Below, in pieces: positions 1 to 46,924 of a stretch of 46,924 nt of DNA; positions within the stretch are counted from its first letter, which is position 1; each line of letters opens with the position of its first letter. The notes beneath the pieces are model-generated. The model was not told where the DNA came from, searched no databases, and was given only the letters and a program-made list of their open reading frames with translations. The position numbers and the translations under genes were made by a program. The stretch lies in the NCBI GenBank assembly GCA_000697455.1, contig JNET01029449.1:1-46924 (forward strand), in the 5' to 3' direction. The DNA comes from Basidiobolus heterosporus B8920 (lineage: Eukaryota; Basidiobolomycota; Basidiobolomycetes; Basidiobolales; Basidiobolaceae).

Positions 1-2150
1 TTTGGGCCTGGACAACAAGCTTCTCTACAAATCACAGTACACTGTTCAGGACCAGATTTCAGTTGTTTTGGCTATAAGCACTTGCTCTTAGTCATCTCAA
101 AGATCGTTAAACCCTGTTTATTATCTGTGGTCGTCTATAGAAATTCAACTTCTCTATAGAACACCATAGTGCTCTGTGTCATTAACCAGACTTCTAGCTG
201 AAGAAATTTGCATCATTGGCACATCTTCTGAAAGCTATTATTCTATTGATTCCATTTTTCTGGAAAGGTTTGTATACTTACTATCAGTATTGATATTCTG
301 CCAGTACAAAATTCAGCTACTGCTGATAACAAGTTGTGGTATTGCACTTGCTCTCTATCTGGATCTCTTTTCTTATCAAAACGTGCCACTACATAACAAC
401 AGATATTGGGCCAAAGCTGTTGCTACCACTCTGTATATTAAAAATACAATATTTAAAAATGAGCTATGTTGCTCTACAACATTTAAAGCATGGTGTGGAT
501 CTAAGCCAAAAATGGAGCATCTAATAATATTTGGAAGTGCAGCATATTCCACAATATTGACAAGAAAAAGGTCAAATAAAGAGTAAAAAGAAGGAAATGC
601 ATATTCTTGGGCTTCTATTACCAGAGGAGATCATGTAGACTGCTTGTTACCAAGCTTATGAAGTTAATTGAGTTGATGGATGTTTTGTTTGATGAAAACT
701 CATACTTTGCATCAAAAGTTACATGGGAACTGAATGACAAATTAGAAGTTGTTCAGCCTGTGGATTTTGATCAAAGTTATGAGCAAAATGGTAAAATTAA
801 GACTACAGAGGAATATTCTACCATGGTTTCAATTGAATCAGTGAAAAACTGGTGCCAGAAGTGGTAAATCCAACTTGCCTGGCAATGAAAGATTAGAGGA
901 CACAAAATAACCCTGAATGTGATGTTGGTGAAAGCCAAAATAGGGCCACTGAATGTACTGCCTATTTTGATGAAAATCTATGTCCAGGAGAGACAAGGGA
1001 GAGTCATTAAAAAAAATCTTATGAATCAGCAAAGTCTGAGGAGTACCCGTTAGTCAGAATGGTGCTTGAAATTCCAGTGCTATATAGCCTTTATGTTGAG
1101 GTTATGGCATTCAGTACTAGTTTAACTCAAGATCAGCTTAACAAGAAGTAACCCAGACACCAGGCTGATGCTTTTGAGGGTTCAGATCATCCTGGGATGG
1201 TGTATAAAGAAGAAAATGTTGCAGAGGCCAAAATAATCAGCCAGGAAGGTGAACATGAAGATAAACACTAGTTTGGAGGTAGTCCACAAGCAGCAAGTGT
1301 CATGATCTTATGACAGTACTGCCAAGAAGCACCCATTCTTAGTATAACCCCATGTTTTTTTGCCATTGGTTGTCCCAGCCCCAAGATCTCTATTCTTGCC
1401 AAGTCCAGGTAATTACCATATATGGTAATAACGTTACATGAGATTCCTTATTTGGAATCCATATCTCACATCCTAGTCTCCAGGTCCTTATTTGGAAATA
1501 TCAATGTTACACAAAGATCACATGGTTATGCCGAGTAGTCATTGTGGATATAGTTTCTCCATTTAGTTTTGTATTACCTCATTGCTTATTCATCATTGTC
1601 TCCACACTTAGCCTCAGAAAAGTATATATAGTACTATCCCCCCTTATGTATTCCTCAGTCTGATAAACACAGGTTATCAATAAACATTCCTACTGGATTC
1701 CAGTTCTTGTCCTTGCCTTGTTAGTCTACACCTAAGTCATGCCTGCCTTGTCCTGCCTGGTCTCTTCTCCTGCCTTGGTTTGTTCATAACAGCAAGATGT
1801 GGCAGATTACTGTTTCTATTCAAAGAGCATTGGGTACCATGTGGTCCTACTTGTCTTATTAGTGGATAGATCTATTATACCTATCAACAGGAAGGAAGCC
1901 TTTGAAAAGTCCAAATGGAGCAGATCATCTCTGAAGGTTATGTCTGATTTTATTAAAATTCACTCTATTGAAGAATTACAAAGCAAGACAGCCAGATATG
2001 CCATACAATGATTCCAGATCATTTGTGAGACACCCAGGAGAGTTACAATCATGGTATAGAGCCAGCACCTGTACTTGAAGGAACTCAAAAGCAAATAAGC
2101 TTTGATTCTGTTAAAATGGACAAATATTAAATCAGGAGAAACCAAATGAA
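1..2150 (+). mobile_element. Degenerate Copia (Ty1-like) pol remnant
   Basis: Plus-strand decayed pol of a Ty1/Copia retrotransposon. Around 390-570 the translation resembles the end of a Copia integrase (YWAKAV, then ..KAWCGSKPKMEHLIIFGSAAY), and 607-740 the segment after it (..MDVLFDENSYF). Around 1797-1960 a reverse-transcriptase-like stretch is visible (VADYCFYSKS, YHVVLLVLLVDRSII), where the catalytic YVDD is degraded to LVDR. Stops and frameshifts are frequent and no complete domain survives. The copy is interrupted by a solo LTR at 1298-1791. The left end lies outside the window. Confidence 0.75.
1298..1791. mobile_element. Solo LTR with 5-bp target-site duplication
   Basis: A 494-bp block begins TGTCATGA and ends TCATAACA, so its ends form an imperfect inverted repeat with TG...CA termini. 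It is flanked by the direct repeat GCAAG at 1293-1297 and 1792-1796, the expected target-site duplication. Inside are a TATA-like stretch (AAGTATATATAG, near 1620) and an AATAAA-type signal near 1678. Removing the block plus one GCAAG restores continuity of the surrounding Copia remnant. Its sequence is unlike the Copia LTRs elsewhere in the window, so it belongs to another LTR family, possibly Ty3/Gypsy, though no internal domain remains to show that. Confidence 0.8.
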
Positions 2151-2239
2151 AGCCACAATTTCACAGACCTATATCAATGTTTAGTTGAGTGAGAGTGTTG
2201 AAATTAAGTTAGTTTAGCACCTAAGTACTCATACACAAT

Positions 2240-2395
2240 CAGGTATATAACTTATATTTTGTATTTATGAGATATTTGTCAAAGATGAAATGTGTAAAAT
2301 CAACTTGGATTAACTACCTGATTATGAAATGTTGAATTTATGAAAAATCTTAGATATGCCCAAATGAGCTGAAGCTTCTACAGTATACTCCTGGA
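2240..2395 (+). repeat. Direct repeat copy 1 (Copia-associated)
   Basis: About 150 bp that reappears in the same orientation at 5755-5905. Both share the core TTTTGTATTTATGAGATATT followed by a diverged stretch ending in CAAATGAG or CAAGTGAG TTGAAGC-like sequence. It directly follows a pol fragment in both places, so it is probably a Copia internal segment or an LTR fragment. Confidence 0.6.
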
Positions 2396-2439
2396 ATCAT
2401 GTAGAATATTAAATAATAGTTTCCATATTTAGCTCTAAC

Positions 2440-3000
2440 AGAAGGTAGCAATACCTTTCTTTATTTCAATAAGACATCAAGTTGAAGTATAATAGCTTCT
2501 TCTTGATATATAATATCACTTCAATGTCACTATTTTTACTTTCAACAGTAACAACAAATTCCACCCAAGAATCACAAAATAACTTTTGCTCATTGATCAT
2601 TGATTTTGCCATTTCAGTTACAGTCCTGTTGGCACATTTGGAAACTCCATTTTGTCAAGGCAAATGGGGTTCAGTAGTTTCCTGCCTACTTTCATAAATT
2701 TTACAAAAGTGGCTCAAGGGTTTCAAGGTATATTGTCCACCATGATCTATATGTATATTCCTGATGTTGTCTCCAGTTTCTGTTTCCACAAGGGCCTTGA
2801 AGTCTCTAAGCACAGAGAGTGCTTCTTCCTTTCTTTCCATAAATAAACCCAGGTGCATCTTGAATAATAATTATCAATAAAGGTGATTACAAGTCTATTT
2901 TACCTGAAGAAGATATTGCATAGGTCCACAGATATATGAGTAAGTTAGATCCAATTTGTCATAGATTTGATTATCCAGAACTCTTCAATACTTGTCTGAC
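2440..3000 (-). mobile_element. Copia integrase fragment
   Basis: On the minus strand, 2655-2858 encodes an integrase core-like peptide: KEEALSVLRDFKALVETETG, then RNIHIDHGGQYT, matching the Copia pattern in which the second catalytic Asp sits in a DNGGEY-like motif (here DHGGQY). No intact reading frame continues on either side. It probably belongs to the same minus-strand element as the protease and gag remnants at 3475-4851. Confidence 0.7.
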
Positions 3001-3024
3001 TTGTTTCTGTTGATCACTGTACCT

Positions 3025-3345
3025 GATCATTCATATTTGATCTCACCCTTATTATACTTACTTTGTAATTTCCCCTCACCCAAAATTTACACTTGGGTTT
3101 TACTTAGAAAACTTTTCACTAACCTAGAAGAACCCAGAGTACTTGACTCTCTCTGACATGTCCCAATGACCCCAAACTTTGCACATGTGTTCCTGGGACC
3201 TTTCTTAACTCATTCTATGTGTTGCTTTGCTTGCTTCTTGACAGAAGTGTCAAAGTCAGCTTTATATTCCATAAATCTTTAAGTGAAAAATCACATATTC
3301 TTCTAATTGTCCACATCACCTCTAATAACTTGCAGAATCCCATAG
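3025..3345 (-). mobile_element. Copia LTR remnant, minus orientation
   Basis: This stretch matches the full LTR at 46448-46794 along most of its length: TTGATCTCACCCTTATTATA, TTACACTTGGGTTTTACTTAG, CCCCAAACTTTGCACA, GTTGCTTTGCTTGCTTCTTGACA and a 3' portion ending in CAGAATCCCA. The terminal TGTTG/CAACA ends are lost. It lies between integrase-like and protease-like pieces, so insertions are nested here. Confidence 0.7.
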
Positions 3346-3474
3346 CGGTTTCCCACATAGACAGCCCTCATAGAGGTCTAAACTGGCAGGGAGATCAACA
3401 CTGACCTCAAACAGTAGGTAATCTTACATCATTTTCCTTAGATGGTTAAATCTCATATATTCAACTCTTGTATA

Positions 3475-4065
3475 CTATAATTGACCATATTCTTGATCTG
3501 AATAATTTATACTTGCCTGAGTTTTAGCACCAATATAGATTAACTTGTATGAGTTCATCTCCTTTTGTCCAGAGGCTATATAAGATCTGATTTTATCAGT
3601 GATTGAGCATCTTGATTCATCAAAATTAAACTTTAATCCTTCTGATATGGCCTTACTGACTGGTGGTAAGCTCTTGGCAATATCAGGAACATGTAAGACC
3701 TGCTTAAAGACAAACACTTTCTCCTCACAAGCTCCATTTAGCTTTACCTGCTTTGCTCCTATGTCAATAACATCTAATGTGTGATCATCTCACATGGAAA
3801 CCATTCTAATTGGTATCTCTACATAATGCATATACCAGTTATTTTGATCTGTGAAGTGTTGGAAAGCTCCAGAATCAATATGCTACATCTGAGAATCCTT
3901 ATGTGTGGTCATAGACAGTGCAGATATACGTAGATGGTCATCAGTTGAAACAGCATTTCAAAATTCAGCCTTCTTTCCTTCTTTTGCTAACCTTTTCCTA
4001 CAATCTTAACTTAAATGGCCTGTCCTTTTAGAGTGATCACAATATGTGTTACTTTTCTCCTTAGA
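3475..4065 (-). mobile_element. Copia gag zinc knuckle and protease remnant
   Basis: Minus-strand remnant. Near 4010-4060 there is a zinc-knuckle-like stretch (CDHSKRTGHLS, then an in-frame stop). Near 3840-3900 is a protease-like motif containing HIDSGAF, where the aspartic protease DSGA survives. 3475-3717 carries the pre-integrase region, FKQVLHVPDIAKSLPPVSKA. Several in-frame stops break it. The same LHVPDIAK region occurs on the plus strand at 5660-5750, so two copies of one family are present. Confidence 0.75.
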
Positions 4066-4129
4066 GTGCTTTTACCCTTATAAAAAAGTCTTCCATTCCC
4101 TATGAGAAATTGCAAAAGTGGTAATTCCT

Positions 4130-4280
4130 CCGTTTTTTTGCTGGTTTTTAGCTGGTATTCCAATGATAACTTGCTGGTGTTACACCCAAAATCAGAGATT
4201 TTCATTTTCTGCTGGTATTTTGCTGGTATTGGGACCCACAAGGTTGTAAATCTGCTGGTGTCTTGCTGGTACTCTCATGG
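4130..4280. repeat. GCTGGT-motif cluster inside gag remnant
   Basis: Seven copies of GCTGGT, most as TTGCTGGTATT or TTGCTGGTGTT, occur in about 130 bp (near 4140, 4151, 4173, 4211, 4222, 4253 and 4265). Spacing is irregular, with several pairs 11 bp apart. The cluster sits between the gag core (4369-4851) and the zinc knuckle (4010-4060), where Copia elements do not normally carry such repeats. Confidence 0.6.
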
Positions 4281-4368
4281 TCCATTTTTCATAGGGATTA
4301 CTTAATAGGGCATTCCCATCTCCCTTTTAGTAGGTGTCTAATTTCCACAAATATTCATCTGGCAATCT

Positions 4369-4851
4369 TCATTGATGATAACTTGGAGTCAAACCTTCAG
4401 CTCTGGACTCTAGGACCATTACTAGACTCTGAAACTTTACAGGCACACAATGTAGAAGTGTAACCATGCTATCTTCTATGGTAGGTAACCCAATTGACTC
4501 CATTTCATCAACTAAAGTTGCAATTCTGTTTGACAAAAACTTAATGTCCTCTCCAGCATGCATCTTGGTGCTAAAGAATTGCCTTCTCATGTACATCTTG
4601 TTAGCAGCAGAACTAGCTTGGTAGGTGTCTTCTAGGGCTTTCCAGGCATACTTGGTAGTTTTTATTCTTGCATATTGGACAAGTGATTTATCTTTAGCAT
4701 TAGGACCAATTGAGTCAAAGGCACTTTGCTTGTTCTTTGCTTGTTCTTCAAGTAAAATAAAGTATCTTGTTGAGTTCCTTTTGTAGAAATTCACATATTT
4801 TGCACTTAATGATTCATACTTGATCTCATCCTTATTATATTTACTGAGCAA
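4369..4851 (-). mobile_element. Copia gag polyprotein fragment (UBN2-like)
   Basis: The longest open stretch of the retrotransposon region, 160 codons. It resembles the Copia gag domain known as UBN2: an AWKALEDTYQAS segment, then MRRQFFSTKMHAGEDIKFL, then a helix with LVDEMESIGLPTIEDSMV and LLHCVPVKFQSLV. The first ~22 codons overlap the end of the adjacent LTR. Reading continues downstream only after the GCTGGT cluster, in the zinc-knuckle and protease remnant. The element is not capable of autonomous movement as seen here. Confidence 0.8.
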
Positions 4852-5073
4852 TTTTCCCTAACACAAAAATTACATTTGGGTTTTACTTGATATATTTTTC
4901 ACTAACTTAGAAGTACCCAGCTTACTTGACTGTCTCAAACATGTTCAAGTGACCCCAAACTTAGCACATAGGCTCCTGGGACCTTTCTTAACACATTCTA
5001 TATGTTGTACTGTTTACTTCTTGGCAAAAGTATAAAAGTCAACCTTGCATTCAATAAATCTATATGTGAAAAC
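4785..5073 (-). mobile_element. Truncated Copia LTR, left arm of inverted pair
   Basis: Minus-orientation LTR whose inner end stops at GTGAAAAC (5073), missing the terminal ~57 bp (the TGTTGTGAG... end). It is immediately followed by a full plus-orientation LTR, so the two form a large imperfect palindrome. The gag fragment at 4369-4851 belongs to this side. Confidence 0.75.
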
Positions 5074-5420
5074 TGTTGTGAGATTCTGGGAGTTATTGGA
5101 AGTGATTTGGAGAATTAGAAGAGTATGTGACTTTCACTTGTAGATTTATTGAATGTAAAGTTGGTATTTATACTTTTGTCAAGAAGTACACAAAGCAACA
5201 TGTAGAATATGTTAAGGAAGGCCCCAGGAACATGTGTGCAAATTTTGGGGTCATTTGGACAAGTTTGAGAGAGTCAAGTATTCTGGGTGCTTCTAAGTAA
5301 GTGAAAAATATTCTAATTAAAACTAAAGTGTGAATTTTAGAAGAGAGGAAGTTGGTAAGTAAATATCATAAGAGTGAGATCAAGTATGAATAATTAGGTG
5401 CTAAATTATGTGAATTTAAT
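5074..5420 (+). mobile_element. Copia LTR, right arm of inverted pair
   Basis: Plus-orientation LTR beginning TGTTGTGAGATTCTGGG and ending near TTATGTGAATTT. It corresponds to the reverse complement of the LTR at 46448-46794 (TGTTGAAATTC...CTCACAACA). A plus-strand pol fragment follows directly. Confidence 0.75.
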
Positions 5421-5750
5421 AGCTTCAACTGGTGACCAACTATTTATATCTGCACTATCTATGACCACAAACAAGGATTCTCAGACATGGTATATTGATT
5501 CTAGAGCTTCCCAAATCAAAGAGATTGGTTTATCCAATATGAAGAAATACCAATTAGAAAGGCTTTCATGGGAGATGAACAAATATTAGATGCTATTGGA
5601 ATGGGAACAATTCATGTGAAACCCAATGGAGCTTCTGAACAGAAAGTACTTACCTTTAAGGAGGTATTACATGTACCTGATATTGCCAAGAATTTACTAC
5701 CAGTTAGCAAGGCCACATCAGAAGGATTAAAGTTCAATTTTAATGTCTAG
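5421..5750 (+). mobile_element. Copia protease/pre-integrase fragment
   Basis: Plus-strand fragment with SMTTNKDSQTWYIDSRAS, where the aspartic protease motif DSGA is changed to DSRA, and after a frameshift TFKEVLHVPDIAKNLLPVSK. It corresponds to the minus-strand copy at 3475-3960. Gag is missing between the LTR and this piece, so the element is internally deleted. Confidence 0.75.
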
Positions 5751-5754
5751 TATT

Positions 5755-5905
5755 AGGTAAATAACTTTGATTTTGTATTTATGAGATATTTGTTAATATT
5801 GAAATGAACAACATCATTTTGGATTAATTACATGATTATGAAATTTTGGATTTGTGAGAAATCACAAACATGTCCAAGTGAGTTGAAGCAGTTTATACAT
5901 ACTTT
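5755..5905 (+). repeat. Direct repeat copy 2 (Copia-associated)
   Basis: Second copy of the ~150-bp repeat at 2240-2395, same orientation, with the shared core TTTTGTATTTATGAGATATT. It marks the right edge of the retrotransposon-rich block. Confidence 0.6.
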
Positions 5906-6154
5906 ACAAACGTTTGCATCTACTCTACTAAATGCAGTGATTTGAAGCATTGATTAGGGCTAAGTAGGAGCGTTGAATAAGGTGCAGTACTAGGATTTGG
6001 TTGTATCAAATGATGTCTGTGCAATCAAGTTAGGTGGCTGCGCGCGCTTGTACAAATCGGACAGAGGAAGGCATTCAACCTTAAGAGCCGTCCATCACTC
6101 AGGGCGGGCATGCCTCATGTAAGGAGGTTTTCAGCTGGGCCTTGTAAAATTGAC

Positions 6155-6160
6155 TATAAA
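6155..6160 (+). promoter_or_regulatory. Probable TATA box of the GPI-anchored protein gene
   Basis: TATAAA about 75 bp upstream of the start codon at 6235, in the 330-bp gap between the last retrotransposon repeat and that gene. Otherwise the gap (5906-6234) holds no recognisable feature. Confidence 0.45.
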
Positions 6161-6234
6161 TTAGAGCGGAACATCAATTACAAGCACTATTACTGAACTT
6201 TTTCTAGCTTCACACCGCGTAATCTTAATTTAAT

Positions 6235-6687
6235 ATGAGATTCTTGTTCGTCGTCCTTTTATTCTCTTTGACCTTGGTGACTGTTCGGGAGGTTGAGGCA
6301 GCTTGTAATGCTCAGATTACTTTCGATGCTTGTATAGAGCGTGGTAAGCAGTACTTCTCCCTTTGCTCTGAGACCGACTGGACTTGCAAATGTCAACGTC
6401 AAAAGGATATGATGAACTGTTACACTCTATGTCTGGAAGATCCTGTCATTCAAGCACAAGCAGAGATTCAGAAAACCGTTGTAAGTGCCAACTGTATCCA
6501 GGTTACCACCTCCGTTAGTACCAAGCCACCTACAGCTACCTCCGCTATGTCCAATCAACCAGCACCCACCGGTACCCCTAGCACTACCAACTCTTCCGTA
6601 CCCAGTGATGTCGCCCAGAATGCCCCGTGGTTCAATGGCTTTTGGTTGATGGCAATGGCTGGCCTCTGGTTAGGTTGTACTCAATAG
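6235..6687 (+). CDS. Secreted Cys-rich GPI-anchored surface protein
   Basis: A single-exon 150-residue protein. Residues 1-22 form a signal peptide (LFVVLLFSLTLVTV core). A compact domain at about 23-90 has eight cysteines, including CKCQRQKDMMNCYTLC. A Ser/Thr/Pro-rich linker follows (about 92-130), and a hydrophobic tail (WLMAMAGLWLGC) is typical of a GPI-attachment signal. This layout matches a common fungal family of small GPI-anchored Ser/Thr-rich proteins whose molecular function is unknown, and cell-wall or plasma-membrane location is inferred. It lacks introns, unlike most neighbours. Confidence 0.8.
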   Translation: MRFLFVVLLFSLTLVTVREVEAACNAQITFDACIERGKQYFSLCSETDWTCKCQRQKDMMNCYTLCLEDPVIQAQAEIQKTVVSANCIQVTTSVSTKPPTATSAMSNQPAPTGTPSTTNSSVPSDVAQNAPWFNGFWLMAMAGLWLGCTQ

Positions 6688-6854
6688 AAATCATTTCTTT
6701 GTCAATAGATTCAATCAGTGAATACGCACCATGTTGTTATTCAATAAAGCCCTATCCTCTGTAAGCCAATGAAATGCGGGGTTTTCAAAGTGATCTCTTT
6801 TCAACATAAATTAGTTGGGTCTGATAGGATTTCAAAATCCTTTTCGAGTCCACC

Positions 6855-8971
6855 ATGAACTCTACTCTTAATACCCTCCTCCAGGATAAAATAGTACAAC
6901 TCGAAAATGGTCTTACTGTGGATGAAGAAGAAGACCGACTTCTTGGTAGATATAGTTTAGTTACTTTCTAACAAGTACCCACCTATATTTCTGACCACAC
7001 TTCCTATCTTAGCTAAAGAATTAGTCAAGGCCAAAAGTCACTTGGAGACACAGTTAACCAAAGAAGAGAACCTTAAAGAAGGGGCCTCGATGGTTTTATT
7101 AAAAGAGAAATACTTCACCTTGGTAGGAACGAATTTATTTCTCTTATTTTTTCCTTACCTTTCCAGTTTTGCTGGTTCAATAACTCACTTGGTTTGACTC
7201 TATTATCTTCGTTGTTAACAATTTCCTTCCGAACTTGTAGTTTGAACAAAAGTTTCGTTTGGAATATGACCAGGCGAAGATGGTGCGTAAAGTCGACCAG
7301 ATGAAGCGTGAACAAGATGCTCGTAAGTGAAAGTGAACCTTTTTGAACCTTGGGGTGAATAACGTCTCTCCTCCACTAAATTTCCTCTAAATCTTTTTCT
7401 TATCCCCACTCGGGAAACCTCTAGTCAAGTTAGACTTGACCAAAGTTACTGAACTCAAAGGAAAACTTGAAAACTTATGTCGAGAATTACAACGGGAGAA
7501 CAAACGAGTGAAAGTAAGAATGAACGAATATTACGTAATTCTGAATGGAAATTTCAAGTATTCATGTCGTCTGAATAGGAAGAAAGCTTACGTATCGCCC
7601 AAGAAGAACAAAAAAAAAAGACTCGAGATGTCGGGAAAGTTCGAATCGGCTATCGAGGATATTAGAGTGAAGATGGATGAAGAATCAGAAGAGAATAGAA
7701 AGCGTGCAGAAGATAATGCTATGTAAATCCTTTTATCTTATATGCCTACTGTTTGGGCTATCATTGAATAAGATATTCATTTCGTGTGTTAGGTTGAAGG
7801 AAAAGTTCAAAAGCTTCTTGGAACAGTTTGAACTTCGTGAACAACATCATAATTCCATAGTTAAGTCCAAGAATCTTGAAATTCAACTTCTGGATGCGAA
7901 AATCAATCAACATAAAGAGACCACAGAACAGGAGATGATGAAGGTGTGTTTGAAACTCATCGAATCGTCGAGATTTGTGTCGGGCTAATTAACTCTGATG
8001 TAGACTCAGTCACTCGCCGCGGAGCTCAACGACTCTATTAAAAGAGAGAATGAACTACGAGAACAGTTAGTCATGTATGTGGAGAAGTTCAAACAAGTAG
8101 AGGAGACGTTGAGTCAAAGCAACGAGATATTTACCAACTTCCGACAAGAAATGGAGCAAGTACGGATAAATCACGAGCAATCCCCCGCGAGGCGACTAAT
8201 CACTGAACTTACTACTTAGATGAGAAAGAAGACCAAGAAGTACGAGAAGGAGAATCTTACCATCAAGCAGAAGTGCGATAAAATGAACCAGATCATCTTG
8301 GGCATGGTTGATGAGGTATTCTTCTAGCTTCTCTGGTCTGTTTATTCGTTCAATTCCAAACACATCGAATCTTGTTTAGAAAGCGAAAACCCAAAGCGAT
8401 CTCACAGCAAGCAACAAGAAAATTGGACAACTCGAGAACCTTTGTAGAGCTTTGCAGGTTTGTTTGCTGGCGGTTGACGTGTACTATGCGCCCGGAATAT
8501 TCACGTCATCTTGGTATTAGACAGAACGAAATGCTTTCCAAAAGAAACTTGAGTTACTTGAGACCTCACAAGAAGAAATAAGTCCGTCAACGAACGAGGT
8601 AAACTTTCTTGCTAATGTTCACTAGAGTTGCTTATGTGACAGCATTCATCATTCGTCACACTATCAGTCCACCCATACCTTGAAAGGCTTACTACAGAAA
8701 AAAGCCGAATTCCTGCGTTTGTCCCAAGCTTTAGCGGTAATGAAAGAATGCGTACAAATGGAAAACCTTCGGCCATATTTGACCAATGATTCTTTAGGAT
8801 GAACGAGAAACCATCAAATCCCAGTTGAACCCGCACCTCTCTACTTCCAATACCCCTAGTAACGGCTCGACAGAGGAAGAGCAACCAGCGTTGGATGTCG
8901 GTCCTGCTTATGTCAGTGCCCAAGAGACCTTGAAAGATCTATGTAACATAATAGAAGAGATCTCTTTGTGA
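6855..8971 (+). CDS. Taxilin-family coiled-coil protein
   Basis: A multi-exon gene for a mainly coiled-coil protein of the taxilin family, which in animals binds syntaxins and nascent-chain complex and acts in vesicle traffic. The start at 6855 opens MNSTLNTLLQDK. Two taxilin signature stretches are visible: LENLCRELQRENKRVK (about 7460-7513) and, near 8430, QLENLCRALQ. Between them are FLEQFELREQHHNSIVKSK, QLLDAKINQ, YVEKFKQVEETLSQSNEIF and FRQEMEQ, all in family order. Introns include 7514-7578. In the exon after it the family frame (SLRIAQEEQKK) is lost at a run of ten A (7610-7619) and resumes one base out of phase as LEMSGKFESAIEDI. Nine A would keep the frame. The end (..LCNIIEEISL, stop 8969-8971) is conserved-looking but Ser/Thr-rich before it. 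Confidence 0.85.
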
Positions 8972-9259
8972 ACGTCACGAAACATGAATTCCCCATGATA
9001 ACTGTTTAACTTGGACATTGAATGATAATAATATATCTTATAATAGAAATGATATTCAAACATGAAGAATTGAGTTTTAATTTGAATACAGGGCTAATAA
9101 GGTACAGTTCTAAGTTACAAAGAAAGTGTTGATGATGAGATGAGTAAACCCTCATGACTACGTAGAAGATGTGGTGGCAGAAAATATGGCAATGCAAGAG
9201 GGACTTGGATGAGTGAAGTGTCGTTGTTGCTGTCGTTGTTGTTGTTGCAATTCTTGTGT

Positions 9260-11054
9260 CTAATTCCAATGTTGTGAAGCGCCATCGCGTACTGCATCCT
9301 GGTACGACGGTGGCAACTCATCACGCACTGGTTGCGAGGATGAAACTTGGCTTTCCTCGGTGCGATCAACCAGGTAGCCAAGGTCAAAAGCAGACGGGGC
9401 AGATGGGCAAGCATCTTGAGCGATCGATGTGCTAGGACCAGCACTAACCTCGTGGTCTTGAAGAGAAGGATTCTCAATTAAACCAATGTGTGGAGCTGAC
9501 GGCTCAGGGTTTCGTGAGTAAACACTCTGGAAGGAGCTACTCCGGCTGTGATTACTACAGTTTATCATGTTATCCAATGAGCCCGATCTATTACTTCGTC
9601 TTGGATCGCCACTCTCAGCCGGGCTAGAGGGCTCAAAAGAATGGGAAGGCTCGCTTGCTAGGTCGTAGGTTGGTTGACTTTGTGCCAGGTGTGGAAGAAC
9701 AACAGTCCAGTCCCCTTCTTCCTCGGTTGGAGTTGAGTTTGGATCAATATCCGATATGGTCTCATTATCATCCGGGGTTAAGCCAATAATAGGATATGTA
9801 CCGATGACCAAGGGAAATATAAACTCTAGTCGTTTCCTGGAAAAGGTGCTAGGCGCGAGGTTCACTTTCACATGAAGTTCATAAGCAAAGGAAATTAATG
9901 GTGCAGTCGTGGTGGGAGGAAGTGAGCGTGGCACTCTGATCTTGGTTTCTACATGGCAAGATAACGTAGCGTCGATATTCAATGGAAGGTCTTGGGCAAA
10001 TACCGCAGTTACCTGCTTTTGCTCATAACTATATCAAGAACAAAGGAAATGTCAGTCAGTCAGCCACAAAAGTGTGGCTCATTCGGAGCCACTTACCCAT
10101 TGGCTTTAAATCTAGAAATCTGGTTGAGCCTGACGTGAACACCAGTAGCATCTTTGATGGGTTGTATATGGACGATCGTAATCTTGATGGGGATGATTTC
10201 TCCTGAAAAAAAGATAAACTATTTGTATGGAACAGAGTATTCTAGTCGCCTTGTACCTTTAGCAAACGCTCTTTTTGGTATGAACACTTTTCCTTCTGCT
10301 ATACCCTTGCTTTTGCGAAAGGTTCCTAACGAAATAGTAGCTTCTTTGATTTGATCAAAGGGTGTGAGATAAACTGCTTCTTGTGTATCAATTAGGTCCG
10401 AGACAAGAACAGGGCGGACAAAACGGGCTGAAAGTGTCATGGGAACCCAGGGTTTGTGATGGACAACGCGAAGTGAATATTGTATGGATCCTTTGTTTCC
10501 CTAATAACCATTGAATTAGCGAAATTGGTGGGAATGAGTGGAATATTATGCACCTAGTAAAAAGTCTAAATCGTGTACATACAAGATATGACGTTGGTAA
10601 AGTGAAAGTAGAGGAAGTCGTCGGGAGAAGAAATTCGAAAGGGAATTTGTGTTCACCAATAGTTAGAACCGGGGTATTCTCCGTGTTCCGCCCACCAAAC
10701 AGTATCAGTTCAGTGTTAAATAAAACCACCGTTTCGGTTTCATTGAATTTGCTTGGATGTTCATAAGTATTTGCATTCAGTGGTCTATACAAGTAAAATG
10801 GACTAATACCGCTCTGTCAACGACATTAGAGAGGTGGTGATCTCTCCTATAAACTGAAGTATTATACACTTTGTTGGAGTGTTTCGAGCCATCTTGAGCA
10901 CTACGTTGCCTAGAGAATGGGAAGATCAACGACTGATTGCTTAGATTCTAAGTTCCTAGTGACTCATACCACGTACAGCATCTCCTGGAAAGTAGGTTTT
11001 CTCCGAATCAACTAGTTCAATATTCAAACTAGAGGTACCTAATGCCGATAGCAT
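9260..11054 (-). CDS. Alpha-arrestin-like ubiquitin-ligase adaptor
   Basis: Multi-exon minus-strand gene. The first exon (start 11054) ends with the arrestin hallmark YFPGDAVRG, followed by NVVLKMARNTPTKCIIL and then LFNTELILFGG (arrestin N domain). The C domain has MTLSARFVRPVLVSDL, FIPKRAFAKG, then IVHIQPIKDATGVHVRLNQ. The last exon is long, hydrophilic and Ser/Pro-rich and ends with LPPSYQDAV, a PPxY motif. In fungi such proteins recruit Rsp5/Nedd4 ligases to plasma-membrane transporters, so that role is inferred. The joint near 10785-10811 is awkward: it needs either a 25-nt intron (GTATTAG...TATAG) or a one-base frame change. The downstream 3' flank has a GTT-rich tract (9222-9252). Confidence 0.8.
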
Positions 11055-11403
11055 GTCTTCGATAACGAATGGTCAATAAGAGTGTAACAAGGCTATTCGA
11101 ATCAGACTGGTTTGTTTGAAGACTAAAGAGCTCAGCGTTAGACGGATCAGTATAGTAAATAGAATACGAATGCGGGATTCGCTCGAGTGATCCGCATTGT
11201 GATCAGTCCTATTATCCAAATCCAATGATCCACTAGATACAGATAATGAGGTTTTATTTCAGAGAAGGCGGGCAAAATGGCGGGCAAAAGGGCAGGCAAT
11301 TTACAAAAGCGCTCGATGAAAAATCGACCATGAAACTCAACAAAGGATACATATACACAATTGAGGGGTGGTGTGAAAATGAAGATGGGAATTGAAATGG
11401 CAA
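11055..11403. other. Intergenic: arrestin promoter / transporter 3' flank
   Basis: About 350 bp between two minus-strand genes. It contains repeated GGCGGGCAAAA-type sequence near 11270-11290. An open frame runs through it but it has no recognisable domain and overlaps the transporter's end, so I treat it as untranslated. Confidence 0.5.
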
Positions 11404-13307
11404 TTATATTATATGAATGAAAAAGATATACCAACTAATAGCTAAAAGAACAACCAGCACTCCACCATAGACCCGACTCCAATTGGAGGTGGCATTCTTC
11501 TTTGCTTGGACATCTTCTTTTACTGAGCCTTGGATGGCTTGCGAGCGCTTCTTATCGCTCATATCTAAGATAGAATGCCAAGTAGTCTTGTTAATGATAC
11601 AGACGATCGCACTCAGAACACAAGCAACAAAGCCCAAGGCAACATAAAACTTCATGACGTTGCCGTATCTATTTGAGCCTCTATCTTGAAGTCTGCCGGC
11701 AAAGATATCGAAGATTGTGTTACTGATGTTGTTCGCACTTTTATACACTCCAAATGCAGTCCCCACTGCTTCCTTATTGAGGATCAGTGGAATGCCTGAG
11801 ATGATACACACTGGACCGATACTTAACGATATTGAAAACACGAGCATCCCTACGATAGGATGGACTGATGTGAAGCCAAGAACGTACATAGACACGAGAA
11901 ACGTGGCTGACGATATCATCACTGGCAAAAATAATGAGTATGTTGAGGTCAAAGGAATCTGCGCAAATGTACAAGTTACCTGATACTGTTCTTTTGCCAA
12001 AACCATCGAGAATGTAGCCCATGAAAGGAGCGATGAAGATTGGAAGAAATTGGGCAAAACTAGCATAATAACTGGCTTGCTCTTCGTTCGCATTGAAGCG
12101 ACTCATGACCAGCTCGCTAAAATGGCCATTAGTAGCTGATCATTTACCCCTCACTTTGTCGCCACTTACCTATTAATGTGAAGGAAGGTGGTCCACCCGC
12201 TTCCAATGATGAAGTTTAACCATATCATGACCCAAACAAGGCCTGGGAAGTATAGCAACCGAGAGAACTTGAATTCCTTCTTCCTGCGCAGCTTTCGAAG
12301 TTCTTCTGGATTGGCCCCTTCGTGTGAAACTCTAACTACGATAACATATAGAATGTTGATCAACAGGGAAAGAATACACAAAACGGCAGATAACTAATGT
12401 CAGTAGGTGAGAAAATGTTAATCTTCCTTCCACTTCTAATCGGTCTAATGATGAATCTTACCCAAAATGCTGCCCCATAAAATCCCACAGCTTTGTTCAG
12501 CGGAACGGCGGTTACAAAGGCTAGATAAGCAGCCTATTTACAAATGTCCTCGTTAGTGACCGTTTCATCGAGAATATGCCATATGATCTTCTCACCAATC
12601 TCGAAGTAGCGATCTGGAGTCCAAGAGTTATGGCCAGGCCTTTTCCACGAAACCAATGACTAATGATTGTCTCTTGAATAATTACGATCGCACCCGATCC
12701 GATTCTTTAAAACCGAAGAATTGAATAACACACTCTGACTGAAATATGAAGAGGGTAACGTACCCGTATAAAATACGCCCGATGATCATCATGGGGAAAG
12801 AGGAGTATGAGGCAGAGAAGGCCACGAAGATATTGCCAATTGCAATCAGGCTGGTTGAAAGGATCGAGCCTATACCGGTCCCGAAGGTATCTATAAACAC
12901 ACCACCAAGAATGGGTAAAACAGTGTTGACTAGGGAAACTGAGGACTGGAGTACTCCATAATCTGAATTAGATATTCCCAGCTCCTTCAGTAGGACATTA
13001 GTATACACCACAATATGTTATAGGATAATACAATCCCTACCTCTTTGACGGTGTTTTTCAGAGCACCGAGTGTATGAGCCGCGTAATGACTACCAACTTG
13101 GGGGTTGTGAGTAAGGTGTTGTTAACCAGAAAACACTTTGAGCTGCCTTTTACCTGAAAGAAGTAAAGCGCATAGTAAGGCAATAGCTTTGTATTTCCAA
13201 GGCTTGTTCTCGAATTCAGACACTTCGTCCTCTTGCTGGTTATTATGTATGATAAGAGGCTGTGTCTCTGAGGCACCGCTGTTCCGTTGGTGCTCTATTG
13301 AAGGCAT
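11404..13307 (-). CDS. MFS transporter, MFSD1-like
   Basis: Multi-exon membrane transporter of the major facilitator superfamily. It starts at 13307 with a hydrophilic cytosolic N terminus (MPSIEHQRNSG.., including an acidic stretch). The exon at 12682-12990 carries LGISNSDYGVLQSS, then GGVFIDTFGT (the MFS loop 2-3 signature) and GRILYG. The next, near 12600-12720, has RIGSGAIVIIQETIISHWF followed by RGKGLAITLGLQ, characteristic of the MFSD1-like group. The final exon (11404-12000) has GFTSVHPIVGMLVFSISLSIGP and NKEAVGTAFGVYKSANN, and ends in a membrane helix. Animal MFSD1 is a lysosomal dipeptide exporter. The substrate here is unknown, and vacuolar location is only an inference. Confidence 0.8.
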
Positions 13308-14009
13308 AATACTATCACTGAATGGGTTGAGTTGTAAGACGCTTCAGAGATATCTCCAACATTATATATAACGTGTGCATGAATCTGGAATAGATGATTG
13401 TGAGACAGGTCAATACGTGCATATTAATCAGTAGAAAATTTCTCGATCGACAGGCATGAAGACTGGAATGGCAAGTATATATTAATCTATATACATATAG
13501 GTAAAAGTGAATACCAATAGATTGCTACTCTTTTGGTCATGATTGAGCTTTAAATTCTCATATACGGAATGATTCGGCATTCAGTGCTTGTGTTAGTACC
13601 ATTTGTAGTTCCTCAATAGAGCTTTTTGACGATTTGGTGAACAATAATGTGTCAAGCCTATCTCGGGGGTTGGCCAATCAGATCCCACGAGCTTATTTTA
13701 CTGGAGCTGACGTTCAAAGCTAGAAAGTAAGGTTGCTAGTGTTACGTAGCCCAATTGTCAAAAGCCACATATGTGAGACTAAACCATCTATTCAAGATTG
13801 AGGGTGGTTCCGCTGCTACTACTTCACAGTTGTATGTACGAAAAGAGGTAAGAAAGGGTGAAAAAGATGGACGTATAGAATTATTTAATGACTGATTGTA
13901 GAATCTGCTTTATTTCCTAATTGAGCTAAGGAAAAGTAAGATGCAATTTCAATATTTGGCTTGATTATTTTGCGATATTAGCTGGGAAAATGTCCATATG
14001 CAGAATTAT
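13308..14009. other. Intergenic: no gene seen
   Basis: About 700 bp between the transporter start and the Pba1 stop. It contains a CCAATCAGA-like box (near 13673) and a short ATATAC-rich stretch. No coding, RNA or repeat feature was recognised. Confidence 0.5.
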
Positions 14010-14888
14010 CTACAAATACATCATTGATGACCTATTGTCTTCCGTTTTCATCTCCAATGAAGCAAGCTTTTCACGAGCGATAGAGAATCCAAAGGTTTGG
14101 TTTAATTGCTCGGAAAAATAGGTCAACATCTATCAGGCATGGAGTTAGCTAATAATAAGTGCACGACCAACAAGATTAGTTAAATACCTGGATGTCGTCC
14201 TTGGACTTGGCTTTGAATTTTTTCGATGGATACAAGAGGAATTGTGTAGGAATGCATTCCATTTGTAGTAGAGTGATCAATGTATTGAGGAACAAGTTGT
14301 TTAGGGGAACCGAAGTATCAAGTGTAGGGTAGGTCGATTGAACCTCTAATTAGAAGACCCTTTTAGAAGCCGGTAGATACATACATACGCAAAAATCAAG
14401 CTTCTTAACTAACCTGTGTTCAGACCGGCAACATGAAACTCTTCTTTTGAAACAGTGAAATCAAAGACTCCCAAAACATAAAGTAATTGAACCTTGCTTG
14501 AGGATATGAAATTTACCAAAGCATCAGCTAGCCCGAGAAGTTTCTTATCAGATGGTAGTACATTGATAACGATAATGCTAATCTATCATAGTTGATACAT
14601 GGATCGGGTTATTTTTCCAAACATTCTCAATCGATAGTCTTAAGACAGTCTAACCTCAAGATTATCAAAGTTCTTAACGACGATTCTCTCTTCAGTGTCT
14701 AAATTGGTAAGGATCGGTTTCTCGGCTTCAAATCCGTCAAAGTCTAAACTAGCTTCTGCGTTAGCATCCTCGAGAGAATTCAATAAACGGGTTCCCGCTA
14801 TGCAATTGTCAGGAAAACCAACGATAACTTTTGGGTGCAGAGAAAGGTTTTCTGTGAAATTAAAAGTAAATGTAGCCGTATTCTGCAT
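14010..14888 (-). CDS. Proteasome assembly chaperone 1 (Pba1/PAC1-like)
   Basis: Four exons on the minus strand, about 230 residues after splicing. The start is at 14888 (MQNTATFTFNFTENL..). Exon 1 has HPKVIVGFPDNCIAG; exon 2 has INVLPSDKKLLGLADALVNF and VQLLYVLGVFDF; exon 3 has LDTSVPLNNLFLNTLITLL and ECIPTQFLLYPSKK; exon 4 ends in SSMMYL and a stop at 14010-14012. The terminal MYL fits the HbYX motif (hydrophobic-Tyr-any) with which PAC1/Pba1 docks on the alpha-ring of the 20S proteasome. The fold order and the C terminus suggest PAC1/Pba1; overall similarity is weak, as is usual for this family, so a related chaperone is possible. Confidence 0.6.
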
Positions 14889-15240
14889 CGTTGAGAGTTA
14901 CCAGAGTGGTCTTTTTCTATCAAGTGTGTTTGGTTAATACTCCTACTGAAGAATTCGATTTGATTGGATTAAGCACGTGATGAATCGATACTTCCGTATG
15001 ACGTGCGCCTCTTTCAACACCAGCAGAAAATAATGAAATCTCCATCAACATCAGAGAAAATACAGAGGATATAGGGGGTTTGGTTTTGGTGTACTGACTA
15101 TATTGGCAGTCAGAATGAAGAGAGATTGCGAAAAGTTATGGTCAATGCGGTTTTATTCATGCTAAGGAAATTGAGTGGAATCTATTGTAGTAAGTTGGAT
15201 GCTATAGGATGTGGCTCTAGAGTGGAGGGAGTTAGGAGTA
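14889..15240. other. Intergenic: Pba1 promoter / Dus1 3' flank
   Basis: About 350 bp between two minus-strand genes. Nothing beyond A/T-rich sequence is apparent. Confidence 0.5.
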
Positions 15241-16723
15241 TTATACAGCAGAGACCGTGAAACCTGGAGTCTCTGAAGCTTCAATCCGGGCCACTTGAGG
15301 CTTGGCATAGTTGTGTACATCACATTGGCGGCAAGTCTGGTTCTTGCGACAACATCGCTTACAAGAGTAGAACGAGCATTTAGTCGATGCGATATTTTTA
15401 CAGTGACTACAAAGACCTGTCCTGATTTTTTTGGGCTTTCGGGGCAGTTTCGGGGACCTGATGGCTTGCGAATTCAAGACATCCTCGCCATGGTCCATAG
15501 AGTTGTCCCCACTCTTGTCAACCATCTCGGAGAGAGGTGGCCTGATATATGGCTGGCATAACCAATGAGGAATAGAACGCACACCATTTTCATCGAGAGT
15601 AATCTCATGAGAAGTTGTTGTAGCTCTTTCCTCTAGCCGTTGCCTCAATGCTTGAACGATCTTTTCGAATTGCTCAATACTCTTAGCTTTACCCAATTGG
15701 TCTCGCAGATCTGTGTGCATATGGAGACAAGGGCGGAATATCTTGAACAAATGAGGGCGGATCATGTGGAATTTGGTGGGGATTGCTTTACAAATATCCA
15801 GGTACTCTTGAGCGACCTTCCAGGTGGGAGGAAACTGTCCAGTAAATATGGCTGGGTTGTACAAGTTTCCTTCTGCCGACATAACTCCAGCTACTCCGGT
15901 GTAGTCCAAGCATTTTTGCACATCTTCATGGTAGAGGATGTTACCATTGGCGAAGACCGGGATTGAAACAGCTTCACGAACACGTCTTATTTGCTCCCAA
16001 TCGGCCATTCCGGTCTTGTGGCCTTTTTGTTCTCGAAAACGTCCATGCACAGTGAGTAGCTGAGCACCAGCCTCCTCCAGCATCTTTGAGTACTCGATAG
16101 TTTTATTAACATCAGGGAATATGCGGATCTTGCAGGTGACTGGGACTGTGAGTTGATTATGTAATAGCTGAACTGGACACAATGAATAAATATATCAAGT
16201 AGATAAATGCTAGATACATCTAAAATTCTTACCCATCTCTTTCAGTAGCGCCCAATCCTCCATCAGAAAAGACCCGTATCGGCCCTTCTTAGCAATCTGC
16301 TGCGGGCAGCCGATATTTAGATCAACAGCATCACATTTGTCTTGGACCAAAAGTGCAGCTTTCAATAAAGTTTCGGGATCGTTAGCACAAAATTGGCAAT
16401 TAGTGGGCGATCTTCCGGATTCGTAGTAAATTGCTCGTCGCGATAATACTGGTTTTCAAGGAAAAGTCGAGCGTGGAACATTGGTGTGTAGCAGAGTTGG
16501 GCTCCGTAGCGACGACTTAGCATACGCCAGGCCTGTTATATCAACCATAAAACTTAAGAACAATGCTCCTAGAAAATAGAAATACCTCTTCAGACTGATC
16601 GACCATAGGAGCCACGACATGTCTTGCCCCTTTCAACGATCTCCTCCAAAAATCAAAGCCAGTTGGTTTTTTGGCGACCGTTCTGGGTGCTAATAATTTG
16701 CCCAAAGAAAGCCGAAGCGCCAT
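15241..16723 (-). CDS. DUS1: tRNA-dihydrouridine synthase Dus1 (U16/U17)
   Basis: FMN enzyme that reduces uridines in the tRNA D-loop. The start is at 16723 ([11 protein letters not shown]..); an in-frame ATG at 16759 is also possible but adds non-conserved residues. The order of motifs matches Dus1/DUS1[40 protein letters not shown], then [26 protein letters not shown] (with the catalytic Cys), [23 protein letters not shown] and [11 protein letters not shown]-terminal extension carries a Cys cluster, [24 protein letters not shown], also seen in DUS1L. In the second exon one base is missing between RPLI and QFCAND (16394-16397), which creates an early stop at TTATTGA. Either the assembly has an indel or the gene is disabled. 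Confidence 0.9.
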
Positions 16724-17223
16724 AGATATATCCTGGCCAGACAGAAAGAGGAAAAGCAATCACAAGCAGAAGATGAAATGATGCATTTGGAGAATTTTTC
16801 CCCTCAAAATCACACTTCAACTCCATATTTATCGGTACAAGAATTCTCGAATACTTAGATCAAGTATGTGAAGATGAAGTGCGAATCTCTAGGTATTCAC
16901 TGGTGATACCAGTTCATCAATCGACTTGTCAGGAAAATTTCAACGTTTCTTCAAAACCCTGCGGTGAAACAGATTCCGGTGATTTAATTCGCCCGTCGTA
17001 ACAATCTCTCTATGCGATCGAAGAAAATGCACTGGTTGGCCTTACACTTAAGTCACACATTATTTCTATTAGGAGGCACACTCAACCAACAATGCTCCTC
17101 TGGAAATATAGCCTTGCCAACATGAACCGAATTCTTCCTTCAACGCACATATTCTTACACCTTTCCTAATTTCTTGACACCCTTCTAAATGAAACTCTCG
17201 TAATATCTGACCTTAGCAACACT
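16724..17223. promoter_or_regulatory. Divergent intergenic region
   Basis: 500 bp between the divergently transcribed Dus1 (minus) and DUF1648-like gene (plus), so it should hold both promoters. No specific element was recognised. Confidence 0.45.
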
Positions 17224-17842
17224 ATGGTTCATATACTTCGAGGTTATCCCATTCCTATCATAGTCATCCTCCTTCAGTGCATCCTCTATGGGTATATTTC
17301 ATACGTTTACCAAAGCAAACTACCCGACCCTGTGCCTTTACACTCCGCAAACCCAGAGGCTCCTAGCTTTCAAACGAAAAAGAAATATTTCGCCATACAC
17401 ATAACCACCTTTTACTTGATTACCTTGATTTTCATGTTCATCGGGGTACTAGTAGCCGCACGGCTGCCTACCAGATATCTTCGAGTTCCTGGAAAGGAGA
17501 ACTGGCTTGGGATTCAGGAGAAGGAGAAAATAGTGAAGGTCCTTACATCCAAATACTGTTTATGGGTGACAGTTTTCACTGCGCAGTTCCTTTTAGAACT
17601 GAACACTTTATTGTACGAGGTAAGAGTGGTTTCCCAGAAGTTACTTAGGTCACTTGGTACCGAACTAAAATGGAACGTAGTTGTCACTTAGGAAGACTTT
17701 TCATTTGTTTTGGTTTTTCTGGATATTCCTCTGTGTGTATGTTATTGAGGTAGTAACCACCACATTCATTGGATACTTCAAAATCCGTTCAGTAGGGGCC
17801 TTGCAGGCGGTGGAGGATTTCCAGCCATCCTTCTTTATCTAA
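17224..17842 (+). CDS. DUF1648-like multi-pass membrane protein
   Basis: Two exons joined across an intron at 17620-17695 (GTAAGAG...AAG) give about 180 residues. There are four probable membrane segments: residues ~10-28, ~58-80, ~110-130 and, in exon 2, FHLFWFFWIFLCVYVIEVV. After the first helix comes SKLPDPVPLHSANPE, close to the LPDxVPxHFxxxG motif that defines bacterial DUF1648/SdpI-type proteins. The later RVPGKENWL resembles the LPNKDYWL segment of the longer bacterial members. Function is unknown (SdpI itself is a bacteriocin-immunity protein, but that cannot be carried over). Taking the alternative acceptor ...CTTAG instead would end the protein shortly after. The family is chiefly bacterial, so transfer is possible, but the gene has a spliceosomal intron. 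Confidence 0.65.
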
Positions 17843-18306
17843 ATCCTACGTTATATAGAGACATATGCCACGTAGCATTCCTAAACTTACTGTCTTGTAT
17901 ATTTCCCATTCTGCACCCTTCACGCGTTGCCCGACACTCTACGCTCTGTGCTCTACCCTTGTACCGATTGAACAAACGATTGATTTTACTCCAACATAAT
18001 ACTGTATATCCAAAAAATCCACCCTAAATTATACACATTTCCTTATGGGATGATCCATCATACACTTCAATATCAGCGTAACCATATTTGGTTTAATAGG
18101 TATTCTGCTTATGAAGCCAAAACAGTCTAAGGGGCTAACTAGGAGATATACGGATTAGCAGATGTAAATTAGCCGATGTATAAGCCCATATATTCTTTGG
18201 TAACAAACTGGAGACGAAGCTGGTTAATGAAGGTTGGTCTGGGGATAAAGAGTTCTTGGGTTATCTTTCTCTATGAATAAACAAGATATACAGAGCATTC
18301 CATTGG
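17843..18306. other. Intergenic between convergent genes
   Basis: About 460 bp between the 3' ends of the DUF1648-like gene and the Kre9-like gene. No feature beyond possible terminator A/T tracts. Confidence 0.5.
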
Positions 18307-19314
18307 TCATTTCAGGCAAGACATAGTGAAAAGAGCAAATGATGAAAGTGCGGTGATCATCCCACCAGGGGAACATTTCTCACTAGAACTTAGTAAATAA
18401 TTATTTCCAGACGATGACCAAGATTTCGATGGCCTGCTATCCCCGAGGGATCTGGCATTCGTGGTAAAATCCTCCGCCGTCTCGGGGTCGCTCCACTCGC
18501 TCTCATTTTCACCGAGTGGCAAGCCACGTATCTCAAATATACGAGAATGACTGTAGTCGTGTAGTTTCGTTCCGATACGAAGATAGTAGTTCTTGCTGGT
18601 TTTCAAATGATTCGGAACAAGCCATGTGAACTGATAATCTTGAAGATTAACCGAATCAGTTAGATTGCTTACTACTTTCTCCTTCAGAAGCAGCTGCAGT
18701 CGCACTTTTTTGGTGCTCTGCTGACTCCCTAACGTTCTGAGTGTTTCCCAGCGGATCACCGCTTGCGTTCCGATATCCCAGTGACTCCCGTCGGTAGGGC
18801 TCGTGATAGTGAAATCGTATGGGGAATCTAGTGTTAGGGTTAGGTTCAATCGATATAAATTGCCATATTACTCATTGCTTCATTGAATCTAAAACTAACC
18901 ACTCAATAACGATGGTCTGTGTTTCGATGACATATGAAGAGCTTGGTTTGATACTGATGTTGGTGACAACGAGAGTGACGCTGGCAGTGACGGTGATGAC
19001 GATAGGGATGAGAGGGATGCTTGTGAAAGTGTTGGTAATGGTGATGGCAAATCCGGGGGTAGAACTGCTCCTGTCTCAACAATGCGTGGAGCTGGTGGTT
19101 TTGCAATTGTCGCACCTCTAACAATGGAGACCCGTGGAACCGGTGGTGAAGGGCGTTTTTGGGTCTCTGGTCGCATTGAAGACAACGATCCTGACGCACT
19201 AAGAAGATGATTCATTTTTGACATCGATTTTGCATTGCTCCACTGCACTAGTGAAGAGAGACATAGTGGGTTCACAAAGAGGATACAGATCAATGAGCTG
19301 GTAATCCTTTTCAT
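18307..19314 (-). CDS. Kre9/Knh1-like GPI-anchored cell-surface protein
   Basis: Two exons with an intron at 18828-18899. The start at 19314 opens a signal peptide (SSLICILFVNPLCLSSL). A Ser/Pro-rich low-complexity stretch follows (about residues 40-125), then the Kre9/KNH-type beta-sandwich: YDFTITSPTDGSHWDIGTQA, VIRWETL, VRLQLLL, FTWLVPNHL, and YYLRIGTKLHDYSHSRIFEI. The C terminus is Ser-rich and ends in a hydrophobic GPI-like tail (MITALSSFALFTMSCLK). Kre9/Knh1 proteins take part in beta-1,6-glucan assembly in yeast; many zygomycete proteins with this domain have no known role. The intron 3' end is made of TTAGGG-like sequence read as AACCCTAAC, which also serves as a plausible branch point. 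Confidence 0.8.
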
Positions 19315-19620
19315 TGTGAGATCTAGACCACTTTTTTCGCGACTTGGTGTGAATTGACAAAGATTTTAACACTGCCTATGCGTTGGAGCTTATTTATTGT
19401 GTTCTTCCATCATACTCGAACTCTTCCGAACTAATCTTTGCATTTCATTCAATTCCCAACGACATCGTTTCTTGTTCATCTCGGAGTATTCCGTCAGACG
19501 CTTACGCGAAAATCCCGGTGATTTCCAGTTTCAGTCCTGTACCGGATTTCTCACACAGGAGTCCCAAGTTTCACCAGGATATTAAGTGAATCTGAAGGGT
19601 CTTTATTGATAACACTCCAA
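19315..19620. other. Intergenic: Kre9-like promoter / GPI12 3' flank
   Basis: 306 bp between two minus-strand genes. The open frames in it have no recognisable domain. Confidence 0.5.
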
Positions 19621-20680
19621 TTATTTTTCTAGTTTCTCTAGGACATTGACAAACATGTATCTTGAGAAGATAATGTATAATTGGCGGAACCAAACTAGCT
19701 GGCTCTTATGGCAAGTCATTGCCTTGCGAGCAGCCATTACCTCCTGCGGACTACTAACAAAGGTCATGGTCTGAGGAACCCCGCTTGATTCCTGGAACAC
19801 AGAGCTGAACGAGAAGAGAATGTCAATGAATGATATGTATTTTCTGATCAGTGGTACAGTAGTCAACGTGTAGGTGGGTAGGTTATCAAAGTTGTATTTG
19901 GCGGAGCTGGCTAGCATATATCTAGAAATGACGGAAGGTAATATACATGTAAACGGACTCTATGGATTCGATTGTATCATTTGTACTGAGGTATTACCTG
20001 ATACCAAAAGAAGTGGCGATATGATTAGCATGGCCAGAGATACCATATGTGTCGAAAGTCAACAGCTGCAGGGAAATAAGATGGTAAGTTTCGAGGAAAT
20101 TGTGCGTTGTTACGACAGGTGTTGTGGAATACCATATTAATACTGTGTTTGGTAACATATTCTTCAACTGTTCTAGAAACAATAGCTGCGGGCCATATTT
20201 TGGTAGGATGATCTGGTAGTTCCCTTTACAAAAGAAACGTTCAGCACAAAGCGTTTGACCTAAACGATGCTCTTTGAATGCTTACGGGTGATCTACGGAA
20301 TGGATGTTCTCCGGTTTAGCTCCTAACACTATACAACTTTTGACCAGCTCTTTTTCTCGGATCTCACCCAACTTGTCATGATTACCTAAACAAAGTAACA
20401 ACTACGTAAGATAAGAGTATATAGTATCCCTGAAGGTCTCCCTATAAATACCCTTTGACAGACAGAGAACATGTATTTCGGCGGTTTTTTGCAAATTCAA
20501 AAGAGTAGGACCAAAGAACATGCATTCATCATCAGGATGGGCAGTAACGAGCAAAACTTTTTTTACCCCAATGGTAGATAGATTTTTGGCAGTAGTGGGT
20601 GGACGAACTATGCAAAAAACATAAATAAAGAAAGCAGGTATTGCCAAGGAGATCAAAAGAGGCAGGAAATAGGACTGCAT
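19621..20680 (-). CDS. GPI12: GlcNAc-PI de-N-acetylase (PIG-L/GPI12)
   Basis: Second-step enzyme of GPI-anchor synthesis at the ER, removing acetate from GlcNAc-phosphatidylinositol. Multi-exon. Exon 1 (start 20680) has an N-terminal membrane helix (PLLISLAIPAFFIYVFCIV), then VLLVTAHPDDECMFFGPTL, which includes the zinc-binding AHPDDE motif, and LCLSKG. The next exon reads GNHDKLGEIREKELVKSCIV. Another, near 20000-20060, carries LTFDTYGISGHANHIA with the HxxH zinc ligands. The last exon (19621-19900) has VMAARKAMTCHKSQLVWFRQLYI and a C terminus of normal length. It is divergent from the TPR gene, sharing a 200-bp promoter. The window's GPI-anchored proteins would be substrates of this pathway. 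Confidence 0.9.
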
Positions 20681-20881
20681 TGTATTTGATAAAGACGTGG
20701 CAAAGATAGCCTAAATGATGGTCGGAATATTTCCTGCTTAAATGTAATACAGTGGCTAAGAATATCAGACAGAATAAATAAAAAATTCTTGCTCTTACTA
20801 TGGCATGGAGTAAATTTCGCTCGAGTACCTCAAATGAAAAACTAGGCCTGATAACTTTAACCACTTGTCTTGTGAACCAAA
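20681..20881. promoter_or_regulatory. Bidirectional promoter GPI12 / TPR gene
   Basis: Only 201 bp separate the two divergent start codons (20680 minus, 20882 plus), so regulatory sequence must be shared or overlapping. No specific motif was recognised. Confidence 0.5.
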
Positions 20882-21702
20882 ATGAACCGCCTTATTGCTC
20901 GCTCTGGTATTCTGAAGCGTATCGCTCCTCTTACTCTCCGTTCTTTCAAAGGTACGGGGAAATAGTATTCAAAGTGTTTGTACTCTGTTGTTAATTTCAA
21001 GTTTCAGCTCAACAGGTTTGTTTACGACCCTGTATTGTGCCCGCTACTCAGCAATATTTCACTCGCCAAGGTGAGTTCAGCTTTTCTTTTCAATGGGGGA
21101 ATTCAACTGTTCGAAATATTCACACTGTGCACTTTACTCTCATTTGATATATAGCTCACTTCGTTGCAACCCCTCCTCTTTACAACACTCCCACTGGAGG
21201 CTTCAGTGATGCTGAGCAGCAAGCTCAACAATTTCTTGAGGAGGGTACTGAAGCCTTAGACAGTGGTAAGCTTGAGGAAGCCATTGAATGTTATACCAAA
21301 TCAGTGAATGTTAAGCCAACAGCCACTGGCTATTACAATATCGGTGTGTGTTACTACCAACTTGGAAAACCACAAGAAGCTGTGGACGCTTGGAAGCATT
21401 CCTTAAATCTGTCACCTTCCCACTCCGACCTTCACCTCAACCTTGCCAGCGTTTACTACATGCACCTGAAAAACCCAGAAAAAGCCCTTGAGCATATCGA
21501 GGAGGCATCCAAGCTATCTCCTTATGATGGAGAGATTTTCTACAATTATGGTGTATTACTTGACGCTTCTGGTAGATTGGAAGAAGCCATTGAGAAATAT
21601 AAGGCGGCAAAAGAACTGGGTATCGAGAGAGCCGAAACCAATCTTCGAAATGCAATGGCACGGATCTTGAAAGAAAAGGTTACCTCGTCTCCTCAAGAGT
21701 AA
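20882..21702 (+). CDS. Mitochondrial TPR protein
   Basis: Three exons (20882-20951, 21008-21070, 21155-21702), both introns in phase 1, about 226 residues. The N terminus, MNRLIARSGILKRIAPLTLR, is Arg/Leu-rich without acidic residues and fits a mitochondrial presequence. The rest is a run of tetratricopeptide repeats: AQQFLEEGTEALDSGKLEEA, GYYNIGVCYYQLGKPQEAVD, LHLNLASVYYMHLKNPEKAL, and IFYNYGVLLDASGRLEEAIE. TPRs bind partner proteins; no catalytic domain is present, so the specific partner is unknown. It shares a short divergent promoter with GPI12. Confidence 0.8.
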
Positions 21703-22168
21703 AGTATACAAAGATACGCTCTGCATTTACATCTAAGATCATTACAAATAAATATTACTTTGCACAACTTTATCTAACCTTGTGATGGCATAAATGCACA
21801 GCAATTTACATGGTAACAATGGCGATCCTCGGATAGAGGGGCATATCTCGGTATCTCCCGATTGGTGAGAGCTGCACTCGAACATGTGGCAATATTGTCA
21901 AGAATGAATGAATCTCATACACCCTGCCTGCCCTGCCTGCCCTGAAATAATCATCAGTGGCCATTGTATCAGAATGAATGGGTTTCTTTTCTCCGATATT
22001 GTTTATTTGGGAGGCCTTGTTTGCTTTCTTCAGTTAACTTTTTGTTTATAGGCGAGTAAGGTGCTAGCTCACCATTTGAATTTCCCCTCAACCAACTCGA
22101 AGTTGGTCTTTAGAATAGAAACTACACTTCTTGAAGGAGCTTCTTTATCTCTATCCCGGAAGACAGGA
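21703..22168. other. Intergenic: TBC gene promoter
   Basis: About 465 bp. Contains a short CTGCC repeat (CCTGCCTGCCCTGCCTGCC, near 21919). Sequence 22061-22168 is open in frame with the TBC protein but begins only with GTG, so I start the gene at the first ATG. Confidence 0.5.
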
Positions 22169-23469
22169 ATGCCGGCTCAAATCAACCCGTTTTATTTGAA
22201 TCTTTCACGTAACGTATTTGAAGAATGCCTGGATTCCCCCGCCATCTCCCCCACTATTTCAATGGCCACCGGAAGCCCAACTTTAGTCAGCGACAATAAC
22301 TCAACATGTTGTGACTCAGATATAGAATCTATAGAGTCAAGCATTCACTCCCCGGTCACATCACCCCCTTATATCAAGGATGAGCTAGAGTATTCATTCA
22401 ATGCTCATTTACACGAGAAAGTCATCCCAGGAATTCTCCCTTATTTTACCTCAGACGAGGTATTCTGGGAATATCTGATCGATCACTACCCAGCAATGTT
22501 GGCCAACAACCGAGATAGGGTTGCCGAGAAAATATACCAAGGGATTCCTGATAATTACCGAGGTAAAATGTGGCAATCCATGACTCAGTCGAAAACCACC
22601 TATCTTGACACGCTGTACTCCCAACTGTTAACTGAAAGCTCCCCGTTCGAAGCGGATATACTCTTGGATCTACCCAGGACCTTCCCTCGAATGGAAATGT
22701 TCAAAAAAAAGGGTGGCAAAGGTCAAGCGCGTCTGTTTAACGTACTTAAGGCTTATTCAGTGTATGATCCAGAGATTGGTTATGCCCAGGGATTTGGCTA
22801 TATCGTAGCAACTCTCCTGCTCCATGTAAGAGCATTAAACTATCAACAATTTGACTGTTAAATTAACCTCGTTTTCCACCAGATGTCAGAAAGTGAGGCT
22901 TTTTGTGTGTTTGTAAGGTAAATCATCTATGTTAAACGCCTTTATCGTGATCCTGAATTAACTTCTTGGGTAATGTATACATGTATAGACTAATGCAATC
23001 CCACAATCTTCGAGAGATGTTTGGAACGGATCTTAAGAATCTAGAATGTGGAGTGTACCAGTTTCGCTGCCTTCTGGCTGGGCACTTCCCAAAGTTGGTG
23101 CACCACCTTGATGCACATAACGTTCGCACTGCCATGTACACAACCTCCTGGTTTTTAACCCTCTTTACAAACCTTCTTCCTCATTCGATAATATTCCGTT
23201 TACTTGATGTGATGTTGTTAGAAGGCATAACGGTAACTGTGCTTCGCATGGGACTAGCGCTGATGCACCAGTGTTTGCCAGCTTTGTTGAACTCAACAGA
23301 CTATGGGGAATTAATGCAAATAGTGACCGGAACGATGTTTGACATCTCGCCGAGCAAAGAGGAAGAGCTTATAAAATCCATTCGTCTATTCACCGACGTC
23401 AACGAGCTAGAGTTACGTACATTGAGCAAAAGGTACGGGCTACTAAGGGGAATCTTTGCCAGGAAATGA
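22169..23469 (+). CDS. TBC-domain Rab GTPase-activating protein (Gyp5/EVI5-like)
   Basis: Three exons with introns 22826-22882 and 22918-22988; about 390 residues starting MPAQINPFYLN. A Ser/Pro-rich N terminus precedes the TBC domain: KIYQGIPDNYRGKMWQSM, then LPRTFPRMEMF carrying the arginine finger of the IxxDxxR motif (ILLDLPR), then EIGYAQGFGYI with the glutamine finger (YxQG). After the splice come MSESEAFCVFVRLM, ECGVYQFRCLLAGHFP and TTSWFLTLFTNLLPHS. Both catalytic fingers are present, so it should be an active GAP. The best family resemblance is to Gyp5/EVI5; the target Rab cannot be read from sequence. Fragments of its final ~200 bp are repeated downstream at 24551 and 24863. Confidence 0.9.
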
Positions 23470-23846
23470 AACACGTTTGAGTAATCCTATTTGAAAGTTA
23501 TTTTGCGAACCGTTCTCTTTATTTTCTTATTTCCTGGTCAGTAATGCCATACTAGACTTTTGTTCAGTTACAAAGCAACTTAATTATGAGAAATCATAAA
23601 TTAGACATAGATATAGATATAAACATTCACAATGATTAAACCCGTTAATGCACACATTTTTGCTGGTCAGCGACCCACCGATCAAGTAATGAGATACAAT
23701 TATATATGGAATGGTAATTTGTTATTATTGATCTAAAGGTTTCCAACGGATTATTTACGTAACTGAACGGTCCATAACTGTAATACAGGATGTAAGCACA
23801 TTGTCAAGTGAATGAGTGTAGAAAGGGCTAGGATGGAGATCAAAGC

Positions 23847-24223
23847 TCAGCACAGGTCGAGACAACAACAGATAGTTAGCCCAATATCACTAAATTTCAA
23901 AACATCATTAGAATTTCACTCGCAACAGTGTAAGATGTGACCACTTACCATCCCAAAAGGCAATTACCAGTTCTGTTTGAGGGTTGCTCTTGGACAATCA
24001 CGATTTGTGGTGGTTGTTGCATTTTCGGAGGATAGTAACCTACAAGTAACATTTTGATTTAGCGGTGGTTTGTAATATTAGAATTTTCCGTTTGGTTACC
24101 TTTTGATGGAGAGTTGTAGGCACGTGGAGTCCGTGGGGCAGTTGGGGCAAGAGGCTGTGGATAAGGACTGTACTTGGGTTGGCCTCGAGAAGCATTACTT
24201 TTGTCTTGCGAGTGTTCATTCAT
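23847..24223 (-). CDS. CYSTM-like small membrane protein, copy A
   Basis: Three exons, matching copy C (25402-25857) in both intron positions. The start at 24223 gives MNEHSQDKSN. Pro/Tyr/Gln-rich sequence follows (QPKYSPYPQPLAP), then after intron 1 GYYPPKMQQPPQIVIVQEQP. The final exon supplies the Cys-rich hydrophobic end, NCLLGC then DIGLTICCCLDLC and a stop at 23847. Proteins of this type (CYSTM module) are tail-anchored-like small stress-associated membrane proteins in plants and fungi. This copy is shorter than copy C in the repeat-rich N-terminal half. The frame and all splice sites are intact. Confidence 0.65.
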
Positions 24224-24344
24224 AATTATAGATTATTAGTTAGATTGTGTAAAGAATAGACAGAGTTGAAAGTGGAGAGCAGCTTATTATATTACCGAGA
24301 GATCAAGATAAGTATTCCAGTTTATTGGCCTTTAGTAGTTACTG

Positions 24345-24365
24345 AATATATATATATATATATAT
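24345..24365. repeat. (TA)n microsatellite
   Basis: About ten TA dinucleotides in the promoter side of CYSTM copy A. Confidence 0.9.
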
Positions 24366-24405
24366 TGAACGGCTAGATTGGTATCAAACTAAGAAAAATC
24401 CATAC

Positions 24406-24480
24406 CTTGGTATATTTATAACCGGAGGGTTGTTAATATTCTGGGTTTAAGAGGGTATTCACGAGCATCTGGTAATCTAA
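24406..24480. repeat. Duplicated promoter segment, unit 1
   Basis: Contains CTTGGTATATTTATAACCGG then TTAATATTCTGGGTTTAA. Closely similar blocks lie at 24817-24866 and 26015-26090. It is the distal part of the promoter of CYSTM copy A. Confidence 0.6.
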
Positions 24481-24550
24481 CCCATCTTTCCAAATATAAC
24501 CATTTTAGGGAAGTAAGGAGTGTGATATCTCTCAGTGTTTCGAGAGTAGC

Positions 24551-24757
24551 TAACTCCAAGAGTAACCGGAATGATGTTGGATCTCTCGCCAAGGAATGAG
24601 GAAGTGCTTATACAATCCCTTCGCCTGTTCATGGACATTAAGTAAAAGATATAACCTAATCATGGAAGTATTTACTAGGAAATGAAATACATTTGACTAC
24701 TCCTATTTGGAAATTACTTGGCCAGCCATTCTCTTAGTTTTCCTATTTTCTGACCAA
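24551..24757 (+). pseudogene. TBC gene 3'-end relic, unit 2
   Basis: Resembles the end of the TBC gene (23330-23530) base for base in long runs: AGTAACCGGAATGATGTT, ATCTCTCGCC, TTTACTAGGAAATGAAA and the following 3' flank CTCCTATTTGGAAATTACTTG. The frame has an internal deletion and an early TAA. It lacks the rest of the domain, so it cannot encode a TBC protein. Confidence 0.75.
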
Positions 24758-24816
24758 TATTTATTATTATTGTTATTATTAATTCCACAGTCAGTCGAAT
24801 TAACTTTGGTATAGAT

Positions 24817-24866
24817 ACGCCCTTGGTATACTTATAACCGGGAGACCGTTAGTATTCTGGGGAACC
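24817..24866. repeat. Duplicated promoter segment, unit 2
   Basis: CCCTTGGTATACTTATAACC then TTAGTATTCTGGG, similar to 24406-24480. Here it follows a TBC-tail relic with no CYSTM gene between them, indicating deletion of that gene from the middle unit. Confidence 0.6.
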
Positions 24867-25050
24867 AATGCAAGTAGTAGCTGTCTCGATGAGTAAGGGC
24901 TTATACAATCTATTTGTAATCCATACGCAATCTATTCGCTTACTCGCGAACGTCAATGAGTTAGAGCTGCGTATGCGGAGAAAATGACACAGACTACCAT
25001 AGGAAATCTTTACTAGGAAATGCAACTCGTTTGACTAATCCTGTTTAGCA
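24863..25050 (+). pseudogene. TBC gene 3'-end relic, unit 3
   Basis: Third copy of the TBC gene's tail: GGGCTTATACAATC, ATTCGCTTACTCGCGAACGT, CAATGAGTTAGAGCTGCGTA, then AATCTTTACTAGGAAATG. In the intact gene these bases encode LRTLSKRYGLLRGIFARK and its surroundings. Stops and indels break the frame. Confidence 0.75.
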
Positions 25051-25401
25051 TGATTGGTTAGAAGAATGGATTTTGATCAGCAGCAAGTCATCAAATAGAT
25101 AAATATATTCATACAATTATTAAACCTGTCATCATAATGCATTCATTTGCGCTAGTTGAAAGATCCGCGTGGTGTCAGTACATTTGGTGACACAAAATCT
25201 CGAATCAAATGAATCTGGTCACAATAGCTTCGATCACGACTACCGCTTGAACACATAAATAAATTCAAAATCTTTATTTTTGATCAGGAATAAATACATT
25301 CTATGTTTCTAAGGACGATACGGTATATCTTTGCGTCCGAACTATCTATAGCTTAGTGCAGGATGGAGGTATATTGCCAAGTGAATGATGGGAATCAAAG
25401 C

Positions 25402-25857
25402 TCACAACGCATCGAGACAGCAACAGAGACAGGTACCAAGTGCACTAAATTCAAATCATTCATTAGTTTCGTTCGTAGAGGAGTAAACTACCTGACTTAC
25501 CATCCCAGACATAAGTCATCGTCATTGGTAGCTGGTCGTTGCTGAATAATCACAGTTTGTGGTGGCTGTTGCTGCTGTGGAGGGTAGTAACCTAAAAACA
25601 AAAGTGTCAGTTTAGCAGTAGTTGATAGTGGGAGCAGTATTATGTATTTAACTACCTTGTGGTGGTGGATTATAGGCAGCTGGAGCACCTTGGTAGTTTG
25701 CGGCCTGACCTCCAGCGCCATAGTAACCTTGAGCGGGAGGTTGGGGATAAGGACTGTATTGGGGTTGTTGTTGTTGGTATTGGGGTTGACCGTATTGTGG
25801 TTGACCGTAGGGAGCGCCTTGTGGAGCGTAGCCTTTATCTTGGGGGTAGTCACTCAT
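25402..25857 (-). CDS. CYSTM-like small membrane protein, copy C
   Basis: Three exons, about 100 residues. The start at 25857 gives MSDYPQDKGYAPQGAPYG, followed by a Gln/Pro/Tyr-rich repeat region (GQPQY and QQQQ runs). Then GYYPPQQQQPPQTVIIQQRP and DDDLCLGC, and in the last exon ALGTCLCCCLDAL with the stop at 25402-25404. The CxxC...CCC hydrophobic C terminus after a (Y)PPQ-rich linker is the fungal CYSTM pattern, associated with membrane insertion and stress tolerance; that role is inferred from the family. Both introns match copy A in position and phase, so the two are tandem paralogues. Confidence 0.75.
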
Positions 25858-26014
25858 GATTATTAATTAGATTATATAACAAGAACCAAGAATACAGATG
25901 TGGATAGTGGAGAGCAGCTTATTATAAAGATAGGAGAGGAAAGTCTATTGGCTGAGGTTGGAATACTATATATACTAGGTGTTTGGATTAGATGCAGTTA
26001 CGTAGAAAAATTGC

Positions 26015-26090
26015 GCGCGACTCGAAGTATTTATAATACGCGGGTTACTGACATTCTGGGTTTAACAAAAGTTCACAGAACATCTAGAAA
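26015..26090. repeat. Duplicated promoter segment, unit 3
   Basis: AGTATTTATAATACGCGGG then GACATTCTGGGTTTAACAAA, similar to 24406-24480. Just upstream, both promoters also share GTGGAGAGCAGCTTATTATA (24271 and 25907). Confidence 0.6.
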
Positions 26091-26832
26091 ATCTCGGAAT
26101 TTCCCGATACTACGGATTCTGTGGACTACTCTGTGGATTATCCAAACTCATACTCCAAAATAGGAACTTTACGGATGTCAAAATCATGCTATTCCGTGTA
26201 TTTTCTACCCTTCTTTTGTACTTCCGTACTTTCAATCGATATCCATTGAATGCCAAGCCTGATACAAGTGAACAAAATCATTCTCCCTTCATCGTCTATT
26301 GCTTATAATTGGTCACTAGACCAGTCCAACCAAATTCGATGGTCTCTTCTGGAATTTCATCACAACCATTCGGCCTGCTACGTTTCGGCTACTATTCGGC
26401 TAAACGATTAAAATTTCTTGGAATTCGAGATTAAGAACACGACGGAATGGCTGATGATTACTTTGATCTGCTGGTAGCTATGAGTGGAGTTACTGATACT
26501 TGGGCAGCGTTACAAAATCAAACGTAGTTAATGTTCACTAAATCCTTGCTAAATCAAATACTGGTTATTTATTTATTATTACTGAACTAGTCTAGTTAAA
26601 AGTGTCATTATTGTCTGATCCAATATGGCTTTGTTTTTCAAGATCATTTTTTTTGATTGTTCTGCATCTGTTTTGATATTATGTGGTTGATTCTTCACGT
26701 ATATTTAGGCCATTTCAACCGATGTTTGATCACGTGAGTCAACAGCCTATGTAGTTACGGTTGGTATAGTGCTCATTTGATTACTACCAAGCAAGTGTAA
26801 AGAGAAACCGAAATTTCGGTAGATATTGTGAA
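26091..26832. other. Intergenic: importin gene promoter side
   Basis: About 740 bp. A 27-codon open frame (MADDYFDLLVAMSG.., 26447-26530) is present, but nothing shows it is translated. No other feature seen. Confidence 0.5.
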
Positions 26833-29800
26833 ATGAATTTCGGTAACTCACCATACTTCCCAGAGCAAAGTATATCACAAAAGAAAACAGAGAACTTGAA
26901 AATCTACCCAGATTTGGGAAGCTTTCTATCTGAGCTTGAAGTGCCTACACCAGCAGCTGTTAATGCTCTACATAACCTACAAAAAGAACCTAGCGGTTGG
27001 CAACTAGCCTCTGTTCTTCTAGAAACAAACGTAGGCTTTGTCAATTTTATACTGCGCCCACTTGCAGCCTACTAATCACACCGCTTTACAGTCTGCACAA
27101 TGTCAATTCTTTGGTGCTCATACATACCAAATCAAAATCTCAAGAGATTGGTAAGCACTTCCAAACCTTTGTAACATACGTCAACTTATTAAATATCTCG
27201 CAAAATAGGGATACCTTACCAGAAGAGCAAGTTGAGCAATTACGTGAAGAAATAATCAAGTGGATAGTGGAGTTCAGTAATGGGCCTAACTTGGTGTTGA
27301 CAAAACTCTCTTTAGCAGTGTGTATTTGTTGATGGTCTCTAGGGAATTTTATCGGAAATACTAAGTTTTTTTTCCACTCAATTCGCTTTGTAGTTGACGA
27401 CCTACGCTTTACGAACTGTTCCTGATATTTGGACTAATTTCATCCCGGAAACTTTACAAGCTTTGGAAATAGAATCGAAAAAGCCCCACAACAGACCCAT
27501 GAACAACGAGAATGCTTTTCTGGAGTTTTTGACGCTGCTTCCAGAAGAGCTCAACAGAGCTGACCTGGTTGGCTCCAAGAAGTAGGATCAATTATTTTGA
27601 TTATCCAATTAACTACAGTAATAACCTTTGTACAGGAGCCAATTCAATCAAGAACTCCTCAACTCAATTCCCCTTGTGCTTAATACAGTTGGAACTTTTC
27701 TGTCCGATGACACTCGGTCAGATCCCGCTTATGAGATGTTGCGCCAAAAAGCACTCAGATGCTTGCAAAGTTGGATACAGTATGGAATTCCTTCAGAGTA
27801 AGTGTTGTCTATTTCTGCCGTTCATGTAGGCCTGAATTTCCAATTGCCGACTCACGAAATGGAAGGTCCATAGCCCCGATTTTCAACCGGACATTGGTTC
27901 TACTACAGAGGGAATCCACATTCGAAGCAGCTATTGAGGTTCTCATCGAGCTGTTGACTCGCCAAGGAAATTCACAATACGGGAATACCCTAAGTGAGAG
28001 CTTCTTGCGTTGCGTAACCAGTCCATGGATGAAGAATGCCGTTGAGACATCTATACTAGGTAAATGTTGGAGTTTTCATCGATTGTATCTAGCTTGGCTT
28101 ATTGAGAAAAGTTGTTTAGAGAGAAACGAGGATGTAGCGGCATATCTTGCCCGGCTTCTTACAACATATGGCGAGGAGTTTACCGAGTATTTGGTCCAGC
28201 ATCTAGAAAATCCTGATATCACTGTCTACTTGGAGATGATGGTTGGGTTCATAGGGTTCCCAGGGTATTTCGCTGCGGAGCAAGAGATATCCTTTAATTG
28301 ACAACAATGCCAGAATGATTTTGCTTTGTCTATTGTCGACTGTCTCCTTAACTCTTCATTACATTAGTGAGATTCCTCTGAATTTTTGGTATTTGCTGCA
28401 AGAGGGCATACTTGATTTGACTGTAGAGTGTGATGATCGCGGCATCATTGAGAGGACCAAGAGGATCGCTTCCATGATTTTCTCAAAGCTTGTTCAAGTC
28501 CTAAGACAGAAGATTGAATACCCTAGTGAGGATGAATGGCTATCGTGGAGCAAAGGTACTTTACCTACTTGATCGATATCCACAACAATTTCTAAACCAT
28601 GCTAGATGTCAAGGAGCGGTTTAAAATCTATCGACGTGATGTCGGGGACACTTTGATTAATTCCTACCTTGTGCTACACGGCGAGATGCTGGAGTATTTA
28701 CTGAACCTGGCTTCGACTCAGTTAAACAGCGATCATGCTGTTTCTCACTGGCAGGTACGAATTTGATTAATCTGTTCGCGACTTTGCAAAACAACTCATA
28801 CCTGAATACCAGGACTTGGAGTCAACCTTGTTCTGTTTACGTTCTATATCGGAAGCAGTGTCTAGCGTAGATCCTTATATTGCTAAATTGTTTGGAGATG
28901 ACATACTCGGGAAACTTCCAGTTCAAGGTCACAACAAAATTCGCTTGACAACACTCCAGATTCTGGGTACGGTTTGTGGTGAGATTCTTTTCAGCCCGGA
29001 TTCTTTCTAACCCCTACACGCAGGTGCATACGCTGATTGGCTAAAGAGACATCCACAGCATCTACTGCCTTCTCTAAATTTCATTATCCCCACACTCTCC
29101 GACCCTGAACTAGCCTTTGTTGCTGCCAGTTCGTTCAAGGACATTTGTGATACCTGTAGAACTGAATTGGTGGATGGGGTCGAATCCTTAGTCAATATGT
29201 ACACTCATATTAGCAGCGCCATTGAGGTAGTTCTCAACGTTAATGTAGGATTACAGCAACCCGTAGATTCACGCCCTTTGTTTGTAGGAAAGAGAAAAGC
29301 AAAAGGTTTTAGAATCCATCTCAGCAGTTATCCAAGCTTTACCTCTTCGGAAAACCCTTGAGCCTCTTTCGGTAAGTTGTTACTGGGTGCTTGTGATATC
29401 GAAGGGATTTTCATAGAGATTTTGCAATACTTTCATTAGGTACTTATCGGAGATATTCTTCAGACTATAACCAAAGCCTTCGATTTAGGCAAGCAGGTAG
29501 GCCTTTAACCATCAACTTTCTATATACATTAGCGATTTATTCTCGTATTCTTTACCATAGACGGGGAATTTCGTCGAGTGTCGTCCTGTTGTTCTAAGCC
29601 ATATCAATTATCTTATCGCATGTTGTCGTGGCATTCAGCCTCCTGACGATGAACCAACACACACGGCGGAACCTGAAGAAACCAATGCTGTATTGAATTC
29701 TCCTGAAGCTCAAAGCGTCTCCATAGCTATCTGGGGATTGATTGAGGATATCTCTAAAGCCTATTGTCATGACGAAGAAATCATGGAGGTATTCTTTCGA

Positions 29801-31015
29801 TTTGCTGTTCATTCTCTCTCGAACAAAAATATTGACCATACAACTACTGCAGGCAATTTGCTCACTACTGAACACAAGTATCATGTCACCTTCGCATGTC
29901 TTTACCATGGAGTTCTCGAATATTGCTAGATTCTTGCATCAAACTTATCTAAGACATCAACACCCTTACATCCTGGATACTGTTTGCCAGTTAGTGACCG
30001 TTTACGGTGGCGAAGAGAAGAATGTTGTGGTCTTAAGCGAGCTTCTAGCCACCTTAACTGGGATCACCTTGGGAAATATTCAAAATCTTCAAGGTGAGCT
30101 TGTATTGATGTATGTTCATTCGTAAGCCATCACTAAATTTCGTACCTAGGCATGGAGGAAAACCCACACTTGACCAGCTCATACTTTGGAATGTTATCTA
30201 GAGTAAGTCTCATACATCAAGCATTCGCGAAATGACATATCCATTAAGACGGGTGCTTTTTCTGTTAGTATGTTCGTAAATGCCCAGTGGCATTGTTTAC
30301 TACGCCCCCTGAGGTATTCAACAATATCATCCTGTTTTCTGTGTCGGGACTTGGATTACAAGAGCGCTTGGCCCTCCGTTCAGGGATTGCTTTTATGGTA
30401 AGTACGGTAGAAATTATAGACATTGTAAATGAAACTAATCGGTTCGTTAGGTTGATTTGATTGGAATAAATACCGGGAATCAATCAGTTTTGGATAGTGT
30501 AGATAATGTGGTTAATACATTTGGCCAGCAAATCATGCAAGAGCTTCTTTTGGTATCTGCCAGTTAATATCTTGGTCATATTCCAGAGATACTTTACTCA
30601 AGTCTCTCTCGTATATTTAGGGAATCGGAGGAAGACTGCCCCGTTCTTTCGTCACCTTACTTACGGATCTTTTATATAAACTTACCGGAAAATATGTCCA
30701 AAACTGCCGTCAATGGCTAGCGATCCTGTTAGCTCAGGTAAGCACTATGGCTCAACTCTGATGCGCCCTCCTGAATATACTGTTAATTTCCCCATCTAGG
30801 AAGCTTTCCCGTCCTCGCATATTGACAAGGCCTCTAAAGAGGCTTTTGCTAAGAACATTATGATGTAAGAAAAAATCATCTGGGCATATGTGTAATGATT
30901 TTCTAATCTATCATTTACCAATAGAACACGCGGGGTGAAACGTTTCAAGGAAGTCGTCACAGAATTCTCGTTGCGTTGTAGAAGAATGGAGAATAGTGCT
31001 TATGGGTGCACCTAG
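26833..31015 (+). CDS. Importin-13/Kap122-like karyopherin
   Basis: A large multi-exon gene for a HEAT-repeat nuclear transport receptor of the importin-13/Kap122/transportin-SR group. The start at 26833 is followed by LSELEVPTPAAVNALHNLQ. Exon 2 carries AQCQFFGAHTYQIKISRDW and the next DTLPEEQVEQLREEI. Then LTLLPEELNRADLVGSKK, LRCLQSWIQYGIPSE, FIGFPGYFAAEQE, ISEIPLNFWYLLQE, YRRDVGDTLINSYLVLHGEM, TLFCLRSISEAVSSVD, IRLTTLQILGAYADWL and PELAFVAASSFKDICDTCR, all in family order. The end, RGVKRFKEVVTEFSLRCRRM, resembles the importin-13 C terminus. Most introns are 55-80 nt GT-AG with TACTAAT/CTAAC-type branch sites. One, 28287-28362, is U12-type AT-AC. Cargo and direction of transport cannot be read from sequence. 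Confidence 0.85.
28287..28362 (+). other. U12-type (minor spliceosome) AT-AC intron
   Basis: 76-nt intron in the importin gene. It begins ATATCCTTT, the exact U12 5' consensus, has CTCCTTAAC at 28344-28352 (consensus TTCCTTAAC, one mismatch), and ends in AC 11 nt beyond the branch adenosine. Splicing AT to AC joins ..FPGYFAAEQE to ISEIPLNFW in frame, which fits the family. Read unspliced, the frame hits TGA within five codons. Confidence 0.88.
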
Positions 31016-31428
31016 AAATCTATCCAAAGTGCGGAAGGTGGCGCAAACATCTTGACCAAGCTCTATCACCCTCACCTCTTCACGTATCAATCACCATCTT
31101 GAATAAAGCTAGGGTTCGGTCATTTTGTAAAGCAGTTTGATTGAGATTGGAATGGATTTAATGTTAATTATTCTATACTTTATTACCAACTATCTTGACA
31201 TAAGAATATCGTCGATACAAAGAAAGACGTGACCAGAAAGATTCAGGTATAAATCGGATTTTCGGTCTCGAACGTTATCTTGAATATTTTGGGTAAGCAA
31301 AAGGGGTGAAGTTTCTTTCCACGATATCAATTTGTATGTGTGTTGAGTTTCTTTAGGAGACGAAGAAATCTTAAGGTATGAGCTATACCATCTGAATCTT
31401 GAGTTTGTTAGTTGTGTTCGAGATAATT
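31016..31428. other. Intergenic between convergent genes
   Basis: About 410 bp between the importin stop and the Ecl1-like stop. An 80-codon minus-strand open frame (31190-31432) has no family resemblance and is most likely 3' untranslated sequence. Confidence 0.5.
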
Positions 31429-31885
31429 TCACTCAACTCTTGAGGTTAAAATCGGGCAAGTTAAATTGCTATCCGGGCTGGTTGGGGATCGATAATAAGA
31501 CTGCTCTGGCAAATTCAGTTGGGTGAAAGCGCTTTTCTGGAGTGAAAAGGTAGATAGAATTGGCGGAACTTGGGGAGAAGTCTTGCTTACTCGAGTTGGG
31601 CTCAAAACTGGTGTCATGGGTGGAGATGGGTATGTAGTCACGTTTACCAGGATAGGTTTGGACGAAATCCTGGCGATCTTTCTCGTGTCATAAGTTAGTT
31701 GTAGAGTACTACTTGAGATACCAACGCTCTTAGCATCCTCCTGTCGACACATCTCGCAGCAATATAGTGAATCCTAGATCAGGAGAGGTATAATATGTGA
31801 GTTAGGATGCCCAGCCTCAGTCAAAACAACAACTTACATCAAGATCAACGTGCTTATCACAAATGATGCACCAGTTCATGTCCAT
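31429..31885 (-). CDS. Ecl1-like life-span regulatory Cys-rich protein
   Basis: Two exons with an intron at 31774-31837; about 122 residues. The N terminus reads MDMNWCIICDKHVDLD, then DSLYCCEMCRQEDAKSVG. The CxxC...CxxxC arrangement within the first ~30 residues, followed by a Ser/Pro-rich tail, matches the fungal Ecl1/Ecl2/Ecl3 type of small zinc-binding protein, named from fission yeast where they extend chronological life span. The remainder (PPMTPVLSPTRVSKTSPQ) is low-complexity and possibly phosphorylated. Function here is inferred from this short domain only. Confidence 0.7.
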
Positions 31886-32195
31886 ATTTAAAATGCTAAG
31901 AGAAAGACAAAGAGAGATCTTGTTAACAAACTAGAATGGCCCCGTTCATCAGGCTTTTATAAGAAGCATTCCATGAGCATATACTCCGCATATACATATG
32001 TGACATTTCTAGGTGAGTTTATTATTTTGCTAAAGTCCGTTACATGTTGAACCAAAAATGGGTAACAAAAAATTCATCCTTGATTTGTTTCAAGTGGTCA
32101 ACTCAATAAATTTATCCCGAAAAACAAGTCACGGACATATTCTTGAAACCGTTGGTCAGCCAACCTCGGATTTTGTATACGAGAGGATTTATGCA
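31886..32195. other. Intergenic
   Basis: 310 bp between two minus-strand genes; nothing recognised. Confidence 0.5.
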
Positions 32196-32933
32196 TTAGA
32201 TTAATTGATTGACTAACAAAGCTTTTACCACTTTGTAGGCCCAAGTGGCACCATAGCTCGATTGGCTCGAGATTGCGGGCTCTTCGTCGTCGTCGTCAGA
32301 GTAGTCTGAATGTGGCGAGATTACTTTAGTTGATTTATCAATGGGCTCTGTAGCGATATCACCATCGGGTGATGGGGTCTGAGTCGCTCTAGGAACATAA
32401 TAAAAGGTATTGGTAGTGATGTGGTCGACTACCTCACTTGTGTTGGTTTTGATGTTACGAATAATAATCGTACGGATAGTATCAAATGTAATCTGGCCAT
32501 TTCCATCCTTGCTGTTGTATTCAGACTTCATCACTAGTTGGAATTTCTCGTCGAGTTCACTCTGATATGAAAATTCCTCGGGAATTGTCCAATTTGCTAT
32601 GATTGTTGACACATTTGAATCCGAGATATTGAGTAATTGAGGCCCAAATATGTTGTCCAGAGGTGTTTTTATCGATGAGTCATAGAGTTGGATTGTCACA
32701 TTGGGTGCGCCGGTAACGGAAGGGTCCTTCGTGAGATATACACTTATTGAGACATTGTCACCGGCCTCATAGACCGGGTTCAGCAATGTAGTGTTAAACT
32801 CAACACGAGCTAGGATTTCGTAGAGATAATTAGATGAGAGTTCAAAGAGAATATATCAAGAGTGTGTGGATTTTTGTTACATACCGAGTACACTATAAAC
32901 ACAAGCCAGGACGAGAAAAATTGCCCTAAACAT
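32196..32933 (-). CDS. Secreted Kre9/Knh1-like protein
   Basis: Two exons with an intron at 32810-32884; about 220 residues. A signal peptide begins at 32933 (MFRAIFLVLACVYSVLA). The mature part starts LLNPVYEAGDNVSISVYLTK, then NVTIQLYDSS, NWTIPEEF and FQLVMKSEY, a beta-sandwich pattern like that of Kre9/KNH proteins (aGdxVxIxW..., nWxIP). Several NxS/T sites suggest glycosylation. The C-terminal third has a Pro/Ser/Asp-rich stretch (SDYSDDDDEEP) and a weakly hydrophobic tail that may or may not be a GPI signal. It is the second such protein in the window, not closely similar to the one at 18307-19314. Confidence 0.6.
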
Positions 32934-33921
32934 TATTCTATGAAGTAACCAAAGGAATCCTTTGATGTTCATTCCTCTCGCTTTATATTAAGAAAGAACG
33001 GTTATGTTTGGAAGATTCGAGACCGTGGAATACATTTAGGCACCGTTCCCGAAATCTAATAAGAGTATTCTATGCTCATGAAAATATCCAATCAAAGGTG
33101 TATCTTTTATTTTACTGATTTATAGCGCGATTCGGTTGGAATAACAGGGAATGCATTTTCTATAAATGCGATAGTGTCAACCGAACGATTATACAATACA
33201 GTACAATACAATAAATAAGTGCAATACTACACTACATCAGACCTTTCAACTTTCGTCTTATCAATGGATTGGTTGAGTTGTTAGTGGCGCTTGATCGTCG
33301 GTTATACCGGGGAATTGTAGTTTGGTGCAGCAGACACGTGAGTAGAATCAGTAATAGGTACTTAACCCTAACTTCCCTTGAGATAGCCTTGTTTCGTTTA
33401 AAAGGATATACCATTAGCAATCTCTTAGCCATAACCTTAACCAAACCCTAACCCTACCTTTTTATTAGCATCTAGACAACCGCTTTACTAATATTCTATA
33501 TACTAATACTACTCCAGCCAAAAAAGGATTTACATAATGTAGAAGGTTGGTAAACATATTCAGTGGTCTTAGTAATGTGTGGTTGCCTATTTATAAATAA
33601 GTGAGGTTAAGTAGACAAGGCTTTGGGGGAAATGGTCAGGGTGATCTAATATTCACGTAGAAACAACAAAAGAGGCAATCATTTCTCGGGATCGCTACAA
33701 CGGACCAATAACCTCTCGGAATGTGTGCTGACATATTAATGTACCTGTATTACCACACCCATTGAGATATAAGCTGTATGACTCCTTGTATTTGAAACAA
33801 TCTCAACAAGGCTCTTAGTTGACACTTCCTCACGTTCTTTTGTGGTAACGTTGTCAAGTTTCTATTATCCAAATGTATATACTAATGTAGCTCATTACGT
33901 TATCAAGTGATTTCCTAAAAA
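32934..33921. other. Intergenic with TTAGGG-like motifs
   Basis: About 990 bp between divergent genes. CTTAACCCTAACTT occurs at 33361 and ACCAAACCCTAACCCTACC near 33441. Short open frames on both strands (33232-33451) overlap these motifs and have no family resemblance. CCAAT-like boxes are present near 33090 and 33700. Confidence 0.5.
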
Positions 33922-34467
33922 ATGGCTGGCACAGTTATCATTGTAATGGGTGTTTCTGGCTGTGGTAAAACCACAATAGGGGAAAACATTTCAAAACGCT
34001 TGGGTTATGAGTACCTTGATGGCGATCACTATCATTCACAAAGTAACGTGAAAAAAATGGCTAATGGGATTCCTTTGGTAGATGATGATCGGTGGCCTTG
34101 GCTTACCACTTTAAGGGATGTGTACATCAGCAAAATACAAGCAGCCGATAGTCCTAAGGGCTTAGTGGTAGGCTGCTCTGCTCTAAAACGAAGATATCGT
34201 GACCTTCTTTCAGATGTACCTAAAGGTATCAGGGTCCTATATGTCTTCCTTTCCGGTGACGAACACACTTTATCCGAGAGAATGAAGCATCGCAAGAACC
34301 ATTTCATGAAGGAAGGGATGCTCAGGAGCCAGCTCGATGATTTAGAGGAACCACTGCCTTCCCAAGAGGATGTTATTAAAGTTGATATCAGCCATCCTCT
34401 GGCACAAGTGTTAGATGATCTAGAGGAACAATTGAAAGAAGGACCCAAGCATTTGACCACTCAATAA
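33922..34467 (+). CDS. Gluconokinase
   Basis: Single exon, 181 residues, normal length for the GntK family. It phosphorylates D-gluconate to 6-phosphogluconate, feeding the pentose phosphate pathway. The P-loop is GVSGCGKTT at residues 9-17. The gluconate-binding stretch YLDGDHYHSQSNVKKMANG and DDDRWPWLTTL follow; GCSALKRRYRDLL and FLSGDEHTLSERM correspond to the lid region, and the C terminus has the usual LDDLEEPLPSQEDVIKVDI. All key motifs are intact. It is intronless, unlike most genes here. Confidence 0.95.
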   Translation: MAGTVIIVMGVSGCGKTTIGENISKRLGYEYLDGDHYHSQSNVKKMANGIPLVDDDRWPWLTTLRDVYISKIQAADSPKGLVVGCSALKRRYRDLLSDVPKGIRVLYVFLSGDEHTLSERMKHRKNHFMKEGMLRSQLDDLEEPLPSQEDVIKVDISHPLAQVLDDLEEQLKEGPKHLTTQ

Positions 34468-35057
34468 AATCACTTAATCCAACTTTAACTCACATTGCTT
34501 ATCTTTAGCCAAGTGTTATTTCCGCAATGATAATCACATGCACGATATAGACTACATGCCAACCACATTTACCACATCTACTACAACCCCTATAGTCCTG
34601 GAATGGACAGAGATCCCAGATATTCCCCGCTTATCCAAGGAGATTAAACCTGAATTAATCAAACTGATACAAAATAGTATATAAGACCTACATAAAACCC
34701 AAAATCAGCCATGGGCTGGCAATCAGAAAGCAAGAATATGTCCGTAATTTCTCAATAATTTTGCAACAATATCAGACCAATAGAAGCGAAAAAAAGCGAA
34801 AAGGTGGGGAGAAAAACCTGACCATCGTAACTATCACACTCATTCTACCAATAAAAGCTATGAATGGTGTCATTAGGGTTGAATTAAATCTTAATTTAGC
34901 AAAACTTCAATTGCTACTAATTCCTTCTCCCCAATGTATACTGAATGCCCCAATGAATTTGAATTGCTCTTCAAGAATAAATATGTTGGCCCTGCCTCCA
35001 TAGAGGATTGCCTGCATCTTTGCCTATCGCCTTTCCTTCTTAATTTCTTTAAACAAA
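34468..35057. promoter_or_regulatory. Intergenic: phosphate carrier promoter
   Basis: 590 bp upstream of the phosphate carrier. It contains TATATAAG near 34678 and a pyrimidine-rich stretch just before the start (TTCCTTCTTAATTTCTTT), as expected for a strongly expressed gene. No coding feature is convincing. Confidence 0.45.
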
Positions 35058-36011
35058 ATGTCTATTGTTCCTAAATTTGTTGCTGCTTCTGCTAACGAGG
35101 CTGATAAGCCCACTGGCGCCAACTTGTACGCTCGTTTCGCCTTTGCTGGTGCTGTCTGCTGTGGTGTTACCCACGGTGCCCTTACTCCTGTTGATGTCGT
35201 CAAGACTAGAATCCAACTTGAGCCTACTGTCTACAACAAGGGTATGGTCGCTGGTTTCCGTCAAATCATTAAGAATGAAGGCGCTGGTGCTCTCTTGACT
35301 GGTTTCGGTCCTACTTTCTCTGGATACTTCCTTCAGGGTGCTTTGAAATTCGGTGGTTACGAATTCTGGAAGAAGACCTTCATTGATGTTCTTGGTCTTG
35401 AAACCGCCTCCAACAACCGTACCGCTATCTACCTTGCTTCCTCTGCTATTGCCGAGTTCTTTGCTGATATCGCTCTCTGCCCCTTGGAAGCTACTCGTAT
35501 TCGTCTCGTTTCCCAACCTTCTTTCGCTAATGGCCTCATCTCCGGCTTCAGCAGACTTTTGAAGGAAGAAGGTGTTGCCCGTGGTTTCTACTCTGGTTTC
35601 GGACCTATCTGCTTCAAGCAAATTCCTTACACCATGGCCAAGTTCGTTGTTTACGAACGTGCTGCTGAATACATTTACCAGAACATTGGTACTCCTAAGG
35701 ACCAATTGAGCTCTGGTGCCCACACTGGTGTCAACCTTACCTCTGGTTTGATCGCTGGTATTTGCGCTGCCATTGTTTCTCAGCCCGCCGATACCCTCCT
35801 TTCCAAGATCAACAAGCAAAAGGGTGCTGAAGGATCCGTCACCAGCCGTTTGATTGGCCTCTCCAAGGAGCTCGGTGTTAAGGGACTCTTCATTGGTCTT
35901 GGCCCTCGTATTGTCATGGTCGGTGCTTTGACCTCCCTTCAATTCGCTATTTACGGCGATATCAAGAGAGCTCTTGGTGCTACTGGCGGTGTTGAAATTA
36001 CCAAGAACTAA
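35058..36011 (+). CDS. MIR1: Mitochondrial phosphate carrier (Mir1/PiC)
   Basis: Single exon, 317 residues. Inner-membrane carrier importing phosphate with protons for ATP synthesis. The three repeats each carry a PxD/ExxK/R-type signature: [23 protein letters not shown], and [12 protein letters not shown]. Other family marks are [56 protein letters not shown] and [21 protein letters not shown]. The codon choice is strongly skewed to GCT/GGT/ACC/TCC/AAG, consistent with high expression. This skew also leaves a 297-codon open frame on the opposite strand, which is a shadow. Confidence 0.96.
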
Positions 36012-36376
36012 ATGGATTTACTCAACCTTATGCATTATCTTACACACCATATTTACATTTTATCACCATGTCCTTGAACTACCAACATCAGAGAAAGAAG
36101 ATTCAATAGATCGAGTCTTTTCTTTTTTGTAGACCATCTCATCACTTTACGTAACCCTCACATTCCTCACATTCCTCACAATAAACCATTAAATCTTTTT
36201 AGAAGGATGATATCATCTTGATGTCCATAAATGGGTGGTTGGTTTGGTCACCTAACCCTAACTTTGAATGAGCGTTGGAGAAATTTTTTCTTTTTCAGCT
36301 TGGGATGAGGTTCAATGATCAAAGGCCTTTATTTTAGAAATACTTCTTGGGTTGGCTAGGTTATGCAAATGGTCGG
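36012..36376. other. Intergenic between convergent genes
   Basis: 365 bp. It contains CTCACATTCCTCACATTCCTCACA (direct repeats near 36157) and CCTAACCCTAACTTTG at 36250. Nothing else recognised. Confidence 0.5.
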
Positions 36377-36580
36377 TTAGATTTTAAAGCCGTGACTACG
36401 AAGGCATTCTTTGTGAGCCTCGATAAACTTGAGGCAGTTTTCTTCTCCATTTTCCATTACACATTGGTCACGGGCTTTCTTCGTCTCTGGACAAGCGCAA
36501 CACGGCTTGAGTTTTTTCTCTTCCTGTGGCACAGTGGATGGGGTGTTGGTGGGTTGAGTAGGCTGGGTTTCGGTGGACAT
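36377..36580 (-). CDS. COX17: Copper chaperone COX17
   Basis: 67-residue intermembrane-space protein delivering Cu(I) to Sco1 and Cox11 for cytochrome c oxidase assembly. After a Pro/Thr-rich start ([20 protein letters not shown]) comes [18 protein letters not shown] with the copper-binding CC pair, then the second half of the twin CX9C fold, [19 protein letters not shown]. Length and all conserved cysteines are as expected. A single exon. Confidence 0.95.
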
Positions 36581-36851
36581 GGTTTCTATTGGGTTTGTTG
36601 TATGTTAAATGAAATGCAGTGTTTTGGGTCAAGATGCAATAAGAGTGGAAATTTGACGGCTGATTATATGTCAAATTAATACCCCACTCCGCTGTTCTTT
36701 CCCCCTCTATTGGGTCGGATATATCAATATTATGACATAATCCATTTATAATTAGAGAATGATGACTAAATCTTTATTTCCTTGAAGACTGCAAATATTT
36801 TACTTGTAACTAAGCTTGCTAATAGACGGTGCTTGAGAAAGACCTCTCAAC

Positions 36852-39800
36852 CTACTCAATTACTTTCCACTAAGAAAAGTTATATTCCCGTTCAATAAAC
36901 GTATACCAAGATACTGTATGATTAACACCGTTTACTTACCTGAAGAATACAACCGTCCATACCTCCGGTAGAGACCACGTATTCACCATCGCAAGAAAAT
37001 CCCACATTCGTAACAAAGGAAGAATGACCTTTGTACGTTTTAGCTGGCGTCTTTAAAAAAGGTTGACCCTTGTAAGAACGTGTGTTCAAAGATGTATAAA
37101 GTATTTTGAAGATCTCTTTACATTTTCTTTGTATGCTGGATAGCTATACAAGTTAACTTGGGAACGAGTATCACCGCTAACGAGTATGTTTCCTCTGGGA
37201 CTTCTTGAAACTGCATTAATCTAGCATAAAAGTAAGAAGAATCACGTCGATTATCAACAGGTTTTCAAATAAATAAACAAATAAAACCACTCACATCTCG
37301 CCCAGTCATCCAAGACCGGTGGATACCTAGAGTAGGCCAACCAATTGGACACTCAAAGGTGTTCCAATCTACGTCCGACAGTTTAGAAGGGTATTTTTGT
37401 TGTTCACATGATGGTATTTCCCCTTGACATTACATTAGAAGCGATAAGTGAATTCAGGTGAAATAAGATGTGACTTACAAAATAACAGCTCAGAATCTAA
37501 ACTGTTGGACTGCAAATATTGTGAATCGTTTGACCAGTCCATTCGTGTCACTCGACTTGAATGACCCTATCAAATGAGGTTAAAATATCAAACTTGGAGA
37601 TGATTAACAAGTACACATACATGGCAAGTTCCGACATACTTCCATCCCTTAGTTGCATACAAATCAATAGCATTATCTGCTGAGAAGGCTCCCACAGCAA
37701 GGTACTCTCCATTGGGTGAGTACTTAACCACATGCTGCCAATTATCCAATGGTCCAACTTTTCTCGGCTCGATCTCGTGTATCTTTGAAAGTCCTTGCAA
37801 ATTCAAGATAAACAACTAAATCCAAATATGAATCAAAATTGTACAAGTGTCAGGAACCAGTTCAAACCAAGGTAAGTACTTTGTCTGTATTGGCCGTTAC
37901 AGCTAGCTGCTGCCCGTTGGGATGAATTGCTATAGAGCGGAGTGGAATACCTAGATTTACTTTGCAAATCTGTTACGTTGATTAGTGACACATTTGCAAG
38001 TAAGAGTCAGATTCATACCAGAAACTAACCTGTGTATTTTTGAGCATATCCCAGTGCGCAACTACTTGGTCATCACCGCAGGTAGCAAACTCTGGTGCAT
38101 TCGGATGCATAGCCAAGCCCCATACTTCTCCCATTCTGAAACAGTCATGAGCCTTAAATGTTTGATTAGTATTTAAGAAGTTGGGTCTACTGTAGAGCGA
38201 AAGTATGTACCGTGATAACTGGGCTTGCTTTTACTGAACCTTCCAAATCCAGACAATATATGGTCGAATCTTCGGCGCCTATCACTAGTGTATTTGTCTT
38301 GATTATTTCCAAAGCACGTATACTCTTCCCAACACCTTCCCAAACCATCCGTGGGGCATTCTTTTTAGTCAGGTGATGTTCGAGTATTTTCCCATCTTTA
38401 CCGCCGCTGTAAAGGCAATTCATACTCTTGTCAAAATATACAGAATAGATTGCGCCCTTGGAAAACAATTACCAACATCACTCAATAAAGCACATAAACA
38501 TGTATGTGCCTACCTTGTGGATATCTTTGATAACCTCGCTGACTTGACGTGTTGGTATGTCCCATATGTAAATGGTACCGTCCATGCAGCCAGTGGCTAC
38601 TTTTTCATTGCTTATGAACGTGGCACTTAAAATGGTCTATCCGAATACATGGGTTGATGAGTTATTGGGCAAAGCCTCGCTTTAAAAAATGGGAGTTGTT
38701 ACTTGAATCGTCCCAAGCGGCCCAAATATGCCTTTCTTGTTGCTTAATGACTGTGGATTCCCGTCAAAACGCCAGAATTTCACGTGTTTGACTCCAAAAG
38801 TGACAAATTCGGTCTCATCAAATGGATTGAATACTATGCCAAGTACCTAGGTTGCTGAAAATTAGCACTTGCTTCTATATTTGCTAGCTCGTTGAATACT
38901 CTCGTTACCATGTCCGAATGGCCACTGACGGAAGTGACCGGCTCGGCGTTCAACTTCCAATCGAATATCTCAATCTGGACCCGGGGTTAGATGTAAGCAT
39001 ACATGAGTGAAGTAGATGCTAATTGTGCTTACCGTATGATCTTTATCTTTACAGATAGCCATCAGATACTTACCACTGGGGGAAAAGCCTATAGATACCA
39101 CGCCTTTGAATACCGTCCCCTGGCCACATTTCAAAGTTGCAATTGGGGATTCTTCTGGTTTCTTTGATTGCCAGATGTGTACTTTTACACCTCCTTGCGG
39201 GTCGTTGACTGATGCAACATCACCAGTGGCTACGTAATCTCCAGAAGGATGTACTGCTATGCTAATAACATCGTCATTATGCCCAGTAAAGAACCTCTGT
39301 GTGTTTGCCTCAATATTATGAACTATTCCCAAAGATCCAGCGTGGTATACAATGTCGCTAGTAGAGTTAGCTAAAGGAAGTATATTGTTACGACAATCAC
39401 GTGTACGACGTGTACGATATCCATAAACACGGTCTAATTGAAGGGATTCGTTTGGTAGACTGTTAGCTGATGGAATGAACTGGCTTGGTGGATAAATGGC
39501 TCCTGCCCATGGCTGATTCATCTGAGCGATATATAGTCATTAATCACGACGTTGATACAGATGAAAATCATTATTTACCGCTACGTTGTTGGTGCTATCT
39601 GAAAACACTTTAGAGCGATCTACTGGGATGTTGGTGAGAAATAAGTCTGGGAGAGATGATGCTTTTTAAAAAGCTTACTATCTTCTTGAACCAATCGAAG
39701 ACCAAAACGTAGTTGTCCCTGTCGATAATATGTATAGATATAGAGACTATTTAGCTCTTAAGTTCGTGGAAGAAAACCTCTTAAAATCCACCTTCTCGCC

Positions 39801-40295
39801 TGTACCTGACATCCGGTTATCGGTAAGTCTTTCTCAGTCAAAGTTCCCGGAGGAAGCTCTGAAAAGTCGTATTCAAGCTCGCCTAGTGGGTCATCCGAAG
39901 AGAGGAAATCATGATCGAACAATACAAATTTTATCTTTTTAAAAACGTATAAAATAGGTCACTTTCATTGGATGCTTCAACTTTGAACTACCTTGAAATC
40001 TCCCTCAGCCAAGTACAACTTGAACTTAGAATTCCATACTGGGTTTAGATTTTCGTGTATGGTCCTTGATTGTGCACGCTGACTACCCTTTCCGGTCCCA
40101 ACTGTCATGACTACATATGGATCAGATGAATCTGGATTGTGATTGAATTCAAAGACAAGTAGTTATCGTAAAAGCTAGCATGAAGCTGGTAGTTAGTATG
40201 TTGTGCCTACTAGTTTCTTTATCCATAGCAGCCAAGCCGTTGGCTTCGTATAGTTGTACCTCCAAGTAGGATATTTTTTCACTCTGGACTACCAT
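36852..40295 (-). CDS. EML-family HELP-WD40 protein with N-terminal C2 domain
   Basis: Large minus-strand multi-exon gene. The main body is an echinoderm microtubule-associated-protein-like (EML) protein: NQPWAGAIYPPSQF, the HELP motif RVYGYRTRRTRDCRNN, then WD-type repeats such as FTGHNDDVISIAVHPSGDYV, KYLMAICKDKDHT, GVKHVKFWRFDG, ATGCMDGTIYIWDI, SVYFDKSMNCLYSGGKDG and, near the end, TYKGHSSFVTNVGF and ILQWKVIE with the stop at 36852-36854. Upstream, exons from 40295 encode a C2 domain: YLEVQLYEANGLAAMDKET, SSDPYVVMTVGTGKGS, NPVWNSKFKLYLAEGDF, DDPLGELEYDF, GQLRFGLRLVQED. An apparent 32-nt intron and a second one join it in frame to the EML part. EML proteins bind microtubules; C2 domains bind membranes or Ca2+. 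If the 32-nt intron is not spliced, the C2 part ends alone at 39620 and the EML gene starts at 39521. Confidence 0.7.
39620..40295 (-). other. C2 domain exons (alternative: stand-alone gene)
   Basis: Exons encoding one complete C2 domain, with start at 40295 (MVVQSEKISYLEVQLYEA). Acidic loop residues DPY, DHD and SSDD resemble Ca2+-binding loops. Small stand-alone C2 proteins of this size are common in fungi, so a separate ~150-residue protein ending at TAG 39620-39622 is a real alternative to fusion with the EML gene. Confidence 0.6.
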
Positions 40296-40626
40296 GTTCT
40301 GCCAAGTCTAATGGAGGGAATGGCTTATTTATCTGAATTGAAGGAGATCATGAATTTAACGATTTATGCAATCGAGCATCAGGTGGCTGACGATCCTTAA
40401 TTGTGACTGCCTTTGAAATACGTAAGGAAGTAAGATCTAGTGATTGGCTATGAGGATTAATTGGCGCTAATTGGCGCTAATTGGCACTACCAGTATCCTT
40501 TTAATGTTCTAGTTATTGTGACATCAAACAAAATTTAAGTTAGGATGAGGACAAGCCAATAAGACATTGCTTTCCTTGACGTTGAATTCGATAGATCCGA
40601 AGATCCCAAAAGTGAAGAACAAGACA
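40296..40626. other. Intergenic with short tandem repeat and U12-like signals
   Basis: 331 bp between the minus-strand trpD stop and the C2/EML start. It has three copies of AATTGGCGCT/AATTGGCACT (40459-40488), directly followed on the plus strand by GTATCCTTTT (40493) and, at 40572, TTCCTTGAC, both matching U12 intron consensus. No plus-strand coding region is visible. Confidence 0.5.
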
Positions 40627-41817
40627 TTATGAGGTTTGGGTGGCAAAAGCAAAAGCTCTCAGTGTTTCCTTAGCTTTACCGGAACGAATCACCTCACGAG
40701 CTATATTGACGCCGTCCTTGAAGTCAGTAGCTTTCTCGTCAAGTACAAGTAAGGCAGAAGTATTCATCAGTATAAAATCCTGGATTGGCCCCTCATAGTT
40801 GTTATCGAGGATATCATTCAGTATCTTGGCATTTGATATAGAGTCACCGCCCGAAACCAAGCTCAAAGAATGCCTGGGGAGCCCGAAATCGTCTGGAGAA
40901 ATCGTTCTTTCAGTTATATTGCCATCAATTAATTCCCATAGCTTCGATTTTGGATGGTGTTAATATTCTTTCATGATTCATTAGAAGCACTCGACAGCTT
41001 ACATGTGTTTCCACTTCTGGGCTGATCTCATCTAATCCTTCGCTTCCATTGACCACAAAGGCTCTCTTAAGCCCCATAAGCCTTAAAGACTCAGCAACAA
41101 GTTGTCCGAGATAGTATGAGTGAACACCCAGAACAATCCTGGATGGAGTAGCCGGACTACTCAATGGCCCTAGTATGTTAAATATTGTAGGTACTCCGAT
41201 CTCTTTTCTAGTGGCTGAGATATGCTTCATAGCAGGGTGATAGATCTGTGAGAACAGAAAACAAAAGTTACTAGAATCTAGGATTTGTGGCACTCTATCG
41301 GGCGTTACGTTAGTAAGTGTACATGACAAGGCCTCAAGTAAATCCGCAGAGCCTGAGCTTGAAGAAGAGGCTCTATTTCCATGCTGTCAAATAGGTGAGC
41401 TAATATGGGTCAACACCCAACTGAATACAATAAACTTGTGTCTACCTTAGCAACTTTACATCCAGCACCTGCAGCAATAATAGCTGAGGATGTGGATACA
41501 TTAAAGGTATTGTATCCATCCCCTCCTGTACCAACAATATCTATCACAGAAGAAGTGAGCTGAGGATATGCCGAGAAATCAACATACAAAGCGTGTTCAC
41601 GCATAATAGTAGCACACGCGGCAACAATTTCAGGCCGACGATCAAGCTGTTGTAAGCGTAAAGATATCAAAAATGCCGACATTTGGGCAGCTGTCGCCTT
41701 TTGACTCAGAATCTCGGCCATAGCGGCCTTTGCCATCTCGGGGGTGAAAGAGTTGGGATTCAGTACAAGAGCCTTTATTATGCTACTTATCGCATTTGCT
41801 TTCTGGGCGGCAGTCAT
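40627..41817 (-). CDS. TRP4: Anthranilate phosphoribosyltransferase (TrpD/Trp4)
   Basis: Second dedicated step of tryptophan synthesis, joining anthranilate to PRPP. Three exons. The start at 41817 gives MTAAQKANAISSIIKAL; an open frame extends further upstream to 42036 but is not conserved. Motifs: KATAAQMSAFLISLRLQ, the PRPP/anthranilate-binding DIVGTGGDGYNTFNVSTSSA, then across the intron KHGNRASSSSSGSADLLEAL, FCFLFSQIYHPAMKHI, VPTIFNILGPLSSPA, and FVVNGSEGLDEISPEVETH. The third exon reads LWELIDGNITERTISPDDFG and ends in a complete C terminus. All catalytic motifs are intact. Confidence 0.93.
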
Positions 41818-41989
41818 TGTGTGAGTATGTGTACGACAGAGGAAGGGTAGAATGTCTTTGAATACAGAAAAAGTGAGTTGGTGCTTTAATATATTCCTAG
41901 TGGGACTTAAATCCATATTCACAGAATTACTAAAGCCAATCAATTTAAGCGGTAAAACCACTAACCTAAATGACTCACGATTGATCGCG

Positions 41990-42226
41990 CTAACAAGCAA
42001 CCACAAATGATCGGCATGCAAAATAGACAAAACCAACCTTGATAGTCTTCCCTTTCTCTGTTTCTAGCAATGAACAAGAATATTTCAGGTTAACATCCCC
42101 ATTCCGCTGATGTTCTTGCCATGTCTACACCAGTGAAAGCTTCGAAGTGCATAGACAGGTGGCAAGGATACTAAGTTGGCTATCACTTACCAAAGAGAGA
42201 TGCGCAACTGGAATATCCACCAACAT
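41990..42226 (-). CDS. Possible small upstream ORF or gene fragment
   Basis: A two-exon reading, MLVDIPVAHLSL then, after a GT-AG intron at 42125-42190, TWQEHQRNGDVNLKYSCSLL..., ends at a stop after 56 residues. It lies just upstream of trpD on the same strand. The amino-acid composition looks protein-like but I recognise no family. It could be a leader ORF, a remnant, or chance. Confidence 0.25.
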
Positions 42227-43415
42227 GCCTCGAAACCTACTTGCTTTGACTGCTTAATAAACAGCCACCATCAGTCTTCTTGTAAGGAGCTCGTGATGTA
42301 GTGGATCTTCGTAAAAAAACCTCCGCCAAGACTCCACTGCTTATATTTGTTAGCTATTCAAATAGGAGAAATCAGAGCACTAACTAAAAGTACTCAAATG
42401 GAAGAAATTAGGGCTCCAACTAACTAAGGCTGTTCAAATGTGAGAAAATTGAGGTACTAACCAAGGTCATTGAAATCAGAGAAATTAGGGCCCTAACTCA
42501 GATCATTCAGATGAACGAAATTAGGGGGCTAATTCGGATCGTCGTTTCTACGCCTAACATGTGTTACTTGTTTGCTTTGACACAAATGTTTCATGCTGAG
42601 GGAGTACAGAACCGTGCAAGAGATTATTAAGGAAATGAGGGTTGTTGTGGTTGGTTCTCTAGGGATTATCTAGTAAATCTTATCACGTTGGGAAGTGTCC
42701 TGTATATCGGTGTGACAGTAATCTGGAATAGAGTATACTGGATAATTTCATTTAACTGATGTATAGACATATGACACATAGCACTTAATATATAGCACCC
42801 AGAATATGACCAGGTCAAGTTCCTTAATTCGACTGGTGACACCTCCGGTGTATGACCCCCATCACCTATAGGCTAATGCTTTTTATAGAACTTGAACTAT
42901 GTGTCAAACCGGAGAATAACTTTGGGAGTACAATTACGCTCTTGAAACACAGATTAGTAACAGCCTTGGGTATACGAAGGCATTCACCGATGTAATGACT
43001 TCTATCGATGTTTGTGCAATGGAGGGTATCGAATAGTATCTTTCACTTGATTCTCCATTCACGCCTTACCCACTGATCCTTTGATAACCTGTCGTCTTGT
43101 TTGCACGACAATGAAACCCCACCGATAGACTGCTCAAAGTCAAAGAAAGTAAACATTACCGTATGGTAATTGTGACTTCAATAATTTCCGATTAAAATTT
43201 CAAGTGTAATAACTGGGATAATAGAAACGCTAACAGTAGTGTGAAGTGAATTAAATTGTATTTATATATGTTGATGGTGTGTTCGTGAAGTTATGAAAAA
43301 TATTACATGGGGACGATCTAACAGGTGATCTTTTACTAGAACTGCTCTAATAATACATGTCGGATTATGGCAAAAGAGGTGTAGTTGTTAGAAAGATAAG
43401 GGCAACTATGATTAG
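42227..43415. other. Intergenic, trpD upstream region
   Basis: About 1.2 kb between trpD and the 7TM receptor stop. Its one structured part is the degenerate tandem repeat at 42356-42541. The rest shows no coding or RNA feature I can support. Confidence 0.5.
42356..42541. repeat. Degenerate ~37-bp tandem repeat, five units
   Basis: Units begin near 42356, 42393, 42433, 42470 and 42506, spaced 36-40 bp. Each reads roughly TTCAAATGNGAGAAATTAGG followed by GCNCTAACTAAGGTCA, with substitutions and small indels. Confidence 0.75.
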
Positions 43416-44510
43416 CTAGCATGAAGCCAATACTTGGGCTACGGTAACTTTGCTCTGGTACCCTTCTTCATTGTCATTAATGGTGATTATCGGGCTGCAG
43501 TCGGTGGGGAAGAAGTTTTCATCGTGAGAGCTGGGATTCTTTGTCATCTCAAAGGAATCATGCCAACCTTCCTTGTCGTCCGTGATTTCTGGGCTTCCAA
43601 ACCAGTGTTGGTAGAGTTTGTAAAGAATCGGATCCATCAAAAAAGCTATAAAATTGAATACACCTGGAGAAGACGAAGTGACTACTCTGATAAAGTCTAT
43701 AGCATAGTTGTGCTTGGCCGACGAAAACGAATAGAGGGTTTTTACGATAGTAAATGTGTAAGTTAGAATTGGCACTATTGGATAGCCGATGATCCGTTGC
43801 ACTGCTCGGTTAACCTTTCTGGAAGTTTCACGAGCCCTGCGCTCCATGGTTGCCTTTGTGTGTTCGGGGATGTTATCATTAACTTCATGAGTCAGCGATT
43901 TCTTCAGTCTGTTACTTTCGTGAATTAGCTTTCGGGTAACGATAATTACGACAATCATGCAAAACAATATGCCAACAATCATCCAAAAGAACATAGTCGC
44001 ATATTCCCAGATTAACTCTTGAACTGATCCGCGATCATAGAACCAACAGGCGTCAGTAGGTACATCATACCCGTATTTGTTGAAGATCAAAGGAATCGCC
44101 GCACAAGCCGCAGACAAAATAATAGAGGCCGCGATGTAGTATTTTTGCAGATTTCGGGTTAGGCGATTGAAGATAAAGACTAACAGTAAATTCAAAGCAA
44201 TACATGTTGCAAAGGCCACTAGCATGATCGAGGCAAATATATACACAAACAATGTCAACTTGCACCCCAAGTCCAAGTGACGATTTTTTGGTAAATTAGC
44301 AGAAATCAAAACAGTTAGAACAAGGAGTAGATCAGCATAGCACATTCCTAGCTGTAATCTGAAAGATATTCTGTTGGCGTCTTTAGGGAATTTCCGACTT
44401 ACATAAAATACAATCAGAATCACTGCCAGTGAGCAGGTAGCAGATAATGGACAAAATACTTTAATCAAAGTAGCTAGAACATCATGCTGTTCGGGCGTCA
44501 GTTCTGCCAT
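43416..44510 (-). CDS. Seven-transmembrane receptor, cAMP-receptor-like
   Basis: Single exon, 364 residues with seven hydrophobic segments (about 15-38, 50-70, 85-110, 124-143, 170-195, 240-262, 272-292). The N terminus is short and the third intracellular loop basic (KLIHESNRLKKSLTHEV..RRARETSRKVNRAVQRI). TM6 carries GYPIVPILTYTFTIV and TM7 ends FLMDPILYKLYQHWF, the pattern of the Dictyostelium cAR/fungal Git3-like class of G-protein-coupled receptors. A Cys before TM3 (LGCKL) and one in the second extracellular loop (DACWF) could form the usual disulfide. Ligand unknown. It has no intron. Confidence 0.8.
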   Translation of the reverse strand: MAELTPEQHDVLATLIKVFCPLSATCSLAVILIVFYVSRKFPKDANRISFRLQLGMCYADLLLVLTVLISANLPKNRHLDLGCKLTLFVYIFASIMLVAFATCIALNLLLVFIFNRLTRNLQKYYIAASIILSAACAAIPLIFNKYGYDVPTDACWFYDRGSVQELIWEYATMFFWMIVGILFCMIVVIIVTRKLIHESNRLKKSLTHEVNDNIPEHTKATMERRARETSRKVNRAVQRIIGYPIVPILTYTFTIVKTLYSFSSAKHNYAIDFIRVVTSSSPGVFNFIAFLMDPILYKLYQHWFGSPEITDDKEGWHDSFEMTKNPSSHDENFFPTDCSPIITINDNEEGYQSKVTVAQVLASC

Positions 44511-44775
44511 CGAAGGGTACTTTGAACGCTTATTTGGCCAAGAATAATAAAAAAAGGATGAGTGGTATCGATGTTGGCAGCAATGCAGCGAAAAGCACGG
44601 ATACTCTTCTTTTATAAGACTCTAAAAAGCAATCAAATGGAATCCATAATTAGATTAATGAAGTACTGTTATATCACTCGAATGATGTTTGTGCAAAAGT
44701 AACACTTAGGGTTACCCTAACCCTAGCTTGATTGTTATATTATATAAATATTATGCCTGAGTTATATTAGATTGG

Positions 44776-44823
44776 TCCTAGTAGCGGCCCTAGTAGCAGC
44801 CCCAGTGGCAGCCCTAGTGGCAG
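44776..44823. repeat. 12-bp minisatellite
   Basis: Four units of about CCTAGTAGCAGC / CCTAGTGGCAGC in tandem. A second small array, ATTCATCCACCT-like, follows at 44879-44922. Confidence 0.75.
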
Positions 44824-45337
44824 GATACATCGAAATGCCATGTATTCTACATTTACTTGGAGCCTGGATGGCACATCATCCACCTATTCATCCACTTATT
44901 CATTCACCTGTTCATCCACTTATATACCAATACATACTAATGCGGAAAAGGTCATGAATGTATGACCCCAATATTACTAATTATATAACACAGACAAGTG
45001 GCAAAGCCAAGACTACTACAATGCAAAACCCACTTGCCCGAGTTCCCTTCCAGATCAGTTGAATTTTTCCAGTTCGTACAACTTTCTGAGTTACTCAATC
45101 CCAGTCGGTATCGGACTAGTTTCTACTCTCCAAACCTAGTAGTTGGGAGGGAGATTTCACGCTGGATAGAATACGGTACATGTCCTTCACCACCCTATAC
45201 ACTTTGGTTATACAAGATAAAGAAATTTGCGAGGAAAGCCTAATCTCCATCACAAGGCTTTTCTTATGGCCAAATGACTGCCGTATATGGAAACCCTTGT
45301 TCAACGTAAGATCGGTGTTATATTAATGTTCCCACCA

Positions 45338-45364
45338 GGTTCTCTAACCCTAACCCTAACCCCG
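45338..45364. repeat. Interstitial (CCCTAA)n telomere-like tract
   Basis: CTCTAACCCTAACCCTAACC, three near-perfect units of the common eukaryotic telomere repeat. The tract is too short and too internal to be a chromosome end. Confidence 0.7.
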
Positions 45365-46187
45365 TCTTCACTATGATTCATTACACGTACACCTATACCC
45401 TAACGTTATGCCATCGCATGTATTGACTGTACCCCAATTGTTGTTAATTGAAGTGTATATGAGCTATCCTGTTCACTGCTAAAACTTAGTGTTAATTCTA
45501 GATACGTGTTAGCAAGCAATGGCCATTGATGGTTTTATGAAACCCACAATACCTTGCTATTCATGGCCAGATTAAATTGTTGTTCATGTCAATCGCTCAT
45601 AATAATCTGACATTCCCTAAGTATTAACCTGGATGAATGTTAATCAGCTAATATTAGCATTGCTAGTTAACCTCATTTGGTGTTGATCAGGGTTAGGGTT
45701 GATCTATATTACTCATATGCCAAGTGATAAAGAATTCCCGTAGCGGTTGTTGATTTGTCTATCTGTGATACATGGTCATGGTATTTCTCAATCCGCATAG
45801 CATTACAAAATATCGTAGCCGATATTAGGACCGTGCCTTTTTCCAATATTTCCATTGAACAGCTAATAGAGGATTGGAATTATTACCCAATATTTAGCCA
45901 GTAAATATACTGAAAATCACTTTCCTTGGTTAACCGTAGACAACTTTGCTTATTTCATATTTATTAATTTTCTCATCCGGAATTCACTCTCAGGCTTGTG
46001 GTTGTTGAAATACGTCAATTTAGTATCACAATAGTCATGTATTTAGCTTTATACGTTATATTTTGCATTATCAAATTATTGATAAAGCTGGGAATAATGT
46101 ACCATCTAACTAATCACGTTGCTGTTGGATTTATGAGGAGCCATCAACGTATCGACAATAGCTGAAACTTGTACTCTATTTTCTTAG

Positions 46188-46440
46188 TGTTGAAATTCAC
46201 ATGATTTAGCATCTTACCAATATTATATGTACTTATCAATCTCTCCTTATCCAAAGTACATTAGAGGGTTTTACTTGGATTATTTTCACTGACTTAGCAG
46301 CACCCAAATGACTTGACTTTTGAGATCATGTCCAAATGACCCCAAACCTTACACACATATCTTTGGGTCCTCTTTGAGTATATTCTATATGTTGATCTAT
46401 CAATATCCTGAGGAAAGTATAAAAGCCATCATTGTAACCA
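46188..46440 (-). mobile_element. Partial, diverged Copia LTR
   Basis: Begins TGTTGAAATTCACATGATTT and follows the LTR at 46448-46794 with many substitutions (CCCCAAACCTTACACACATA, AAAGTATAAAAGCCATC), stopping just before that LTR's own start. Confidence 0.65.
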
Positions 46441-46447
46441 AGAAGCT

Positions 46448-46794
46448 GTTGAAATTCACATAATTTAGCACCTAATTATTAATACTTGATCTCATCCTTA
46501 TTATATTTACTTGGCAATTTCCTCTCACCCAGAATTTACACTTGGGTTTTACTTAGAATATTTTCACCAACTTAGAAGTACCCATAATACTTGACTTTTT
46601 CAAACATGTCCAAATGACCCCAAACTTTGCACACATGTTCCTGAGACCTTCCTTAACATATTCTACATGTTGCTTTGCTTACTTCCTGACAAAAGTATAA
46701 ATGCCAACTTTACAATCAATAAATCAATAAGTGAAAACCACATATTCTTCCAACTCTCCAAATCACTTCCAATAACTCCCAGAATCTCACAACA
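46448..46794 (-). mobile_element. Full Copia LTR, left part of inverted pair
   Basis: 347 bp from TGTTGAAATTC to CTCACAACA, with TGTTG...CAACA inverted termini. In minus orientation it starts TGTTGTGAGATTCTGGGAG. It is the most complete LTR of the family in the window. A truncated inverted copy follows without a gap. Confidence 0.8.
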
Positions 46795-46924
46795 GTTTTC
46801 ACTTACTGATTTATTGATTGTAAAGTTGGCATTTATACTTTTGTCAAGAAGTAAGCAAAGCAACATGTAGAATATGTTAAGGAAAGTCCCAGGAACATGT
46901 GTGCAAAGTTTGGGGTCATTTGGA
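46795..46924 (+). mobile_element. Truncated Copia LTR, right part of inverted pair
   Basis: Starts GTTTTCACTTACTGATTTAT, the LTR minus its first ~57 bp, and runs to the window end, mirroring 46609-46739. The truncation point is the same as at 5073. Confidence 0.8.

Follow-up and report, generated by a model that had tools for sequence, protein, structure and literature searches.

The sequence at 28287-28362 of the analyzed DNA of Basidiobolus heterosporus B8920 begins with AT, ends with AC and interrupts a gene for an importin, which raises the question of whether it is removed as a minor-spliceosome intron or is only part of a larger GT-AG intron. The window, i.e., the whole stretch of DNA that was analyzed, is 46,924 nucleotides long and is contig C88 of an assembly of 8,137,145 bases in 428 contigs. 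Our results indicate that this Basidiobolus importin-13 gene almost certainly carries, at 28287-28362, a genuine minor intron of the U12 type with AT-AC ends. This reading is supported by a spliced product that matches its ortholog without gaps, by a set of further introns in the genome that share its motifs and by a gene for U11/U12-35K. The features of the gene and of the AT-AC intron are as follows.

26833-31015, + strand: importin-13 gene from ATG to stop, with a coding sequence of 980 amino acid residues and 20 introns, placed by frame and homology
27031-27091, 27151-27208, 27318-27393, 27582-27635, 27798-27865, 28060-28119, 28556-28605, 28755-28812, 28967-29023 and 29227-29287, + strand: numbers 1-10 of the 19 GT-AG introns of the importin-13 gene, placed by frame and homology
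29372-29439, 29497-29560, 29789-29852, 30094-30149, 30203-30268, 30398-30450, 30553-30620, 30738-30799 and 30865-30924, + strand: numbers 11-19 of the same GT-AG introns, placed likewise
28287-28362, + strand: U12-type AT-AC intron (almost certain), 76 nt long and in phase 0, separating codons 359 and 360 of importin-13
28287-28295, + strand: 5' splice site ATATCCTTT, in full agreement with the donor consensus of U12-type AT-AC introns
28345-28352, + strand: branch site TCCTTAAC, with the branch adenosine probably at 28351 (or 28350)
28361-28362, + strand: 3' splice site AC, of which the C sits 11 nt past A28351

Judged by its full-length similarity and its Pfam repeats, the gene belongs to the importin-13/transportin-3 family. 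After removal of the AT-AC intron, the predicted importin-13 of 980 residues aligned with the annotated protein of Basidiobolus meristosporus (P0001) in a single ungapped block, in which 856 of the 980 residues were identical (87%). An acceptor of intron 5 at 27829, which gives an intron of 32 nt, was rejected for leaving 12 residues in excess of the B. meristosporus protein, and the acceptor at 27865 was used instead. The homolog search, the homolog alignment and the PDB and Pfam searches were run with a model of 992 residues that differs from the 980-residue protein only at intron 5. With the 992-residue model, the closest homolog was 86% identical, and the identities of the remaining matches listed (best 120 of 150 homologs) were 44% or lower. 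On this basis, Basidiobolus, which NCBI currently assigns to Basidiobolomycota, is the most likely genus of the organism. The top PDB match was the importin-13 chain 2x19_B (E 3.4e-88, residues 47-989), which we take to be human importin-13. The Pfam families above the cut-off were PF18773, PF18806, PF24140, PF24139, PF08389 and PF03810. The lengths of the 19 GT-AG introns ranged from 50 to 76 nt, and these introns bear out the preliminary description, in which all other traced introns were U2-type. Rfam and tRNA scans over the whole window returned zero matches.

The intron at 28287-28362 reads ATATCCTTT...TCCTTAACTCTTCATTAC. The donor motif ATATCCTT is exact at 28287-28294, and CTCCTTAAC occupies 28344-28352. 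U12 branch sites usually lie about 8-20 nt from the 3' end of the intron. The TCCTTRAC motif near the 3' end is found at 28345-28352, where A28351 is 11 nt before the last base. Thus, the motifs, the length of 76 nt and the distance of 11 nt from branch adenosine to AC given in the preliminary description were confirmed in both coordinates and sequence. Removal of 28287-28362, with its terminal AC, gives the right frame and joins FAAEQE|ISEIPLNFW; the in-frame junction of FPGYFAAEQE to ISEIPLNFW was already proposed in that description. Retention of 28287-28362 was rejected, as it brings in a stop codon after residue 363. The pattern ATATCCTT-N30..60-TCCTTAAC occurred once in the window and 0 times across 100 dinucleotide shuffles.

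From the established knowledge of the minor spliceosome, the U11/U12 di-snRNP, with U11/U12-35K, would bind the 5' splice site together with the branch site. U4atac/U6atac.U5 would next displace U11 from the 5' splice site, and GAG (Glu359) would be ligated to ATT (Ile360) in two transesterification steps. The splicing reaction at 28287-28362 presumably follows this course.

Search results from the whole assembly showed that this motif pair is not confined to importin-13. The pattern RTATCCTT-N35..65-TCCTTAAC was found 26 times in the 8.1 Mb assembly, the importin-13 intron included, vs. once for the reversed pattern. In addition, ATATCCTT with TCCTTGAC gave 3 pairs in the assembly and 0 in the control. 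Among the 26 pairs, an AC at +8 to +14 past the branch motif was present for 10 of the 12 AT donors and 2 of the 14 GT donors, and an AG in the same span for all 14 GT donors and 3 of the 12 AT donors. When only the first AC or AG in the span was counted, there were 10 AT-AC, 1 AT-AG, 12 GT-AG and 2 GT-AC combinations as well as 1 AT donor with neither. The concordance of donor and end over the 25 pairs having an end gave a Fisher p of 2e-4; the limits of this span, +8 and +14, were set after viewing the data. The assembly thus carries a population of U12-motif introns whose ends are mostly concordant.

For the 25 loci other than importin-13, junction and frame were chosen per locus, with a general preference for the longest open frame whose ends were concordant. 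Some of the chosen frames were short (23 and 12 codons for L017); L004 was set as AT-AG, and the AC of L026 is at +17. Junction peptides of 20 of the 25 loci were compared with Pfam, and those of L009, L012, L015, L017 and L019 were excluded. Fourteen of the 20 were above the curated Pfam cut-off, with families that include Arf, TCP1 chaperonin, CLP1, Sedlin, VPS9, Alg6/8 and DHHC; five had no family, and one (L001) had a sub-cut-off match alone. The Pfam match spans the junction in 12 of the 14, among which L004 is doubtful, as its peptide may still contain intron sequence. At L004, a gene resembling that for aldose-1-epimerase may contain a U12-type intron with AT-AG ends, the acceptor of which is uncertain.

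A relaxed scan of the window, run without a control, found seven motif-like pairs, including that of the importin-13 intron, and no second U12 motif pair inside the importin-13 gene. The best of the other candidates, GTATCCTTT...TCCTTGAC at 40493-40594 on the + strand (102 nt, with an AG 14 nt on), was not accepted; no + strand gene is visible there. By reading of the translation, this pair is located past the 3' end of a gene on the minus strand that resembles that for anthranilate phosphoribosyltransferase.

The preliminary description also argued that the organism keeps U11, U12, U4atac and U6atac and proposed to search the genome for minor-spliceosome parts. A query with human U11/U12-35K gave eight matches in the assembly. 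Three of them are collinear exons on contig C170, and the other five were taken as other RRM proteins. The gene on contig C170 is the following.

L037 1639-786 (contig C170), minus strand: U11/U12-35K (SNRNP35) gene, at least six exons, with five traced introns that are all GT-AG

Its spliced product was rebuilt to 164/165 residues, as the next intron interrupts the last codon. Against PDB it matched U11/U12-35K (8r7n_C) with 193.6 bits over 163 residues vs. 112.9 bits for the nearest U1-70K. The product shares 85% identity with a protein of B. meristosporus, and many of its best 120 matches, found in Mucoromycota, animals, plants and oomycetes, are named U11/U12-35K. By these similarities, the genome encodes the minor-spliceosome-specific protein U11/U12-35K.

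That part of the proposed search was successful, whereas U11, U12, U6atac, 48K and 65K were not found in this partial assembly. The Rfam families of U12, U6atac and U11 had zero matches in the 8.1 Mb assembly, and the control genomes, prokaryotic where named, provide no positive control for these families. According to the main text of Larue and Roy (2023; PMC10639083), the same Rfam models were used in that study; therefore, the models are not in general blind to fungi. The U6 family was matched in the assembly at L039:898-1016 on the + strand, and this U6 snRNA gene is flanked on both sides by tRNA genes about 0.75 kb away. Queries with the 48K zinc finger, 59K and 65K returned nothing credible from the assembly. 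A 65K candidate on contig C323 (31% identity, E 4e-5) was rejected because it belongs to the RRM proteins, among which it was read as PABP-like, and so was a 59K candidate on C73, which, with an E of 0.04, falls below the cut-off and has stops in the three frames read. A candidate for U12 RNA on C176 had two mismatches in a 19-mer, vs. 0 hits of the reversed control, and was rejected because no wider likeness was visible by eye. Proteasome matches were found on 3 contigs of the assembly by an exon-by-exon search that can miss genes. The fungal proteasome has 14 subunit genes. By this one rough proxy, the assembly perhaps contains about a fifth of the genes, so the absences of components say little and cannot be read as losses. 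It is plausible that the organism has kept all four minor snRNAs.

The region around the junction was compared in a MAFFT alignment of the best 120 of 150 homologs (E 0.001 or better) with the 992-residue model. In the same model, 2x19_B was ungapped over the 12 residues before and the 18 residues after the junction. Additional residues right at the junction were seen in four homologs: P0065 (ISFLTFIY), P0069 (ISFFFCSCQ), P0084 (ISFFF) and P0006 (PMY). The ISF inserts of P0065, P0069 and P0084 directly follow DQE, and the PMY of P0006 directly precedes ISE. ATATCCTTT translates as ISF, and the Y before ISE in P0065 and P0006 is compatible with an intron that ends in TAC. These extra residues suggest that AT-AC introns at the same codon were partly retained in gene models of Glomeromycotina. 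Provided that these protein traces are interpreted correctly, they also suggest that the intron position predates the split of Basidiobolus and Glomeromycotina, and the intron would have been inherited from their common fungal ancestor. The named Glomeromycotina models among the 120 numbered 15, of which 11 were without residues at the intron, two more had extra residues, and two, P0003 of Gigaspora margarita and P0008 of Rhizophagus irregularis, had a clean junction. We attribute the damage at this junction to gene callers that expect GT-AG.

A U2-type GT...AG pair that encloses the AT-AC intron offers another way of splicing this region.

28264-28366, + strand: rival U2-type GT...AG pair, 103 nt, in frame, removing YFAAEQEIS; judged unlikely

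If the major spliceosome excised 28264-28366 as a GT-AG intron, the AT-AC motifs inside it would be a coincidence. The GT28264-AG28366 junction does keep the frame, with a product of 971 amino acid residues, and CTTAAC is similar to a U2 branch site as well, with A28351 standing 15 nt ahead of the final base of AG 28365-28366. Moreover, in the comparison with the 992-residue model, the more distant transportin-3 is five residues shorter at the junction site, so a certain variation in length is tolerated there in the wider family. However, on a matrix built from the gene's own introns (leave-one-out), the donor GT28264 scored -3.0 vs. -0.3 for the lowest of the 19 GT-AG donors, and its 103 nt compare with 50-76 nt for the other 19 introns. 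As the preliminary description anticipated, this junction would delete a conserved segment: all nine residues of YFAAEQEIS were present in 109 of the 120 aligned homologs. The 11 without the full segment are P0004, P0006, P0007, P0009, P0019, P0020, P0031, P0036, P0037, P0050 and P0084, all of which, from their source names, we take to be Glomeromycotina; P0084 and P0006 are thus also among the models with extra residues. Excision as GT-AG would further leave the 26 motif pairs vs. 1 in the control unexplained, and we regard it as extremely improbable.

The two pairs could also both be used, with the U12 AT-AC intron nested within a weak U2 GT-AG pair and a regulated isoform of importin-13 that is nine residues shorter. 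Both junctions keep the frame, but the outer donor GT28264 is very weak and, since the deleted segment is conserved, the short form would probably be defective. Regulated use of both is very unlikely. A wider proposal is that an old fungal minor intron lies at one codon in Basidiobolus and Glomeromycotina and that, in Basidiobolus, its nesting in an in-frame U2 pair lets two spliceosomes compete and set the level of the nine-residue-shorter importin-13; we consider this combination to be very unlikely as well. Thus, removal of 28287-28362 as a U12-type intron remains the preferred reading, for which the product fit, the 26 vs. 1 motif pairs and the U11/U12-35K gene uphold the original classification.

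According to the main text of Larue and Roy (2023; PMC10639083), B. meristosporus has 249 minor introns, 0.554% of its introns and the highest density reported in fungi, so this kind of intron is not surprising for the genus. The importin-13 intron is accordingly less surprising than the preliminary description held, Basidiobolus being already known to be rich in minor introns. Similar to the B. meristosporus minor introns, the intron described here is of the same type and in the same genus, and the importin-13 of B. meristosporus shares 87% identity with its ortholog here and shows no gap at the junction. B. meristosporus, however, is a different species or strain, and its importin-13 is known here from the protein alone. 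The same main text reports 205 minor introns and all four minor snRNAs for R. irregularis, with SNRNP35 among its minor-spliceosome proteins (PMC10639083). For R. irregularis, the residues at the same codon in the models P0069 and P0084 read as retained ATATCCTTT, which are protein traces only. The gene's own U2-type introns are of similar length, 50-76 nt. Different from the AT-AC intron, they have GT-AG ends, and the relaxed scan showed no U12 motif pair in them.

Importin is not mentioned in the main text of PMC10639083, whose intron tables sit in supplements and a database. A literature search for IPO13 with minor intron returned zero papers, and the importin-13 intron was not named in the titles or abstract beginnings from related searches. 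Thus, the kind of intron and its presence in the genus are already in print, and the importin-13 intron is a further, new instance. It adds a second Basidiobolus genome in support of a minor spliceosome at work in an early-diverging fungal lineage and provides a clean marker intron. It also carries a practical lesson, as the damage to importin-13 models at the AT-AC intron (11/15 deficient in Glomeromycotina) is probably due to gene callers expecting GT-AG. Elsewhere in the window, an open frame at 4369-4857 on the - strand resembles, by reading of its translation, a gag fragment of a Copia-type retrotransposon.
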